Positions 1 through 64,000 are shown, counted from the first letter of the stretch. The stretch is DNA of 64,000 nt from Gorillibacterium timonense (GCF_001457415.1 NZ_LN881723.1:529246-593245), one strand, 5' to 3'. The notes: generated by a model from the letters alone, not told the origin. Program-made: numbers and translations.

Positions 1-142
1 ACTACGTTGTTCTCCTTGATGAACACTCGAAGCTGTTCCTAACTCCACATTCCCATGTGTTCCCCCACCTTTCTCTGATTCCCATTTTACTGGGTTTGGG
101 AATTTACACAATCTATTTTACAGACTCGATTTCCCATTCCAA

Positions 143-1195
143 TCAACCCATAGACAAGTTATGAGGGGTCATTTCTCTGTTCATCTCGAAAACCGTCTCA
201 CCAGAATAATTAATGTATCTTATCCGTGATCCTGAAAAATAATTTCGACGATTTTCGCGAACCACATACGCCAAATTATTTTTAAAAGACATAGTCTTGT
301 TATTACTATAGTTACATTCAATTACAACCTTACCACTTCGATCAGCATAACCATATAAATCATATTTATTATCTCTAACTACTACAAGTCCGTTCGAATA
401 ATTATAGATAGAAAATTTGTAGTCCGGGCTTAGCACTTCTTGAAACTCAGTATTTATATACCAAACTCCAGCTCCCTTACCAGCACCCTTTACATATGCT
501 CTTCCTTCGGAGAATGAACCCGCCAAGCTAAAAGGAAGATCATTCATGCGTTCAGCATTTTTATTTATATAATAGTAACGGTCCTCTACACCTACTCTAG
601 ATTGCAGTCGGGCGAATCCTTCATTAAAAGAGAAAGCACGACTAGCGGTAAGGGATGCATTGTTTAGAATTGTGCCATCTTTATTTAGGTAACCCCATTC
701 ATAATTACCATCACGGTTTGCTTTACTAAGTTGAACTAAACCAACATCATCACTGAAAGGATATGCATCATAAAATTCATAATCTGTTACAAGTTTTCCT
801 GTTGGTGTCGTGTAAGCGCACTTATCACCGTTACTTATTGGTATTAAGTTAGGGCATTTCTTATGTTCAATAATAATATTAGTCGGTACGTCCCATACTA
901 TTTCCCCAGAGCGATCAATTATATAGTATTTTCTTTCATTATTTTTTCTATTTCGTAATCCTACTATGGCTCTTCCTTCTACAAATGGTCCTACGAAGTC
1001 ATACTTGGGCTCGATAACCCACTCCCCATTAAAATCGATATACCCACACTTATTATTCGAATATGTTTTTGCCGCAGCTCTGTCTTCATGAAAGTCCTCA
1101 ACAATTCGTAGTGTAACAGAGGGGATTTTCACATCCCCATTCTTATCAATAAAACCTGTGTAGCCCTGTTCGTCTGAAAAAGGATATAAATCCAA
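143..1195 (-). CDS. WG-repeat protein
   Basis: Protein of about 350 residues built almost wholly of WG-type repeats, each following the pattern GYIDxxGxxVI with an aromatic-rich second half (for example CGYIDFNGEWVIEPKYDFVG near residue 50). No signal peptide or membrane segment is visible, so a cytoplasmic location is likely. WG repeats form beta-rich scaffolds of unknown role, and no enzyme domain accompanies them here. An ATG lies at 1210 but has no ribosome site before it. The GGAGGG at about 1203-1208 sits correctly for the TTG at 1195, which I prefer. The gene is AT-rich compared with the 7-48 kb region and stands alone, as an accessory gene would. Confidence 0.8.
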   Translation of the reverse strand: MDLYPFSDEQGYTGFIDKNGDVKIPSVTLRIVEDFHEDRAAAKTYSNNKCGYIDFNGEWVIEPKYDFVGPFVEGRAIVGLRNRKNNERKYYIIDRSGEIVWDVPTNIIIEHKKCPNLIPISNGDKCAYTTPTGKLVTDYEFYDAYPFSDDVGLVQLSKANRDGNYEWGYLNKDGTILNNASLTASRAFSFNEGFARLQSRVGVEDRYYYINKNAERMNDLPFSLAGSFSEGRAYVKGAGKGAGVWYINTEFQEVLSPDYKFSIYNYSNGLVVVRDNKYDLYGYADRSGKVVIECNYSNNKTMSFKNNLAYVVRENRRNYFSGSRIRYINYSGETVFEMNREMTPHNLSMG

Positions 1196-1322
1196 AATGA
1201 ATCCCTCCATCTATATGGCATTATTTTCCCGGAATCATAAAAATCATATAGAAAACCCCTTCATGGGTCAATAGAAGTACATGTTCAGCAACCAGTCGAA
1301 GAGAACTAGACTTATAGAGCTG

Positions 1323-1357
1323 TCTCGATGAAGGAATTTCCAATTTCTTCATCGAGA
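1323..1357 (+). other. 11-bp stem hairpin in the leader of the GNAT gene
   Basis: TCTCGATGAAG at 1323-1333 is perfectly complementary to CTTCATCGAGA at 1347-1357 with a 13-base loop. No T-run follows, so it is not a standard terminator. It lies 17 bases before the start codon of the acetyltransferase at 1374, and could affect its translation or be the end of the preceding transcript. Confidence 0.55.
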
Positions 1358-1373
1358 TGGGTGTCAAAACGAT

Positions 1374-1820
1374 ATGGAATTATTAACAAGAGGCATTGGC
1401 GCGGAAGAATTTGAAAAGAATGCAGGTCTTGCAAGAAGTAAACCAAATGAGTTCGATAAAGAATTTGCAAAAGAATTTTATTGGTTAGCTTTGAATAATG
1501 AAAAGGATAGATTATGGTATCGCCTCCGGAAATTTATTAGTGTAGAAGAGAACAAGATAGTTGGAGGTGCATTATTCAAAGGAGCTCCTAATGAAAAAGG
1601 CGAGGTAGAGATCGGGTATGGTATTGATGAAGAGTATCAGCGCCAAGGATATGCAACCGAAGCCATTAGAGAAACCGTAAAATGGGCACTTGAGCAAGAA
1701 GGAGTATTATCCGTTATTGCTGAAACTGAAAAAGATAATATTCCTTCGCAAAAAGTTTTACAGAATATTGGTATGATGAAGTATGATGAAACCGATACAG
1801 ACTACTTATGGAGAGTATAA
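1374..1820 (+). CDS. GNAT family N-acetyltransferase
   Basis: 148-residue single-domain GNAT protein. The acetyl-CoA pyrophosphate loop is visible as EYQRQGYATEA (around residues 86-96), preceded by the beta strand EVEIGYGIDE and followed by the VIAETEKDNIPSQKVLQNIG segment typical of the RimJ/RimL branch (ribosomal-protein or small-molecule acetylation). The substrate cannot be told. The ribosome site is weak (GGGTG about 10 bases upstream) and a hairpin lies in the leader. The gene is followed by a clear terminator and appears to be transcribed alone. Confidence 0.85.
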   Translation: MELLTRGIGAEEFEKNAGLARSKPNEFDKEFAKEFYWLALNNEKDRLWYRLRKFISVEENKIVGGALFKGAPNEKGEVEIGYGIDEEYQRQGYATEAIRETVKWALEQEGVLSVIAETEKDNIPSQKVLQNIGMMKYDETDTDYLWRV

Positions 1821-1851
1821 GTTGGTAATGGGTACGACTACAGAATAGATG

Positions 1852-1883
1852 CAGGACTGCTCGGAATCGGGCAGTCCTGTTTG
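1852..1883 (+). terminator. Rho-independent terminator after GNAT gene
   Basis: CAGGACTGC (1852-1860) pairs with GCAGTCCTG (1871-1879) and is followed by TTTGTGTGT. It lies about 30 bases after the stop of the acetyltransferase. Confidence 0.75.
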
Positions 1884-1973
1884 TGTGTGTGGATATAATG
1901 ACGGTAATTCAAGTATATGTATGGTTTTAGGGGGCGGATCGGAGCCCGTTCATTCAAAACCATTTTCGTTATC

Positions 1974-2507
1974 TTACTCTACGATTTCAAAAGTAAACGA
2001 GTAGGGTTGGGTGGCATCCGGATCGAGCAGGAACGAGTCGATCGCTTTCAGTTTCAGCTTGGCGCCCAGCGCAATTTTGTAATTGTGCAGGGCGCCTCCG
2101 GCGGAGCAACCAAATACCGTAGACGACGCGGTGTATGGCGGCTTCCTATGTTTGAGTACACAGAGGTGGCAGCCATTGCCGGCGGTTAACGTTCCGTCCT
2201 CGTTCAGGTTAACGTTACTCATATACCGGGTACCCTTGAGCCGTTCAACCTTCTCCGCGAGCGTCTTGTCTACGTGTTCCGATCGAAATGCCAAGGCTTC
2301 CTGATTGCGCCGTCCGAGCCGGCACCCGCCATTGCGCTCCCAGATCGAAAGGCGCTGTTCCTCCGTAAGAAGCTCGTCCATCTTGTCAACGAACTTCATC
2401 TCGGCTTCGCCTCCGCGATACTGGTGAACGACTTGTTCAAAATGAGTTCTCGTATCCTCAGGGATGCCGTCCTTTTGCATCGTAGCGAGCATGCTTTTAA
2501 GCCGCAT
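1974..2507 (-). CDS. Hypothetical protein, cysteine-containing (possibly DUF6144-like)
   Basis: 177-residue soluble protein of unknown function. The N-terminal half is charged and probably helical (MLTEEQ-type segment, WERNGGC). The C-terminal half carries GNGCHLCVLKH and VFGCSAGG, giving cysteines that could bind metal. The sequence recalls DUF6144 proteins but I cannot verify this. A good ribosome site (AAGGAGA, 7-8 bases before ATG) fixes the start. It lies 17 bases behind the PNPOx-fold gene and probably shares its transcript and the AraC-GyrI regulator upstream. Confidence 0.6.
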   Translation of the reverse strand: MRLKSMLATMQKDGIPEDTRTHFEQVVHQYRGGEAEMKFVDKMDELLTEEQRLSIWERNGGCRLGRRNQEALAFRSEHVDKTLAEKVERLKGTRYMSNVNLNEDGTLTAGNGCHLCVLKHRKPPYTASSTVFGCSAGGALHNYKIALGAKLKLKAIDSFLLDPDATQPYSFTFEIVE

Positions 2508-2524
2508 GGGACATTCTCCTTTTT

Positions 2525-3010
2525 CTACTGCGCCGTTTTGTTAACAAAATCAATGTGATACCGGACCTCGCCATTCGCATTCTCTTCGTCAAGGATTGAA
2601 CCCTCTGTAAGGCGGACGCACAGAAGGCATGTATTCGGGTCTTCTTCGTTGACGTGGCCATTGCCATACCACTGGGCAAAAGCGGCACGTACTTTCTTCA
2701 TCATCTCCGCGTTTTTTCCGTCGCGTACCCAACCCAGATTCTCACCGATGCCGCTAGCGAAAAACCATTCGAAATGGATGGCGACGGCAACCGCGGGATT
2801 CGCCTCAATCTGGTCCATTTTGTTGGACTTGGTGTAGGTAACCACATAAAACGCACCGTCCTCATAGTAGCCATCCACGTTGCGGACAGCGGGGCGGGGT
2901 TTACCATCCACATTCGGATCATGCCCGATGGTCGCTAAGGAAACCCCATTGTCTTTGCCATTGCCGAATCTTTTGTCCAGCAGCTTCATGGCTTCATTGT
3001 ACTTGTTCAT
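2525..3010 (-). CDS. Pyridoxamine 5'-phosphate oxidase-fold protein
   Basis: 161-residue member of the split-barrel flavin-binding PNPOx-like superfamily: the pattern GKPRPAVRNVDGYYEDGAFYVVTY followed by a strand SNKMDQIEANPAVAVAI is the classic FMN-binding barrel of general-stress and antibiotic-detoxification family members, not of true PdxH. The start at 3010 is chosen because GGAGGA lies 7 bases before it; the frame extends 14 codons further upstream without a ribosome site. It sits between the AraC-GyrI gene (35 bases upstream) and the cysteine-containing hypothetical gene and is probably co-transcribed with both. Confidence 0.8.
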   Translation of the reverse strand: MNKYNEAMKLLDKRFGNGKDNGVSLATIGHDPNVDGKPRPAVRNVDGYYEDGAFYVVTYTKSNKMDQIEANPAVAVAIHFEWFFASGIGENLGWVRDGKNAEMMKKVRAAFAQWYGNGHVNEEDPNTCLLCVRLTEGSILDEENANGEVRYHIDFVNKTAQ

Positions 3011-3044
3011 GATCATTCCTCCGATTTCGTCGCTGTCTCTTAGT

Positions 3045-3956
3045 CTATTCATCTCGTTGCTTGAACGGGATCCACAGTTCCATATAGGCGGTGTCGGGCG
3101 AGCTTGGGTAATACAGCTCCGGGAAAAAGCCGTCCGCGATCAGACCGTGCTTCTTCAGCCATAACCGGGTGTACTTCATCGCCTTGCCCAAAGCAGCGGG
3201 CGCCAATTGTTCAAAATCCTCTGCCTCAAATCCGCAGACGACGTATTCTCTCGCGGGAAGCCGCCAGCTTGCGAAACGGGGACTCTCTCTACCCGATTCT
3301 ACCTCTACTCCAGCAAAGTACGAGGTGTGCCCTTCCGGCGCATCACCTTTATAACATACGCCTATCTGACGCCCACCGGAGAGATGCGGGATCTCCTGCA
3401 GAACCTGGATAAACCCGTTCCAAATTTCAATGGATGGGGAAACGCCGGGCCTTTCGCCGAGCATCTTGCCATGCACAAAGGGATAATTTCCTTTCTTCCC
3501 CATAAAACTTATCGGTTCTTCAAGGGTCTTTCGGTTCATTTCCAGCACGAGCCCGTCGCTGACTAGCGGCACACCCTCGTCGATCATGACATAGTTCAGC
3601 AGCAAATCGGGTTTGTCAAAATGATCGAGACCGATAGGTCTTTTCCGGTACTGCGCCGGGGTGATTCCATAGGCATCCTTGAACGACCGAGTAAAGGTCT
3701 CATGGCTGCAAAAACCGTATTCCACCGCAACGTCGAGGATCCGGTTTTCTTTCTCACGCAACACGCAGCAAGCTCTGGCTAAGCGGCGCAGTTTGATATA
3801 CTCCCGTACCGGCTTTTTGACCAACCGCGTGAACAACCGTTGATAGTAAAACGGCGACAGCATGGCGATTTCCGCCAGTTCTTCGACTTGAGTCTCCTCG
3901 CTGATATGGTCTTCGATATGGTTCAAGGTCTTCTGGATCGCTTCCCATGCGTGCAT
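3045..3956 (-). CDS. AraC-family regulator with GyrI-like effector domain
   Basis: 303 residues. An N-terminal AraC double helix-turn-helix (about residues 5-105, with the second-helix signature DVAVEYGFCSHETFTRSFK and ITPAQYRK) is followed by a GyrI/BmrR-like small-molecule binding domain (about 115-300) ending AYMELWIPFK. This order is that of Rob/SoxS-like regulators that bind hydrophobic or drug-like ligands. ATG 3956 is preferred over GTG 3965 because AAGAGGTG then sits six bases upstream. It heads the three-gene minus-strand group and may regulate it. The ligand is unknown. Confidence 0.85.
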   Translation of the reverse strand: MHAWEAIQKTLNHIEDHISEETQVEELAEIAMLSPFYYQRLFTRLVKKPVREYIKLRRLARACCVLREKENRILDVAVEYGFCSHETFTRSFKDAYGITPAQYRKRPIGLDHFDKPDLLLNYVMIDEGVPLVSDGLVLEMNRKTLEEPISFMGKKGNYPFVHGKMLGERPGVSPSIEIWNGFIQVLQEIPHLSGGRQIGVCYKGDAPEGHTSYFAGVEVESGRESPRFASWRLPAREYVVCGFEAEDFEQLAPAALGKAMKYTRLWLKKHGLIADGFFPELYYPSSPDTAYMELWIPFKQRDE

Positions 3957-4135
3957 GCAACACACCTCTTGTAGACAGCATACGATAAATGAAAAGCAGG
4001 CACTTGACCGTGTCTGCCCTTTTTTTGAAACACACCCTATAACAAATCGTTTTCTATCAAATCCTTATTTTACCTTGCTCACCCAAAAATTCAATTATAT
4101 AAAGCACAAGGGAATCGTTGAATAATTACTTTATT

Positions 4136-4178
4136 TTACCCGGGTAATATTGATTATTTAATTTTATCCGGGTATAAT
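4136..4178 (+). promoter_or_regulatory. Sigma-A promoter flanked by two CCGGGTA operator boxes (DUF2239 gene)
   Basis: A promoter TTGATT (4150-4155), 17-bp spacer, TATAAT (4173-4178) precedes the DUF2239 gene. A perfect 12-bp palindrome TTACCCGGGTAA (4136-4147) lies just upstream of the -35, and a near copy ATCCGGGTAT (4166-4175) overlaps the -10. The centres are 29 bp apart. This layout suggests a dimeric repressor; which one is not encoded obviously nearby. Confidence 0.6.
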
Positions 4179-4206
4179 TAGTGAGGCAGTTAGAGAGGAG
4201 GTCAGC

Positions 4207-4818
4207 ATGAGTAATGTCCTAACGCGCATTTCCTGTACGGCATTTTTGGGTGTGAGAGTCGTCGCCAGTGGTTCGTTACAGCACGTTGTTACTACCGTGA
4301 AGGATGCTCTGGATGACAGAGACCTCACACAGTTGCTTTTATTTGACGATTCCACGGGGAAGCCAGTAGATGTTGATTTTCGTGGGAAGACAGATGATGT
4401 GCTCAAACGAGTAGGAGAACAGTTTGATGACTTACCCAATAAAGAAGGAAATAATCCGCTTACACGCCGAGTCGGTCGACCCAAGCTTGGGGTTGTATCC
4501 GGTGAAGTTACGTTATTGCCACGGCATTGGGAATGGCTCAAGAGTCAACCTGGAGGGGCTTCGGTAACCTTACGAAAACTCATTGATGAGGCTCGCCGTG
4601 CTGGAGATATTCAGAGCAATATCCGAAAATCACAAGAAGCAACCTATACCTTTATGACAGCTATGGCGGGGAACTTCCCTCAATACGAAGAAGCTCTACG
4701 GGCACTGTATGCTGGTGATTTGGATCGTTTTTACTACTTCATTGATGACTGGACACCTGATATCAGAAACCATGTCAAAAGATTAGCCGCTCATGCATTT
4801 CCTGAAGTGAACATATGA
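4207..4818 (+). CDS. DUF2239 family protein
   Basis: 203-residue protein matching the DUF2239 pattern: an N-terminal half ending in GRPKLGVVSGEVTLLPRHWE (about residues 97-115), then EWLKSQPGGASVTLRKLIDEAR and a helical C-terminus with FMTAMAGNFPQYEEALRALY. GRPKLG...LLPRHW followed by helix resembles a nucleic-acid binding or antitoxin-like element, but the family has no proven function. A strong ribosome site (GAGAGGAGG) precedes the ATG by six bases. The gene has its own promoter with paired operator boxes. Confidence 0.85.
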   Translation: MSNVLTRISCTAFLGVRVVASGSLQHVVTTVKDALDDRDLTQLLLFDDSTGKPVDVDFRGKTDDVLKRVGEQFDDLPNKEGNNPLTRRVGRPKLGVVSGEVTLLPRHWEWLKSQPGGASVTLRKLIDEARRAGDIQSNIRKSQEATYTFMTAMAGNFPQYEEALRALYAGDLDRFYYFIDDWTPDIRNHVKRLAAHAFPEVNI

Positions 4819-4965
4819 ATGAAAACATTTGGAGCTTATTGAACCCGAAGACGTCATCAAAGCTATCAGGCCGGTATCGGGCATCGGACTGCAGCGATCG
4901 AAGTTTCATTCCTTCTACCTGTGGCAGAACTTCTGATACCGAATGAATTGGAGGAGTCATGATTC

Positions 4966-5858
4966 ATGAACATTCTGAAAGTCAATGGCGTTGATCTGGC
5001 CTATGACAGTTTCGGTAACGAAAATGACGAGGCTATTATCCTAATCGCTGGGCTTGGTGGACGGTTCCGTTTTGTCGGATATTAGCTGAGCGGGGCTTTC
5101 GCGTGATTCGCTTTGACAATCGAGACGTAGGTCACTCGGCACACTTTAGCCATGATCAGGCGCTGGATTTTGACGCACTGGCGACTGCTCTCAAGTCAGG
5201 AAAGCGACCGGACATCCCTTACACTCTCGATGACATGTCCAACGACGCTATCGAACTGCTCGACGCCCTTTCCATTGACCGGGCACATTTCGTTGGCAGG
5301 TCGATGGGCGGAATGATTGCCCAGATTGCCGCCAGTGAGTACCCTGAACGAGTTTTATCCCTCACCTCCATTATGTCTAGTTCCGGTAATCCTACCCTTC
5401 CGCAAGCTTCCCCAGATATCATGGCGATGATGACTCAACCGACGCCTAATCCCTTTGAGGATGAAGCAGGATTTCTGGCGCACAGCCTCTCATTTGCCAA
5501 ACGCATCGCCGGCACTAGCTATCCGTTTGAAGAAGACGCTTATCAGGCACTCATTCTGGAGGAAGTCCGGAGAGCCTACGATCCAGTCAGTGTCGGACGA
5601 CAAATTGCTGCGATCGCTGTCTCCGGTGACCGTCGTCAACGGCTGACGACCATAAAAGCACCGGCACTTGTCATTCATGGGCTAGACGATCCCCTGTTCG
5701 TCCCGGCGTGTGGGGAGGACACGGCTTCTGCCATCCCAGGCGCTGAGTTCATGTTGGTTGAAGGTATGGGACACGATCTGCCGCACCAACTGTACAAAGT
5801 AATCGCTGATGGCATAGAGCGAACGGCTCGTCGCAATCGACACGCGTTTACTGAATAA
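4966..5858 (+). pseudogene. Alpha/beta hydrolase, broken by a small deletion/frameshift
   Basis: From ATG 4966, behind a good GGAGGA site, the frame reads MNILKVNGVDLAYDSFG...AIILIAGLGG and then runs into TAG at 5083. From 5058 a second frame reads WTVPFCRILAERGFRVIRFD and continues as a full alpha/beta hydrolase to 5858, with the nucleophile elbow GRSMGGMIAQ, acid IHGLDDPLF and histidine GMGHDLP. Homologues usually have about five residues (GLGTQMIRW-like) across this join, so a deletion near 5056-5059 of roughly 16 bases explains both the shortening and the frame change. The intact second frame could still start at GTG 5103, but would lack the oxyanion-hole strand, so I call a pseudogene. 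Either a real mutation or an assembly error is possible. Confidence 0.75.
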
Positions 5859-5961
5859 CAACCAGCCGGAGTCTCGGGGTGCCCAATGATGAGTCTTGAG
5901 GTCGGGTGGCTTTCCCTTTCTCACAATCTGCTCAAGAAGGCAGCGCTAGACGTTAAAAACG

Positions 5962-6009
5962 CAAGAGCTGAGCGAAAACGGATCGCTTGACTCTTGTGTT
6001 TCGTTTTTT
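5962..6009 (+). terminator. Rho-independent terminator
   Basis: CAAGAG and AGCG (5962-5974) pair with CGCT and CTCTTG (5983-5996) around a small internal loop, followed by TGTTTCGTTTTTT. It ends the hydrolase pseudogene transcript. The rest of 5859-6167 shows nothing else that I can support. Confidence 0.65.
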
Positions 6010-6167
6010 GAGCTATCCCATTTGTCCCTGAGGTTGTTTCCTTACTTGCATTTGAGACAGCCCCTTCTTCACATATGATGCCGATTTGCATACCTATCCT
6101 ATCCCCTACAATTAAGAGCATTCGGATTAATGAGAGACGGATGGATAGGCAGTGAGATAAGAATGCC

Positions 6168-6476
6168 TTGAATTATTCCGTCCTTATGGATACTGTTTAT
6201 TTCCGAGGAAATGATCTGAACGGATGGAAGGAAATCGAGCCATTGGGCTACGGAGCCTTTGAGTTCGCCGATTGGTGGAAAAAATACCCGCGAGTTATCC
6301 AAGCGATCCGCGAAAAGGAAGCGTTGTATGTGTCTGGAAAGGTCACTCGCACCTTCGAGTTGACCGACCCCGCGCAAAGATCGGTTTATCTGAAGGGACT
6401 CCGGCAGGCCATCGGCATTGCGTGCATGCTAGGCTGTAACACTTTTTCCCTGTTGAAATTCCTACCGTCGCATTAA
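6168..6476 (+). CDS. Hypothetical protein, possibly a fragment
   Basis: 102 codons from TTG 6168 (or 96 from ATG 6186). The product is not recognised. It contains aromatic-rich GYGAFEFADWWKKYPRV, then a helical stretch with TFELTDPAQRSVYLKGLRQA, and looks like a real soluble protein by composition. Neither candidate start has a convincing ribosome site, and the last dozen residues differ in style, so it may be a truncated or degenerate gene. It lies among small fragments between the hydrolase pseudogene and the salvage region. Confidence 0.4.
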   Translation: MNYSVLMDTVYFRGNDLNGWKEIEPLGYGAFEFADWWKKYPRVIQAIREKEALYVSGKVTRTFELTDPAQRSVYLKGLRQAIGIACMLGCNTFSLLKFLPSH

Positions 6477-6638
6477 CCAAGTTCCACGATTGGGTTAAGG
6501 TAGCAGGTCTGTGTGAAGATTCGGGTCCATACCGGCATACGGAAGAGCACCGGCGTAGGTCAAACTCCGACAGTATAAAAAAGAAGCTATCCCAATAATA
6601 TCCATTGGGACGGCCTCAGTAACTATTAAGGGGCACAC

Positions 6639-6779
6639 GTGAAAGAAACGAAACTGCACGTGGAAATGAAAGCGGGTGTGGAGCTGGAGATCGATGAGAT
6701 CAGTACAGAATTTGATCTTAGCGAACTTCATCGATCCACTCTCTCCCGATTCAATTATAACGGAAGCAGCCGCTGCTAA
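6639..6779 (+). CDS. Small ORF of unknown function
   Basis: 46 codons from GTG 6639 with AAGGGG eight bases upstream, ending TAA 6777-6779. The product is acidic in its middle (VELEIDEISTEFDLSEL) and ends in GSSRC. It matches nothing I recognise and may be a remnant. No other support than the ribosome site and an open frame with biased composition. Confidence 0.25.
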   Translation: MKETKLHVEMKAGVELEIDEISTEFDLSELHRSTLSRFNYNGSSRC

Positions 6780-6997
6780 TCAGCTCAAAAAGGCACCTTT
6801 CTATATGTAACGGAAATGGGTGCAGCTATTTGACTAACTTCGAAGTGGATATCGACGATTGCCCCCCATTAGCTGCGTGTATCTCCGTTGGAATTTCACA
6901 ACTCTATCAATCAATGAAATAGCTGCTGTGGCCGCCGTAAGAAACCTTCTACACTCGATTGCTTGATTCATCTCGATCTTTCATCCAATCCATAAGC

Positions 6998-7044
6998 AGG
7001 GGCTGATCCCCATGCAGTCGAAAACCTGCTGAGGATCAGCCCCT
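6998..7044. terminator. Hairpin between small ORFs and kinase gene, likely bidirectional terminator
   Basis: AGGGGCTGATCC (6998-7009) and GGATCAGCCCCT (7033-7044) form a perfect 12-bp stem. On the plus strand TTTCTCC follows. On the minus strand it lies 26 bases after the stop of the kinase gene at 7070, so it can end that operon as well. Confidence 0.6.
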
Positions 7045-7069
7045 TTTCTCCATACTCTTTCATGCGAAT

Positions 7070-8077
7070 CTACCGCTTTGCCAGCTGTTCCTTCACGCTC
7101 GCGATCACCTGGGTCCGCGTGGCACTGTCCACCGGGCGACCCCATGCAAGCTCGAGCGCCCAGAGCACGCCGCCGGTAGCCGGCGGAACCTCAAGCTGGC
7201 GATAGCGGCAATCGCGGTCGATCAGCTTCGCCACTTCCTCGCGGTAGCGGTCAAACAGCAGCGGGCTCTCGGCCTTCAGCCATACCGAGCCTGCAAGGAT
7301 GACATCGACTTCATCCCCGAAGTCGAGTCCGTTGATGCAGCCCGCCGTGGACTGAGCCAGCTGCTTCGCCGTGTGTCCGATGATCGCGGCAGCAGCTTCG
7401 TCGCCGCGGTCTGCGGCGCCGAAGAGAATCCGCATCAGCTCCGTATTGGGCAGCGTGCGGCTATAGGTCCGCTCCGCAGCAAATTCCAGATACCGCTCCG
7501 GGGAAGGGATGCCGAGAAGGCGCATGACCGGTTCGGTCATCTCCGTCTTCGGCCCCATCCGGAACCAGGCATCATAGACGGCTCGCAGAACACGGCGGCC
7601 GAGGTAGAAGCCGCCCGCCTCGTCACCCGAGAGCTCGCCGACTCCGCCGACCTGCAGCCGTCTGCCACTCGGCGAGATTCCTCCGGTTACGGTTCCGGAG
7701 CCGTTGATGGAGCAGACCCCGACACCGCTCTCGCAGCCGGCTTTAATACCGAGGAAGGAGTCATTGTCCAGCGCATATCGGCGAATGCCAATCTGCTCGA
7801 CGATTTGGCCGAGCCGTTCCTTTTGCGAGGGGAGATCAGCGCCTGCTAGCCCGAAAGCAGCAGCTTCCACATCGGCGATGGACAATCCGTTTCGCTTCAT
7901 AATTCCGTTCAGTTTGGCCGTCATCTCGCGGCTCGCACCCGCGAAGCCGTCCGTGAACTGCTCGTGACTGCACGTTCCCGTATGCCAATGATCGACGTAC
8001 CCGCCGTCCCGATCAAACAAAAAATAATCTGTCTTGCTGTTTCCACCGTCTACGCCAATTACATACTTCCTCGCCAT
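7070..8077 (-). CDS. BadF/BadG-family sugar kinase (N-acetylglucosamine kinase-like)
   Basis: 335-residue ASKHA-fold kinase. The phosphate-1 loop GVDGGNSKTDYFLFD opens the protein, and the second ATP motif INGSGTVTGG is near residue 130, followed by GELSGDEAGGFYLG, typical of NagK/MurK-type kinases of the BadF/BadG/BcrA family. It would phosphorylate an amino sugar or related sugar at C6. The start at 8077 is fixed by AGGAGG eight bases upstream; the frame runs 14 codons further. It follows the GH4 gene by 38 bases in the same operon, so kinase and 6-phospho-glycosidase probably act on one imported disaccharide. The exact sugar is not shown by sequence. Confidence 0.8.
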   Translation of the reverse strand: MARKYVIGVDGGNSKTDYFLFDRDGGYVDHWHTGTCSHEQFTDGFAGASREMTAKLNGIMKRNGLSIADVEAAAFGLAGADLPSQKERLGQIVEQIGIRRYALDNDSFLGIKAGCESGVGVCSINGSGTVTGGISPSGRRLQVGGVGELSGDEAGGFYLGRRVLRAVYDAWFRMGPKTEMTEPVMRLLGIPSPERYLEFAAERTYSRTLPNTELMRILFGAADRGDEAAAAIIGHTAKQLAQSTAGCINGLDFGDEVDVILAGSVWLKAESPLLFDRYREEVAKLIDRDCRYRQLEVPPATGGVLWALELAWGRPVDSATRTQVIASVKEQLAKR

Positions 8078-8115
8078 GAGCGAACCTCCTGCCGATGCAT
8101 CTTGCCGCTCGCCTC

Positions 8116-9399
8116 TCACTTAAACTGCGGCAGGAACTCGCGATGCGCTTCCTTCATTTCCTGGAAGCAGGCATGTGCCGTATTGTAGTCGCCTACCAGC
8201 GGATTCATCAGAAGCGCGCGCATGGCAGCATCCTCGCTGCCGCTGACCGCCGCTGCCACGGTCTCCCGTTCATACGCTTTCACCATGCGCATGTAGTCGA
8301 TGATATGATCATTATGGAAACCGCGCACGGGCACGGGCTTCGCACCGTCCTTGCCGATGACGGCGCTCACTTCCACCGCGTCCGTATCCTCCATGAATTC
8401 CAAAGCGCCCTGGTTCAGCAGATTCACCACATGAACCTCCTGCTTATCGTTATAGATGGAATCAACCAGGCTGATCGCCACCTCCGAATAGTTGGCGCCT
8501 CCACGAGAGGACAGCAGCTCGGGCTTCGTATGCAGCGCGGAATCCTCGTAGATCTTCAGCAGCTCTTCCTCGATATCCATGCACTTCTCGCCGCGCGTCT
8601 GCTCGCTTTCCATCAACAGCTTCAGCTTCTTTTCCTTGAAATAATAATATTCCAGATAAGAGGAAGGGATCGCGCCTACCATGCGGATCAGCTCCTGGCT
8701 GAACCCGCTGGAGGGGATGTTCTTCATCGTTTCGCTGTTCAGCCCCATCTCAAGCGCCGTCTTCAGGTAATCCTTGCCGTCCTGCTCGATCGCCGTGATC
8801 CAGCTCAAATGGTTGAGGCCCACATACGTCAACTCCGCGTTCGGAAGCTCAAGCGACGAACGGATGCTCTTGTACATGTTGTAAGGTACGTTGCAGAGTC
8901 CAAGCATCTTGATGTCTGAATGATTGAGCATAGCCTCGGTCAAGATACCGGAAGGATTGGAAAAGTTAATCAGCCAAGCATCCGGGCAAAGCTGCTTCAT
9001 TCGAGCTGCGATCTCCAGCATGACGGGAATGGTGCGCATCGCCTTGAAGAAGCCCCCGATCCCGCAGGTTTCCTGCCCGATCAAGCCATATTTGAGCGGG
9101 ATCTTCTCATCCTTGACACGAGCCGGAAGCTTGCCGACGCGGATCTGCGCCAGGACAAAACTCGCATCCGTCAGCGCTTCATCCAGCTCTTGGGTAAGCG
9201 TCACTCGACAAGGCATCCCTGCCGCTTCTATCATTCTCTGACACAGGCTTCCGACGATGGTCAGCTTCCTCTCGTCGATGTCCATTAGCACAAGCTCTGT
9301 GATCGGAAGCGAGTCCTTGCGCTTGATCATGCCCTCAATGAGTTCGGGTGTATATGTGCTACCTGATCCGATAATCGCGATTTTCAGCTTGCTGTTCAT
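8116..9399 (-). CDS. GH4 family 6-phospho-beta-glucosidase-like enzyme
   Basis: 427 residues. N-terminal Rossmann motif AIIGSGSTYTPELIEG binds NAD, as GH4 enzymes need NAD+ and Mn2+. The metal-binding cysteine is in GLCNVPYNM and the histidine in YVGLNHLSW; IPLKYGLIGQETCGIGGFFK is the signature of the LicH/CelF/BglT phospho-beta-glucosidase branch, not of the alpha-galactosidase MelA branch. The full family length is present. It is the first gene of a two-gene operon with a BadF-type kinase, divergent from an RpiR regulator, behind a promoter with paired operator boxes. Because no PTS is near, phosphate would have to come from the adjacent kinase. Confidence 0.85.
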   Translation of the reverse strand: MNSKLKIAIIGSGSTYTPELIEGMIKRKDSLPITELVLMDIDERKLTIVGSLCQRMIEAAGMPCRVTLTQELDEALTDASFVLAQIRVGKLPARVKDEKIPLKYGLIGQETCGIGGFFKAMRTIPVMLEIAARMKQLCPDAWLINFSNPSGILTEAMLNHSDIKMLGLCNVPYNMYKSIRSSLELPNAELTYVGLNHLSWITAIEQDGKDYLKTALEMGLNSETMKNIPSSGFSQELIRMVGAIPSSYLEYYYFKEKKLKLLMESEQTRGEKCMDIEEELLKIYEDSALHTKPELLSSRGGANYSEVAISLVDSIYNDKQEVHVVNLLNQGALEFMEDTDAVEVSAVIGKDGAKPVPVRGFHNDHIIDYMRMVKAYERETVAAAVSGSEDAAMRALLMNPLVGDYNTAHACFQEMKEAHREFLPQFK

Positions 9400-9444
9400 G
9401 GAAACCTCCCGTTAGAATATATGACATGATAGTTCAATGCCGCT

Positions 9445-9473
9445 ATTATAGCATGGGGTGTATACCACAACAA
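9445..9473 (-). promoter_or_regulatory. Sigma-A promoter of GH4-kinase operon
   Basis: On the minus strand: -35 TTGTTG (9473-9468), 17-bp spacer, -10 TATAAT (9450-9445), with GC before the -10. It lies about 46 bases upstream of the GH4 start. Confidence 0.65.
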
Positions 9474-9482
9474 TATAGATTG

Positions 9483-9527
9483 GAAATATTATTTCATTAT
9501 GATATATTTAATTCGAAATAATATTTC
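9483..9527. promoter_or_regulatory. Paired 13-bp operator boxes, GH4/rpiR intergenic region
   Basis: GAAATATTATTTC (9483-9495) and its exact reverse complement GAAATAATATTTC (9515-9527) are 32 bp apart centre to centre. Each is itself almost palindromic. The nearer box ends nine bases before the -35 of the GH4 promoter. The same arrangement occurs at murQ (10826-10869). The likely binder is the RpiR protein encoded at 9793. Confidence 0.65.
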
Positions 9528-9792
9528 ACTTTCTATCGCCCTTTTTCAGAGAGACCTGTCGAATTCTATCGATGTTACTAGGATTTCATTTACAAATATC
9601 GGGCCCGTTAGTATATTTTACTTAACCGATGCGCAGCTGCGACAAGCGCGGTTTCCCTCTTCTTCAGCTGGCACATATCCCTTCCACCGACATTCGTTGG
9701 ACATCCGTCTCGTCATCCATACCGAACAATCGTCCGGAACAAATTTCCATGACCCTCCGCTTTTATCCTAACAGATTGAGAAGGTACCGACC

Positions 9793-10656
9793 ATGGCTAT
9801 TCAAAACAATCTCCTGCTCAAAATACGCGACATGAAAGACAGCCTGACCCCGGTCGAACGGATGGTGGCGGAATATATTCTAGCCAATCCCGAGGAGATC
9901 CCTCACCTCTCCATCAAAAGCCTGGCCCAGTTCAGCCGGACGAGCGACGCGTCTGTCCTGCGCTTTTGCAAGACGATGGGGTACAGCGGATACCGCAGCT
10001 TCATCGTCAACATCTCCGCTTCCTTGGGTTCCCTGGATGACGAGCAGAAGGATCAATATTCCGATATTCAGCCCGGCGACGAGCTCGACGTGATCGTCAC
10101 CAACGTCTCGCTCAATAATGCGAAATCCATAGAAGACACACTCAGCATCATCGACCGGAGTGAAATCGCCAAAGCGGTGAAGGTTCTGCGTGAAACCAAC
10201 CGCATCGTCTTCTTTGGAGTCGGAGCGTCCGGCCTCGTCTGCCAAGACGGCGAGCAGAAGTTTTCCCGTATCAATAAGATGTGCCACGCCTATACCGACG
10301 GCCACAGCCAGCTGACGGCTGCCACCCTTCTCGGAAAAGGCGATGTCGCCTTCTTCGTGTCCAATTCAGGAGAAACGGTCGAAATTCTCGATGCACTCGA
10401 TATTGCCCGCAAGAACGGCGCAACCACCATCGCCCTCACCAAAATCAACAAAAGCGATCTTGCCGACAAAGCGCATATCCTACTCGCCATCTCCTCTCCA
10501 GAAGTCACGATTCGCAGCGGCGCAATGGGGTCGCGAATCGCCATGCTTACCGTCATCGATATGCTGTTCGCCGGAGTCGCCAGCGCGGAATATGCCACGA
10601 TCAAGAAGTACTTGCTGAAGACACACAACATTCTAGCTGCCAAGCAGAGGAAATAA
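9793..10656 (+). CDS. MurR/RpiR family transcriptional regulator
   Basis: 287 residues. N-terminal RpiR helix-turn-helix (about 1-77; SLAQFSRTSDASVLRFCKTMGYSGYRSF is split here as SDASVLRFCKTMGYSGY) and C-terminal SIS sugar-phosphate binding domain (about 105-260; VFFGVGASGLV, FFVSNSGETVEILDA). It would sense an amino-sugar phosphate such as MurNAc-6-P or GlcNAc-6-P. It lies between the GH4-kinase operon and murQ, the usual place for MurR. AGAAGG lies nine bases before the ATG. Two sets of matching operator boxes flank the gene. Their place upstream of the -35 at about -51 and -82 would suit activation, although MurR itself is a repressor. Confidence 0.88.
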   Translation: MAIQNNLLLKIRDMKDSLTPVERMVAEYILANPEEIPHLSIKSLAQFSRTSDASVLRFCKTMGYSGYRSFIVNISASLGSLDDEQKDQYSDIQPGDELDVIVTNVSLNNAKSIEDTLSIIDRSEIAKAVKVLRETNRIVFFGVGASGLVCQDGEQKFSRINKMCHAYTDGHSQLTAATLLGKGDVAFFVSNSGETVEILDALDIARKNGATTIALTKINKSDLADKAHILLAISSPEVTIRSGAMGSRIAMLTVIDMLFAGVASAEYATIKKYLLKTHNILAAKQRK

Positions 10657-10755
10657 CCTGCCATCTTTTGTTCTCTTGCCCAATCGAATAAACCCTAGAT
10701 TGAATCAACTGCTTATCGGAATAGCTCCTGTTCGATAAGCTTTGTTCTTTCTTTT

Positions 10756-10769
10756 CGTAAGCGTTTGCA
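10756..10769. promoter_or_regulatory. Candidate CcpA cre site upstream of murQ
   Basis: CGTAAGCGTTTGCA matches the catabolite-control consensus TGNAANCGNTNNCA at all fixed positions but the first. It lies between the RpiR gene and its terminator, about 125 bp upstream of the murQ promoter. Confidence 0.4.
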
Positions 10770-10780
10770 CCTCGCATGCA

Positions 10781-10813
10781 GGCACCGTTTTCATGGAAAA
10801 TGGTGCCTCTTTT
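10781..10813 (+). terminator. Rho-independent terminator after rpiR-type gene
   Basis: GGCACCGTTTT (10781-10791) pairs with AAAATGGTGCC (10797-10807), followed by TCTTTT. It separates the regulator from the murQ operon. Confidence 0.8.
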
Positions 10814-10825
10814 ACAGGCATGATC

Positions 10826-10869
10826 AAAATATTATTGCAATATAATTTTTTATAGTGAAATTTTATTTC
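10826..10869. promoter_or_regulatory. Paired 13-bp operator boxes upstream of murQ
   Basis: AAAATATTATTGC (10826-10838; 11 of 13 match GAAATATTATTTC) and GAAATTTTATTTC (10857-10869; 12 of 13) are 31 bp apart centre to centre. The nearer box ends nine bases before the -35, the same geometry as at the GH4 promoter. Confidence 0.65.
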
Positions 10870-10878
10870 AAAAAGTCA

Positions 10879-10907
10879 TTGACGAATCGAGTTTAGACCT
10901 CTATGAT
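10879..10907 (+). promoter_or_regulatory. Sigma-A promoter of murQ-ABC transporter operon
   Basis: TTGACG (10879-10884), 17-bp spacer, TATGAT (10902-10907), about 70 bases upstream of the murQ start. Confidence 0.7.
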
Positions 10908-10981
10908 TAGTCCCAAGAGGATGATGACAGGTAACTTGACACGTAGCCGACATCCTTATCAAACCAGGTAGGAGAATGTGC

Positions 10982-11899
10982 ATGAACGAATATCTCGCGG
11001 GCTTAACAACGGAGAAGATCAATCCGGCCACCCAAACGATCGACGAATGCACAACGGAGCAGATGCTGCAGCTTCTCAATCAAGAGGATGCCAAAGTTCC
11101 AGCTGCAGTTGCGGAAGAGATTCCGCAGATCGCCAAAGCGGTCGACATTCTCCACTGCCGTCTATCGGACGGTGGAAGGATGTATTACATCGGCGCCGGT
11201 TCTTCCGGTCGCATCGGTGTATTGGACGCTTCCGAATGTCCTCCCACCTTCGGAGTGGATCCCGAGCTCGTCCAAGGACATATCGCGGGCGGGGATACGG
11301 CGCTTCGAGTGGCGGTAGAAGGCTTCGAAGATAAAGCGGAGGAGGGGATTGCTCTCATCGACCGGTGTGGAGTGACTTCGAAGGACGCGGTCATCGGCAT
11401 ATCCGCCAGCGGCAGTGCAGCCTTTGTCATCGCCGCCTTGAAGAGAGCCGGAGAGCTTGGAGCGGCGACTATCGGAGTCGTCAACAACAAGAACTCCAAG
11501 TTGGAAGCGGTTTGTGAGGTTTGCATCGCGCCGGTCGTCGGACCGGAGGTCATCATGGGCTCCACTCGTCTCAAGGCCGGATCGGCTCAGAAGCTGGTGC
11601 TCAACATGCTCACCACCAGCACAATGGTCAAGCTGGGTAAAACGTACAACAACCTGATGGTCGACCTTCGCGCAAGCAATGAAAAGCTTCGTGACCGCTC
11701 GATCCGCATCATTACTTCCGCAACCGGAACGGACCCCGAAACCGCCCAGGCCGCCCTCACGCGGGCAGCCGACAGCTGCAAGCTCGCCATCCTGATGATT
11801 GAAACCGGAGTGGACGCAAGCACCGGCGAAGCTCTGCTCGGGGAAACGAAAGGGAGTTTGAAGAAAGCGATTCGTCTGTTCAAGGAAACGAGCCGCTAA
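10982..11899 (+). CDS. murQ: N-acetylmuramic acid 6-phosphate etherase
   Basis: 305 residues. MurQ cleaves the lactyl ether of MurNAc-6-P to give GlcNAc-6-P and D-lactate in the cytoplasm. The SIS-fold signature GSSGRIGVLDASECPPTF (about residues 68-85) and the later GISASGSAAFV and EVIMGSTRLKAGSAQKL are all characteristic; length is that of the family. ATG 10982 is preferred to ATG 10976 because AGGAG (10970-10974) is then seven bases away instead of one. It is the first gene of a transcript that continues into the sugar-binding lipoprotein and permeases. It is regulated through the RpiR-type boxes upstream and perhaps CcpA. Confidence 0.93.
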   Translation: MNEYLAGLTTEKINPATQTIDECTTEQMLQLLNQEDAKVPAAVAEEIPQIAKAVDILHCRLSDGGRMYYIGAGSSGRIGVLDASECPPTFGVDPELVQGHIAGGDTALRVAVEGFEDKAEEGIALIDRCGVTSKDAVIGISASGSAAFVIAALKRAGELGAATIGVVNNKNSKLEAVCEVCIAPVVGPEVIMGSTRLKAGSAQKLVLNMLTTSTMVKLGKTYNNLMVDLRASNEKLRDRSIRIITSATGTDPETAQAALTRAADSCKLAILMIETGVDASTGEALLGETKGSLKKAIRLFKETSR

Positions 11900-11977
11900 A
11901 CCGCAAGTCGAGTGTAGAAAACCGGGGAGTCATGAAACACCCAATAAAACTCGCGAACTTGAAGGAGGAAGTATGGA

Positions 11978-13432
11978 ATGAGAAACAAAGGCAAATCAAT
12001 CTCTATTCTATTGGCCGCAACCTTAACGCTTACGCCGCTCGCCGCCTGTTCCAAAAGCAATTCGGAGAGCTCCGCTTCTCCATCCTCATCCAGTGCAGCC
12101 GGTACCGCAGCACCCGCCGCTTCCGGCGAAAAAGACACGATCACGGCCCTGCTTCCTCCCGTATCGGCAACCTATCAAGACAAATTTGACCAGATTGCCA
12201 AAGACTTCAACGCCCTTTATCCGAATCTTACCTTGAAGATCGAACCGGCCAGCTGGGAAGACATGACCCAGAAGCTGGATACCCAAGTGAATGCCGGCAG
12301 CCCGCCTGACATCGCCTTCATCGGCTCTGACGGCATCTCGAAATACGTACAGCAAGGGATGCTCATGGACATCACCGACACGGCAACGCCCGACATGGTG
12401 AGCGACTTTAATGCAGCTCCCCTGGAATACATGAAGAATGGAACCGGGCTCTACGGCTTCCCCGCTTATATGGAAGCTCACGCTATCGGAGGCAACAAGC
12501 AGTTCCTGGAGGAAGCCGGCATCGATTGGAAAAACGTCCAAAAGAACGGCTGGACCTACGATGAATTCCGCGAAGCTATCAAGAAAGGCGTCGTCAAGGA
12601 CGGCGACACCACCAAGCGCTACGGCTTCGTCTTCGCCACTGCAGGCGTCGCTTCCAAGGATTATCTGAACATTCTCGTCAAGAACGCCGGTATGCCTTCC
12701 CCGTTCACGACGGATCTGAAATATGCGTATACGAGCAACAACTACCTTGAAGTACTGAAGGACGTCCGCCAACTGATCGATGACGGCTCGATGCCGAAGG
12801 AGCTGAGCTCCGTCGATGCCGGCAAACGCTGGAATATGTTCCTCACCGGTCAGACGATGATCACCGGTAAAGGCCTCGCCACCTTCGAAAACTCGGCCAA
12901 GAAGAACAACGCCAAGATCGATGCAAACGACGGCAGTGCCGTAAAAGACAGCATCAAAGTCGACTATGTCGTTCTCCCGGTTCCGAGCTTCCTCGGCAAA
13001 CCGGCTGTCGCTTCCACGGTCGTTGACGGATACGTGACCTTCCGCGGTAAGAAAGAGCCGACCGCCGAGCACAAGGCAAACGTCGTCAAAGCCGCCTACT
13101 TCCTGGCGAGCGGCAAGGTTGCCGCTGAAACCAACAGCGAGCTGTTCGTCGCCAACATCACGAAAACGGGAACAGAAGCAGCCAAGAGCATCACGATCGA
13201 TCGCGATCCGGACAATGAAGCAGCCGTGAAGGTTCTCCTGTCCCATGCCGCTCCGGCCCGCCCGGATATCCCGGTCGAGCTCGGCGCGAAAGCGATCAAG
13301 CTGGAGAATGAAGTCATCATACCGAAGCTGCAAGCACTCCTCGCCGGCGAAATCAAACCGGAAGACATGTTCGCAGAAGTGAAGTCCGCAGCCATCGAAG
13401 CCTTCGGCGAAGATGGGGTCGTCAAAGAGTAA
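11978..13432 (+). CDS. ABC transporter sugar-binding lipoprotein
   Basis: 484 residues. An N-terminal lipoprotein signal peptide ends in the lipobox LAAC (cysteine at about residue 24), followed by a Ser/Ala-rich linker and a family-1 extracellular solute-binding domain (DKFDQIAKDFNALYPNLTLK, VNAGSPPDIAFIGSDGISKY). It captures a carbohydrate outside the membrane for the two permeases encoded next. Lying directly after murQ, its likely ligand is MurNAc, a muropeptide sugar or a related disaccharide; this is inference from context. GGAGG lies 10-11 bases before the ATG. Confidence 0.9.
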   Translation: MRNKGKSISILLAATLTLTPLAACSKSNSESSASPSSSSAAGTAAPAASGEKDTITALLPPVSATYQDKFDQIAKDFNALYPNLTLKIEPASWEDMTQKLDTQVNAGSPPDIAFIGSDGISKYVQQGMLMDITDTATPDMVSDFNAAPLEYMKNGTGLYGFPAYMEAHAIGGNKQFLEEAGIDWKNVQKNGWTYDEFREAIKKGVVKDGDTTKRYGFVFATAGVASKDYLNILVKNAGMPSPFTTDLKYAYTSNNYLEVLKDVRQLIDDGSMPKELSSVDAGKRWNMFLTGQTMITGKGLATFENSAKKNNAKIDANDGSAVKDSIKVDYVVLPVPSFLGKPAVASTVVDGYVTFRGKKEPTAEHKANVVKAAYFLASGKVAAETNSELFVANITKTGTEAAKSITIDRDPDNEAAVKVLLSHAAPARPDIPVELGAKAIKLENEVIIPKLQALLAGEIKPEDMFAEVKSAAIEAFGEDGVVKE

Positions 13433-13447
13433 TCCCGTTCTCTAAAC

Positions 13448-13483
13448 CCGAATAGCCGTATGCTTTCACATGCGGCTATTCGG
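13448..13483 (+). other. Intergenic hairpin between binding protein and permease genes
   Basis: CCGAATAGCCGTATG (13448-13462) pairs with CATGCGGCTATTCGG (13469-13483) with one mismatch and a six-base loop. No T-run follows. Such hairpins after binding-protein genes commonly protect the upstream mRNA and lower permease expression. Confidence 0.65.
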
Positions 13484-13520
13484 TCTATCTAAGCGGGAAG
13501 CAATGAAGGGAGTTCTGTTT

Positions 13521-14423
13521 ATGGCCCAGCCTGTCCGGCCTGCTAAATTACGCAAGCGGCACACCGAGAATTTTTCCGGGTATGCGTTTATCGCGGTCGC
13601 TCTTGTTGTCTACGCAGTCTTTACCGCCTATCCCGTTGTCAAAGCCTTGATTGTCAGCTTCCAAGAATACAAGCCGCTTGGTTCCACCTATGTGGGCTTA
13701 GACAATTACGTGGCCACCTTCAAAAGCGCATTGTTCTGGAAATCGATCCGCAACACCGTAATTTATACCCTTCTGACCGTTCCAGTGGCGCTGTTTCTTT
13801 CCTTTTCCATCGCCATCATGATCCTGCCGCTGCGCAAACGGGTGCAAAATATCTTCAAAGGAATTTATTACCTCCCGGTCGTCGCCTCTGGTGTCGCGCT
13901 CTCCGTGGTGTGGCTCTGGATCTACGATCCGATGCCGACGGGGATCTTCAACCAGTTTATCGGCTGGTTCGGCATCCACAACCAGAACTGGCTCGGTTCA
14001 AGCGCAACCTCCATGCTCTCGCTCGTCATCATGTCTTGGCTGTCCAGCCACGGCGCTAGCATCATCATCTACCTGGCTGCCTTGATCGGAATTGACAACA
14101 GCTATTATGAAGCCGCCGATCTTGACGGCGCCAGCTTTCTTCAGAAAATTTGGCATATCGTCCTGCCTTTTCTTAAACCGACCACCCTGTTTCTCCTGGT
14201 GACGGCCGTCATCGGCTCGTTCCAGGTTTTCCAGAACGCCTACCTCATGACAGGCGGCGGACCGAATCACGCGACGACCATGGTCGGGCTGCTCATCTTC
14301 GACAATGCGTTCAAGTATTTCGAATTCGGCAAGGCTTCGGCCCAATCCTTGATCCTTGCTCTCATCATCGCACTCATCTCCTTGTTCCAGTTCAAGTTCC
14401 TGGGCAAAGAAATCGACTATTAG
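13521..14423 (+). CDS. ABC transporter sugar permease (MalF/UgpA type)
   Basis: 300 residues with six likely membrane segments. The ABC-coupling loop is EAADLDGASFLQKIWHIVLPF (split: EAADLDGASFLQKIW, about residues 196-210), the EAA motif of binding-protein-dependent permeases. The start at 13521 is chosen because GAAGGGAG lies eight bases upstream; an in-frame ATG at 13503 is the alternative. It forms a heterodimer with the next gene product. No ATPase gene is in the operon, so a shared MsmK/MalK-like ATPase elsewhere is expected. Confidence 0.88.
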   Translation: MAQPVRPAKLRKRHTENFSGYAFIAVALVVYAVFTAYPVVKALIVSFQEYKPLGSTYVGLDNYVATFKSALFWKSIRNTVIYTLLTVPVALFLSFSIAIMILPLRKRVQNIFKGIYYLPVVASGVALSVVWLWIYDPMPTGIFNQFIGWFGIHNQNWLGSSATSMLSLVIMSWLSSHGASIIIYLAALIGIDNSYYEAADLDGASFLQKIWHIVLPFLKPTTLFLLVTAVIGSFQVFQNAYLMTGGGPNHATTMVGLLIFDNAFKYFEFGKASAQSLILALIIALISLFQFKFLGKEIDY

Positions 14424-14439
14424 GAAGGAGACACCGGAC

Positions 14440-15300
14440 ATGGCTCTCTACAGCAATCACATCGGCAACCGCAAGGCCCGAACAGCTCGCAACACCGTCT
14501 TGGTCGTTCTCCTTCTGCTGTTTGCATTAGCGACCCTCTTCCCGATCTACTTCATGGTGATCTCTTCCTTCGGAGATCCGGTTGAAGCCGGTGCGGTCAG
14601 CTACTCCCTGTGGCCCGGTAAATTCACCCTGGCATCGTTCCAATTTTTCTTTGAGTACAGCAAGTATTCGTACCGCTGGATACTCAACTCGCTGATCGTG
14701 GCGAGCAGCATCACGGTATCCAATGTCATCTTTGCTACGATGGCTGGGTATGCTTTTGCTAAAGTACGCTTTCGCGGCAAGTCCGTCCTCTTCTCGACCC
14801 TGCTCATCGCCATGATGATCCCGTATCAGGTGACGCAGGTGCCGCTCTACATTCTGATCGTCAACCTCTTCGAGATCGAGAACACGTACCGGGCGCTCAT
14901 TTTGCCGAGCCTGGTCACGGTGTACAATATCTTCCTGGCCAAGCAGTTCATGAGCGGCATCCCGAACGAAATCATCGAATCGGCCAAGGTCGAGGGCTGC
15001 AGCCAATTCCAGATCTTCTGGCGCATCATCCTTCCTCTGTCCAAGACCGTGATGGCCGTCATCGCCATCTTGACCTTCATGGACAGCTGGAACACCTTCT
15101 TCTGGCCGCTGCTCGTCACGAACACGATGGAGATGCAAACGATCCAGGTCGGTCTGAAAAACTTCCGTTTCGCCAACACGACGTACTTCTCGCCAATGAT
15201 GGCAGGCGCAACGATCTCGGCCGTTCCGATGTTTATCCTGTTCTTCAGCCTGCAGCGCTACTTCCTCGAAGGCGTCACGGTTGGAGCGGTTAAAGGGTAA
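14440..15300 (+). CDS. ABC transporter sugar permease (MalG type)
   Basis: 286 residues with six likely membrane segments and the coupling-loop motif ESAKVEGCSQFQIFWRIILP (about residues 181-200). GGAAGGAG precedes the ATG by eight bases, 16 bases after the first permease gene. It is the last gene of the murQ-binding protein-permease group; a long intergenic stretch with repeats follows. Confidence 0.9.
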   Translation: MALYSNHIGNRKARTARNTVLVVLLLLFALATLFPIYFMVISSFGDPVEAGAVSYSLWPGKFTLASFQFFFEYSKYSYRWILNSLIVASSITVSNVIFATMAGYAFAKVRFRGKSVLFSTLLIAMMIPYQVTQVPLYILIVNLFEIENTYRALILPSLVTVYNIFLAKQFMSGIPNEIIESAKVEGCSQFQIFWRIILPLSKTVMAVIAILTFMDSWNTFFWPLLVTNTMEMQTIQVGLKNFRFANTTYFSPMMAGATISAVPMFILFFSLQRYFLEGVTVGAVKG

Positions 15301-15320
15301 GCGTAACGTTTCAGAGTCGG

Positions 15321-15433
15321 GAGTCGAGTTCGAGAGCCAAGATCGGGACTCGGGTTCTAGCAGAGATTCAGTCATTAGGAATCGAGTTCGAGTCAAGTCG
15401 GGACTCGGCTTCTAGCAGAAATTCACTCCTTAG
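15321..15433. repeat. Two imperfect copies of a 55-58-bp repeat
   Basis: Unit one (15321-15378) and unit two (15379-15433) share GAGTTCGAG, TCGGGACTCGG and TTCTAGCAGA, then ATTCA and CATTAG/CCTTAG. They fill the space between the permease and anmK genes. No protein or hairpin explains them. The remaining 15434-15601 holds nothing I recognise beyond the anmK ribosome site. Confidence 0.7.
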
Positions 15434-15601
15434 ATTTGATGTGGCTAGAGTTCTTGTCTGTTGTTAACCTCGGTCACGTAAGTACCATACGGCGTTGATC
15501 GGTAAAAAAAACAGGTGCTAATACCTTCGTTTACGTTGACAACGTGTTCGTCCCCTCGTCGGTATAACGTTTGACGAAGGGCATTGAAAGGAGTGTTTGC
15601 A

Positions 15602-16789
15602 ATGGCCGGATCGGAAAACATGACCGGCAAGAATATACGGTATGCCGTCGGCTTGATGTCCGGCACTTCCGTAGACGGCATCGACGCCGCCGCCGTAGAG
15701 ATCAGCGGGAAGCCGGGCAGCGGGGAACTCGCCGTCCGGCTTCTTGCTTTTGACAACCAACCATTCCCGCCGGATGTGAGAAAGGTAATCTTTGAGCTCT
15801 TCGATCCGGCGAAGGCGACCATTGACCGAGTCGGCTTGATGAATGTCCGACTCGGCGAGTTGTACGCCGATGGGGCATTTGCGGTCATCCGCAAAGCGAA
15901 TCTCGCTCCGGAGAACGTCGCCTTCATCGGCTCTCACGGCCAAACGATCTACCACGCGCCGGAAAGCGGGTTCACCGTTCAGATTGGAGAAGGCTCCGTC
16001 ATTGCCGCGCGGACCGGAATCCCCTGTGTCAGCGACTTCCGTCCTGCGGATATGGCAGTTGGCGGCCAGGGGGCGCCGCTCGTCCCGTTCACGGAGTATC
16101 TCCTCTACCGAGAAACGGATCGGACGCTGCTCCTGCAAAACATCGGCGGGATCGGCAACATCACCGTCATCCCTGCTGACGCTGGGCCGGATGAAGTCTA
16201 CGCCTTCGATACGGGACCCGGCAACATGCTGATTGACGGCTTGATGAGCCGAATATCCGCAGGCACGATGACGATGGACGATGGCGGTCGCTTCGCTGCG
16301 AAGGGGCGCGTTCACGCCGAGCTCCTGAACCGGCTTCAGCAGGATGAGTACTACCGCCTCTCCCCACCCAAATCGACGGGGAGAGAACGCTTCGGCTCCG
16401 CTTATGTGGACCAATTGCTTGCTTGGCAGCGGGAGCTGGCCCTATCCGATGAAGATCTGATTGCGACGGTTACCCGACTCACAGCCTGGTCCATTGCGGA
16501 TGCTTACAGACGCTTCGTGCAGGAGCGTCATCCCGCGGATTGCCTGATTGCGGGCGGCGGCGGCAGCTACAATCCCGTTCTGATGGCGGCTCTGCGAGAG
16601 GAGATGGCCGCGAAGGGCGCTCCCGTTCCCGTCATCACCCAGGAGGAGATCGGCGGAAACAGCGATGCGAAAGAAGCGATCGCCTTCGCCCTCCTCGCCG
16701 ACTGCACGATGGCGGGGCTTCCCGGCAATCTCCCAAGTGTGACCGGAGCCTCCCGACTCGCTGTGTTGGGCAAGATATCCCTTCCCTGA
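15602..16789 (+). CDS. anmK: Anhydro-N-acetylmuramic acid kinase
   Basis: 395 residues. AnmK opens 1,6-anhydroMurNAc by hydrolysis while phosphorylating it to MurNAc-6-P, the substrate of MurQ. The N-terminal signature GLMSGTSVDGIDAA (about residues 15-28), SHGQTIYHAPE, DTGPGNMLIDGLM and IAGGGGSYNPVLM are all diagnostic of the family. ATG 15602 is chosen because AAAGGAG lies nine bases before it; the frame extends six codons upstream. It stands between the murQ-transporter operon and the NamZ group, completing a route from recycled wall sugars to GlcNAc-6-P. Confidence 0.92.
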   Translation: MAGSENMTGKNIRYAVGLMSGTSVDGIDAAAVEISGKPGSGELAVRLLAFDNQPFPPDVRKVIFELFDPAKATIDRVGLMNVRLGELYADGAFAVIRKANLAPENVAFIGSHGQTIYHAPESGFTVQIGEGSVIAARTGIPCVSDFRPADMAVGGQGAPLVPFTEYLLYRETDRTLLLQNIGGIGNITVIPADAGPDEVYAFDTGPGNMLIDGLMSRISAGTMTMDDGGRFAAKGRVHAELLNRLQQDEYYRLSPPKSTGRERFGSAYVDQLLAWQRELALSDEDLIATVTRLTAWSIADAYRRFVQERHPADCLIAGGGGSYNPVLMAALREEMAAKGAPVPVITQEEIGGNSDAKEAIAFALLADCTMAGLPGNLPSVTGASRLAVLGKISLP

Positions 16790-16893
16790 TCTATCATCGA
16801 TTATTGGCAGCTTGTGGTTATGAATTTTCAAATTGCCAGCAGTTGAAATTCATCTCATAAGCGTTGGGCTAGCAGTTCAAACTCGCTCACAAG

Positions 16894-17070
16894 AGAATGT
16901 TGCATTTTATGCACAATTTTTCTCTCCATTCTCAGTAACTAGCCCACAATGTTGTAAAAAATGCATGATTTTAAAGATCCGATATGGATTTCTCAACGAA
17001 ATCATGCATTTTGTGCAACATTTCACATAAAAACTACCTCGTTGTGCTCGGAATGATGCATTTTGTGCAA
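16894..17070. repeat. Four copies of a palindromic GCATTTT-TGCAACA motif
   Basis: A motif close to ATGATGCATTTTGTGCAACATTT occurs at about 16894-16920 (diverged), 16948-16972 (inverted), 16999-17024 and 17051-17076. The second and third form an inverted repeat with 20 of 22 positions complementary (16950-16971 with 16999-17020) around a 27-base loop. Together with the next repeat block they fill the gap between anmK and the GNAT gene. Confidence 0.7.
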
Positions 17071-17113
17071 CATTTTCAATGAAATAAGGCGAATATTGTC
17101 CCACCCTGCTCTG

Positions 17114-17300
17114 CTTTCGAGTTAGCCAGAATACAGGGAAGCCTCAATGTAGAACTTTTCTACTTTCATGTAAGCCAGAATACGGGTAAGCCGCAACGTA
17201 GAACTTTTCTACTTTCGAGTAAGCCAGAATACGGGTAAGCCCCATCGTAGAACTATTCTACTTTCGAGTAAGTCGAAATGAAAGTTAGCCGCAACGATAG
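17114..17300. repeat. 49-bp tandem repeat, 3.8 units, each with a small hairpin
   Basis: Units start at 17114, 17163, 17212 and 17261, exactly 49 bp apart. The consensus runs CTTTCGAGTAAGCCAGAATA, then CGGGTAAGCCGCAACGTAGA, then ACTTTTCTA. GTAGAA-CTT-TTCTAC in each of the first three units can form a hairpin. The array ends 28 bases before the TTG start of the GNAT gene, so it is in that gene's leader or promoter region. Confidence 0.85.
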
Positions 17301-17327
17301 ACAATCGATGTTTGGAGGCGATGGGAA

Positions 17328-18404
17328 TTGCAGCTTCTACCCTGGAATGACTGCTACCAAAGCGGCGTGATTGACTTGTGGAACCGGACCGCTATCCGGG
17401 AAGGCTATAAGGAATTGACGGAGGACAGCTTCAACCGGATCTTCCGCCAGAACACCTACTTTGATCCCGCCTGTACCTTCATCCTTGCCGAATCCGACTC
17501 GGACTCGGACTCAAAATGCCAGTCCGAATCCAATTCTAAATCGAAATCCAATTCCGATTCAGAATCCGCAGGGAATTCCCTGCCCGGTACCGAAACCGTG
17601 CGAGGCTTCGCCTGCGGGTGCACGGGCGACGATCTTCCGCTCGGAGCAATTGCCGGGTATCTCACCTGCATCGTACTGGACGAGGAAATCCGAACCGACG
17701 AGCATTATGCCACTCTGCTCGATGACATCGAAGCTCGCTTCCGTATACTCGGCAAGAAACAAGCCGATGTCCTCTTCTTCAACCCGATGCGCCTGCCATG
17801 GTACATCCCGGACACGTCCGGTCATGAGCACAACAACGCTCCCGGTGTTCCGGCGGGCAGCGCTCTCCACTCTTTCCTGTTAAGCAGAGGATACGCTGAG
17901 CGAGCTCGGGAATGCGGCATGCATTTGCCGCTCGCCGACTTTCGAATGTCCGATGACATCTTGAAGAAAGAAGAGCAAGTAGCGGAAGCCGGCTACACCG
18001 TAGAGCTCTACGATCCGAAGCGGCACTCGCAGCTGGAGGAAATGCTCACCAAGCTCGGCAATGCCGCCTGGGAGAGCGAAATCTCCCGCTGTGCCGCCGA
18101 AGGAATCCCATTCCTGGTCGCGGCGCAGAATGGCCAGGCAGCTGGATTTGCCGGACCGGTCATTCGCGAGCCGAATGGGCGGGGTTATTTTACCGGAATC
18201 GGAGTTGATCCCGAGCATGAAGGCCGCGGTCTCGGTACCTTGCTCTTCCATAAGCTGTGTGAAGCCTTTCAACAGATCGGAGCCAACTATATGTCTCTGT
18301 TTACAGGCAGCCAGAATCCGGCTCTGCGAATATACGAAAAGGCCGGGTTCCGTACAGTCCGGCAGTTTGCCATTATGCGAAGGGAGCTGAACCCAAATGA
18401 GTGA
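17328..18404 (+). CDS. Two-domain GNAT acetyltransferase with Ser/Asp-rich insert
   Basis: 358 residues. The C-terminal half is a complete GNAT domain (acetyl-CoA loop EHEGRGLGTLLFHKL, then YMSLFTGSQNPALRIYEKAG). The N-terminal half looks like a degenerate GNAT fold interrupted near residues 55-83 by a low-complexity run rich in Ser, Asp and Asn with alternating SDSDSD-type repeats. TTG 17328 is taken as the start because GGAGG lies nine bases before it. The stop overlaps the start of the PIG-L-like gene. In Bacillus subtilis a GNAT gene (ybbJ) also lies in the wall-sugar recycling cluster. The substrate is unknown, though an amino sugar is plausible. Confidence 0.8.
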   Translation: MQLLPWNDCYQSGVIDLWNRTAIREGYKELTEDSFNRIFRQNTYFDPACTFILAESDSDSDSKCQSESNSKSKSNSDSESAGNSLPGTETVRGFACGCTGDDLPLGAIAGYLTCIVLDEEIRTDEHYATLLDDIEARFRILGKKQADVLFFNPMRLPWYIPDTSGHEHNNAPGVPAGSALHSFLLSRGYAERARECGMHLPLADFRMSDDILKKEEQVAEAGYTVELYDPKRHSQLEEMLTKLGNAAWESEISRCAAEGIPFLVAAQNGQAAGFAGPVIREPNGRGYFTGIGVDPEHEGRGLGTLLFHKLCEAFQQIGANYMSLFTGSQNPALRIYEKAGFRTVRQFAIMRRELNPNE

Positions 18405-19098
18405 GAGACAGACCATTTTGGCTATCGGCGGTCATGTAGGGGATATGGAACTAACGGCGGGAGGCGTTTTGGCCAGCCACTCTCTGAAGGGGGACCGCAT
18501 CGTGACCTTGGCGCTGACCGCCGGGGAACGCGGAGTACCCGCCGGTCAGGATATGGCAGACTATCGGGCGCAAAAAGTGCGTGAAGCTCAGGCCTTCGCC
18601 GAAATGCTGGGCGGAGAAGCCGTCGTATTCGACTATGCGGATGGAGAGCTTCCCGACGACATGGCCGTACGTCTCCAGGTGTGCGATGTCATCCGCCGCG
18701 TCCGGCCGAACATTCTCATCACCCATTTCAAGAACAGCATGCACAAGGACCACATGACCACCCATCGCATAGTGAACGACGCCCGCTTCTTTGCCGGACT
18801 TTCCTCGTTCGAGCGTGAGCTCCCTGCCGCTTTTGCCGGGAAGCTGTATTATGCGGAAAATTGGGAAGACGCCGTCGATTATCGCCCCTATGTCTATGTG
18901 GACTTTTCCCAGGAGGCGTATGACTTGTGGGTGAAGGCGGTCTCCACTCACTGGTTCGTCACCGGCAGCAAATCTTTTCCCTACCTGGAGTATTACAAGC
19001 ATCTAGCGCGAGTCCGAGGTATCGAAGCCCGCAAGCACTATGCGGAAACGTTCATGGTCCCGGAAGAAACCGTCCGGCTGCGCCAATCGGAGCTGTAA
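18397..19098 (+). CDS. PIG-L family (LmbE-like) deacetylase with altered motif
   Basis: 233 residues with the PIG-L/LmbE Rossmann-like fold: opening ILAIGGHVGDMELTAGG, middle DYRAQKVREAQAFAEMLG and the metal motif MHKDHMTTH. Family members are zinc hydrolases that deacetylate GlcNAc-type sugars. The canonical HPDDxE is here HVGDME: the zinc ligands His13 and Asp16 remain, but the position of the catalytic-base Asp is Gly15. The gene overlaps the GNAT gene by eight bases and ends three bases before namZ, so tight co-expression with wall-sugar genes is likely. It may still be active with another base, or act as a binding protein. Confidence 0.8.
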   Translation: MSERQTILAIGGHVGDMELTAGGVLASHSLKGDRIVTLALTAGERGVPAGQDMADYRAQKVREAQAFAEMLGGEAVVFDYADGELPDDMAVRLQVCDVIRRVRPNILITHFKNSMHKDHMTTHRIVNDARFFAGLSSFERELPAAFAGKLYYAENWEDAVDYRPYVYVDFSQEAYDLWVKAVSTHWFVTGSKSFPYLEYYKHLARVRGIEARKHYAETFMVPEETVRLRQSEL

Positions 19099-19101
19099 GC
19101 C

Positions 19102-20244
19102 ATGGTGCGAAACGGAGTCGACTGCCTCACTGCCTATGACCCTCTATTTAAAGGAAAACGCCTCGGGTTGATCACTTCGCCAACCGGGAGGACAACGGAT
19201 TTTGTCTCGACCATTGAACTGTTAAACGAACGGTACCACTTGACGGCGCTCTTCTCTCCTGAGCATGGGGTTCGCGGAGATCAGGAAGCCGGAGGTATGG
19301 TTGAAACTTATACCGACGAGATAACCGGCGTGCCTGTCTACAGCCTGTACCGCAAGGACTCCAAGCGGATGACAACCGAGATGCTGGAGCAAGTCGACGC
19401 GGTCGTCTATGATATTCAAGATGTGGGAGTCCGCTATTATACCTTCATCTACACGATGCTCTATGCACTGGAAGACTGCGCCAAGGCCGGAAAAGCTTTT
19501 ATCGTGCTGGACCGGTTGAACCCGCTCGGAGGCACTGCCGTCGAAGGCAATCTGTTGAAGGATGACTACCGCTCGTTCGTCGGGAACTATCCGTTATGCA
19601 TCCGTTACGGTCTGACGGTAGGAGAGTTCGCCATGATGGCGAATGAGCAGATGGGCTTGAAGGCTGATCTCCATATCGCGCGATGCGAAGGCTGGGAGCG
19701 GGATATGCTATTCCCGGATACCGGTCGCCTCTGGCTGCATCCCTCCATCGGGCTCCCCCGGTTCGAAACGGCGCTCCTGTACGCCGGAACCTGTCTGTTC
19801 GAAGGAACGAACTTGTCCGAGGGCAGAGGCACAACCTTTCCCTTCGAGATGATCGGCGCCCCCTTCCTCGATGCGGAGCGATTGACAGTTGAAATGAACC
19901 GCTTCAAGCTTCCCGGCGTGTACTTCCGCCCTGCTTACTTTAAGCCGTCCTTCTCCAAGCATCAAGGCGCGGCTTGCAAAGGAGTGCAGCTTCATGTCAC
20001 CAACGCCCGCAGCATTCGCCCGGTGGAGACGGGTATCCGGTTGCTGGACGTGATCCGGCGGCAAAATGAGGAGTTTTCCTTTCTATCGCCGATCCGGGAA
20101 GGCGCACGGCCTTTCATCGACCTGTTGGGAGGAGACCGCCTGCTTCGCGACGAAACCCTTTCTGCAGACTCGATCTTGGAGCAATTCCGCGCAGAGAGCG
20201 AAGCTTTTGCTGAAAAGAAGAAAGCTTATCATCTTTATTATTAA
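19102..20244 (+). CDS. namZ: NamZ-type exo-beta-N-acetylmuramidase (DUF1343, GH171)
   Basis: 380 residues spanning the DUF1343 domain: RLGLITSPTGRTTDF, ALFSPEHGVRGDQEAG, VYDIQDVGVRYYTFIYTM, FIVLDRLNPLGG and LFEGTNLSEGRGTTFPFEM are conserved blocks of NamZ/YbbC. NamZ releases MurNAc from the non-reducing end of MurNAc-GlcNAc fragments. The Bacillus subtilis enzyme is exported, but this protein starts directly at the domain with no signal peptide, so it should act in the cytoplasm on imported disaccharides. GGAG lies nine bases before the ATG. The kinase gene follows after a 77-bp gap. Confidence 0.88.
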   Translation: MVRNGVDCLTAYDPLFKGKRLGLITSPTGRTTDFVSTIELLNERYHLTALFSPEHGVRGDQEAGGMVETYTDEITGVPVYSLYRKDSKRMTTEMLEQVDAVVYDIQDVGVRYYTFIYTMLYALEDCAKAGKAFIVLDRLNPLGGTAVEGNLLKDDYRSFVGNYPLCIRYGLTVGEFAMMANEQMGLKADLHIARCEGWERDMLFPDTGRLWLHPSIGLPRFETALLYAGTCLFEGTNLSEGRGTTFPFEMIGAPFLDAERLTVEMNRFKLPGVYFRPAYFKPSFSKHQGAACKGVQLHVTNARSIRPVETGIRLLDVIRRQNEEFSFLSPIREGARPFIDLLGGDRLLRDETLSADSILEQFRAESEAFAEKKKAYHLYY

Positions 20245-20321
20245 TGTACCTTTATCCTTGAAGAAGGATTTGTCTTATTGGGCTGTATCATCAAGAGTGA
20301 ACCTGTAGGAGGATGGCAGAC

Positions 20322-21260
20322 GTGTGGTATGCAGTGGGCTTGGACGGTGGTGGAACGAAGACAGCCGTGACCGTCTTAGATGAAAGCGGACGAACGGTAC
20401 ACAAATTCGAAGCGGATGGCATCAATTACAATGGACGGAAAGCGGAGGATGTGGAAAAGAGTCTCGGCAGCATCATGGCCGGGCTTGCATCCGCATGCGG
20501 CAGCTTGGAAGCCATCCGTCAGATCGCAGTAGGTGCCGCTGGAGTCAGCAATCCGGCAGTTCCCGAACGGTTGGCGGCTGTCATCCGAGGCTTGGGGTAT
20601 TCTGGAGGTTTGCGGATTGTCGGGGATCATGAAACCGCGTTTTACGGAGCGTTGGAGGGCTCGGAAGGCATGATTCTGATCGCGGGAACCGGCTCGGTCT
20701 GTTTCGGACAAAATGCGAAAGGACAATCGGGTCGGACCGGCGGCTTCGGTCATCTCATCGATGACGGGGGCAGCGGCTACAGCATCGGCCGGGATCTGCT
20801 CGCAGCGGCAGTTCGCGCGTCGGACGGCCGAGGACCCGCTACCGCCATCACCGCATTATTGGCGGAACGACATGGTCTCACCACCGCCCAGAAGATCGTC
20901 GGCTTCGTCTACAGCCCCACAACCGGCAAAAAAGAAATCGCCGCACTCGCCTCTCTTCTATCGGAGGCTTGCGCGCAGGAGGATCAAACCGCGCTGGAGA
21001 TCGCAAACCGAAGCGCCGTTTCACTTGTTGAGCTGGCGGTTCCTCTCGCCCATCGGTTAGGACTTGAGCAGGGTACACTCGCGATGGCGGGCAGTGTGCT
21101 GCTGAAGAATTCCTATGTTCGTTTGGCTTTTGAAACCCAGCTTCAAGCGATTCTCCCCTCCCTGCGCTCCGCTCCCGCGAAGCTTGATGCCGCAGCCGGA
21201 GCCGCATTGCTGGCATGGAATCTCCTTCAGAAAGAAGAGTCACCATCTGGCGATAAGTAG
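20322..21260 (+). CDS. BadF/BadG-family kinase, candidate MurNAc/GlcNAc kinase (MurK-like)
   Basis: 312 residues. Phosphate-1 loop GLDGGGTKTAVTVLD at the N-terminus, IAGTGSVCFG as phosphate-2 and GGFGHLIDDGGSGYSIGRDL follow the pattern of NagK and of clostridial MurK, which phosphorylates both MurNAc and GlcNAc. An ATG at 20313 abuts AGGAGG with no spacing, so GTG 20322, nine bases from it, is the better start. Lying straight after the leaderless namZ, it is the natural candidate to phosphorylate the MurNAc and GlcNAc released there, giving MurQ its substrate. It is only distantly similar to the other kinase of the window (7070-8077). Confidence 0.78.
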   Translation: MWYAVGLDGGGTKTAVTVLDESGRTVHKFEADGINYNGRKAEDVEKSLGSIMAGLASACGSLEAIRQIAVGAAGVSNPAVPERLAAVIRGLGYSGGLRIVGDHETAFYGALEGSEGMILIAGTGSVCFGQNAKGQSGRTGGFGHLIDDGGSGYSIGRDLLAAAVRASDGRGPATAITALLAERHGLTTAQKIVGFVYSPTTGKKEIAALASLLSEACAQEDQTALEIANRSAVSLVELAVPLAHRLGLEQGTLAMAGSVLLKNSYVRLAFETQLQAILPSLRSAPAKLDAAAGAALLAWNLLQKEESPSGDK

Positions 21261-21295
21261 ACCAGTCAGGCAGAGTGAGACCTCGGCACTTAAGC

Positions 21296-21420
21296 CACAG
21301 CAATGCTGACGGCTAAGCCCATCGCCGTTTTGGAAGGGCAGCAACAACCTTGACGGCTAATTTCCGTCCCACGTACTGTAAGGGCGAGCACCCGTACCAC
21401 AGCATCGCTGACGGCTAAGT
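21296..21420. repeat. Three copies of TGACGGCTAA with similar flanks
   Basis: TGACGGCTAA occurs at 21307-21316, 21351-21360 and 21409-21418. The first and third share the longer CACAGCA-CTGACGGCTAAG context. They lie in the 474-bp gap between kinase and GH36 genes. Apart from these and the GH36 promoter the gap shows no gene. Confidence 0.55.
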
Positions 21421-21643
21421 CAGTCTCCCATACTGCAGGTGCTGCACATTACATACGCGACCAAGGGATATTCTAGGGATGCAGCGCATAACCATTACGA
21501 TTTCTCTCCTTCCTTTTTTATCGAGAGTGACCCTCAAGGGTTGTTCTCAGCGCTGCCGAAGCGCTGTGGAGCAATCCTTTTCTATTTTCCATGCCATCTC
21601 CCTATCCGATTGCTTGCATTCGAAAACCATAATAAATCCTACG

Positions 21644-21672
21644 TTGACCTTCGGAATCAGTTAGTTTACATT
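21644..21672 (+). promoter_or_regulatory. Candidate sigma-A promoter of GH36 gene
   Basis: TTGACC (21644-21649), 17-bp spacer, TACATT (21667-21672), about 60 bases before the start codon at 21735. Confidence 0.45.
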
Positions 21673-21734
21673 AGGATTATCAAGCTAACAAATATACTAA
21701 CAACATGCTTTCAAAAGAGGAGTGTAAACGCTTC

Positions 21735-23831
21735 ATGAGTAAATCCATCCTTGTTGAAGAAAATGGGATCCACCTCGTCTTTTCCGTTGAACCGGACGGA
21801 GATGTGCTTCTGCTGCACGCAGGAGCAGCCCCTCTTGATGAATCCCAGATCAAGCCGGACGCCCGTCAAGGCTTCCGCGCTCTGGAGCTGCAAGTGTCGG
21901 GTGAAGACCGCGCCGAATATCATGGACAGCTTCACCGAGCCTCCTACCCGGGACTGCGGATGAAATACGAGAACCACCGAGATAGCCGCAATGAGACGGG
22001 ACGCAAGCTGGAGCTCACGCTTCGGGATCCGCAAACGAACCTTGCCGCTATCCTGCACTATCAATTCTATGATGGAGTCGCCATCATGCGCTCATGGACG
22101 GAGCTGATCAACCATGGAGAGAACGATCTCGACGTGGAATATGTCTCCTCCTTCGCCCTCACCGGACTCGCTAAGGAAGGCGTAAGCCGGCGCGATGACA
22201 AGATGGCCATCTCGTACCTGTATAACGGCTGGCAATCCGAAATGCAGTGGCGGACCTATACGCTGCCCGAGCTTGGCCTGTCGCAGCTGACAAGCCGCAG
22301 TTCTCGCCGCATCGCCTTGTCGAGCGCAGGTTCCTGGGCAGCGGCCGAATTCATCCCCATGGCTTTGCTGGAAAACCGCGAAACCGGCACTTGTCTGTAC
22401 TGGCAGATCGATCACAATGGCTCCTGGCAATGGGAAATGTTCGATCAATTCGACCAGTTGTCCCTTCTTGTCAGCGGACCGAACGAGCATGACCATCATT
22501 GGCTCAAGACGCTCCGGCCCGGCGATCGCTTCGAAACGGTTCCGGTTGCCGTTGGCGCAGCTTACGGCGGAGCAGAAGCCGCAGCCGCCGAACTGACCGC
22601 TTATCGGAGGAGAATTCGCCGGCCCAATGACGACAACAAACACCTTCAAGTCATCTTCAACGATTACATGAACTGCCTGTGGGGCAACCCCACCACCGAG
22701 AAGCTTCTTCCGCTTATCGACGCCGCGGCAGAAACGGGCTGCGAGTATTTCTGCATCGATGCCGGCTGGTACTCGGCTGGTGAGTGGTGGGACGGAGTCG
22801 GCGAATGGCTTCCTTCCGCTGAACGTTTCCCTGAAGGCATCAAATTCCTGATGGACCGAATCCGCAGCAAGGGCATGATTCCCGGCTTGTGGCTGGAGGT
22901 CGAGGTCATGGGCATCAACAGCCCGAAGGTGGCGGAGACGGACGACAGCTGGTTCTTCATGCGCCACGGCAAACGCGTCAAAGACCGCAGCCGCTACCAG
23001 CTGGATTTCCGCAATCCTGCCGTTGTCGCCCATGCCGATGAAGTCCTGCGCCGCTTGGTCGAGGATTACGGCGTCGGGTATATCAAGATGGACTACAACA
23101 TCAACGCCGGTATCGGCACGGAGACGAATGCGGACAGCTTCGGCGACGGTCTGCTGCAGCACAACCGCGCCTATCTCGCCTGGCTGGACCGGCTGTTTGC
23201 CCGCTATCCGCAGCTGATCATCGAGAACTGCTCCAGCGGCGGCATGCGGATCGACTACGGCATGCTGAGCCGCCACAGCATTCAATCCACCAGCGACCAG
23301 GACGATTACATCAAGTATGCGCAGATCGCCGCGACCGCTCCCGTCGCCTTGACTCCCGAGCAAGCCGCCGTCTGGTCGTATCCGCTCCGCGAAGGCGATG
23401 ACGAGGAAGTCATCTTCAACATGGTGAACGCGCTGCTTCTGCGGGTGCATCAAAGCGGTCACTTGGCGGAGCTGAGCCCGCATCGGCTGGAGCTTGTGAA
23501 GGAAGCGCTCGACTATTACAAATCCATCCGTCATCACATTCCTGTAGCTCTTCCGTTCTGGCCCCTCGGGCTGCCGACAGCCGAAGACCCGTGGATCAGC
23601 CTCGGCCTGAAGCACGGGGAGCAGCGTTATGTCGCCGTCTGGCATATCTCCGGTGACGACCGCTGTGTCCGGCTGCCTCTGCCTGAGCTCGTCGGCTCCG
23701 AGATCGAGGTAAAGACCGGGTATCCCTCTACCAAGCCGGTGGCTTGGTCATGGAACCGAACCGCAGGAGTGCTCACCATCGAACTGCCGGAGGCAAAAAC
23801 CGCTCGTCTGCTTGAAGTCCTCCGCAAGTAA
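21735..23831 (+). CDS. GH36 alpha-galactosidase
   Basis: 698 residues, the full length of bacterial GH36 enzymes. An N-terminal beta-sandwich is followed by the barrel with YFCIDAGWYSAGEWWDGVGEW (split: CIDAGWYSAGEW), the nucleophile in YIKMDYNIN (Asp453) and the acid/base in STSDQDDY (Asp521), plus ENCSSGGMRIDYGML. It hydrolyses terminal alpha-galactosides such as raffinose-type sugars in the cytoplasm, as no signal peptide is present. ATG 21735 is chosen over ATG 21705 because AGAGGAG lies 12 bases upstream while nothing precedes the earlier ATG. It has its own promoter and terminator, so its link with the wall-sugar genes is only positional. Confidence 0.9.
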   Translation: MSKSILVEENGIHLVFSVEPDGDVLLLHAGAAPLDESQIKPDARQGFRALELQVSGEDRAEYHGQLHRASYPGLRMKYENHRDSRNETGRKLELTLRDPQTNLAAILHYQFYDGVAIMRSWTELINHGENDLDVEYVSSFALTGLAKEGVSRRDDKMAISYLYNGWQSEMQWRTYTLPELGLSQLTSRSSRRIALSSAGSWAAAEFIPMALLENRETGTCLYWQIDHNGSWQWEMFDQFDQLSLLVSGPNEHDHHWLKTLRPGDRFETVPVAVGAAYGGAEAAAAELTAYRRRIRRPNDDNKHLQVIFNDYMNCLWGNPTTEKLLPLIDAAAETGCEYFCIDAGWYSAGEWWDGVGEWLPSAERFPEGIKFLMDRIRSKGMIPGLWLEVEVMGINSPKVAETDDSWFFMRHGKRVKDRSRYQLDFRNPAVVAHADEVLRRLVEDYGVGYIKMDYNINAGIGTETNADSFGDGLLQHNRAYLAWLDRLFARYPQLIIENCSSGGMRIDYGMLSRHSIQSTSDQDDYIKYAQIAATAPVALTPEQAAVWSYPLREGDDEEVIFNMVNALLLRVHQSGHLAELSPHRLELVKEALDYYKSIRHHIPVALPFWPLGLPTAEDPWISLGLKHGEQRYVAVWHISGDDRCVRLPLPELVGSEIEVKTGYPSTKPVAWSWNRTAGVLTIELPEAKTARLLEVLRK

Positions 23832-23864
23832 TCCACGTATCGCGTATCCACCTGCATCCATACA

Positions 23865-23937
23865 AAGACAGCGACTGCATCGGCCTAGAGCGTGTTTGAA
23901 AACACACTCTCTAAGCCATGAATGCAGTCGCTGTCTT
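23865..23937. terminator. Long-stem terminator between convergent GH36 and permease genes
   Basis: AAGACAGCGACTGCAT (23865-23880) and ATGCAGTCGCTGTCTT (23922-23937) form a perfect 16-bp stem, with an inner hairpin GTGTTT/AAACAC. It serves the plus-strand GH36 gene and may also stop transcripts of the minus-strand permease. Confidence 0.75.
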
Positions 23938-24027
23938 CTTTCATATCGGGTTAGGCTGCCGTCCATCTCCTGCAAATCATCACCTTCTCAGATTTGCAGC
24001 TATATACAACGCACTACCTTTCGACAC

Positions 24028-25380
24028 CTAATCCACGGCAGCAACCTTATACTCCGCGGCGACGGAATGTCTGCCTTTTACAGCATAGTAGAGGAACGCA
24101 ACGGCGTAGACGAGCACGACCACCGCCCACAACGGAACATCCACACCTAGAATCGGCAGTACCTTCACCAGCATGCTGTACCTCACGACGCAGAAGAGGA
24201 ACAAGACGCCGAGAACGAGAGCGATCGCGGGGATCACCGGGTACAACACACGGAACGGGCGATCCAAGCGGGGCTCCCGAATCCGCAGAATGAAGAGGGA
24301 GATCATACTCAGACAATACATGAGCACGGCACCGAAAACAGCAAGCTCGATCAGAGCGCTGGCAAACGCCGCCGAGCCTGCGCAGATGACCCCGATAGCA
24401 CCGGGAATGACCAGCCCCCATACCGGGACCCCTTTGCGGTTCAGCCTGGATAAAAATTTCGGGAAGTACCCGTCGCGAGCAAGGGCGTACGTCTGCCGGG
24501 AGTACCCGATGATAATGCCGTGCAGGCTAGCGATTAGTCCGACGAGACCGATCAGCGTGACCGCAACAACGATCCAGCTTCCTTCTCCGTAGACATTGCT
24601 GAGTGCTTGCGGCAGCGGATAATCGGCGGGCTTGCCCTCGCCACCGCCCAGCCCCGCAGTGACCAGGAGGGTCAGAACGGTAGCCGCCGCAAGGGTCAGA
24701 ATACCAGATATGAAGCCTCGCGGAATGTCCCGTTGCGGGTTCTCCACTTCTTCAGCGGCCATCGCTCCACCTTCGATCGCCAAGAAGAACCATATGGCAA
24801 AAGGAACCGCCGCCAACACCCCACTGAGCGCTACAGGGGACGCCTCCGCTGGGATCAGGTTTTCCAGCTCCACATGCGGCAAGCCCGCTCCATAGAACAG
24901 GGCCAACCCGACAAGAGCGATAATCGTCGCAATCAATTCGATCAAGGCAGCCCCCTTGATGCCGACCATGTTGATCAGAATAAACAGGACAAAGATTGCG
25001 GTGGTGATCAGAACCGGACTGACCGATGGAATCAGAAAATGAATGTATGCCCCTGTGGATACCGCGATGGCCGGTGGAGCAAAGACAAATTCCATCAGAC
25101 AGGCAATGCCGGTGATGTACCCGGCGAACGGCCCCATCGCTCTTGAGGCGTAAGCCGTCGGTCCTCCAGCATTCGGGATAGAGGTAGACAGCTCGGCATA
25201 GCTGAAGATGAAACAAGCAAAAAACACTGTCACGAGCAGAGCTGCGATCGACATGCCGACCACTCCCCCCTCGCTGAATCCGTAATTCCAGCCAAAATAT
25301 TGCCCCGAAATCACCATTCCAACCGCGATCGCCCAAAGATGGATCGGTTTAAGCGTTTTGTGCAAGACTTTGTTTTCCAT
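24028..25380 (-). CDS. eat: Ethanolamine permease (APC superfamily)
   Basis: 450 residues with about twelve membrane segments. The start LHKTLKPIHLWAIAVGMVIS, GQYFGWNYGFSEGGVVGM and PNAGGPTAYASRAMGPFAGY mark the ethanolamine permease branch of amino acid/polyamine transporters. It would bring ethanolamine into the cytoplasm for the lyase encoded just upstream. It is the last gene of the eut group, 157 bases after eutC, with GAGGAGAGG before the ATG. The 157-bp gap was searched for a second ANTAR element without success. Confidence 0.88.
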   Translation of the reverse strand: MENKVLHKTLKPIHLWAIAVGMVISGQYFGWNYGFSEGGVVGMSIAALLVTVFFACFIFSYAELSTSIPNAGGPTAYASRAMGPFAGYITGIACLMEFVFAPPAIAVSTGAYIHFLIPSVSPVLITTAIFVLFILINMVGIKGAALIELIATIIALVGLALFYGAGLPHVELENLIPAEASPVALSGVLAAVPFAIWFFLAIEGGAMAAEEVENPQRDIPRGFISGILTLAAATVLTLLVTAGLGGGEGKPADYPLPQALSNVYGEGSWIVVAVTLIGLVGLIASLHGIIIGYSRQTYALARDGYFPKFLSRLNRKGVPVWGLVIPGAIGVICAGSAAFASALIELAVFGAVLMYCLSMISLFILRIREPRLDRPFRVLYPVIPAIALVLGVLFLFCVVRYSMLVKVLPILGVDVPLWAVVVLVYAVAFLYYAVKGRHSVAAEYKVAAVD

Positions 25381-25537
25381 CGGATACGTCCTCTCCTCGT
25401 CCTCATATAGTTACCTCGAAAGGAAGGTACTCCAGCTCAAGCGGACACGGTGTCTACAACCTGCTATGCCGCAGACGGATAGCTTCTTCAGCTCACAACT
25501 CCATTTACCGAACCTTCTCTTATGTCATTGATGCCGA

Positions 25538-26260
25538 TCAAACGATCAGCTTTACGCCACTCGCCTGCTGCTCCACCATCTTCCGCAGCAGAGTACCGAT
25601 ATGGGCTCCTGCCTCAATCGGAGGCGTTCCGCTCGCATGGATGTTGGAGATGACCATCCGATCGGAGTCCTTTCGGCCCGGAGCTGGACGGTAGCACATA
25701 TAAGCGCTCATGGAAGAAGCTGTCACGAGCCCGGGGCGCTCCCCGATGAGCAGAACGAGCACCTCGGGAGCAAGCACTCGACCGATGTCATCCATAACCC
25801 CTACTCTTCCTCCCTTGACAAAAAAGGGCGTCCCCTCCTGCAGTCCGTTCGCAGCCAAAGAATCGCGAAGGGCCGGCAGCACGTCAGCTAGATTGTCATC
25901 GATGGCTTTTGCACTCAGACCATCCGAGACGACGATCTGTACCTGGGGCCTGTGGATACAGCGCTCCCCCAGCTCCTTCTCGCTTGCCTCGGTCAGCACT
26001 CGCCCGCTATCGGGAACCAACAGATAATGCTCCTTGTCCCGATATCGGGTTTCGACGGTAAACAAGTCGAACTCAGCGAGCGTCTCCTCCTTCACCACCC
26101 CGTATACCGCATCGACCGCCTCCGCGTGATCCAGGCGCAGCTTGAGCATTTCCCTCGTCAACGGCCGCGTCCCCGTTCGCCCTACGTCTAGCCGAGCAGG
26201 CGTATCCTGCATCCATTCCCGAAAACGATCCTCGCCCGCCATAGTGTCGTGTTCCCTCAT
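25538..26260 (-). CDS. eutC: Ethanolamine ammonia-lyase small subunit
   Basis: 240 residues. EutC forms the adenosylcobalamin-binding interface of ethanolamine ammonia-lyase with EutB, making acetaldehyde and ammonia. Conserved blocks: RTGTRPLTREMLKLRLDHAEA, VVSDGLSAKAID, RPGLVTASSMSAYMCYRP and NIHASGTPPIEAGAHI near the C-terminus. The start at 26260 is set by AGGAGGAGGG about seven bases upstream. It lies 54 bases after eutB. Confidence 0.92.
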   Translation of the reverse strand: MREHDTMAGEDRFREWMQDTPARLDVGRTGTRPLTREMLKLRLDHAEAVDAVYGVVKEETLAEFDLFTVETRYRDKEHYLLVPDSGRVLTEASEKELGERCIHRPQVQIVVSDGLSAKAIDDNLADVLPALRDSLAANGLQEGTPFFVKGGRVGVMDDIGRVLAPEVLVLLIGERPGLVTASSMSAYMCYRPAPGRKDSDRMVISNIHASGTPPIEAGAHIGTLLRKMVEQQASGVKLIV

Positions 26261-26314
26261 CTCGCTCCCTCCTCCTTGCCAGCACTCTGACATGCTTAAG
26301 ATCTACCGTGTTCT

Positions 26315-27679
26315 TTAATAAAGAAACCGCCTTGCATCTCCAGCCGCCTTGGTCAGCCTTCCGTCCTGCATGATCCCAATCTCCCCAAGCCAAGCTTCAA
26401 ATTCCGGTGCCGGACGTTTCCCCAGCGTTTCGCGGATAGAGGCAATATCGTGATAGCTCGCCGACTGGTAATTCAGCATACAGTCATCCGCCATCGGCAC
26501 CCCGATGACGAAGTTGACTCCTGCCGCTGCCAGCAAGATCCCAAGGTTCTCCATATCGTTCTGGTCTGCTTTCATGTGATTCGTGTAGCAGATATCGACA
26601 CCCATCGGAAGCCCGTGCAGCTTCCCCATAAAATGATCCTCCAGTCCGGCGCGGATGACCTGCTTGCTGTCATAGAGATACTCCGGACCAATAAAGCCGA
26701 CCACCGTGTTCACAATGAACGGATTGAACCGGCGGGCAAGCCCGTAGCAGCGCGCTTCCAGCGTCAGCTGATCGATGCCGAAATGAGCATTCGAGGACAG
26801 CTCCGACCCTTGCCCGGTTTCAAAATACCAGCGATTCGGCCCAGGAGCGGTTCCCTTCTCCTGAATCAAGGCGTCCGCTTCCAGGAGCAGAGCCAGATCG
26901 ATGCCGAAGCCCTTGTTTCCTTCCTCGGTGCCAGCCAGGCTTTGAAACAACAGATCCGCCGGCGCACCCTCTCGGACGGCACGCATCTGTGTCGTGACAT
27001 GAGCCAGCACGCAATTTTGGGTTGGAATGCTCCAGTGGGTGATGACGTCCTGAGTGGCGTGCAGGAGCGCCTTCATCGATTCGGTCGTATCGCTGACGGG
27101 GTTGATTCCGATGACGGCGTCCCCTATGCCATAAGCGAGCGCTTCAAACAGCGAGGCCTTCATTCCGATGACATGATCGGCCGGGTGGTTCGGCTGCGCC
27201 CGGGAAGCGAGAGTTCCTCGGTACCCGATCGAAGTTCGGCAAGTCGTGATCACCTCCATCTTCGATGCAGCTTGAATGAGGTCGAGATTCGACATGAGCT
27301 TGCACAAAGCCGCGATCATTTCACTCGTCATTCCCCGGCCAAGCCGAAGCAGCTCGCTTCCCGTCGTCTCCGTTCGCAGGATGTGCTCCCGCAGCTCCGC
27401 TACTGACCAGCCACGAATCGAGGAGAACACCACTTCATCAATTCCCTCTTCGATTACCCGCGACACCTCATCGATCTCCGGGGGAAGTGGCGACCCGCTC
27501 CGGATCTCGGACAGGAGGCAGTCCGCCAGCAATGATTTGGCCGCGATTCTCTCCGTCATATCCTCTGCGGAGATTCCGGCCAGGCTGTCTCCAGACTTCT
27601 CTTCATTCGCCTTGGCCAGCAACTCCTTTAAATCCCGGAATCGATAGTCCCTTCCTCTCAATGCCGTATGAAGTTTCAT
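26315..27679 (-). CDS. eutB: Ethanolamine ammonia-lyase large subunit
   Basis: 454 residues, the full catalytic subunit. Signature segments include GYRGTLASRAQPNHPADH, GINPVSDTTESMKALLH, PTQNCVLAHVTTQM, LCYTNH-type VDICYTNHMKADQNDMENL and PMADDCMLNYQSASYHD. With EutC it converts ethanolamine to acetaldehyde and ammonia using adenosylcobalamin. A GAGAGGGGA ribosome site lies just before the ATG. It follows eutA by 63 bases. No shell-protein genes are near, so the acetaldehyde is released into the cytosol. Confidence 0.95.
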   Translation of the reverse strand: MKLHTALRGRDYRFRDLKELLAKANEEKSGDSLAGISAEDMTERIAAKSLLADCLLSEIRSGSPLPPEIDEVSRVIEEGIDEVVFSSIRGWSVAELREHILRTETTGSELLRLGRGMTSEMIAALCKLMSNLDLIQAASKMEVITTCRTSIGYRGTLASRAQPNHPADHVIGMKASLFEALAYGIGDAVIGINPVSDTTESMKALLHATQDVITHWSIPTQNCVLAHVTTQMRAVREGAPADLLFQSLAGTEEGNKGFGIDLALLLEADALIQEKGTAPGPNRWYFETGQGSELSSNAHFGIDQLTLEARCYGLARRFNPFIVNTVVGFIGPEYLYDSKQVIRAGLEDHFMGKLHGLPMGVDICYTNHMKADQNDMENLGILLAAAGVNFVIGVPMADDCMLNYQSASYHDIASIRETLGKRPAPEFEAWLGEIGIMQDGRLTKAAGDARRFLY

Positions 27680-27742
27680 GCCTTCCCCTCTCTCCTAAAA
27701 GCACAGGATGTTTACAGCTCTGATGCGAAATAAGTAGAGTTC

Positions 27743-29215
27743 TCACTCCTGAAAAAGGAGGCTTTTGATCACGACCGGGATGACATCCTCCTTGATCGGC
27801 TCTCCTACATCCAGATAATCTCCCTCTTGAGGAACCAACTGATCGAGGCAAATCAGCCTGTGTCTTTGCGGTTCTTTCAGCTTGATGAGCAAAAGGTGAC
27901 CGAGTGCTTTCGCCATATCGCTCTCACAAATGAGCAGCATGGCTCGATCCCTCAGCATCGGCAACGCATAGGCTTCTGCCAAGCCCTCCGCGATGCGCTG
28001 CAACCGCCTATACGAACAGGCTCCCGACGACCGCAGACAGAGAGCAAAAGGCGGATCAGATCCAGCTTCAGCATAGATCGAGACGCCCTGGGCAACCGTT
28101 CCACCCAGCGCCTCCTTCAGTGTCCGTACATCATCCGCCCCAACTTCCGCCTCAGGAGGCAATTCGCAGATGACGACCGGAATGTTGCGCAGCGGCAGCA
28201 GCCCGGGACTGTAATACATCGTCGCTCCGCTCACCTCTGTCGTCTGCGTCCCTGCCCCGATGACAGTAGCCCGGACTGACTGCTCCGCAACGCGTACCGG
28301 CACCGGCCATTCCTTCCCAATCCTCGCCAACACAGCGGCCAGGAGCGGGCCGATGTCGCCATACTTGGCAGTCGCCTGTACGCTCTCGGGAGGGGGAGCC
28401 TCCATCAAACGGCCAACACCGCCGGATATCCAAATTTCATCTGGCTGCGGCAGATTCTGAACCGAGGCACCCACGATGAGCGGCTCTGCACGTACAAGCG
28501 CATCCGAAGTGCCGCACACCGAAAGCAAAAGAGTGGTCGCTAGCGTTCGGCAAAGGTCGTCCAGCTCCTCAAAACGGACGGAATCCCCCAGTCCAGGAAG
28601 CTTCTTCCCCGTTCCTCCCGCCCACTTCCGAATAGCGGGGGAGATATACTGCACCCGGCCTTCCTCATCCACTCGAACGAGCCGCCCGCCAATATGGAAG
28701 GTCGCGGTAGCAACGAGTCTTCCTCTCCGAAAGTAGGCCGTATTGGCCGTTCCTCCGCCTATGTCGACGTTGGCGATCAGCCCCTCGGTCTCCAGCGAGC
28801 GTCGCTCCGCCCCAGAGCCTTTGCCAGCCAGCAGCGATTCCAAATCCGCCCCTGCGGTTGCAACGACAAATTGCCCCGCATGGAGAGCGAGGGCATGAGC
28901 AAGCCCTTCGGCATTCGACTTAGAGGCCGTCTCTCCTGTCAGAATGATCGCTCCTGTCTGCACCATCTCCGGCAACAGCCCTGCTCTCGCATACTCCTCT
29001 CCCAACAAACGAACAACTGCCGGAACATCGATCTCGTCATCTCCAAGAAGCGGAGTCGAATAGATCGGGCTCTCATAGTCGATCGCCCGTTTCGTAATCT
29101 CATAACGAGGAAGTGCAAAGCCTCCCGAGGTGCGTGTCAGCGTGAGCTTCGACAAAATCCACTTTGTGGTGCTTGTGCCAAGGTCAATGCCTACACTCGT
29201 CAGCGTTTCCTCCAC
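27743..29215 (-). CDS. eutA: Ethanolamine ammonia-lyase reactivating factor
   Basis: 490 residues with the EutA actin/Hsp70-like fold: N-terminal SVGIDLGTSTTKWILSKL, NVDIGGGTANTAYFRRG and TVIGAGTQTTEVSGATMYYS. EutA exchanges damaged cobalamin from the lyase in an ATP-dependent way. GTG 29215 is preceded by GAGGAGGAG at seven bases. The 129-base leader between eutV and eutA carries an ANTAR-type dual hairpin, so this gene and those downstream are probably controlled by antitermination. Confidence 0.92.
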   Translation of the reverse strand: MEETLTSVGIDLGTSTTKWILSKLTLTRTSGGFALPRYEITKRAIDYESPIYSTPLLGDDEIDVPAVVRLLGEEYARAGLLPEMVQTGAIILTGETASKSNAEGLAHALALHAGQFVVATAGADLESLLAGKGSGAERRSLETEGLIANVDIGGGTANTAYFRRGRLVATATFHIGGRLVRVDEEGRVQYISPAIRKWAGGTGKKLPGLGDSVRFEELDDLCRTLATTLLLSVCGTSDALVRAEPLIVGASVQNLPQPDEIWISGGVGRLMEAPPPESVQATAKYGDIGPLLAAVLARIGKEWPVPVRVAEQSVRATVIGAGTQTTEVSGATMYYSPGLLPLRNIPVVICELPPEAEVGADDVRTLKEALGGTVAQGVSIYAEAGSDPPFALCLRSSGACSYRRLQRIAEGLAEAYALPMLRDRAMLLICESDMAKALGHLLLIKLKEPQRHRLICLDQLVPQEGDYLDVGEPIKEDVIPVVIKSLLFQE

Positions 29216-29271
29216 TCGCTTCTCCTCCTCTCTGTCGTTGAATACAGAAAGACGCCTTGAACCGACAGACC

Positions 29272-29326
29272 AAGCGCACCCAACGGGCGAGCTCCTGCTC
29301 TATCAGATCAAAGCGTCGTTGCTTTG
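29272..29326 (-). ncRNA. ANTAR-type dual hairpin and overlapping terminator-like stem in the eutA leader
   Basis: On the minus strand CAAAGC-AACGAC-GCTTTG (29326-29309) is a six-pair stem with hexaloop having A at position 1 and G at 4, the EutV recognition rule. One base later TCTG-ATAGAG-CAGG (29307-29294) has a weaker stem and a loop again with A1 and G4. GAGCTCGCCC (29294-29285) then pairs with GGGTGCGCTT (29281-29272) and touches the second hairpin. No strong T-run follows this last stem, so the terminator role is less sure than the ANTAR pair. Confidence 0.6.
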
Positions 29327-29344
29327 TCTTTGCTATTCACTTCC

Positions 29345-29926
29345 TTAGACAATCCCATTCTCAAAATCCATGATGACGGCTTCCGCCGTTTTTACCAGGC
29401 TGGTTCGTTCATACATGCTCCGGCCGCGAAGCCTCGCATAGGCTTCTGCTTCATCAAGGCGACATCGACTCATCAAGATTCCTTTGGCCCTGTCGATGAT
29501 CTTGCGCTCCTCCATCTTTCCCTTCAGCCTGGCCACGTCGCCTTCCAGCTCACGCAGCTTGCGACGCTGCTCAAAGCCGATCTCCACACTCATCAGGAGT
29601 CCGCCTTCCGTGAATGGCTTTGTGACATACCCCGAAGCCCCCGCCTCTCTGGCGCTCACGCACCACTCCTTGCGGTAATGAGCAGTCAGCAGGATGATCA
29701 CCGGATCGTACCATTTGCGAATCTGCCGCGATGCCTGAAGTCCATTCAGCTTGGGCATATGGACATCCATGATGACTAACTCCGGTCGATGCTCATAAGC
29801 AAGCCGTAACGCTTCATCACCGTTTCTGGCTTCCAGAACGCCCCCATAATCCGCCTTAAGAAGAATCTCCTTCACATCCAAGCGAATAATCGGTTCATCA
29901 TCGACAACCATCGCCGGAACACCCAT
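29345..29926 (-). CDS. eutV: EutV-type response regulator with ANTAR RNA-binding domain
   Basis: 193 residues. Receiver domain (residues 1-120: VVDDEPIIRLDVKEIL, phosphoacceptor in PELVIMDVHMPKLNG, then LLTAHYRKEW and GYVTKPF), followed by a coiled segment and a C-terminal ANTAR domain (KIIDRAKGILMSRCRLDEAEAYARLR split as DRAKGILMSRCRLDEAEAY). Phosphorylated EutV dimers bind paired hexaloop hairpins and prevent termination. It overlaps the end of eutW by 29 bases, as a cognate pair. Confidence 0.92.
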   Translation of the reverse strand: MGVPAMVVDDEPIIRLDVKEILLKADYGGVLEARNGDEALRLAYEHRPELVIMDVHMPKLNGLQASRQIRKWYDPVIILLTAHYRKEWCVSAREAGASGYVTKPFTEGGLLMSVEIGFEQRRKLRELEGDVARLKGKMEERKIIDRAKGILMSRCRLDEAEAYARLRGRSMYERTSLVKTAEAVIMDFENGIV

Positions 29927-31334
29927 CCAACTCCAGCTCCTTAAGCGGAAATGTGAGCGTTAAGCTCAGCATGCCGGGAGAAAGCTCGTGCCAAACCTTC
30001 CCTTCGAGTGTTTCCTCTGCCAGCAGCCTGATCAAAGTGAAGCCGAGCGATCCCGTTCCTTCAACAGAGGAGCTTTGATCGCGATCCCCGATGTCTCCAG
30101 TCACGAAAGTGGAAGCTGGAGCGAGGAACCGCTCCTCCCAAATCAACTCGCCTATCTGCTCGACCTCTCGAAAAATGACGGTGATGGCTCCGTTGCCATC
30201 CCGGTGCTTCACGGTGTTTTGCAAAAGCTCGTTCACAATCAAGGCGAGGGAAGCAAAAGGCTTTGCTTCCATGAATACCTCCGATACCTCCAGTTGAAGA
30301 GCCAGCGAATGATCCGGTGCCAGCATAGCTTCCGACACTTCCGTCAGAAGCTCACTTATCAAGCGGCCCGCCTCCACCCGCCCTGACCCTTCTTTAGAGA
30401 GGAAGCGATGAATGCTCGCAACCCCTTCGATCCGATGCAGACTCTCTTCAAGAGCGGCTGATACATTCGGGTCTTGCTGACGCCGCTGCTGCAGCCTGAG
30501 CATACTGATGATGGTCTGCATCTGGTTCTCGACTCGATGTCGGATTTCCTGAAGGCCGATGGATTTGGCGCGGAGCTCCCGTTCCTTATCCACGACATCC
30601 GTTCGATCACGCAGCAGCACAACATTCGCTGCCAGCTTCCCCTTACGCTCCAGCTTAACCAATCTTCGGGTATATACCCTTGAGCCGAACCTCAGCTCTT
30701 CCTCCTGTTCGGACAGATTTACAACGATCGCCCGATTGGACTCCAGAAGAGCTCTGCCCCGCTCATTCGCGTAGCGAATGGCTCCTTCATGGTCCACAAG
30801 CACGATGCCTTCCTCAAACAGATCGGGAATCCCGCTCATCGCGAGCGATTCTTCCAGCAGCACTTCCATCAGATAGGCATTGGATTGTTTAAGGGAAGCG
30901 ATGCACCGCTCTCGGTTTACCTGCTCGCTTATGTCTTGCTCTTGAATCAAAACGGCGATTACGCTTCCCGATGGACCGTGGATCGGAACGACCCGCTGAC
31001 GGATCGGCACATCCTCTTGGGACAATCCCCGCGCATCCGTTACCGGATGTCCCGTGCGAAATACTTCGAACACACCCGGCTCGTTCACCGGAAGGGCAAC
31101 TGCACCAACCACATTCTTTTGGTAGAGGGATGGCGACCAGGATGACCTGCCATGCGCGATAACAATGGCCACTTGATCGTCCTTGCCGAGACAATCGATG
31201 AACACATCGCCTTGGGCAAGATCAGCCATCGTGTCCAACTGGGACGCGAGTTGTTCCACCAGCGGAATATCATCCGCGGTCAAGCAGGTGAGCTCTTCAC
31301 ACATCACTCGAACGGAAGGGAGCTTTCGGCTCAT
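29898..31334 (-). CDS. eutW: EutW-type sensor histidine kinase
   Basis: 478 residues. N-terminal sensor region (about 1-160, H_kinase_N-like, LTCLTADDIPLVEQLASQ) then a PAS-like region (about 170-255) and the HisKA_2/HPK11 transmitter whose phosphoacceptor is in EIRHRVENQMQTIISML, with NELLQNTVKH as N box and GSLGFTLIRLLAEE as G box. No membrane segment is seen, consistent with cytoplasmic ethanolamine sensing known for EutW. It is the first gene of the eut group. The 323 bases upstream hold its presumed promoter (not clearly assignable) and an orphan terminator. Confidence 0.9.
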   Translation of the reverse strand: MSRKLPSVRVMCEELTCLTADDIPLVEQLASQLDTMADLAQGDVFIDCLGKDDQVAIVIAHGRSSWSPSLYQKNVVGAVALPVNEPGVFEVFRTGHPVTDARGLSQEDVPIRQRVVPIHGPSGSVIAVLIQEQDISEQVNRERCIASLKQSNAYLMEVLLEESLAMSGIPDLFEEGIVLVDHEGAIRYANERGRALLESNRAIVVNLSEQEEELRFGSRVYTRRLVKLERKGKLAANVVLLRDRTDVVDKERELRAKSIGLQEIRHRVENQMQTIISMLRLQQRRQQDPNVSAALEESLHRIEGVASIHRFLSKEGSGRVEAGRLISELLTEVSEAMLAPDHSLALQLEVSEVFMEAKPFASLALIVNELLQNTVKHRDGNGAITVIFREVEQIGELIWEERFLAPASTFVTGDIGDRDQSSSVEGTGSLGFTLIRLLAEETLEGKVWHELSPGMLSLTLTFPLKELELDGCSGDGCR

Positions 31335-31591
31335 AGCACCGCCTCACATGTTACATTTCATAACGCATAAGCATAATTTTTCCTCATTATAATATCAATC
31401 AGCAAATCGCGTCAATATACTTGACATCAGTATTAATGGGAATCGTAATGAATCCGTGTTCATGCAACGTCCGAGCCGGACGCTCCAACCAATAAGCCAG
31501 CCTAAGAGGATGATATCCGATCACCGCTGCACAGGAACTTCGTTGCATGCAATCTTTCGCGTATCACGTTCCTTGCGGTATTATAGCAAGA

Positions 31592-31640
31592 CCAGCGACT
31601 GCAGTCGGTCTAAAAACCGATTGCAGTCGCTGGTTTTTTT
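31592..31640 (+). terminator. Strong plus-oriented terminator without a plus-strand gene
   Basis: CCAGCGACTGCAGTCGGT (31592-31609) pairs with ACCGATTGCAGTCGCTGG (31616-31633) with two mismatches, followed by seven T residues. The neighbours on both sides are on the minus strand. The stem shares GCGACTGCA with the terminator at 23865-23937. On the minus strand it follows the MATE gene stop by 18 bases and could end that transcript, though without a T-run. Confidence 0.75.
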
Positions 31641-31657
31641 ACGTACAGTCATGCCGA

Positions 31658-33016
31658 TTAATGAGTCGCTTGTGCACTCTCGGGAGTCACCAGAGCATAA
31701 TTCTCCCACTTCCGGCTGCGCCAGCGGAAGTACATGATAACGGCGCGCGTCCACTCGTCCGCCGCGATGGCGAGCCAGACCCCGGCAAGGCCGAGGTTCA
31801 ATTGGAACACGAGCAGATAGCCGAGCGGCAAGCTCATCCCAACCATCGATAAAAGGCCCATCCACACCGGGAAGGAGGCGTCGCCCGCCGCGCGCATAGA
31901 GTTGATGATGACCATGTTGATCGCACGGCCCGTTTCCAGCAGGATACTCAAGAGAATGACCTGCGCGCCCATCTCGATGACAACCGAATCCTTCGTGAAG
32001 AGCCGCATGAACGACTCCCGAAACAGGATGGCTGCCCCCACCATGATCACAGTTCCGATGAGCGCAATCTTCACGCTTCCCCATACCCGTACATAGGCGT
32101 CATCCTTCCGGCCTGCCCCCACATAGCGGCCTACCATGATCGATGTCCCCATCGCCACCGCCATGGCGAACAGATAGATGAACTGCGACAGATTCGCCGC
32201 ATACTGGCGAGCCGCCATCGCCTCCGCACCGAGGAAGGTCACATAGAAGAGGAACGTCATCTGGCAAGCCTGGTAAATGATCTGCTCGAACGCAGACGGC
32301 AATCCGATCTTAACGATCTTGCTGATGCGCTCGCGTGAGAACTGCCAATAGTCCACAAACCGCGGCTTCCACTCCATCACGCGATAGAACAACCAGATGA
32401 AGACCAAGAGCGCCAGGAAACGGCTCAGCATCGTGGAGATTGCCGCTCCTTCCACGCCAAGCTCCGGGAAAAACCCATTTCCGAAGATCAGGAAGTAGTT
32501 CATGATGACGTGGAACACGTTCATCCCGAACGACACAAACATCGCTTCCTTGGTGTACCCGTGCACCCGAATGACGGCGGAGAAAGAGTTCAAGACCGCC
32601 TGAAGGAAGATCGCACTGCCCACAATGGCAAAATAGCTTTCCCCATACTGCAGAATCTCCCCGCTCACATTCATCGCTTGAAGCATGGAACTATGAAAGA
32701 AGAAAAAGACCACGCTGATCAAAAGCCCGACCAGCAGGTTCATGCTCACGGCGAGCGCGGAGATGCGGCCCGCCTCTTCCCGGTTTCTCGAACCAAGGTA
32801 TTGCGCCACCACAATGGAGGCTCCGTTGCCGATGACCTCCAGAATCAGAATAGCAATGGATAGAAACTGGTTTGCCGCACCCACGCCGGAAACGGCGTTG
32901 TCCGAAATTGCGCTAAGCATGAACGTATCTGCCATACCCAGCATCATGAAGAGGAACAGCTCCAGAAAGATCGGCCATGTCAGCCGAAAGAGCTTGAATT
33001 CGTTTGTTGAAGCCAC
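31658..33016 (-). CDS. MATE family efflux transporter
   Basis: 452 residues, about twelve membrane segments in two related halves. Motifs: WPIFLELFLFMMLGMADTFM near the start, VGAANQFLSIAILILEVIGNG and NALRAAGDA-type NSMRAAGDASFPVWMG in the second half. MATE pumps expel cationic drugs or metabolites using Na+ or H+. GTG 33016 is preferred because AGGTGGGA lies eight bases upstream; an ATG 19 codons earlier (33073) has no ribosome site and would add a highly basic tail. Monocistronic between two hairpins. Confidence 0.88.
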   Translation of the reverse strand: MASTNEFKLFRLTWPIFLELFLFMMLGMADTFMLSAISDNAVSGVGAANQFLSIAILILEVIGNGASIVVAQYLGSRNREEAGRISALAVSMNLLVGLLISVVFFFFHSSMLQAMNVSGEILQYGESYFAIVGSAIFLQAVLNSFSAVIRVHGYTKEAMFVSFGMNVFHVIMNYFLIFGNGFFPELGVEGAAISTMLSRFLALLVFIWLFYRVMEWKPRFVDYWQFSRERISKIVKIGLPSAFEQIIYQACQMTFLFYVTFLGAEAMAARQYAANLSQFIYLFAMAVAMGTSIMVGRYVGAGRKDDAYVRVWGSVKIALIGTVIMVGAAILFRESFMRLFTKDSVVIEMGAQVILLSILLETGRAINMVIINSMRAAGDASFPVWMGLLSMVGMSLPLGYLLVFQLNLGLAGVWLAIAADEWTRAVIMYFRWRSRKWENYALVTPESAQATH

Positions 33017-33149
33017 CCGGATGATCCCACCTGTCGAATGATGTCGCTTACGATACTTGGAGCATCGTATCATTGAAAGCGCCTCACATTCTACTGTTTT
33101 TTTGGCACATTTCTTATGCGATGTTGGCGTAAGGCGCGCCCTCTTCTAG

Positions 33150-33226
33150 TACGCTGTGGCTTAAAACCGTGGTCTCCGCACAACTTCCCATACGATTCAT
33201 CTCCACACGATTAGGACTGACAGCGT
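33150..33226 (-). mobile_element. MITE-like small repeat, copy A (inverted relative to copy B)
   Basis: The reverse strand matches the element at 59165-59255 over nearly its whole length, including GAAGTTGTGCGGAGACCACG and CTAATCGTGTGGA, with end sequences TACGCTGTGGC and ACTGACAGCGT as imperfect terminal inverted repeats. It is about 14 bp shorter than copy B because of a central gap. It carries no ORF. Confidence 0.65.
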
Positions 33227-33242
33227 CCTAGGCGCCAATAAA

Positions 33243-33280
33243 AGCAGCAGACTGCCGATGAATCGACAGCCTGCTGCTTG
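33243..33280 (-). terminator. Terminator of adhE
   Basis: AAGCAGCAG (33243-33251) pairs with CTGCTGCTT (33272-33280), with CTG/CAG continuing the stem. On the minus strand TTTTATTGG follows. It lies about 35 bases after the adhE stop. Confidence 0.8.
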
Positions 33281-33313
33281 GTTGGGCGTTGCGATTGTTC
33301 TAAAAGGTACTTC

Positions 33314-35920
33314 TTAGTTCTTGCCGTAGAAGGCGTCACGGTAGAGTTGAGCCAGCTCGGTGACGAGCGGCATCCGCGGGTTAGCCGTAGTGCATTGGTC
33401 CTCGAAGGCGCGGTCAGCCAGGTAATCAGCTTTGGCTTCGAAGTCCTTCGCGTTGATTCCGACTTGTTGGAACGATTCCTCGATACCGAGCGTCTTGTTC
33501 AGCTTGCGGATGGCTTCGATCAGGCTGTTCACGCCTTCTTCCGTCGTCCGGGCCGGAAGGCCAAGGAAGCGGGAGATTTCGGCATAGCGTTCGTCGGCGA
33601 TGAAGTGGGTATATTTCGGGAACGAAGCGAACTTCGTCGGTTTTTGAGCATTGTATTTGATGACATACGGCATCAGGATTGCGTTGGTGCGGCCGTGGGA
33701 GGTGTGGAACTCAGCACCCCATTTGTGCGCCAGGCTGTGGTTGATGCCGAGGAACGAGTTCGCGAAGGCCATACCGGCGATGCAGGAAGCATTGTGCATG
33801 TGTTCGCGGGCTGCAGGGTCTCCCGTTTGGTACGATTTCTCGATGTTGTCGAACACCAGCTTGATAGCCTTGAGGGCGAGTCCGTCGGTGAAGTCGTTCG
33901 CCATGACCGATACATACGCTTCGATGGCGTGGGTCAGAACGTCCATACCGGTGTCGGCTACAGCAACCTTCGGCAGCGAGTAGACGAATTCCGGATCGAC
34001 GATCGCTACGTCCGGCGTGAGCTCATAGTCGGCCAGCGGATATTTCGTGTTGCCTTGGTTCTTGTCGGTGATAACCGCGAAGGAGGTTACTTCCGAGCCG
34101 GTACCCGAGGTCGTCGGGATGGCAACGAATTGAGCTTTCTTGCCGAGGCGTGGGTATTTGTAGATCCGTTTGCGGATATCCATGAACTTCTGCTTCAGGG
34201 CGTGGAAGCTGGTATCCGGGTATTCGTAGAACAGCCACATGGCTTTCGCTGCGTCCATCGGGGAACCGCCGCCGAGAGCGATGATGCAGTCCGGTTGGAA
34301 TCGATTCATCATGTCTACACCGCGGTCAACCGTCGTGGTGGACGGATCAGGCTCAACATCCGAGAAAACTTCGATGAAGACCGGCGTTTGACGTTTGCGC
34401 AGGTAGTGCTCTACCTTCTCGACATAGCCGAGCTTAACCATGATGGGGTCGGTAACGATCATGACGCGGGAGATGTCAGGCATTTTGGCCAGGTATTGGG
34501 TTGCACCTTTTTCGAAGTAAACCTTCGAAGGAACCTTGAACCATTGCATGTTCACCGTGCGGTATGCTACGCGTTTTACGTTGATCAGGTTGACAGCCGT
34601 TACGTTCGACGAAGTAGCGTTGCGTCCGTACGATCCGCAGCCCAGCGTCAGCGACGGAAGGTTGGTGTTGTAGATGTCGCCGATAGCGCCTTGCGTCGAA
34701 GGCGAGTTAACGATGATACGACCCGTTTGCAGGCGGTCGGAGAAAGCTTGGATGACGGCGTCGTCGTTCGAGTGGATGACCGAGGAGTGGCCCATACCGC
34801 CGAAGTTGACAACTTGTGCGGCGCGATCGATGCCTTCTTGCGCGTTCTTGACACGGTATGCGGCGAGAATCGGGCTGAGCTTTTCAGCGGACAGCGGGAA
34901 CTTCGGTCCAACGCCAGTGATTTCAGCTACAAGGATCTTCGTGTCAGCCGGCACCGTAATTCCAGCCATTTCAGCGATCTTGGCTGCCGGTTGGCCGACG
35001 ATGGCCGGGTTGACAGCGCAGGTTTCAGGTTTAAGCGCCATGGCGGTCAGCTTGGCGATTTCGTCCTTGTTCAGGAAGTAGCAGCCTTGGGCGATCATGA
35101 GCTTTTTCACTTGGTCGTAAATCGGCTCTTCGATGATGACCGATTGCTCGGATGCGCAGATCATGCCGTTATCAAACGTCTTCGACAGAATGAGGTCGTT
35201 GACGGCTTGTTCCAGATAGGCGGTCTTCTCGATGAAGCAGGGCACGTTACCAGGGCCTACGCCGAGAGCCGGTTTGCCGCAGCTGTAAGCGGCTTTGACC
35301 ATGCCCGAACCACCGGTAGCGAGAATCAGTGCAACGCCGGGATGATTCATCAAGGTGTTCGTGGCTTCCATGGACGGTTGTTCGATCCATTGGATGCAGT
35401 TTTCAGGAGCGCCATGCTTTACTGCAGCTTCATGCAGGATGCGAGCCGCTTCCGAGCTACATTTTTGAGCGGACGGGTGGAAGCCGAAGATGATCGGGTT
35501 GCGGGTTTTGATCGAGATGAGTGCTTTGAACATCGTCGTCGAGGTCGGGTTCGTCACCGGGGTGATCCCCATGACCACGCCTACCGGCTCGGCGATCTTT
35601 TGGTAGTTTTCGTACGGATTTTCTTCGATGACGCCTACGGTCTTGTCATACTTGATGCTGTGGTACACATATTCAGTGGAGAAAATGTTCTTCGTAATTT
35701 TATCTTCATAGACGCCGCGGCCGGTTTCTTCAACCGCCAGCTTGGCGAGGTACATGTGCTGATCGAGTCCGGCGAGTGCCATTTCTTGAACGATCTTGTC
35801 GATTTGCTCCTGATTCATTTCCATGAAGGCGTCTTGCGCTTTCTTGGCATTTTCGACGAGGCGATTGATTTGATCTTGAACGGTCACTGCGTCTTTCACT
35901 TTCTTTTCTTCCACTGCCAT
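33314..35920 (-). CDS. adhE: Bifunctional acetaldehyde-CoA/alcohol dehydrogenase
   Basis: 868 residues. The N-terminal aldehyde dehydrogenase domain (about 10-440) has the catalytic cysteine in FDNGMICASEQSVI and LILATGGSGMVKAAYS; the C-terminal iron-dependent alcohol dehydrogenase domain (about 455-865) has GGGSPMDAAKAMW, GMDVLTHAIEAYVS and NHSLAHKWGAEFH as Fe ligands. It interconverts acetyl-CoA, acetaldehyde and ethanol using NADH, and could also take up acetaldehyde from the nearby ethanolamine lyase. GGAGGG precedes the ATG. A Rex/Fnr-like palindrome lies about 100 bp upstream. It is monocistronic. Confidence 0.95.
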   Translation of the reverse strand: MAVEEKKVKDAVTVQDQINRLVENAKKAQDAFMEMNQEQIDKIVQEMALAGLDQHMYLAKLAVEETGRGVYEDKITKNIFSTEYVYHSIKYDKTVGVIEENPYENYQKIAEPVGVVMGITPVTNPTSTTMFKALISIKTRNPIIFGFHPSAQKCSSEAARILHEAAVKHGAPENCIQWIEQPSMEATNTLMNHPGVALILATGGSGMVKAAYSCGKPALGVGPGNVPCFIEKTAYLEQAVNDLILSKTFDNGMICASEQSVIIEEPIYDQVKKLMIAQGCYFLNKDEIAKLTAMALKPETCAVNPAIVGQPAAKIAEMAGITVPADTKILVAEITGVGPKFPLSAEKLSPILAAYRVKNAQEGIDRAAQVVNFGGMGHSSVIHSNDDAVIQAFSDRLQTGRIIVNSPSTQGAIGDIYNTNLPSLTLGCGSYGRNATSSNVTAVNLINVKRVAYRTVNMQWFKVPSKVYFEKGATQYLAKMPDISRVMIVTDPIMVKLGYVEKVEHYLRKRQTPVFIEVFSDVEPDPSTTTVDRGVDMMNRFQPDCIIALGGGSPMDAAKAMWLFYEYPDTSFHALKQKFMDIRKRIYKYPRLGKKAQFVAIPTTSGTGSEVTSFAVITDKNQGNTKYPLADYELTPDVAIVDPEFVYSLPKVAVADTGMDVLTHAIEAYVSVMANDFTDGLALKAIKLVFDNIEKSYQTGDPAAREHMHNASCIAGMAFANSFLGINHSLAHKWGAEFHTSHGRTNAILMPYVIKYNAQKPTKFASFPKYTHFIADERYAEISRFLGLPARTTEEGVNSLIEAIRKLNKTLGIEESFQQVGINAKDFEAKADYLADRAFEDQCTTANPRMPLVTELAQLYRDAFYGKN

Positions 35921-36009
35921 GGAAATCCCTCCGTTAATAAAGTTTTCGCCTTTTCTCTATTGGTTGGGGCTTAGCGAACGATGTTTGCGGCTTGCTTGTG
36001 ATGAAAGTA

Positions 36010-36027
36010 ACGTGAATAAATTCACAT
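36010..36027. promoter_or_regulatory. Rex/Fnr-like operator upstream of adhE
   Basis: ACGTGAATAAATTCACAT holds the near-perfect palindrome GTGAATAAATTCAC (36012-36025), close to the Rex consensus TTGTGAA-N4-TTCACAA. It lies about 90 bases upstream of the adhE start. The remainder of 35921-36334 shows no gene that I can support; a clear -35/-10 pair was not found. Confidence 0.6.
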
Positions 36028-36334
36028 AATTGCTGAAAAAAAAGAATGAACTTGCTTCTCTTCTTACCGATTATCCTAAGCTAATGCGAGCTGATCATTT
36101 ATAGTCCCGGTAGGCCTTTTTCGGTCCCATCTGCTCACACTAACTTGTTCCTTCCGATGAGTTCACTATACCCGATCTTCAAATGGTTTTCAAGGGGTTT
36201 AACAAAATAAAGTGAAAAATTTCTCATGAATCCGCTTTCCAGCATCCTCCAGTGATGGATCTGCCTATACGGTGTATAAAAATGACAGCAGAAAAAGCTA
36301 ATAAATACCAGATAAAACTCTTTCTCCCGGTCAA

Positions 36335-36377
36335 AGCGATGCTTCGCAGGTCGGCTCCTCCCTGCTGAAGCATCGCT
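36335..36377 (-). terminator. Terminator of hydrogenase operon
   Basis: AGCGATGCTTC (36335-36345) plus GCAGG pairs with CCTGC and GAAGCATCGCT (36367-36377). On the minus strand it lies 20 bases after the stop of the NuoF-like gene and is followed by TTTGACC. Confidence 0.7.
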
Positions 36378-36397
36378 GATCGGCAGTGACCAATGTC

Positions 36398-38062
36398 TCA
36401 GCTGATGACCATGGCTCCCGCCTCCAGAAAGTGATCCAAGTAGGTCAACAGCGGATTGGCCGCCGAATGGCCGAAGGAACAGGAGGCCGTTTCCCGCAGC
36501 AATTCGGCTAATTCGCGCAGATGACGGAGCAAACCGGCATCCGGGTCCTCTTCCGTTAATCGGGAGAGGCTCTCTTCGATTCGCATCAATCCAATCCGGC
36601 AGGTGCTGCATCGCCCGCAGGATTGATTGCCCAAGAAGCCATACGCGGTGCGAACGGCATCAAGCAGGCTCTCCTTCTCTCCGATGACCCTAACCTCCGG
36701 CGCTCCCATCCCTTCGCTCCATTTCAACAGGGTTGGGTTCGAGAGAGGCAATCCGCATTGATCAGGCCGAAGGTAGCCTCCCGCCGGTCCTCCGTACTGA
36801 ACGGCGCGAACGGCTTCCCCCTCCGGTACTCCTCCGCCGACTGACTCGATGACTTTGCCCAAGGCGAGGGAGGCCGCTACCTCGCAGATTCCTGGCTGCC
36901 GAATTCGTCCCGATAAGGCAAGGAGTTGGGTCTTACCGACGTCCGATACAACAACAGGATCGGCTTGCTTTCCAGCCTCCGCGGCCGCATGGGATAAGAG
37001 AGCGAACGTTTCGGGAGCGCCTACCATCACCGCCCCGCCTTCAAAGAACAGCCGACCGAGTGCGGACTCGACTCCCCCCCCTGGAATCGCTCTTCTCCCC
37101 TTCAGCGCCTCCAGCAAGGCGGTGGCTTCCTTCTGCAGGAAGTCCTCCTCTCCGATACAGAGCTCCAATCGGAACGAATAACCGCTTCCGAGGATACCCT
37201 CGCCCAGCAGGCCGCTGGCTGACGCCTCTTGAATCGCCAGCCGAAGCCGCCGGGCAGCGAGCTCGTATTCCGCGGGGACATGGATATACCCACAAGAAGC
37301 TCCCACCGCATAGCCCGCGAGCGCCAGCCCTTCGATGAGCGAATGTGGATCACTTTCGGCGAGCGCCTGGCGGAGAACCAGCCCCGGTGCCGCTTCGTTC
37401 AGGCTGCAGACGAGGCAATCCGCTTGACTGGAATCAGGCAAATAGCTCTGTGCCAGTTCCAGCAGGTCGGAAGGGTTTTTCCGCAAAACTGCATCTGTCC
37501 ATGCTCGGTATTCGCCTGCCCCTATCGCTTCCTCCAGCCGTTCGGGGTTGATCTTTCCCCAGCGGCTCGTCAGCACCCGGGTCTGCCCAGAGAAGAAACT
37601 CCACTCCTCCATGAACGGCCTCTCACTCTGCGGGAGGGACAGAGCCTGAGGCGTCGCGTCTTCGGTTGCCCCGATATACCCGGCAACAAGCCGTTCGACC
37701 GGACGTCCCGCTTGCAGATGATCCTCTACGATCTCCCACACATCGGAAACGTGTACGGACGTATAGACCGTCCCTTCCGGGTATACGACAAGAACAGGCC
37801 CTTGCCCGCATATCCCGAGACAGCCGGTTTGAACGAGCTCGATCCGTTCGTCTTGCTTCCTGCGAATGAGCTCGTCGCGGACGGTAGCGTACAGCTCGCG
37901 CCCCTGCTTGTCGTGGCAGCCGCTTGCACCGCACACCATGACCGAGCGCAGGGCGGGTTCCCGGCTGCCTCCCGCAACCACCTCTTCTATTGGGCTTCGC
38001 TTCCGCCTCCGCATTTTATCAGCCCATTGAAGCTTTATCGTTTCCAGATCCGTTTCCGTCAT
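36398..38062 (-). CDS. NuoF/HydB-like protein lacking the flavin/NADH loop
   Basis: 554 residues. N-terminal thioredoxin-like [2Fe-2S] domain with Cys44, Cys49, Cys81 and Cys85; then the NuoF 51-kDa fold recognisable from SDPHSLIEGLALAGYAVGAS onward; then the [4Fe-4S] site QSCGRCSTCR and the fourth cysteine in CSFGHSAANPLL. The segment that should hold GRGGAGFPTG, which grips FMN and NADH, is missing by about 25 residues between PSDLLELAQ and DCLVC, and NADEGDPG is altered to SLNEAAPG. The C-terminal two-cluster ferredoxin domain of HydB is also absent. It is last in the hydrogenase operon, so it may carry electrons or regulate without oxidising NADH. Confidence 0.8.
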   Translation of the reverse strand: MTETDLETIKLQWADKMRRRKRSPIEEVVAGGSREPALRSVMVCGASGCHDKQGRELYATVRDELIRRKQDERIELVQTGCLGICGQGPVLVVYPEGTVYTSVHVSDVWEIVEDHLQAGRPVERLVAGYIGATEDATPQALSLPQSERPFMEEWSFFSGQTRVLTSRWGKINPERLEEAIGAGEYRAWTDAVLRKNPSDLLELAQSYLPDSSQADCLVCSLNEAAPGLVLRQALAESDPHSLIEGLALAGYAVGASCGYIHVPAEYELAARRLRLAIQEASASGLLGEGILGSGYSFRLELCIGEEDFLQKEATALLEALKGRRAIPGGGVESALGRLFFEGGAVMVGAPETFALLSHAAAEAGKQADPVVVSDVGKTQLLALSGRIRQPGICEVAASLALGKVIESVGGGVPEGEAVRAVQYGGPAGGYLRPDQCGLPLSNPTLLKWSEGMGAPEVRVIGEKESLLDAVRTAYGFLGNQSCGRCSTCRIGLMRIEESLSRLTEEDPDAGLLRHLRELAELLRETASCSFGHSAANPLLTYLDHFLEAGAMVIS

Positions 38063-38244
38063 ATCGCGCTTCCCCTTTCTTTAAAGCGTGTGTTCAAACG
38101 GCATGAAATGAAATGGTCGACGACTTGAACCAACTGATCATCAAGTAAAAGGAGTCCGTACATGGAGTTCCAGCTGGCTTCCGGATTTCCGGTTCTTAAA
38201 AACACATGATGATCCGGATGGTTTCCTCCTTCTCATCGCTCGCC

Positions 38245-39627
38245 TCAAGAAATGGAGGCTACCGGCTTCTTCGCCGCATCCCGAAATCCCTTCATCTCCT
38301 TGACGGACTTGCGGATATCACGAATACAGCCGGGACCGCCCGCACAGCCGCCTACGCACGCCATGCCTTCCAGGAAATCGCCCTCCAGCTTGTTGAACTT
38401 CAGCTTGCGCAAATGCTGGATGCATTCCTCAGCCCCGTTGCCCGCCAAGGTCTGAACGCGAGCTTCCGGTTGCAGATACTCCAGAATTGCTTCCGTAACC
38501 CCGCCGGACCACGGAAAGCTGCGGCCAAGCCGGGTCGCATCGTTGATCTCTTCGCTTTCGCACTGGCGTGGGTCGATCGCAAAGGCGTCGAACAACGCAT
38601 CAAGCTCGGCGAAGGTCATGGCAAAATGCTTCTTCGCTCCGTACGCGCCGAGCATCTCCGCCTTCTTCGAAATGCAGGGGCCGAAGAACACGGTATGCGC
38701 TTCCGCATCCAACCCTTCCAGCATCGTGACGATTTCGATCATTGGGGAAGGCGTCGTCGACATGTATTTCAGCACCGCCGGGTAATGCTTGCGGATTAAT
38801 TGAACGAAGGACGGGCAGCAGGAGCTCGTCATCGGCTCATTCCCGTGCAGATGCTCCTCCAGCTCCAGCGCTTCCTTGCGGACCGTCTCGTCCGCTCCCA
38901 TCGCCACCTCGAACACATGGGAGAAGCCAAGCCGCTTGAGCGCCCGCTTGATCTGGCCCATTTCGACACCAGGATACTGGCCGGTTACAGCAGGGGCGAT
39001 GACGGCGTTCAGCCGTTTTTTCTCCAGAAGGAGATCAAGGACATCCAGGATAAACGTCTTATCGCCGATCGCTCCGAACGGGCAGCCCGAGATGCAGCGG
39101 CCGCAGTTGATGCATTTCTCTTCGTCGATGACGGCGATCTCCCCGCTGTCTACCGTGATCGCATTGACCGGACAGACCGCCTTGCACGGGCGCTGATGGT
39201 CGGTGATCGCCATATACGGACATACCTTGCTGCAGCGGCCGCATTCCAGGCATTTGTCGTAGTCGATCTGCGCCCGCTTGTTCACGATGCTAATCGCTCC
39301 GACCGGGCAGGTCTCCTTGCAGCGCTTGGAGATGCAGCCCTGGCAGGAATCGCTCACCGATACGCGGTGAACGGGGCACTGCTCACAGGCCGGCTTGATG
39401 ACATGCACGATCTGCTCTCCCGCTTGCGGAAGCGCAAGCTTGACCCGCTCCTGAACGATGGCCCTCTCTCGGTAGACGCAGCAGCGAAACTGGGGCAACC
39501 CATCCGGGATGACCGTCTTCGGCACCTCGTCGAAGAGGAAATCCCTTCTGCGCGCGATGGCAAGCCGGCTGATCTCGGTAAGGACCGTGTGCTGGATACG
39601 TTCGACATCCGTTTCAAACTCCCACAT
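38245..39627 (-). CDS. [FeFe]-hydrogenase, monomeric group B-like
   Basis: 460 residues. The N-terminus carries a cysteine-rich region with several [4Fe-4S] motifs (CEQC, CQGC..CKETCP, CLECGRCSKVCP, CINCGRCISGCP). The H-cluster domain has L1 TSSCCPSF with both cysteines, L2 GPCISKKAE and L3 EGMACVGGCAGGPG, the pattern of group B enzymes. It should reduce protons or oxidise H2. ATG 39627 is taken because GGGAG lies 10-12 bases upstream. It follows the phosphatase gene by 84 bases. The maturases HydE, HydF and HydG are not in the window. Confidence 0.88.
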   Translation of the reverse strand: MWEFETDVERIQHTVLTEISRLAIARRRDFLFDEVPKTVIPDGLPQFRCCVYRERAIVQERVKLALPQAGEQIVHVIKPACEQCPVHRVSVSDSCQGCISKRCKETCPVGAISIVNKRAQIDYDKCLECGRCSKVCPYMAITDHQRPCKAVCPVNAITVDSGEIAVIDEEKCINCGRCISGCPFGAIGDKTFILDVLDLLLEKKRLNAVIAPAVTGQYPGVEMGQIKRALKRLGFSHVFEVAMGADETVRKEALELEEHLHGNEPMTSSCCPSFVQLIRKHYPAVLKYMSTTPSPMIEIVTMLEGLDAEAHTVFFGPCISKKAEMLGAYGAKKHFAMTFAELDALFDAFAIDPRQCESEEINDATRLGRSFPWSGGVTEAILEYLQPEARVQTLAGNGAEECIQHLRKLKFNKLEGDFLEGMACVGGCAGGPGCIRDIRKSVKEMKGFRDAAKKPVASIS

Positions 39628-39711
39628 GAGGAAACACTCCCTGTTTGTTTTCATTTGGGGCTATTTGGGCTATATCATGGAGTGGAAAGCACACTTGAAG
39701 CCTTAAGCGAA

Positions 39712-40890
39712 CTAATAAAGCGTCCGGTCCGTCGGATAGCCGAGCTTCCGCAGCGCTTCGACGATCTCGTCGATGATTCTCAGCTTGATGTTGAGGTCAG
39801 CCGGAAAATGCGGGTTCTGATGCGCCGGATTGATCGCGGTTCCGACATGAAAATGGATTTCGGTAGCATCCTTCAGGATGCGGAGCAGCCGGGACACTCC
39901 GTCGCTGCCCGCAATCTCGCGAGGGATGCCCCCTTGTTCGGCATACTCTTTTAGTTGAAACAGCGCTTTGCGCAGCGTCAGAACGCCTTCGGTGACGAGG
40001 TCGATGCCTTCCATCTGGGCGATGGGAGGGATCTCCGCGTCGAGATGAGTGGGTAGCTCCACTCGAAGCGGACGGCCAAGAATCCGGGAGACGATGTTTG
40101 CCGAGGTGCCGCCGCAGATGATCTTTTTGCCCGGGGCTTCATGCCACAAGCGCACGACCTGCTCATCTCTGGCGGAGTCCTCGGGCGGGCCGATCAGAAG
40201 CGACACCGGAGACGGATAGCGGAATTTCACACAAACCGCCGTCGTGTCGTCTCCAGGCTCCATGCAGTACAGATGCTCGCAGGTCTCGGTGAGATAGCGG
40301 GAAGCCGCTTCCGCCGACGGGTCCCGCCGCATGAATCGTTCCATCGCTTCCGCTACATTGTCCCATTGCCAGCCGAGGTTGAGAATACCGCCTACTCCCG
40401 CATGGATGACCCCGTCGCTGACGAACAGGAACGCATCCTGCCGGTCCACGAGGAAGCGGCTTTCCTTGATCAGCCTGCCGTTGATCATCCGCTCCGAATG
40501 CTCGATCGGGACGAGCTTGCCGTTCTTGAAATGAAAGGTAGGCGGGTTATCATACTCAACCAAGTAGACGGTCCCGTCGTGGTAGGCTTGTAGAATCGTA
40601 AACGTCGAATAAGCAAGCCCGCGCACCTTGCAGACCGGCAACGTCTCGGCAACCGTCTGGACCACTTCCTCGATCAGCGCCCCGTTCTTTAGCATTTCGC
40701 CGGCGATTTTGGACGTGAGTGTGGCAAGGATATTGGCTTTCACCCCGCTGCCGAGCCCATCGGCCAAGATGACGATGGTCGAATCCTCACACGGGACAAT
40801 GTTCACTTTATCGCCGCACAGCTCCTCTCCCTTCTTGATCAGGCTGGCGTAGCCGACTTCGGCAAACAACCGGGTTTTCTCCATAAACAT
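39712..40890 (-). CDS. SpoIIE-family phosphatase linked to hydrogenase genes
   Basis: 392 residues. An N-terminal PP2C-like SpoIIE domain (about 1-225) shows the metal motifs ILADGLGSGVKAN and VSDGVIHAGVG and PGDDTTAVCVKF. A C-terminal domain of about 165 residues (GGTSANIVSRILGR, IPPIAQMEGIDLVTEGVLTL) is found mainly with hydrogenase gene sets. It probably dephosphorylates a Ser/Thr-phosphorylated regulator in response to the sensory hydrogenase encoded immediately upstream (38 bases). Its target is not identifiable here. Confidence 0.85.
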   Translation of the reverse strand: MFMEKTRLFAEVGYASLIKKGEELCGDKVNIVPCEDSTIVILADGLGSGVKANILATLTSKIAGEMLKNGALIEEVVQTVAETLPVCKVRGLAYSTFTILQAYHDGTVYLVEYDNPPTFHFKNGKLVPIEHSERMINGRLIKESRFLVDRQDAFLFVSDGVIHAGVGGILNLGWQWDNVAEAMERFMRRDPSAEAASRYLTETCEHLYCMEPGDDTTAVCVKFRYPSPVSLLIGPPEDSARDEQVVRLWHEAPGKKIICGGTSANIVSRILGRPLRVELPTHLDAEIPPIAQMEGIDLVTEGVLTLRKALFQLKEYAEQGGIPREIAGSDGVSRLLRILKDATEIHFHVGTAINPAHQNPHFPADLNIKLRIIDEIVEALRKLGYPTDRTLY

Positions 40891-40928
40891 TAGTCGCCCT
40901 TCTGTGTTGGTCTAGTTCGCTTTCAACC

Positions 40929-42647
40929 TTAGTCGCGAGAGATCAGCTGTTTCATCTTGGTGAGCGTGACCTTGGTGACGGCGGTCGTTTCACCGAGCAA
41001 GCTGGCGATTTCCTGGGAGACGCGCATCTGGTTGTCGATGACCTTCTGAGCCATCTCGATCGTCTCCTCCTTCAAGCACTGCAGCTTCTCCTGCTCCAGC
41101 TCCCGTTCGGTCAGATCGGTCAGAACCAACAGGTAAAAGCGGAAGTCCGGCAAGTAGGTGACGGTCACCATCGCGGTCTTCTTCCGGTCGGCAAAATAAA
41201 CCTTGTTCAGCGTCTTCTCGGTCTTCACGAACGGAACATCGTCGAGGTTAACAAAGAGCTCGATCGGAACGTCGAGCATCTCTTTCATGCTCGCATCAAA
41301 GAACCGGCAAGCCGCTTCATTGACCTCCTGAACGATCAGCTCCTCGCTGACGGCGAGAATGCAATTCGGCGTCTTGTCGATAATGACGTTGGACAACGAC
41401 TCCGCCTTGGCCTGCATGTACGGCATGCACATGTACAGCTCGGCTTTTCCCTCGAGCACCGCTTCCGCCTTCTCCCGGCAAGACGAGTAGCCGCAGGCGC
41501 CGCAATTCAGTTCATCCTCGGGGGAGTGCTTGCCGAACTTCTCCAGGATTCCGGTGATGGCTTGCTCCGAATGGCCGATCTTGCCCTTGCGGCGATCGGC
41601 AAAGCTCCGGGCCAGCGCTTCCGCAGGCAAGCGGGGAAGCTCCCGGCGAGGAGCCGGACTGTTCCGATAGCGGCTCACGCGCGCTTGCTTCTCCAGCAGG
41701 CCGCAGGCATCTCCCGACACCGGCCCGTTGATGCAGCCGCTGCTGCAGGCATTCAATTCCAGGAAGAAGGAACCTTCCTCCGGGTTGAGCCTGGACAAGA
41801 CGGATTGGCACAGCTCAATCCCCGAATAAGCGCGATGCAGCTCCGGCAAGCCCTTGTCGAAGAAGGTCGTCTCGATGACGCCGTTTTCCACCGGGTAGAG
41901 GCGAGCCGCTTGTTCGTGCTCCTTACTAGGAGCAAGGTCATCCGCCGCAGCCGACAAGTCGCTTGCCATTCGGAAGCCCGGCACTGGGCCAGGCTCCTGC
42001 ATCTGCTCCTGCGCTGCCTCGAAGGTAGCTATCTCATCGAAGGTCAGGACCGCATCGATGGCGCCGGGATTCACCATCGCTTCCTTTTTCTTGGCATAGC
42101 AAGGCCCGACGAAGACCACCTTGACGGAAGGGTCCATCGCCTTCAAGAGCTTGGCATGAGCGATCATCGGGGAATCGGTTTTGGCTAGACAAGAAAGCAG
42201 CTCCGGGTAATGGCGCTCGATCAGCTCGACGACAACCGGACAGGCGGTCGTGATGAGCCTTCCCCTATTCCGGAATTCCTCATAGTAGAGGCCGGACACC
42301 ACCTCGGCCGCTTCCGCCGTTTCTCTTATCTCGCGAAAACCGATTTCGCGAAGCTTCTTCTTCATCCATCCGGGCTTGTGCTCATATGCAACATGGGAAG
42401 GCGCGAGGCTAACGACAAGGGGAGTTCCCGCCCGCAGCATGTCGCGAACCCGGTCCGCATCGCTCGGAACATGCATCGCTTTTTGCGGACATTCCCGGAT
42501 GCAGAGCCCGCAGGCGATACAATCCTCCATCACATCGGCTTGATTGCCCTTGAACCGGATCGCCTTTACCGGGCAGTTGCGGATACAGCGATAACAGTTT
42601 TTGCAATTGGCTTCGGACGAGCGAACAAAGCTTGGACTTTCATTCAT
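40929..42647 (-). CDS. Sensory-type [FeFe]-hydrogenase with PAS domain (HydS-like)
   Basis: 572 residues. Two N-terminal [4Fe-4S] motifs (Cys15/18/21/25 and Cys43/46/49/53), the H-cluster domain, a further cluster motif NCGACGYSSC and a PAS domain at about 445-545 ending in a helical signalling tail. The L1 motif is TTACP: the proton-relay cysteine is Ala135 and only the cluster ligand Cys136 remains, as in sensory group C hydrogenases. L2 is GPCYAKKKE and L3 ELNACSSGCINGP. It should sense H2 or redox state and signal through the PAS domain, perhaps to the next-encoded phosphatase. The ATG overlaps the ferredoxin gene stop. Confidence 0.88.
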   Translation of the reverse strand: MNESPSFVRSSEANCKNCYRCIRNCPVKAIRFKGNQADVMEDCIACGLCIRECPQKAMHVPSDADRVRDMLRAGTPLVVSLAPSHVAYEHKPGWMKKKLREIGFREIRETAEAAEVVSGLYYEEFRNRGRLITTACPVVVELIERHYPELLSCLAKTDSPMIAHAKLLKAMDPSVKVVFVGPCYAKKKEAMVNPGAIDAVLTFDEIATFEAAQEQMQEPGPVPGFRMASDLSAAADDLAPSKEHEQAARLYPVENGVIETTFFDKGLPELHRAYSGIELCQSVLSRLNPEEGSFFLELNACSSGCINGPVSGDACGLLEKQARVSRYRNSPAPRRELPRLPAEALARSFADRRKGKIGHSEQAITGILEKFGKHSPEDELNCGACGYSSCREKAEAVLEGKAELYMCMPYMQAKAESLSNVIIDKTPNCILAVSEELIVQEVNEAACRFFDASMKEMLDVPIELFVNLDDVPFVKTEKTLNKVYFADRKKTAMVTVTYLPDFRFYLLVLTDLTERELEQEKLQCLKEETIEMAQKVIDNQMRVSQEIASLLGETTAVTKVTLTKMKQLISRD

Positions 42648-42892
42648 GGCGCCAACACTCCCAGCACATGATCCGCAAAAAAACCGTCCACATCCGTCGA
42701 ATCCAACTCCACGCATGAATCCTCGTCGATTTTGACGGCAACCGCTTTTTGACAGCGCCCGGCGCAGAAGTTCGCTTGCAGTGTAATCCGATCCCCGAGC
42801 CCATGCTCCTCGATCAATTGCTGAAGTTCGCTGATGATGCGGTAAGACCCTCGCAAATGGCAGGAACTCCCCACGCATACGGACAAAATCAT
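42644..42892 (-). CDS. Thioredoxin-like [2Fe-2S] ferredoxin (NuoE C-terminal type)
   Basis: 82 residues. Cysteines in SVCVGSSCHLRG and ANFCAGRCQKAV (C-x4-C ... C-x3-C) form the [2Fe-2S] site of the thioredoxin-like ferredoxins found as the C-terminal part of NuoE/HydC. It would pass electrons to or from the hydrogenases. ATG 42892 is chosen because GAAGGGGGA lies about eight bases upstream. It is the first gene of the five-gene operon and its stop overlaps the HydS-like gene start. Confidence 0.85.
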   Translation of the reverse strand: MILSVCVGSSCHLRGSYRIISELQQLIEEHGLGDRITLQANFCAGRCQKAVAVKIDEDSCVELDSTDVDGFFADHVLGVLAP

Positions 42893-42949
42893 CCGGTTAT
42901 TCCCCCTTCGAAGCATCCGGCATGGAACGATCCTGCCAGTTTGGTTAGA

Positions 42950-42955
42950 AGTATA
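42950..42955 (-). promoter_or_regulatory. Candidate -10 of hydrogenase operon
   Basis: TATACT on the minus strand (42955-42950), about 57 bases before the ferredoxin start. No good -35 stands 17 bp upstream, which would suit an activator-dependent promoter. Confidence 0.4.
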
Positions 42956-42986
42956 GCACGATCGACGGGGAGGGGCTGTAGACTAA

Positions 42987-43004
42987 TTGTGAAACTGTTC
43001 ACGT
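42987..43004. promoter_or_regulatory. Rex/Fnr-like operator upstream of hydrogenase operon
   Basis: TTGTGAAACTGTTCACGT matches TTGTGAA-N4-TTCACAA in all but the last two positions. It lies 95 bases upstream of the first gene of the hydrogenase operon and about 50 bases from the likely transcription start. The rest of 43005-43200 shows no feature. Confidence 0.6.
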
Positions 43005-43201
43005 AGTTTTTGCGGAAAAATACCCCTTACACTATGAAAAACCTCACAGACCGATTCGAATCATCGGTTGCGAGGCTTGATATCGAAGGCACTTGATCAT
43101 CGAGAGCAATTGAACGTACCAGATGAGCAGCAGAAGCGTGTACCCAGAGTCGCGACAGGAATGGGTTAACGATCGATCCGCTCTTCCGGGCAATGCCAAA
43201 A

Positions 43202-43251
43202 AGCACCCGCCCGCGCCGGTCCATCAGGAACGGTTCGCGAGTTCGGGTGCT
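43202..43251 (-). terminator. Terminator of gcvH
   Basis: AGCACCCG (43202-43209) pairs with CGGGTGCT (43244-43251). On the minus strand TTTTTGG follows. It lies about 20 bases after the gcvH stop. Confidence 0.75.
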
Positions 43252-43269
43252 GCAGGCACATACGCAAGG

Positions 43270-43668
43270 TTAAGCCTGATCGGCGATGAGCTCTTCATAT
43301 TTCTCGGGAGTAAGGAGCTCCGACAAAGCGTCATCGGGTTCTCCGTCGACTTCCAGCTCGACGATCCAGCCCTCTCCGTAGGGGTCCGTATTCACAAGCT
43401 CCGGCTGGTCGATCAGCGTTTCGTTCCGCTTGGTCACCGTTCCTCCGACAGGAGAATACAGATCGGAAACGGTCTTGACCGACTCGATGGTTCCGAGGCT
43501 GTCGCCCGCCGCTGCTTTCGCGCCCACTTCAGGCAGTTCAACAAATACGATATCGCCGAGACGGCTTTGGGCAAAATCCGTGATGCCGATCCGCACGGTG
43601 CGGGACGCCCCTTTTGCCGCCCATTCATGCTCTTCGCTGTACAGCAAATCCGCTTTGACTTCGCTCAT
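43270..43668 (-). CDS. gcvH: Glycine cleavage system H protein
   Basis: 132 residues. The lipoyl-lysine is in ESVKTVSDLYSPV, preceded by DIVFVELPEVG, the usual H-protein barrel; the start DLLYSEEHEW is typical. It shuttles the aminomethyl group between P, T and L proteins. ATG 43668 is chosen as the family start. The gene runs opposite to gcvT-gcvPA-gcvPB and has its own promoter, so it lies outside the glycine riboswitch. Confidence 0.93.
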   Translation of the reverse strand: MSEVKADLLYSEEHEWAAKGASRTVRIGITDFAQSRLGDIVFVELPEVGAKAAAGDSLGTIESVKTVSDLYSPVGGTVTKRNETLIDQPELVNTDPYGEGWIVELEVDGEPDDALSELLTPEKYEELIADQA

Positions 43669-43758
43669 GGAATGACCCTCGCTTTGATCATGCTCTTTTC
43701 CAATCGATGGGAAAAGGCCTTTGTGGTGACCTGGGCAGTGATTGCCGCATACGTATTT

Positions 43759-43788
43759 AAAGTACCGGATCGAACATACGGCTGTCAA
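43759..43788 (-). promoter_or_regulatory. Sigma-A promoter of gcvH
   Basis: On the minus strand TTGACA (43788-43783), 18-bp spacer, TACTTT (43764-43759). It gives a leader of about 85 bases for gcvH. Confidence 0.55.
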
Positions 43789-43827
43789 TGGGGGCGTCCT
43801 TGCTTTAAAAATTCAGTGTAAGTTATC

Positions 43828-43856
43828 TTGACATTGTCGCCCTTTTCGCTTATTAA
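43828..43856 (+). promoter_or_regulatory. Sigma-A promoter of gcvT operon
   Basis: TTGACA (43828-43833), 17-bp spacer, TATTAA (43851-43856), a near-consensus promoter about 45 bases before the first riboswitch aptamer. Confidence 0.75.
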
Positions 43857-43902
43857 TGGAGTGAGAACCTTTTGCAATGACAAATATCATAGGCGGATGA
43901 AC

Positions 43903-44163
43903 GCAATGGGAGAGATTACCGTAACCTCCTGGTAACGCCGAAGGAGTAAGCCGCAAGGTGAATCTCTCAGGCAAAAGGACCATTGCCGGACGCATCTCTG
44001 GAGAGCACCCGCGTTAGAGCTTGTTATCAAACCCGATCGGAAGTCGATTCCACTGGTTGGATTCTCGACCGATCGTAGGCTTGAACACACGCCCCGGGTC
44101 ACCCAAGGGGAAACTTGCTTTCGGCCATTCACGCAAGGTAACTCTCAGGTACAAAGGACAGAG
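43903..44163 (+). ncRNA. Tandem glycine riboswitch
   Basis: Two glycine aptamers in series. The first is closed by GCAATGG (43903-43909) with CCATTGC (43980-43986) and contains GGAGAGATTACCG, GCCGAAGGAG and AATCTCTCAGGCAAAAGGAC. The second, from CTCTGGAGAGCACCC (about 43996) to AACTCTCAGGTACAAAGGAC (ending about 44160), has an enlarged variable arm. Binding of glycine should disrupt the terminator that follows and switch on gcvT-gcvPA-gcvPB. Confidence 0.92.
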
Positions 44164-44217
44164 GGAAACGCACCGACTTTTTTCGGGAAGTCGCGAGTTT
44201 TCTTTTCTGTCCTTTTT
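44153..44217 (+). terminator. Expression-platform terminator of the glycine riboswitch
   Basis: AAAGGACAGA (44153-44162) pairs with TCTGTCCTTT (44206-44215) before a run of T, enclosing the small hairpin CGACTT/AAGTCG (44174-44193). The left arm is the last strand of aptamer two, so ligand binding and termination exclude each other. Confidence 0.75.
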
Positions 44218-44296
44218 TTGCGCGCTTTCGGATAATCCGCATGGCGTACGAACCACTCTAAACCCGTAGGAAAAAAGCAAACCGTGAGGTGAGAGG

Positions 44297-45418
44297 ATGT
44301 CCGCATTGAAACAAACTCCGCTGTACCCGCTATATTCGGCTGTGGAAGGAGCACGCTGCATCGATTTCGGCGGTTGGGAGCTGCCCGTTCAATTCTCCGG
44401 AATTCAGGCCGAGCACGATGCCGTCCGAGATCGGGCGGGACTCTTCGACGTGTCTCACATGGGCGAGGTCTATGTGAGCGGCAAGGACGCAGAAGCTTAT
44501 CTACAAAAGCTCACCGTAAACGATGTGACCCGGCTTGCGGACGGAGCCGCCCAGTACAGCCTCATGTGTTATCCGGATGGAGGAACCGTGGACGATCTGC
44601 TCGTCTACAAGCTGAATGCCGAAGCGTTCCTGCTCGTGCTGAACGCCTCCAATCTGGAAAAGGACATCGAATGGCTGACTCGCCATCTCGAAGGCGATGT
44701 GACGCTGAACGATCAGAGCGACCGGACGGCGCTGCTTGCTCTGCAGGGACCGCTCGCCGAGCTCATCCTGACGAAGCTCGCCGCAGAGCCCGATCGAGTG
44801 CGGGCACTGAAGCCGTTCACCTTCCTCGCGGAGACGGAGGTGGCAGGTGTGAAGCTTCTGCTCTCCCGGACCGGCTACACCGGAGAAGACGGCTTTGAGC
44901 TGTACGTCCCGGCAGAGCAAGCGGGTGCCCTGTGGACCCGCCTCTTGGAAGTCGGAGAACCGGAAGGTCTTGTACCGGTCGGCCTCGGAGCGCGGGATAC
45001 GCTGCGTTTTGAAGCGGGGCTGGCGCTCTACGGACAGGAGCTGTCCGCGACGATCAGCCCGCTGGAAGCCGGACTCGCCCGTTGGGTGAAGCTCGACAAG
45101 GGCGATTTTATCGGCCGGGAGGCGCTTCTGCGTCAGAAGGAGCAAGGCGTGCCGCGCAAGCTGGTCGGCATCGAGATGATCGACCGCGGCATCCCGCGCT
45201 CGCATTACCCTCTCTATGCGATTGGCGAGCCGATCGGAGAAGTCACCACCGGCACCCGCTCGCCCAGCCTGAAGCGAGACCTCGGCCTCGCCCTCGTGAA
45301 GGCGGAGTATGCGGAGCTCGGCACCGAGATTGAAATCGAAATTCGCGGCAAGCGGCTGAAGGCCGTCGTCATCGCCGCGCCATTCTATAAACGCATCCGG
45401 AAGGAGAAGGCGAAATGA
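44297..45418 (+). CDS. gcvT: Glycine cleavage system aminomethyltransferase (T protein)
   Basis: 373 residues, complete. It transfers the methylene group from the H protein to tetrahydrofolate, releasing ammonia. Conserved blocks: [49 protein letters not shown] and [27 protein letters not shown] site precedes the ATG, 80 bases after the riboswitch terminator. Its last bases overlap gcvPA by four, so translation is coupled. Confidence 0.95.
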
Positions 45419-46770
45419 AGCATCGCTACCTGCCCATCACCGAGCAAGACGAGCAAGCCATGCTGCAAGAGATCGGGGTCGGCTCGGTCGAAGACCTGTT
45501 CGCCGACATCCCCGAGGACGTCCGGTTCAAGGGACGGCTGAACGTATCTGAAGCGCTTGACGAATACGAGCTGTTGAAGCACATGCGGACATTGGCCGGG
45601 AAGAACGCCGATTCCGACCGCTACGTCAGCTTTCTCGGAGCCGGCATCTACGATCACCACGTTCCGGTCGTCATCAATCACGTCATCTCCCGCTCCGAAT
45701 TCTACACCGCCTATACGCCTTATCAGCCGGAGATCAGCCAAGGCGAGCTGCAGGCGATCTTCGAATTCCAGTCGTACATCTGCGAGCTGACCGGCATGGC
45801 CGCCGCCAATGCGAGCATGTACGACGGCGCGACTGCGCTCGGTGAAGCAGGCGCCCTTGCGGCGGCCCATACCCGCCGCCGCAAGCTCGTCGTCTCCCGG
45901 GCCGTCCATCCCGAGGCCCGGCAGATCGTGAAGACCACCGCCCATGGCCTCAACCTCGACGTGGTCGAGGTGGACATCGCAGACGGGGTCACGGACGCTG
46001 CCGCGCTCGCGGCAGCCGTCGACGGCGATACCGCGGCGGTCCTCGTCCAGTCGCCGAACTTCTTCGGCGCCATCGAGGACCTCGTCGCGATCGAGCCCGT
46101 CGTGCACGGCGCAGGCGCGCTCTTCATCGTGAGCGCGAATCCGCTCGCGATGGGGCTTCTTGAGCCGCCGGGCCGGCTCGGCGCCGACATCTGCGTCGGC
46201 GATGCGCAGCCGCTCGGCATCTCCGAATCGCTCGGCGGCCCGACCTGCGGCTTCTTCGCCGTCACCGACGCCTTGAAGCGCCGGATGCCCGGCCGCATCG
46301 TCGGCCAGACGGTCGACCGCGACGGCAAGCGCGGCTTCGTGCTCACGCTGCAAACCCGCGAGCAGCACATTCGCCGCGAAAAGGCGACCTCGAACATCTG
46401 CTCGAATCAGGCGCTGCTCGCCCTCTGCGCTTCGGTTTACCTCTCCGTGATGGGCAAGGAAGGCTTGAAGGAAGCCGCGAGTCTGAATGTGCAAAAAGCT
46501 CATTACGCCGCCAAGACGCTCGCCGCTATACCAGGAGTGGAGCAGGCGCTTCCCGCTCCCTTCTTCAATGAATTCGTGCTGAAGGTAGCGCAAGATGCCT
46601 CGCTGGCCGAAGTGAACGAACAGCTTCTCGCCGCAGGCTTCATCGGCGGCTACGACCTCGGACGGGATTATCCCGAGTTCGCCGGTCACCTGCTCATCGC
46701 CGTAACCGAACGCCGCACGAAGGGCGAGATCGACCATTTTGCCAAAGAGCTGGAGGGGATCCTGGGATGA
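45415..46770 (+). CDS. gcvPA: Glycine dehydrogenase (decarboxylating) subunit 1
   Basis: 451 residues, the N-terminal half of the two-subunit P protein. Conserved blocks: [57 protein letters not shown] and [20 protein letters not shown]. It pairs with GcvPB to decarboxylate glycine. ATG overlaps the gcvT stop, and the gene overlaps gcvPB by four bases. The DNA is very GC-rich from 45.8 to 48.2 kb, leaving long open frames on the opposite strand that are not genes. Confidence 0.95.
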
Positions 46771-48290
46771 ACATTCGCATTGACCACTTGAACGCCGCCG
46801 ATCCGGGCGCATCCGCCGGCTCCGGTTCTGCTGGGGAACATGACCAAGCGCTCATCTTCGAGCTCAGCCGCCCCGGCCGTATCGCCTACTCGCTGCCCAT
46901 CTGTGACGTGCCAGAAGTCGAGGTTTCGGAGCTGATTCCCGAGGCTCTTCTCCGGAAGAAAGCCGCCGAGCTGCCGGAGGTGTATGAAGTCGATGTCATT
47001 CGCCACTACACGGCCCTGTCCCGCCGCAACTTCGGTATCGACAACGGCTTCTATCCGCTCGGCTCCTGTACGATGAAATACAACCCGAAGATCAATGAAG
47101 ACACCGCCCGCTTCCCCGGCTTTGCGAAGATTCACCCGTATCAGCCGGAATCGTCGATCCAAGGCGCGCTTGAACTCATGTTCACGCTGCAGGAGGATCT
47201 CGCCGCCATCACCGGTATGGATCAGGTGACCCTGCAACCCGCCGCCGGAGCGCATGGCGAATGGACCGGGCTCATGATGATCCGCGCGTACCACGAGAAG
47301 AACGGCGAAAAGCGCACCAAGGTCATCGTCCCCGACTCGTCGCACGGCACGAACCCGGCGAGCGCTACCGCCGCCGGCTTTGAGACGGTGACGATTAAGT
47401 CGACGCCGAATGGCCTGGTCGATCTCGACGCCCTGCGCGCCGCCGTCGGCCCGGACACCGCCGCCCTCATGCTCACGAACCCGAACACGCTCGGCTTGTT
47501 CGAGCGCGACATCCGCGCGATCGCGGACATCATCCATGAGGCGGGCGGGCTCGTCTACTATGACGGCGCCAACTCCAACGCCATCATGGGCATCACGCGC
47601 CCCGGCGACATGGGCTTTGACGTCGTGCACCTGAACCTGCACAAGACGATGAGCACCCCGCACGGCGGCGGCGGCCCCGGAGCCGGTCCGGTCGGCGTGA
47701 AGGCGAAGCTCATTCCGTTCCTGCCGAGCCCGCTCGTCGTTCGGAGCGAGGACGGAACCTATGCGCTCGACGCCGACCGCCCGGATTCCATCGGCCGCGT
47801 CAAGGCGTACTACGGCAACTTTGGCATTCTCGTTCGCGCCTACACGTACATTCGCAGCTACGGCCCTGAAGGCTTGCGCCGTGTCTCCGAATGCGCGGTC
47901 CTGAACGCCAACTACATGCGCAAGCGGCTCTCCGCTTACTACGAAGCGCCGTATGACACGATCTGCAAGCACGAATTCGTCCTCTCCGGCAAAAAGCTCG
48001 CCGCCTACGGCGTCCGCACCCTCGACGTCGCCAAGCGCTTGCTTGATTTCGGCTACCACCCGCCGACGATCTACTTCCCGCTCAACGTCGAGGAGTGCAT
48101 CATGATCGAGCCGACCGAAACAGAGAGCAAGGAAACGCTCGATGGCTTCATCGACACGATGATCCGCATCGCGAAGGAAGCCGAGACCGATCCCGACTTG
48201 CTCCACAACGCACCTTACACGACGGCAGTCCGCCGCCTGGACGAAGCGCTCGCCGCGCGGAAGCCGGTCTTGAACTGCTCCTGCGGGTAA
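46767..48290 (+). CDS. gcvPB: Glycine dehydrogenase (decarboxylating) subunit 2
   Basis: 507 residues, the PLP-bearing half of the P protein. The PLP lysine lies in [38 protein letters not shown] and [18 protein letters not shown] are conserved. The N-terminus has an extra stretch before the usual [10 protein letters not shown] start. It is the last gene of the riboswitch-controlled operon and is followed by a terminator. Confidence 0.95.
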
Positions 48291-48312
48291 GCCATTCGAA
48301 TTTCAATCATAA

Positions 48313-48375
48313 AGCCGAAGAGGCTACATCGATTCCCGACCCGGGCCCTCGTTGTATCCTCTTCGGCTCTTTTCT
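48313..48375 (+). terminator. Terminator of gcvT-gcvPA-gcvPB operon
   Basis: AGCCGAAGAGG (48313-48323) pairs perfectly with CCTCTTCGGCT (48358-48368), followed by CTTTTCTT. Confidence 0.85.
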
Positions 48376-48402
48376 TAATCGTGCTGCATGATCAGACACG
48401 CT

Positions 48403-49107
48403 CTAAATAATCCTTACGATATGCTCGGATATTCTTGGATACTTTGCAATCACGGACGCATCATGACTGGGTAAAGGAATCATGCCCTCACGATGAACCT
48501 GCTTAATAAACTCCCGATTTTTCTCTAAGTTATACACGTTTCCATTTGGAATCTGCCTCTCAAAATTATCAAGCATGTAGGTCTCATCTCCGGAGATGAC
48601 ATACTTTTGTTCTCCTTCATGAAAATAAATGACAGAAGATCCTTTCGTATGTCCACCGATTACCTTAAAGCAAAAGGAACCTTCAACTTCAAACACATCT
48701 TCAACCATCTGTATTTTTGATGTTAGCATGAGCTGACTTGTAACCTTTGGGTATGCCTTTTGGATTTTCTCCCACGCATCTTTTGCAACGATGATGTCGG
48801 CTCCTTGGTACAAATCCAGACTTTCCACATGATCAAAATGCTCATGCGTGATAAAGATAAGATCGGCTCTTCCCCCTGTTAACGCAAGCACTTCCTCCTT
48901 CACATCAAGCAAATGCGTACCATATCCCTTTGCGGTTTCCTCGCTTCGAAAACCCGTATCAAACAAAACCACCTGCTCACCTATCTTTGCAACATAGTAC
49001 AAAAACACAAACCCAGGAACCAGTTCGGTTCGCTCATCATGATGATAAAGGGTACGATAATCTGCATATTTGAATTCGTTTGCAAAGTGCACGGCGTAAA
49101 GTTCCAT
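48403..49107 (-). CDS. MBL-fold hydrolase, N-acyl homoserine lactonase-like
   Basis: 234 residues of the metallo-beta-lactamase fold. The zinc motif HEHFDH lies in FITHEHFDHVESLD, with further ligands in VIGGHTKGSSVIY and ISGDETY; VLFDTGF precedes. The arrangement resembles AhlD/AiiA-type lactonases, but many related hydrolases share it, so quorum quenching is only a possibility. It opens an AT-richer block and has a GGAG site before ATG 49107. Confidence 0.78.
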   Translation of the reverse strand: MELYAVHFANEFKYADYRTLYHHDERTELVPGFVFLYYVAKIGEQVVLFDTGFRSEETAKGYGTHLLDVKEEVLALTGGRADLIFITHEHFDHVESLDLYQGADIIVAKDAWEKIQKAYPKVTSQLMLTSKIQMVEDVFEVEGSFCFKVIGGHTKGSSVIYFHEGEQKYVISGDETYMLDNFERQIPNGNVYNLEKNREFIKQVHREGMIPLPSHDASVIAKYPRISEHIVRII

Positions 49108-49269
49108 CTTCTCTCACTCCATTCAATATCGTATTTTCAATCTCTTGATTTCATGGCGCCTGAGCATGCCCTAGGTGAAACATCCACATTCCATTATTTT
49201 CTTTACGTAACAAATGGAGTGCGATATATTGAAATGGAAGTATTTTGCATGTAGGCAGGAGGCTCATTG

Positions 49270-49896
49270 ATGGTAACACTCAAAAGGAAAAAGATCCTGT
49301 TTTCGGGTTTAGCCATTCTTTGTCTAGCAGGATTATCCCTTGTTTATACGAATCTATTGAAGTCCGATTCTTCTGTTAAGAGAGTATCCATTCAGGCATG
49401 TGTTATTGTTTTTACCGACACGGAAGGTTTGATAAATGACTCCGATCTCGTCGTTGTTGCAAGTCCCTTGGATGCTTTTGAAGATCGGGAGCCTGTTCTC
49501 AGCAATTACTCAAGCGGCGACCTCATGAGCTTTCATACAAATACAAAAATCAAGATTTCAAAAGTTCTGAAAAACAATACCGATTTAGACTTGAAGGAAT
49601 CCTCGATCATGACCATTGTTGAACCGATTGCGGTAAGCACGAATGCGCTTGGAGAAAAGGAGATCCTGGCGATTGAGGATTATAAAGAGATGGAAGCAAA
49701 TAAAGAATACTTGATGTTTATTCAAGGTACATTACCAGGGATTTACGGCTTGAACAACTTGAATAACGGAAAGTTTGAACTGACTTCATCCATTGATGCA
49801 GCAAAATCATCTCAAGAAGAAACCGATCCGGTTCATGTCCAATTGAAACATGACCTTTTCTCGAAATATGGATTAATTGCTTCCCAAACCGATTGA
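49270..49896 (+). CDS. Hypothetical membrane-anchored protein
   Basis: 208 residues. Basic N-terminus KRKK, one hydrophobic segment (about residues 8-28, ILFSGLAILCLAGLSLVY), then an extracellular domain of about 170 residues with INDSDLVVVASPLDAFEDRE, a fold shared by some small Bacillus proteins that contain a beta-barrel of OB type. No catalytic motif seen. AGGAGG lies about eight bases before ATG 49270. Stands alone, divergent from the MBL-fold gene. Confidence 0.6.
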   Translation: MVTLKRKKILFSGLAILCLAGLSLVYTNLLKSDSSVKRVSIQACVIVFTDTEGLINDSDLVVVASPLDAFEDREPVLSNYSSGDLMSFHTNTKIKISKVLKNNTDLDLKESSIMTIVEPIAVSTNALGEKEILAIEDYKEMEANKEYLMFIQGTLPGIYGLNNLNNGKFELTSSIDAAKSSQEETDPVHVQLKHDLFSKYGLIASQTD

Positions 49897-49934
49897 CGCT
49901 GATTGATATCCATACGATTAAGGTTGCTAGCGTA

Positions 49935-50525
49935 CTAGGTATGAGCTTCCCACTTGCATTCCGTTATTTCCATATGAGAAAAAGTTGCTTTAAAGGATGA
50001 ACGTTCAGGACTACACGCATAAATTCCAAATGTAATTTCCTTCGCCCCTTCCCATAAATGACAAATTCTCATCTGTTTAAAAATCACACCATCTGTACTG
50101 CACTCCATACAATAGTCGCTTTCTCGTCTACTCAAACGGTACCACATTTCTTTAATGGAAGCCGGTATATCGGTTGTCGCCCAATCCGAATAGCCATGAT
50201 TTGTAACTACGCTTCCTAACCGCTGATACTCCTCATTCTCATATTCAATCGATGCCTTAATCCAATTTTCGCTATCCAGGTAAATGACAACTCCGCACTG
50301 ATCAAAGCGATGCCTGCTCTCAAATTGTGTCTTTACCATAAAAGTGAAGAACGGATCTTCTGATTTCATTTGCAGAACCGGAGCATTGTCATTCTGAAAT
50401 CCATAATAGGTGCGCTGCCACAAATCAGTTCCTGGCTCTGTATAGATTTCAATTTTTCCTTCATCTATTACAGCCTTGAGCGGTTTTCTTATCCAAAACA
50501 AATTCTGTTCTACAAACTTCTTCAT
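49935..50525 (-). CDS. DUF1349 family protein
   Basis: 196 residues of the concanavalin-like DUF1349 type: LWQRTYYGFQNDNAPVLQ, then FTFMVKTQFESRHRFDQCGV and VIYLDSENWIKASIEYEN, and GVIFKQMRICHLW. Members include yeast Ree1-like proteins and Bacillus YnaI-like proteins; the function is not established. The start codon overlaps the stop of the SnoaL-like gene by four bases, so the two are co-translated. Confidence 0.8.
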   Translation of the reverse strand: MKKFVEQNLFWIRKPLKAVIDEGKIEIYTEPGTDLWQRTYYGFQNDNAPVLQMKSEDPFFTFMVKTQFESRHRFDQCGVVIYLDSENWIKASIEYENEEYQRLGSVVTNHGYSDWATTDIPASIKEMWYRLSRRESDYCMECSTDGVIFKQMRICHLWEGAKEITFGIYACSPERSSFKATFSHMEITECKWEAHT

Positions 50526-50944
50526 CGATTATCCTCCAAACCTTCTAACGGGTTCTCTTCCAAAAAGGCTTTGATAGACAGATCCGGCCAATATCCCCAG
50601 GATTCCGTGATGACACCATCCTTTAACCTAAAATTTTCCAAAGCCTCAAATTCTATTCGCTTTCCAGTTGGTTTTATTCCCATACAGATCCCCGTATGGA
50701 TCCCTGTGAATTTTATTCGAGAAGCAACCCTATCCTTTTCTTCTATGAGATCTAACACTTCAATCTGCAAATCCGAAAACATAGCTTCGACTACCTTTAA
50801 AATACCAACCGCTTCTTGATTACTTCTCGCAGCAGCCGGGCTATGGTCATAATAATCAACAGCCATGTGCTTCATCGCAAAATCATATCGATGATTTTGA
50901 TAGCTTTCCACAAAAAACGCCTTTACAATTTCTTTGTTCGTCAT
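50522..50944 (-). CDS. SnoaL-like polyketide cyclase-type protein
   Basis: 140 residues with the SnoaL/NTF2-like cone fold: NKEIVKAFFVESYQNHRYD, MAVDYYDHSP, VASRIKFTGIHTGICMGIKP and EFEALENFRLKDGVITESW. The family includes ester cyclases and many proteins of unknown use. It heads a two-gene operon divergent from an AraC regulator at 51087, which probably controls it. AGGAGG lies a few bases before the ATG. Confidence 0.8.
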   Translation of the reverse strand: MTNKEIVKAFFVESYQNHRYDFAMKHMAVDYYDHSPAAARSNQEAVGILKVVEAMFSDLQIEVLDLIEEKDRVASRIKFTGIHTGICMGIKPTGKRIEFEALENFRLKDGVITESWGYWPDLSIKAFLEENPLEGLEDNR

Positions 50945-51086
50945 AAGTGCCTCCTAGATATTGTTCATTTTGTTATAATAATATAGACATTTCGGGTCCA
51001 TATCTATTACAAAACGGACATATTCTATAACGAAATCGCCAAATCGAGTTTCGCAACAAGAAATAGGAGGAGAAGGGGACTACCTC

Positions 51087-52040
51087 ATGAACGTTGCAAA
51101 AAGTAACGATTGCACGATAACTATGGACAGGAATCAAAAAGAACGATTGCATCATGGTTCTTTATCATTCCCATGCGCTTCCTATGAAGCAACGTTTACC
51201 AATGATGAAGGGGATGATATTCCCTGGCACTGGCACGATGAACTGGAATTGATTTTTATTGAGGAGGGTGTCCTAACTTTACAAACTCCTTCATTTCACT
51301 TTACCTTAACTAAGGGAGATGGAATTTTTATTCATTCGGGCATTCTGCATTATGCTGTTGCCGCTCCCTTTTGCAGCATGAACTCCCTATTATTTCATAC
51401 CGATCTCATCTGCAGTGAAAAGGACCAGATTTTTTACCAAAAATACCTAAAGCCTCTGATTACCGCTTCAAATTCAGAAGCACTACTGATCTCTGAACCT
51501 TCTTATGCTCCGTTTCGCAATAGCTCCTATTTAACGAAAAACTATTTACAAATCAGGAATGATTTTCAGAGTGCCTATCATCACCTTTCCAACTACGAAC
51601 ATGCTCCCAACGCGACTTTTGGAGTAGAATTTGCAATCAGAAACCATTTATCCACGATCTGTATTTTTCTCTCGAAAGCAGCCACAGAAGAGTCACTAAA
51701 TTCAAGCACAATCTCTACGATCGATACCTACCGCTTTAAAAAAATGGTGAAGTTCATTGAGGAACAGTACCAAAAACAAATCTACTTGAAAGACATTGCG
51801 GCTTCAGCCAATATCAGCAGCCGTGAATGCTTAAGATGCTTCCACAAAATCACGAAAACCTCTCCGATCCAGTATCTGCTAAATTACCGCTTAAGTAGAG
51901 CCTCCCTTTTATTATCTAGCGAACCTTTCAAAACCGTTACCGAAATTGCTTATTCCTGTGGCTTCAAAAGCTCAAGCTATTTCACGAAAATGTTTCGCCT
52001 GCATTTTCTTGTCTCCCCCACTGAGTACAAAAAAACCTGA
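51087..52040 (+). CDS. AraC-family regulator with cupin sensor
   Basis: 317 residues. N-terminal cupin domain (about 25-115; DIPWHWHDELELIFIEEG, DGIFIHSGILHYA) and C-terminal AraC double helix-turn-helix (about 215-315; YLKDIAASANISSRECLRCF, EIAYSCGFKSSSYFTKMFR, SPTEYKK). It should sense a small ligand and control the divergent SnoaL-DUF1349 genes. GGAG-AAGGGG precedes the ATG. Confidence 0.85.
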   Translation: MNVAKSNDCTITMDRNQKERLHHGSLSFPCASYEATFTNDEGDDIPWHWHDELELIFIEEGVLTLQTPSFHFTLTKGDGIFIHSGILHYAVAAPFCSMNSLLFHTDLICSEKDQIFYQKYLKPLITASNSEALLISEPSYAPFRNSSYLTKNYLQIRNDFQSAYHHLSNYEHAPNATFGVEFAIRNHLSTICIFLSKAATEESLNSSTISTIDTYRFKKMVKFIEEQYQKQIYLKDIAASANISSRECLRCFHKITKTSPIQYLLNYRLSRASLLLSSEPFKTVTEIAYSCGFKSSSYFTKMFRLHFLVSPTEYKKT

Positions 52041-52125
52041 ATCTGTGATCGAAATAAATCCAGTTAGGATTATTCGGTGAACCACCTGTATTGATAAATT
52101 AGTGAAAGCATGATTCAACAGAAAA

Positions 52126-52155
52126 ACCTTGAAAGGCACGAAGCTTATCAAGGTT
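52126..52155. terminator. Hairpin between convergent AraC and hypothetical genes
   Basis: AACCTTGA (52126-52133) pairs with TCAAGGTT (52148-52155), preceded by AAAAA and followed by ATCTTATAG; likely works in both directions. Confidence 0.5.
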
Positions 52156-52158
52156 ATC

Positions 52159-52599
52159 TTATAGTACCGCTATCAAACTTTGTTCAACTGCGCTTTGAAA
52201 AGAGAAGTGGAGGTATTTATTTATACTTCGGATGAAATCTTTCTTTTGCAGCCATTTTTCATTGTCATAGCTACTGTCACCATCGTCAATGTCAACTATA
52301 AACTTCCCCGCTAAAATAGCAGCTCTTCTATCTACAAAAGTAGCACTATCATCAACTTCAACTTTAACAATATTCGGTTGAATGAACTGAATATAAATAT
52401 ACTCTTTAGACTTGGAATGATGTGACCACCTCGGGTCATCTATCCATTTATCCCATGACAATGCAATTTCCGCACCTTTTCTAAGTAGATGATCATTTCC
52501 AAATCTAGATACGCTTGCATTTTCGAAAAACATTACTCGTTTTAGGTCCTCTATTGTTGGTAATGAATCTGCATCTTTAATCTTAATATACAGTTCCAT
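52159..52599 (-). CDS. Hypothetical protein
   Basis: 146 residues, acidic, not recognised. It contains VEVDDSATFVDRRAAILAGK and DIDDGDSSYDNEKWLQ, and looks like a small soluble globular protein of the immunity or accessory type. GGGAGAAGG precedes the ATG. A 26-codon membrane peptide gene lies 50 bases upstream on the same strand. The block is AT-richer than the metabolic regions. Confidence 0.55.
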   Translation of the reverse strand: MELYIKIKDADSLPTIEDLKRVMFFENASVSRFGNDHLLRKGAEIALSWDKWIDDPRWSHHSKSKEYIYIQFIQPNIVKVEVDDSATFVDRRAAILAGKFIVDIDDGDSSYDNEKWLQKKDFIRSINKYLHFSFQSAVEQSLIAVL

Positions 52600-52649
52600 A
52601 GTAACCTTCTCCCTCTACTCGGTAATCAACTAATTTTTATTCCTTGCGT

Positions 52650-52730
52650 TTATCTAAAATGAAGGTATGCAAATAATGATACCAAAACTACTATGAATGC
52701 TGCTGATATACCCGTAATTTTCTTAATCAT
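52650..52730 (-). CDS. Small single-segment membrane peptide
   Basis: 26 codons: MIKKITG, a hydrophobic core ISAAFIVVLVSLFAYL, and HFR. AAAAGGGGATAAA before the ATG provides a plausible ribosome site. It could be a small membrane protein, a leader peptide or a truncated gene start. Its place 50 bases upstream of the 146-residue hypothetical gene suggests co-transcription. Confidence 0.35.
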   Translation of the reverse strand: MIKKITGISAAFIVVLVSLFAYLHFR

Positions 52731-52799
52731 TTTATCCCCTTTTCTTATGTGAGTATTGGTAAGTTTGCTCCCCGTATTACTTTGCTACAGTGCTAGCTT

Positions 52800-53085
52800 T
52801 TTCGGAGTTGTTGAACGTTTCCTATGGTGTCGTTAACCGTTTGGCATTCACTGACTAGTACCTCCTCCAAAAGTTTGAACAAAGCAGAGCTCCTTCCCTC
52901 CCTCAGGTTGTGTTGTCCTGAGTTCGCCGGTACTATGATCCCCTCGTACTCCCATCTTGCAGATGGCTCATTTCACCTATTGGCTATTAGAGCTTCTCGT
53001 TACATAAAAACTTCGTACGGGAGAGGGTCTCCCTTGTTCACAACATCCTCCAATGACCGGACTCTCACCAGATAGACGATGAGTG
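52800..53085 (-). mobile_element. Possible group II intron remnant
   Basis: Minus strand only. The stretch with GGTGAGAGTCCGGTC, GGGAGTACGAGGGGATCATA, GTACCGGCGAACTCAGGACA and the following short frame SSALFKLLEEVLVSECQ resembles the region of bacterial group II introns just before the reverse transcriptase ORF and the first residues of that ORF. The rest of the intron and domain V are not seen, and it stops near 52800. The call rests on recall of such sequences, not on a model search. Confidence 0.35.
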
Positions 53086-53115
53086 CTTTATTGAATACGC
53101 GCCAACACAAAGAAA

Positions 53116-53165
53116 CCGCAGAATCTCACGTTCTTCCCCTATCCGGGTTAGACGCGATTCTGCGG
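53116..53165 (-). terminator. Terminator of NADH oxidase gene
   Basis: CCGCAGAATC (53116-53125) pairs with GATTCTGCGG (53156-53165). On the minus strand TTTCTTTG follows, about 50 bases after the stop. Confidence 0.75.
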
Positions 53166-53213
53166 CTCGGCACCGCTTAGCAATACCGGTGTAAGTCGTC
53201 AGTTCGTATTGGA

Positions 53214-54578
53214 TTAGACCGTAACCTCTTCTTTGCGGGTGATTTCTTTCGGCAAAGCCTGAAGCCCGGCGGTGTTCAAGAAATTCCATGGTTTATTGTA
53301 ATGGGGTTGGAAGAAGAAGTCGATAAATGCGAGTTGGTCGACAGTCATTCGATTCTGGATGCATACCGATAAGGTGTTGATCGACTGCGTCAAATCCATC
53401 TTGGACATGATCTGAGCTCCGAGGATTCGGCGAGTGGCGCGATCAAACACTACTTTCAGCTGAACCTGCTCAAAGGAGGGCATGAACTCCGGTCGGTAAT
53501 TATCCGTCATCATCACGGTATCGATATCCATACCTTCCGCCTTGGCCCCATCCTCGGTCAACCCGGTTCCTGCAATGTTCAATTCATAGATTTTGATCCC
53601 CGAAGTCCCCTGCGTTCCCATGTAAGGGATCGTAGGCGTTACCAGATTACGTGCAACAAGGGTCCCCATGCGCACGGCATTGGTGGCCAGTGGAATGTAG
53701 GCGTGTTTGCCGGTCGGGTTGTAACGAATCGCACAGCTGTCTCCAGCCGCATAAACATCCGGCTGACTGGTTTGCATATAGTCATTGACTAGAATCGCTC
53801 CGCCCGGCAGCATCTCCACTTGCCCCTTCAGCAAGTCGGTATTCGGACGGAACCCGATGCACAGGATGACCAAGTCCGTCTCATGCTCGCCTTTGCTTGT
53901 GATCACCTTCGTTACCTTTCCATTCTCTCCGGCAAAAGAGCTTACCTTCTCTCCCAAAGCCAGGGTGATTCCGCGTTCTTCCAAGGACTTTTGAATTGGA
54001 GTGGTGAACTCTTCGTCCAAGTATTTGCTCAAGATTCGATCCTCACCGTCGATCAGCGTAACGTGTTTGCCGTTCATCTCAAAGGCTTCCACCAATTCAA
54101 CCCCGATATAGCCTGCACCGACCACCGTGATTCGGTTCACCTGTTTCGCTCGTTCGATGATCGCATTGGAATGGTTGGAGTTTTTCGATAACAGGATGCC
54201 GTCCAGGTCCATGCCCACAAGATTCGGGATAATCGGCCAAGAACCCGTCGTGACAACCAGCTTGTCATAGGAATCGTCAAACTCCTCTCCTGTTTGCAAG
54301 TCGCGGGCATGAAGGGTTTTACGTTCCGTATTGACATTTATGACTTCATGAAGCATTTTCGTCTTGACCCCCAACTCCGCCAGCTTCTCGGGCGACGAAT
54401 AGAACAGCCCTTGAGGATCTTGTACTACCCCGCCTATATAAAGTGCGATTCCGCAAGAAAGAAAGGAGATGTTATCATTTCGTTCATATACCGTAATCTC
54501 GGCATCCGGGTAAAGCTGTGCGATGTTGACAATCGCTGCCGTACCGGCATGAGTACAACCAATGACTGCTACTTTCAT
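53214..54578 (-). CDS. nox: NADH oxidase (water-forming type) / CoA-disulfide reductase family
   Basis: 454 residues. N-terminal FAD motif with VIGCTHAGTAA (His10), redox-active Cys42 in NISFLSCGIALY, NADH-binding VVGAGYIGVELVE and the FAD motif VYAAGDSCAI; C-terminal dimerisation domain ends near PHYNKPWNFLN. This pattern fits Nox-2 enzymes that reduce O2 to water with NADH, although CoA-disulfide reductases are close relatives. Two Rex/Fnr-like sites lie in its promoter region. GAGGAGGAA precedes the ATG. Confidence 0.88.
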   Translation of the reverse strand: MKVAVIGCTHAGTAAIVNIAQLYPDAEITVYERNDNISFLSCGIALYIGGVVQDPQGLFYSSPEKLAELGVKTKMLHEVINVNTERKTLHARDLQTGEEFDDSYDKLVVTTGSWPIIPNLVGMDLDGILLSKNSNHSNAIIERAKQVNRITVVGAGYIGVELVEAFEMNGKHVTLIDGEDRILSKYLDEEFTTPIQKSLEERGITLALGEKVSSFAGENGKVTKVITSKGEHETDLVILCIGFRPNTDLLKGQVEMLPGGAILVNDYMQTSQPDVYAAGDSCAIRYNPTGKHAYIPLATNAVRMGTLVARNLVTPTIPYMGTQGTSGIKIYELNIAGTGLTEDGAKAEGMDIDTVMMTDNYRPEFMPSFEQVQLKVVFDRATRRILGAQIMSKMDLTQSINTLSVCIQNRMTVDQLAFIDFFFQPHYNKPWNFLNTAGLQALPKEITRKEEVTV

Positions 54579-54615
54579 GATGATTCCTCCTCTTATCCTT
54601 ATGTTTTCTTTTTCA

Positions 54616-54696
54616 CGTGATTTTTATCACATGTTCTATCTTGATTGTAAGGGTATCAATCCGATAATGCAAGTATTATTGTGACTTTTCTCACAA
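54616..54696 (-). promoter_or_regulatory. Promoter of nox with two Rex/Fnr-like sites
   Basis: On the minus strand -35 TTGCAT (54672-54667), 17-bp spacer, -10 TACAAT (54649-54644). TTGTGAGAAAAGTCACAA (54696-54679) stands upstream at about -50 and keeps perfect outer arms TTGTGA/TCACAA. TGTGATAAAAATCACG (54631-54616) overlaps the expected start of transcription. Both fit Rex and the TGTGA-N6-TCACA box of Gram-positive Fnr; sequence alone does not separate them. Confidence 0.65.
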
Positions 54697-54852
54697 TAAC
54701 ACAAATCCAAATATCCCCATTTCCGATCCTCATTGGTGAGACCTCAATTAGGGTTACCCAAAACACTAAATAACAATAAGCTCCTATTGGTAAAAGGAAT
54801 GGTGAGCAACTCCAGCTAAGGCTGCTTTTGACCGAACGATTCCTCGCAAAAA

Positions 54853-54883
54853 AAGCCGACAAAGGAAGAACCCTTGTCGGCTT
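54853..54883 (-). terminator. Terminator of small coiled-coil gene
   Basis: AAGCCGACAAAGG (54853-54865) pairs with CCCTTGTCGGCTT (54871-54883). On the minus strand TTTTTTTGCG follows. Confidence 0.85.
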
Positions 54884-54925
54884 GCTTGTAAGGCAGGGAG
54901 CATTCCACTGTCAGGCGGTTGCTTC

Positions 54926-55219
54926 TTACTGCACCCTGCTATCCTTCGTCTTCAAATCCTGCAGCTGCTGCTCGATTTTGGCGAGCTCCGCCTTTTCCGC
55001 ACGGATGCCGTCACTGGACTCCTTGATCACGTCCGCAGCGCTGGAGAGATCGTCTCGGTCATAAGCCTCGAAGACTGCCTTGCCGAGCTTGGCGTACAGC
55101 TTTTCGATATCGCGCCGCTTGCTGGCGGCTGTGGCATGAAGTTTGGTCGTCTCCAAGGTTTCCTTCGCGACTTCGGATGCTTTGTTCGCTCCTTCCCGGA
55201 GCTTATCCATCCATCCCAT
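54926..55219 (-). CDS. Small coiled-coil protein
   Basis: 97 residues, almost entirely helical and charged (KLREGANKASEVAKETLETT, then RRDIEKLYAKLGKAVFEAYD and KAELAKIEQQLQDLKTK). Similar short proteins in bacilli are annotated as hypothetical or as zinc-ribbon precursors; no cysteine pair is present here. ATG 55219 is chosen because AGGTGGG lies six bases before it. Confidence 0.65.
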   Translation of the reverse strand: MGWMDKLREGANKASEVAKETLETTKLHATAASKRRDIEKLYAKLGKAVFEAYDRDDLSSAADVIKESSDGIRAEKAELAKIEQQLQDLKTKDSRVQ

Positions 55220-55390
55220 GTTGCCCACCTGCCTTTTCGGAAGTATGAGGATTTCAGTACCATCATACACGTTTCCGGCGGGAAAAGGAAAGTGAAGACA
55301 GGCAATAGGCATCCTCCTTGCCGTGAAGTCGATCACATTCGCGAATCATGATGCGTATTGTATTGTCGCTTAAAGAGCATTCGCTCTCCC

Positions 55391-56728
55391 TTACACGAGC
55401 GACGTCCGGCTGAGTAGCCGCTTGATCGAAAGGTCCGATTCCTTCAGCACAAGCGCCTTGTCGATGGTCTTCATGATGCCGTTCTCCATGACGATTCTAC
55501 CGTCGATGATTGTGGTCTCCACATCCGCGCGAGTGGCGGAGTACACGATCCGCGAGATTGGATCGACATCGTAGGACGGGAATGTGTGGAAATCGTTCAG
55601 GTTGAGAATCGCCATATCCGCCTTCTTCCCGACCTCCAGGCTTCCGATTTCCTTCTCCATTCCAACAGCACGTGCGCCTCCGATCGTCGCCATACGGAAG
55701 ACCGTCTTGGCATCCATCGCAGTCGGCCCGTGAATCGGCTTCTGAATCAGCGCCGCAAGCCGCATTTCATTGAACATGTCGAGGTTGTTGTTGCAGGGTG
55801 CTCCGTCCGCTCCGAGGCTGACGGACACGTGATTGTGTAAAAGCCCCGGGGTGTCCGCGATACCCGACGCGAGCTTGAGGTTGGACGAAGGGCAGTGGCT
55901 GACATGGACTCCGCGTTCGTGCAGAATGCGTTTTTCCTCGTCGTCGAGCCAAATGCAGTGAGCGAGGATGAGGCGGTCGTTGGCGAGTCCAATCCGATCC
56001 AAGTAGACGATGTTCCGGTACCCGGTGCGGGCCTGAACAATCTCAATCTCCCCAGGATTCTCGGAAGCGTGGGTATGCACCATGACGTTATACTTGGCTG
56101 ACAGGTCGCGCACCTCTGTAAGCAGCGGCTCGGTGCACGACACGACAAATCGCGGGCAAAAGGCGTAGCGCAAGCGCCCGTCGTCATACCCGTCCCACTT
56201 CTCAAGCAGATCGACGCTCTCCTGCAGGGAGCGAGCCGTGTCCTCTTGGAGCGCGAGCGGAATGTCATTGCCCTTTTCATCCATCATGACCTTGCCAGAC
56301 AAAGCTCGAATTCCGCTCTCCGCCATGGCCCGAAAGGCCGCGTCCGTATGCCGTACGGTCTCCATGTCGACGATGGTCGTCGTTCCGCTGCGGATCAGCT
56401 CACCTAAGCCCAACATGGCCGAGTAATACAAGGATTCCTCATCATGAGCCGCTTCCAGCGGCCAGATGCGTTTGCGAAGCCAATCGAGCAGCTCCAAATC
56501 GTCTCCCTTACCGCGAAAAAGCGTTTGGCAAAGGTGAATATGAGTCTGGACAAAACCCGGAATCACCGTTCTTCCCGATGCATCGATCACTTTCTCACCA
56601 GGTGCGGGAATCAACCCGGGACCGATTTCTTCGATCCGCCCATCCTTCACCCGAATATCTCCGTGAAGAATTTCCTCCTGGTTATTCATCGTGACAAGCT
56701 GCGCTCCCTTGATGAGCATGGTGTTCAT
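55391..56728 (-). CDS. Amidohydrolase, 5'-deoxyadenosine/SAH deaminase-like
   Basis: 445 residues. Metal-binding HxH in PGFVQTHIHLCQTLFRGKGD, further ligands in VMVHTHASENPGE, LAHCIWLDDEE and LGADGAPCNNNLDM, as in the TRZ/ATZ-type deaminases of the amidohydrolase superfamily. The subgroup includes 5'-deoxyadenosine deaminase, S-adenosylhomocysteine deaminase and guanine-type deaminases, which I cannot tell apart by eye. AAGGAAG precedes the ATG. It appears to be transcribed alone, with a terminator hairpin of the next upstream gene before it. Confidence 0.82.
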   Translation of the reverse strand: MNTMLIKGAQLVTMNNQEEILHGDIRVKDGRIEEIGPGLIPAPGEKVIDASGRTVIPGFVQTHIHLCQTLFRGKGDDLELLDWLRKRIWPLEAAHDEESLYYSAMLGLGELIRSGTTTIVDMETVRHTDAAFRAMAESGIRALSGKVMMDEKGNDIPLALQEDTARSLQESVDLLEKWDGYDDGRLRYAFCPRFVVSCTEPLLTEVRDLSAKYNVMVHTHASENPGEIEIVQARTGYRNIVYLDRIGLANDRLILAHCIWLDDEEKRILHERGVHVSHCPSSNLKLASGIADTPGLLHNHVSVSLGADGAPCNNNLDMFNEMRLAALIQKPIHGPTAMDAKTVFRMATIGGARAVGMEKEIGSLEVGKKADMAILNLNDFHTFPSYDVDPISRIVYSATRADVETTIIDGRIVMENGIMKTIDKALVLKESDLSIKRLLSRTSLV

Positions 56729-56882
56729 AGGCGTTCTTCCTTTCCACTGTCCATCTGAAGAGCATCTGTTTCTCTCTAGTCGACCGATGCAGGTCTCTTC
56801 TATTGTACATCGAAAAATCCCTCTTCACTATCGGAGGACAGAGGGAAGGAGGAGATCCCTATTCGGCAATGTGGAAAGAAAA

Positions 56883-56918
56883 GACCTCATCCTCCACTTT
56901 ATCGGGAATGATGAGGTC
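56883..56918 (-). terminator. Terminator of sugar isomerase gene
   Basis: GACCTCATC (56883-56891) pairs with GATGAGGTC (56910-56918). On the minus strand TTTTCTTTCC follows, about 80 bases after the stop of the isomerase gene. Confidence 0.75.
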
Positions 56919-56995
56919 CACACGTGTAACTGGACTGATTCCTATTCATGCAGACACTTTAAGTTTAAGGTCAGTCTCCGAACGCCAAATTCGAA

Positions 56996-57853
56996 TCATC
57001 CCCACAGAGAGCGCAGGTACTCTGCCTGATCCCTTAGCGAAGCTTCGTTCGGATGCGGAAGGCTGAAGTCTTCGATGCTGAGCCAGCCGTTATACCCGAT
57101 GTGTCGCAGATCGGCAAATAGCTGGCCGAGATCGGCAGCTCCTTCCCGGAGTGGCGCCCAATGGGCATTCCAGGAGGAGGTTCGCGGAGGCTGCGGTGTA
57201 GCGTCCGCTCGAAGCCAAGAAGCGTTCTTCACATGAACATGGCTCAAATAATCGCCTAGCACCTCCAGCCCCAAGCGGTAATTCTCAAAGCCCTCATGGA
57301 CCATGTTGCCCGCATCGTGAATGACGCCGATCCGCTCCGGGTGGAAGCCCTCTACCAATCGCCGGGCAAGGGAGGCGCTTGCGGAGATATTGCCCATATG
57401 GATCTCCACGAGTCCTTTAACCCCGTATTGCTCGCTGAGTTCCTGCACCCCGTCCAGGTAGCGGCGTGCCTCAGCCAACAAGTCTCCATAAGCTGCCATC
57501 CGGTCATAATAAGGGACCCCGACGCGAATCGACGGCGCGCCCAGCTCCTTGGCGACCTTCATTCCCTGCTCCGTGCTCGCAAGGTCGCCGCAAGCGAGAT
57601 AGCAGCCGAGGTTCGGAACGGCAAGCCCTTGATCCTCCTGCGCTTCCTTGAGCCTCCGCAGCTCTTCCGTCGCAAGATCCGGGCTAAGCGTGGAATGATT
57701 GTTCCCCCAAAATGACGGTTCTTCCCCAGCCCGCTGCGGATCATTATGCGTGACCCGCCATTCGACTCCGTCATAACCGGTCCTCGCTAATACCTTGAGG
57801 GTCTCCTCCGGCGTAAAATCTGGAAGCATCACCGTAAACACCGACAATTTCAT
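56996..57853 (-). CDS. Sugar phosphate isomerase/epimerase (xylose isomerase-like TIM barrel)
   Basis: 285 residues, AP-endonuclease-2 type TIM barrel: opening MKLSVFTVMLPDFTPEETL, GYDGVEWRVTH, VEIHMGNISAS, IGVIHDAGNMVHEGFENYRL and YLSHVHVKNASW provide the metal-binding residues. Such proteins isomerise or epimerise sugars or keto-inositols. AGGAGGAG precedes the ATG. It lies after two Gfo/Idh/MocA genes on the same strand, with which it probably forms a sugar or inositol-like pathway. Confidence 0.82.
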   Translation of the reverse strand: MKLSVFTVMLPDFTPEETLKVLARTGYDGVEWRVTHNDPQRAGEEPSFWGNNHSTLSPDLATEELRRLKEAQEDQGLAVPNLGCYLACGDLASTEQGMKVAKELGAPSIRVGVPYYDRMAAYGDLLAEARRYLDGVQELSEQYGVKGLVEIHMGNISASASLARRLVEGFHPERIGVIHDAGNMVHEGFENYRLGLEVLGDYLSHVHVKNASWLRADATPQPPRTSSWNAHWAPLREGAADLGQLFADLRHIGYNGWLSIEDFSLPHPNEASLRDQAEYLRSLWG

Positions 57854-58017
57854 CGCTTACTCCTCCTGTTGTCTTTCTAGCTTCGCCGCCACCGTTACCA
57901 GCGTGTCGTGCCGCCGTTGAATTCGCGAACCATTCTATCGAACTTTTGTCGAGTCCGAACCAAAGCTGCCGCTTATGAAGCCAACTGCTGCAACCTGAAG
58001 CTGCAACACAGCTCCCC

Positions 58018-59091
58018 CTACTCCACCCATTCGGCTTGCTGCTGAGCCTGAAGGCACAGCTCCGCCGCCTTGAATGCGTGGGCTTGGGTCATCGCCTGTT
58101 CCGTCCGGTTCAGGCAGTCCAAGATCAGTTCTCCGAAGAACGGAAAGCCCACCTTGCCGTGAAGGTTCATATAATACTCACCTTCCCCGTTTACCAGGAA
58201 CAGATGATCAGATTTCGGGCTGCAGGCGATGTCGATGTACTTGCGCAGCTCGATATAGCCTTCCGTTCCGACAATTAGGGTTCTTCCATCTCCCCAGCTG
58301 CCGAGACCCGAGGGTGTCAGCCAATCCACGCGGAAATACTGCGTGGCTCCGTTATCTCCAAGCAGGGTGGCATCGCCGAAATCCTCCAGCTCCGGGTACT
58401 CCTTGTTCGCGTAATTTGCGACCTTGCTGTGCAATACGCGCGCATCCCGGCAGTCCGCATAATCGAGAAACTGCTCGATCTGATGGCTGCCGATATCGCA
58501 GAGGATCCCTCCGTACTTTTCCTTTTGGAAAAACCAATCCGGCCTCGTAGGCGCATTCAGCCGATGCGGACCGAAGCCCGTCACCTGAACGACTCGGCCG
58601 ATGGCTCCGTCGCGGATCAGCATTCCGGCATGAACAGCGCTCTCGACATGCAGGCGCTCGCTGAAGTACACCATGTATTTGCGTCCGGTCTCCGCTGTTT
58701 TCCCGCGTGCCTGCTCCAGCTGGTCGAGCGTAGTAAACGGCGTTTTATCCGTAAAATAATCCTTGCCATGCTCCATGGCGCGAAGGCCGAGCGCGCAGCG
58801 CTCCGAGGGCACCGCCGCTCCAGCGATGAGGCATACCTCGGGGTCGCTTAGTATCGTTTCCTCCCGATCCGCCGCCCGGACTCCGGGATAAGCCTTCAAG
58901 AAGGCGGCTACCTTGTCGGGATCGGGATCATAAACCCATTTCAGAACGGCTCCCGCTTCGATCAGTCCGTTGCACATCCCGTAAATATGACCATGGTCCA
59001 AAGCAATGGCCGCGAAGACGAATTCCCCCGGCTTCACCACCGGCTGAGGCTTCCCTACAGGGGCGTAATTCATCCCGTCATTTTTGTTCAT
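58018..59091 (-). CDS. Gfo/Idh/MocA family oxidoreductase
   Basis: 357 residues. The nucleotide-binding start is unusual: FAAIALDHGHIYGMCNGL in place of the common GxGxxG, followed by AGAVLKWVYDPDPDKV, DYFTDKTPFTTLDQLEQAR and GGILCDIGSHQIEQFLDYA. Many members of this branch act on glycans or inositols. ATG 59091 is chosen because GGGAGG lies nine bases upstream; the frame extends another 23 codons. A MITE-like repeat separates it from the second oxidoreductase gene upstream. Confidence 0.82.
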   Translation of the reverse strand: MNKNDGMNYAPVGKPQPVVKPGEFVFAAIALDHGHIYGMCNGLIEAGAVLKWVYDPDPDKVAAFLKAYPGVRAADREETILSDPEVCLIAGAAVPSERCALGLRAMEHGKDYFTDKTPFTTLDQLEQARGKTAETGRKYMVYFSERLHVESAVHAGMLIRDGAIGRVVQVTGFGPHRLNAPTRPDWFFQKEKYGGILCDIGSHQIEQFLDYADCRDARVLHSKVANYANKEYPELEDFGDATLLGDNGATQYFRVDWLTPSGLGSWGDGRTLIVGTEGYIELRKYIDIACSPKSDHLFLVNGEGEYYMNLHGKVGFPFFGELILDCLNRTEQAMTQAHAFKAAELCLQAQQQAEWVE

Positions 59092-59164
59092 GCCGCAGTT
59101 CCTCCCGATTGTGATTGACATGTTAAATTGATCGCTTCCACCCAACTTGATACCGTGCAAATAA

Positions 59165-59255
59165 TACGCTGTCAGCCCTAATCGTGTGGATGTGAATCGG
59201 CGTTAATTGGTATGAGAAGTTGTGCGGAGACCACGGTTTTTGAGCTGACAGCGTA
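59165..59255 (+). mobile_element. MITE-like small repeat, copy B
   Basis: 91-bp element ended by perfect 12-bp inverted repeats TACGCTGTCAGC (59165-59176) and GCTGACAGCGTA (59244-59255). The body matches copy A at 33150-33226 in opposite orientation. It lies between two oxidoreductase genes and carries no ORF. Confidence 0.75.
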
Positions 59256-59277
59256 CTAGCTATTCATCTGCCGTCCG

Positions 59278-60453
59278 TTAATGGGTGCCCTCGACGCTGA
59301 GCGTCCGGTCTGATCCCTCCGGCTTGACGAACTTGGACTCGCGAATCCTCTCCTGAAGCAGTTCATAATACTTCTCCTCGTCCACTGGAAGCTCCGCCCA
59401 ATTGTCCGTCCAAGCAGACAGATGAATGGCATTCGAGATGGACAAGCCCTTGATGCCTTCTTCTCCCGGAGCAATGAGTGGAGCATCGTGAAGGATCGCG
59501 TCGGTGAAATTTTGCAGGATACCCAAATGCCCCGACTCCGTACCGCTGACCGGAATTTCACATGTCCAGCATTCCGGCTCGCCAAATCCCCCAGTGTAGG
59601 TTCGGTTAAATTCGGATTCGGGGACACGCAGCCGCCAAAAGGTAAGTCGGCCGTTCTCGATGACGATCTTTCCGCGATCTCCGGCTATCTCAAAGCGATT
59701 CGTTCCGGGGGCTTCCCCCGTGGTGGTTACGAATAATCCGGTGGCTCCATTCGCATATTCCACATAGGCGGTCACTTCATCCTCCACTTCGATGTCCCTC
59801 CATTTGCCGAAGCCGCAAAAGGCGCGGACGCGAACAGGCATGAGTCCGGTCGTCCACTGCCAAAGGTCGAGCTGATGCGGGTCCTGGTTGATCAGCACTC
59901 CGCCGCCTTCTCCGGACCAGGTCGCCCGCCAGCCGCCGGAATTGTAATAGCTTTGGGAACGGTACCAATTCGTGATAATCCAATTCGTCCGGCGAATCTC
60001 CCCGAGCTCGCCCGATTTGATCAAATCCTTCAGCTTGCGGTATAGCGGATTGGTCCGCTGGTTGTACATGATGGCAAATTTCTTGTCCGAGCGCGCAGCC
60101 GCCTCGTTCATCAGCCGCACCTGCTTGGTATAGACGCCAGCGGGCTTTTCAACCAGTACGTGAAGGCCGTGCTCGAACGCTTGAATCGCCAGCTCCGGAT
60201 GAGAATAGTGGGGAGTGGCGATAACGACCGCGTCGATCGAACCTGATGTATACAGGCTGTCCGCGTCCGCGAACCGCTCCACTTCCGCTCCGAATCGGCT
60301 TTCCGCCCAAGAGAGCCGTTCCGGATTGATATCGCATACGGCCGCGAGCCGCGCTTCTTTCACTTCTCCATCCCACAGTCTGGATGCATGGGAAGATCCC
60401 ATATTACCGATGCCGATGATGCCGATCCGTAAAGCCTCATTTTGCTTCGTCAT
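59278..60453 (-). CDS. Gfo/Idh/MocA family oxidoreductase
   Basis: 391 residues. N-terminal Rossmann motif GIIGIGNMGSSHASRLW, then EKPAGVYTKQVRLMNEA with the conserved EKP, and GGGVLINQDPHQLDLWQWTTG in the substrate domain. It oxidises or reduces a sugar or cyclitol with NAD(P). AGGAGG lies seven bases before ATG 60453. Divergent from an AraC regulator gene which probably controls it and the genes downstream. Confidence 0.87.
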   Translation of the reverse strand: MTKQNEALRIGIIGIGNMGSSHASRLWDGEVKEARLAAVCDINPERLSWAESRFGAEVERFADADSLYTSGSIDAVVIATPHYSHPELAIQAFEHGLHVLVEKPAGVYTKQVRLMNEAAARSDKKFAIMYNQRTNPLYRKLKDLIKSGELGEIRRTNWIITNWYRSQSYYNSGGWRATWSGEGGGVLINQDPHQLDLWQWTTGLMPVRVRAFCGFGKWRDIEVEDEVTAYVEYANGATGLFVTTTGEAPGTNRFEIAGDRGKIVIENGRLTFWRLRVPESEFNRTYTGGFGEPECWTCEIPVSGTESGHLGILQNFTDAILHDAPLIAPGEEGIKGLSISNAIHLSAWTDNWAELPVDEEKYYELLQERIRESKFVKPEGSDRTLSVEGTH

Positions 60454-60685
60454 GAGACAACCTCCTAAGGACCCTTTTCCGAAAGGGTGTTCGTGATCAT
60501 CGTAGCACAACCGCTTTCAAGCCGATTGCTTCCTGTATGGGTCTTCACGACGATTGTTATACGAGATTGGTGTCATTCTCTAGAACCGCACCTGGAACTG
60601 TGGTACACTGTTCGCACCTTGAACCGAGAGTGAAAAGTCCGTGGTATGCGCCTGTTTCCGATTTTCCCTTTCCAGGAGGTACTCC

Positions 60686-61564
60686 ATGTCCAAGAGCCTG
60701 CAGTTTCGCACACCGATCAGCGCCAGCTGCTCCACCAGTCCAATGCCGATCAGCTTCCATTCGCATCAGGAATATGAAATCTATTATTTCCACACCGGCA
60801 GGTGCAGCTACATCATCGGAGACCAAATCTACGAGCTTGCGCCCGGCGATCTGATTCTGATGAACGGAATGGTCCTTCATTCTCCGAAAGCAGATCCCAC
60901 AACGTTGTATAAGCGGACGACCGTTCATTTCCATCCCCAATATGCGGCCAAGCTGCTGGGCCTCGGATTTCGCCTGCCGCTCTTACGCCCTTTCGAAAAT
61001 CTGAAAAACACCCGATTATCCCTCTCGAAAGATGAGCAAGCGATCATCGAGCCGCTACTCGGCCGGATGTGCGCCCTTTGCCGCCAACCGGATGATCCGT
61101 GGGCACACGACCTTCTGCTTGCCACGTTTCTGACGCTGCTGACGGAAATGTACCGCTTCACTCGCCAGCCCTCACGCCCCGGGGGACCCGATATGAGCAT
61201 TAAGCAGCAAAATGTCCAACGTATGATCGCTTACTTAGAGGAGCATTATCCCGAGGAGTTGACCCTGGAGCAGATCAGCGCCCACATGCGCCTCAACAAA
61301 TATCACCTGTCCAAAATCTTCAAGGAAGTCACCGGCTCCACGCTCTTCGATTACCTGTATCAGCGGCGCATCAATCAGGCCAAAGTGCTGTTTACCTTGA
61401 ATCCGGAGCGTCCGGTTACCGAAGTTGCATACGAGACGGGGTTCAAGTATCCGTCCCATTTCAGTCGTTATTTCAAGGCCTTCACCGGCATCGGCCCGGA
61501 CGCCTACCGCAAAGCGATCCGGGACCCGAAGGCGGGATCTTCGTTAACGGGGCAGCTGCAATAA
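60686..61564 (+). CDS. AraC-family regulator with cupin sensor
   Basis: 292 residues. N-terminal cupin (SFHSHQEYEIYYFHTGRCSY split as FHSHQEYEIYYFHTG; YELAPGDLILMNGMVLHSP) and C-terminal AraC domain (LTLEQISAHMRLNKYHLSKI, EVAYETGFKYPSHFSRYFK). ATG 60686 is set by AGGAGG eight bases before it. It is divergent from the oxidoreductase-isomerase genes and likely regulates that sugar pathway. Confidence 0.88.
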   Translation: MSKSLQFRTPISASCSTSPMPISFHSHQEYEIYYFHTGRCSYIIGDQIYELAPGDLILMNGMVLHSPKADPTTLYKRTTVHFHPQYAAKLLGLGFRLPLLRPFENLKNTRLSLSKDEQAIIEPLLGRMCALCRQPDDPWAHDLLLATFLTLLTEMYRFTRQPSRPGGPDMSIKQQNVQRMIAYLEEHYPEELTLEQISAHMRLNKYHLSKIFKEVTGSTLFDYLYQRRINQAKVLFTLNPERPVTEVAYETGFKYPSHFSRYFKAFTGIGPDAYRKAIRDPKAGSSLTGQLQ

Positions 61565-61602
61565 CGTGAGATGTGGATTCCCCCCCTCCGCCGGACGAAT
61601 AA

Positions 61603-61644
61603 GAAGACTTCCAAACCACCTCTCACAGTGGGTTAGAAGTCTTC
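61603..61644. terminator. Bidirectional terminator between AraC and GH5 genes
   Basis: GAAGACTTC (61603-61611) pairs with GAAGTCTTC (61636-61644), with an inner AACCAC/GTGGGTT pairing. T-rich on the plus side (TTTATCTTC), A-rich before it, so it serves both converging genes. Confidence 0.75.
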
Positions 61645-61679
61645 TTTATCTTCTTTATGGATTATTCGAGCGAACGTCC

Positions 61680-63407
61680 TTATTTACTAGCCGTACCTGT
61701 TACGTTCGTGCCTGCTTTTTCAATCGTGTAAGTGACGATCTTGCCGCTCCAGAAATGGAACTTCAGGATCACCTTGCCGTCTTGAACCTCGTTGAAGAAA
61801 TTGGCGGTCAGCTTGATTTCGTTCGTCGCGTAAGAAGGCGCAAACGTATAGCTGAATTCCTTGAAGGGCGTCCAGTTCTGCGGTCCGGCATTGCCTCCCG
61901 CTTCATAGACAGCTTCCATCGTCGCCAACTGATCGCCGTTAAACGCCGTCGGAATGTTGAACGAAGACGTCGTTCCCGTCGCATTGCTCAGCTTTGGCGT
62001 CTGGAACACGATGACGTGGAATGCCCAATCCGCCCCTTTGTTGAAGGATGCGAGGATGACGGCATTCTCGCCGAGCTTGCCGGATGCAATCTGCTTGCTA
62101 AGCGTCGAGGCTTTGATCGTAAGCTCCTCGCCATTTAAGGTATAATCCTGTTTTTCTTTCAGCTTCTTGCCGCCGACGGAGAGGCCGGTCAGCTTGTTGC
62201 CGTTCAGGTTAAGCTGGATTTTGGCATCCTTGACCGCGGTGCCTTTTTCCAGTTGAATGCGGTCGCTCTCGGCATTGGAGGAACGGCTCTTCAGGCTCGC
62301 CTTCAGGACGCCGAACAGCTCCGGATCGGACCATTGGTAGGTATAGCGGTTGAAGTGCTGGCCGTTATCCCACAGCATGGAGGTGATTTTCTTTTCCTTC
62401 AGGTATTGAGAGAGGAATTCGAAGAATTTCAGCTTCTCGCCCTGCTCGATCACCCCGGTGTTCTTGTCAAAGCCAAGCAGTCCGTATTCGCCGAGAATGA
62501 CGGGAATGCCTTTGGCAACGAAGGTATTATAGACGCTGTCAAACGTATTGATGATATCGTTCCGCGTATCCTTCTCAAACGTGGTATAACCGGCGATGTT
62601 GACGCTGAACGGCCAGAACCCATAGAAGTGCACAGTCGCGATGAGGTTCGGGTCCTTCAGCTCTTGAATCGTTTTGTAGAGCTCATCCATCCGCGCCTGG
62701 GTCGGAGACGACTCGAGGGAAGGGAGGATCAGCGGCCGGGTTGCATTCTTCCCGCCGGATTTCCGCACGATCTCGTGGAAGGATACGTTCAATTCTTTGA
62801 GCATCTTGAACATGAGGGCTTCGTCTTTCGTTCCACCGTCGGTAAAACGCGGCTCGTTGATGCTTTCGAACGAAACCTTGTCGGAGACATCCTTGAAGCG
62901 GTCGGCGATCTGCGTCCAGGCTGCGTTGTAGCGCGCCAGAACTTCGTCATGATTCTTCTCCATGCCGCTTACCCACAGCCAGGAATCGTGATGCATGTTG
63001 ATCATGACATAGAGTCCGGAATCAAGCGCCCAACCGATCACCTCTTGCACCCGGTTGAGATACAGCGGATTAATCGTGTACTCCGGTCCTTCGCTCATGT
63101 ACTGGTTCCAGGTGATGGGAATGCGGATGCTCTTGAAGCCTTGTTTCGCTACCTGTTGAATCAGTTCCTTGGTGACGGCGGGATTTCCCCAACTGGTTTC
63201 GTCGTCGCCGGTTGCATCCAAGGTATTCCCCAGGTTCCAGCCCGGCTGCATCGCTTCAACATACTTCTGGAGTTTGCCGTCTGTGGATGCCGATTGAAGC
63301 GCTTCCACAGAATCGGATGCTGCGAAAGCCGATACGGGAGACAGGGAAAGCAGCATAACCGATACGAGGGCGAAAGACAGCAGCTTGATGAGAAATTTTC
63401 TCTTCAT
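61680..63407 (-). CDS. Secreted GH5 endoglucanase with X2 module
   Basis: 575 residues. Sec signal peptide ending near VSAFAA (about residue 30); GH5 catalytic domain (about 50-375) with GWNLGNTLDATG, RIPITWNQYM, NMHHDSWLW, acid/base in FESINEPRF, HFYGFWPFS and nucleophile in VILGEYGLLG; then a CBM_X2 immunoglobulin-like domain (about 385-475, IQLNLNGNKLTGLSVGGKKL) and a C-terminal CBM46-like beta domain (about 480-575). It cuts beta-1,4-glucans such as cellulose outside the cell. AAAGGAGAG precedes the ATG and a cre-like site lies about 40 bp upstream. Confidence 0.9.
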   Translation of the reverse strand: MKRKFLIKLLSFALVSVMLLSLSPVSAFAASDSVEALQSASTDGKLQKYVEAMQPGWNLGNTLDATGDDETSWGNPAVTKELIQQVAKQGFKSIRIPITWNQYMSEGPEYTINPLYLNRVQEVIGWALDSGLYVMINMHHDSWLWVSGMEKNHDEVLARYNAAWTQIADRFKDVSDKVSFESINEPRFTDGGTKDEALMFKMLKELNVSFHEIVRKSGGKNATRPLILPSLESSPTQARMDELYKTIQELKDPNLIATVHFYGFWPFSVNIAGYTTFEKDTRNDIINTFDSVYNTFVAKGIPVILGEYGLLGFDKNTGVIEQGEKLKFFEFLSQYLKEKKITSMLWDNGQHFNRYTYQWSDPELFGVLKASLKSRSSNAESDRIQLEKGTAVKDAKIQLNLNGNKLTGLSVGGKKLKEKQDYTLNGEELTIKASTLSKQIASGKLGENAVILASFNKGADWAFHVIVFQTPKLSNATGTTSSFNIPTAFNGDQLATMEAVYEAGGNAGPQNWTPFKEFSYTFAPSYATNEIKLTANFFNEVQDGKVILKFHFWSGKIVTYTIEKAGTNVTGTASK

Positions 63408-63436
63408 GGGACTCTCCTTTTCAAATGTTTGATTTA

Positions 63437-63450
63437 TGTAAGCGCTTGCG
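63437..63450. promoter_or_regulatory. Candidate CcpA cre site upstream of GH5 gene
   Basis: TGTAAGCGCTTGCG matches TGNAANCGNTNNCA at all fixed positions but the last. It lies 30 bases upstream of the endoglucanase start, suitable for catabolite repression. Confidence 0.6.
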
Positions 63451-63544
63451 AAATAAACTGTATCACAACATCGGGATAGGAAATACCTTCATATTTGGGA
63501 GAAAAATACCCGCTGAATTATCGATAACTCAAACCCTCAAATGA

Positions 63545-63590
63545 AGAGCCGTCCCTCCTACCCACTCTGGATAGGACTTGAGACGGCTCT
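63545..63590 (-). terminator. Terminator of clpP
   Basis: AGAGCCGTC (63545-63553) pairs with GACGGCTCT (63582-63590). It lies 26 bases after the clpP stop on the minus strand. Confidence 0.65.
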
Positions 63591-63615
63591 CATCTTGCGC
63601 TGGATTTCGGGTCGC

Positions 63616-64000
63616 TTAGACCCGCTCAATGACCCGGTCGATCAGCCCGTATTCCTTCGCTTGCTCGGGCGTCATGTAGTAATCGCGGTCGGTATCCTTC
63701 ACGACCTTCTCGAGGGGTTGACCGGAATGCTTGACGATCAGCTGGTTCAGCTTTTCCCGCGTCCGCAGGATGCTGTCCGCATGGATTTTGATGTCGGATG
63801 CCTGCCCCCGGATACCGCCGGTCCAAGGCTGGTGAATGAGAATCTCCGAGTTCGGCAAGGCATACCGCTTGCCCGCAGCCCCGCCTAGCAGCAGAATCGC
63901 TCCCATGGAGGCCGCGAATCCGACGCAGGTAGTCGAAACATCCGGCTTCACGAATTGCATCGTGTCATAGATCGCAAGCCCCGCCGTTGTTGAGCCTCCC
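63616..64000 (-). CDS. clpP: ATP-dependent Clp protease proteolytic subunit (3' part, cut by window edge)
   Basis: The last 128 residues of ClpP; the frame continues past the window edge ([20 protein letters not shown] is the first part seen). The catalytic serine is in [11 protein letters not shown], the histidine in [11 protein letters not shown] and the aspartate in [20 protein letters not shown], so the triad is complete. ClpP forms the barrel that degrades proteins fed by Clp ATPases. GIRGQASDI differs slightly from the common GxxGQA(T/S)DI, within family range. Many Paenibacillaceae have more than one ClpP. Confidence 0.93.

Follow-up and report, generated by a model that had tools for sequence, protein, structure and literature searches.

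A sensory-type [FeFe]-hydrogenase gene paired with a SpoIIE-type phosphatase gene beside adhE in Gorillibacterium timonense

The window considered here is a stretch of 64,000 nt from the 5.26-Mb genome of Gorillibacterium timonense (G000:C6:529246-593245), and positions without a locus name are window positions. On its minus strand, in order of transcription, lie genes for a ferredoxin, a hydrogenase-like protein (HydS), a phosphatase (HfsC), a group B [FeFe]-hydrogenase and a NuoF-like protein, and then adhE. The features discussed below are:

42987..43004 (-), Rex/Fnr-type palindrome ACGTGAACAGTTTCACAA, upstream of the operon; exact core, 2 mismatches to TTGTGAAN4TTCACAA
42644..42892 (-), Trx-like [2Fe-2S] ferredoxin, 82 aa (PF01257, 1.9e-8)
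40929..42647 (-), HydS, sensory-type [FeFe]-hydrogenase, 572 aa (PF02906 3e-37, PF04060 5e-11, motif counts)
40950..41051 (-), core of the HydS C-terminal tail, residues 533-566, the most conserved stretch of HydS
39712..40890 (-), HfsC, SpoIIE/PP2C phosphatase (PF07228, 1.6e-13; phosphatase residues about 10-224)
39715..40215 (-), C-terminal domain of HfsC, residues 226-392 (about 165 residues; family conservation, AF2)
38245..39654 (-), group B monomeric [FeFe]-hydrogenase with TSSCCP (TIGR04105, 506 bits against a cut-off of 450)
36398..38062 (-), NuoF-like gene (PF01512, PF10589, PF01257)
36010..36027 (-), Rex/Fnr-type palindrome ATGTGAATTTATTCACGT, upstream of adhE; exact core, 3 mismatches to the full consensus
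33314..35920 (-), adhE, bifunctional aldehyde/alcohol dehydrogenase (PF00171, PF00465, PF25137)

The reading frames of all five operon genes are intact. The ferredoxin and HydS genes share an ATGA overlap, and a gap of 182 nt separates the group B hydrogenase gene from the NuoF-like one. A preliminary description had placed a five-gene operon at 38245-42892; all five genes are real, but only four are inside that interval, with the NuoF-like gene (38062-36398) outside it, and both the neighbouring adhE and the shared operators were missed. Its motif readings stand: TSSCCP is complete in the second hydrogenase, HydS has TTACP with Ala135 (numbered from the ATG at 42647), and "degenerate" is a fair word for the NuoF-like protein, in which the 4Fe-4S motif (CxxCxxC) is kept and the glycine-rich GRGG loop for FMN and NADH, typical of the NADH-binding subunit NuoF/HydB, is absent. 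The PAS domain attributed to HydS was found as well, but as a weak match (E = 0.014) below the Pfam cut-off. The CxxxxC...CxxxC ligands of the ferredoxin are intact. The NuoF-like protein was rejected as a conserved part of the module, having no close relative in 399 genomes.

From N- to C-terminus, HydS consists of two 4Fe-4S motifs, an H-domain (with TTACP and GPC), a cluster that matches Cx2Cx4Cx16C exactly (C382/385/390/407), the PAS region and a conserved tail. Among 77 HydS proteins adjoining an HfsC-type phosphatase, the proton-relay position is occupied by Cys in 46, Ala in 14, Ser in 11, Phe in five and Asn in one; because it varies to this extent, Ala135 is ordinary variation within the class and says little by itself. 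Variation at this position has been published for sensory enzymes (PMC10055695). The H-cluster cysteines (136, 183, 301 and 305) are invariant across the same 77 proteins. The mean frequency of the majority residue, taken over 78 HydS sequences, is 0.85 in the tail (533-566), against 0.48 in the PAS region and 0.50 in the H-domain. Conservation of the tail far above that of the PAS domain is new here, and the tail is likely to be an output or docking helix.

HfsC has an intact active site, with the PP2C metal residues D27, D44/G45, D159/G160 and D214/D215 invariant in 59 relatives. Its AF2 model (pLDDT 90.7) matches SpoIIE (5mqh) at E 3e-14, with Rv1364c (an RsbU-RsbW protein) and RsbX also among the best structural matches. 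The catalytic fold and metal residues are common to HfsC and the SpoIIE/RsbU/RsbX phosphatases; unlike them, HfsC has a C-terminal domain of about 165 residues without a recognised relative, and no linked STAS gene. This domain is predicted confidently (pLDDT 92.5), is kept throughout the family (59 sequences), and gave no match in Pfam and none in the PDB below E 0.019. The best PDB match, to methylglyoxal synthase (E = 0.019, TM 0.40-0.50), was too weak to accept. The conservation of this unannotated domain across the family is also new here.

Modules of this kind have been described before, as hfsABCD and as HydDB group C3, but are not well understood; the host group here is unusual. In hfsABCD of Thermoanaerobacterium saccharolyticum (PMC5707799, PMC11837493) the order is the same, with a PAS hydrogenase (HfsB), a serine phosphatase (HfsC) and a HydA2-like HfsD; here the B, C and D types and their order match the published description, and the ferredoxin is at the HfsA position. 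The differences are the Paenibacillus-related host, the added degenerate NuoF and the adjoining adhE. In T. saccharolyticum, deletion of hfsA or hfsB gave a higher ethanol yield and stronger expression of adhE, effects that the authors interpreted as regulation; hfsC and hfsD were required for the rise, and H2 was affected more by hfsA/hfsB deletion than by deletion of the whole operon (PMC5707799). The link to adhE, made there through expression, is here one of physical adjacency, and the two agree. HydDB group C3, "phosphatase-linked (putative)", likewise has a sensory-type hydrogenase beside a Ser/Thr phosphatase gene, without essential difference from the pair here, and has been proposed to sense H2 and regulate via serine/threonine phosphatases (PMC5037454). 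In Vallitalea, C3 and group B hydrogenases are one gene apart (PMC6163223). The sensory hydrogenase TmHydS of Thermotoga maritima (PMC10055695) shares with HydS the Ala at the relay position, a Gly for Met353 in the L2 motif, and a PAS-type architecture; it has been purified and studied spectroscopically, whereas HydS is known from sequence alone. The form of signalling suggested by the preliminary description is therefore not new, since both the gene order and the hypothesis were already published for hfsABCD (PMC5707799) and group C3 (PMC5037454); neither names the target. In the accessible literature no phosphatase target is named, and neither H2 sensing nor H2-driven dephosphorylation is demonstrated for any member.

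Gene neighborhoods were compared in the best 80 of more than 570 HfsC loci, a sample taken by similarity rather than at random and including several metagenome-assembled genomes (MAGs); selection was by HfsC, so that pairing is measured from the HfsC side and HydS genes without HfsC are left out. HydS is directly upstream of HfsC in all 80, often overlapping it (79 under a strict distance rule), and four divergent HfsC copies keep the same order. Seen from the HfsC side, the two are an obligate gene pair. The preliminary description had named lack of conservation of the SpoIIE gene with the hydrogenases as grounds for dropping its proposal; the pairing is instead strict, and its combination of sensor, phosphatase and effector hydrogenase is still the best reading. 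One listed open frame of 948 aa, a candidate for a natural HydS-HfsC fusion, was rejected on account of a stop codon between the genes.

The rest of the neighborhood is more variable. Among the best 80 of the more than 570 loci, a ferredoxin gene precedes HydS in 74, a group B hydrogenase gene directly follows HfsC in 33, and a NuoF gene is within 10 kb of the pair in 26. These figures bear on the view that HydS does not signal at all but belongs, with the ferredoxin and the group B enzyme, to a single catalytic complex (HfsABCD) directly modified by HfsC. The conserved ferredoxin gene agrees with this, as do the 46 of 77 HydS proteins with Cys at the relay position and a recent suggestion in the literature that HfsD may be dispensable for HfsABC to function as a hydrogenase (PMC13277313). 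Such a complex nonetheless seems quite unlikely: 47 of these 80 loci have the HydS-HfsC pair without a following group B gene, the effector varies between loci, and the stronger effect of hfsA/hfsB deletion on H2 is not what it would lead one to expect.

Of 399 genomes sampled from the phylum, 120 have HfsC, but among 60 close relatives of G. timonense just three do; because of this scarcity, the copy here was probably acquired horizontally.

Clustering of the neighborhoods of the best 80 of more than 570 loci found no HfsC target encoded nearby, and no recurrent STAS or kinase neighbor of the pair, the sole kinase-type gene to recur being a HATPase_c gene of the HydABC operons. It encodes a protein of 185 aa (L070:17947-18504, minus strand, with similar ones in L073, L084 and L114), inside HydABC operons near HydS-HfsC, and is a possible candidate for the kinase acting on the HfsC target. 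Searches of the G. timonense genome itself gave five hits for STAS and several for RsbW-type kinases, two RsbV-RsbW pairs among them; these are no more than candidates for the HfsC target. One might then suppose partner switching, in which HfsC would act on a phosphorylated STAS (RsbV-like) protein and the output would be control of a sigma or anti-sigma factor. SpoIIE, Rv1364c and RsbX as best structural relatives of HfsC point this way; so does the genomic setting of the RsbV-RsbW pairs, one of which is followed by a sigma-factor-like gene and has, by inspection, no phosphatase-like gene in its 12-kb stretch. On the other hand, no STAS family recurs near the pair across these 80 loci, and other phosphatases of the genome could serve the RsbV-RsbW pairs. 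Partner switching is rated as a tentative and rather doubtful proposal; it is compatible with the main explanation given below, whose target it would narrow.

The core palindrome GTGAAN4TTCAC occurs twice in the window as an exact match, before the operon and before adhE, where 0.05 occurrences would be expected. Across the genome the slightly longer TGTGAAN4TTCAC has five sites (two for a reversed-pattern control), preceding the operon, adhE, a HydE-PFOR-HydABC-HydG-HydF operon, a FIST-domain gene and a Crp/Fnr-family gene. In related operons, a Rex box (at most 2 mismatches, within 300 nt upstream of the ferredoxin gene) was found in 31 of 71, compared with 1.46 expected from dinucleotide shuffles. 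A rex gene is present in the G. timonense genome, and among the best 80 of more than 570 loci rex is near the module in eight and adhE-cluster genes, some of them fragments, in seven. The two boxes in the window, at 2 and 3 mismatches to the Rex consensus, fit an Fnr site as well; Rex is favoured as the protein acting on these palindromes, but in this genome it may be Fnr instead. Control of both the operon and adhE by a Rex-type response to NADH/NAD+ is probable, and adhE is proposed to be part of the operon's regulatory unit. The position of adhE next to the module, with matching Rex-type palindromes before both, and the boxes of the related operons are new here.

The HydABC locus (L116; G000:C5:339000-358500) begins with the same palindrome and is a single series of genes for HydE, PFOR, HydABC, HydG and two HydF-like proteins; Pfam assigns the first HydF, and similarity alone the second. 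Downstream of adhE in the window is an ethanolamine utilisation cluster (24028-31334, minus strand), with a EutV-like ANTAR regulator, a EutW-like histidine kinase and EutA identified by Pfam, and EutB, EutC and a permease by inspection. Ethanolamine breakdown produces acetaldehyde, on which AdhE acts.

Redox-type operators, together with the several clusters of HydS and the ferredoxin gene upstream, would also suit a HydS that responds not to H2 but to ferredoxin or the general redox state, sensed through its iron-sulphur clusters, with the H-cluster acting as a redox reporter. The invariance of all H-cluster cysteines in the 77 HydS proteins speaks against this, as the cluster would be costly to maintain if H2 were not bound, and a sensor of this sort is considered possible but not probable.

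The explanation preferred here, held with somewhat better than even confidence, is an hfs-type (HydDB C3) module in which HydS would tune HfsC according to H2 or redox state, and HfsC would shift fermentation between H2 and ethanol. H2, or a redox state set by it, would change HydS at its H-cluster and along its iron-sulphur chain; from there the signal would pass by way of the C-terminal cluster and PAS to the conserved tail; the tail would contact HfsC and alter its phosphatase activity; HfsC would dephosphorylate a Ser/Thr-phosphorylated regulator encoded elsewhere in the genome; and electrons would be shifted between H2 (the group B hydrogenase and HydABC) and ethanol (AdhE). This explanation is supported by the unbroken pairing in the best 80 of more than 570 loci, the invariant PP2C residues, the SpoIIE fold and the conservation of the HydS tail. 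Further support comes from the adjoining adhE and operators, from the Rex boxes of related operons and the presence of rex in the genome and near the module in eight loci, from the HydABC-PFOR-HydEFG operon with the same operator, and from the published deletion effects in the hfs operon (PMC5707799); the module probably steers fermentation between hydrogen and ethanol. Against this model, the published post-transcriptional effects agree only loosely with a phosphatase, the PAS match is weak, and no target was found among the neighbors of the pair in these 80 loci.

The phosphatase became known with the description of the hfs operon, and deletion of its partner is employed in thermophiles to increase ethanol yield. 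Three handles on its target and mechanism are provided here: the neighboring adhE, whose operator matches that of the operon; the HydS tail, which is almost invariant; and the C-terminal domain of HfsC. Judging by its family, G. timonense may tolerate air, which could ease genetics.

In six of the best 80 of more than 570 loci, HfsC is immediately followed by a gene for a TnpB/Cas12f-like protein about 500 aa long. The hosts, named from record titles, are a Caloramator, two Ruminiclostridium, a Christensenella, a Bacillota MAG and a record labelled Calditrichales. Each of these genes directly follows a HydS-HfsC pair, and a conserved RNA is found 3' of it:

L043:7423-8970 (+), TnpB-like gene; L043:8981-9076 (+), RNA
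L045:11202-12707 (+), TnpB-like gene; L045:12715-12791 (+), RNA
L049:7110-8600 (+), TnpB-like gene; L049:8711-8853 (+), RNA
L060:11178-12743 (+), TnpB-like gene; L060:12782-12893 (+), RNA
L071:11200-12678 (+), TnpB-like gene; L071:12735-12813 (+), RNA
L101:11179-12681 (+), TnpB-like gene; L101:12699-12798 (+), RNA
L125-L138, copies of the TnpB-like gene, directly after the HydS-HfsC pair

As read from alignments, all six proteins have substitutions at RuvC positions I and III, and five have one at position II. Ten of the 11 genomes from the Ruminiclostridium family carry the gene, each once, and every one of the 14 copies examined comes after HfsC; the gene is absent from the G. timonense genome (a positive control worked), and its RNA was not found there. 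The RNA, of about 77-143 nt, is just downstream of the gene in 14 of 14 cases, with a terminator-like hairpin next. It contains a pseudoknot, with changes on both sides in eight of 16 pairs (0 of 500 shuffles), and has no credible match in Rfam. A search for a guide target in the neighborhood, up to about 20 kb, gave only the terminator's own arm and short matches of 9-10 nt. Lost RuvC residues, a non-transposon neighbor and a 3' RNA are shared with the TldR regulators (PMC13418256), but because no guide target was found the protein is not classified with them. It is conceivable, although somewhat improbable, that HydS-HfsC works as a general phosphatase switch for H2 or redox state whose outputs can be exchanged: group B or HydABC hydrogenases in most genomes, adhE here, and, in the related loci of Ruminiclostridium, Christensenella and Caloramator, a nuclease-dead RNA-guided TnpB that has a structured RNA of its own. 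If true, this would link hydrogen sensing to RNA-guided control of transcription, a connection unmentioned in the accessible literature.

Two other elements were noted in the window: a further Fnr-like palindrome, TTGTGACTTTTCTCACAA, at 54679-54696, and an ordinary glycine riboswitch upstream of gcvT (43897-43992, plus strand).
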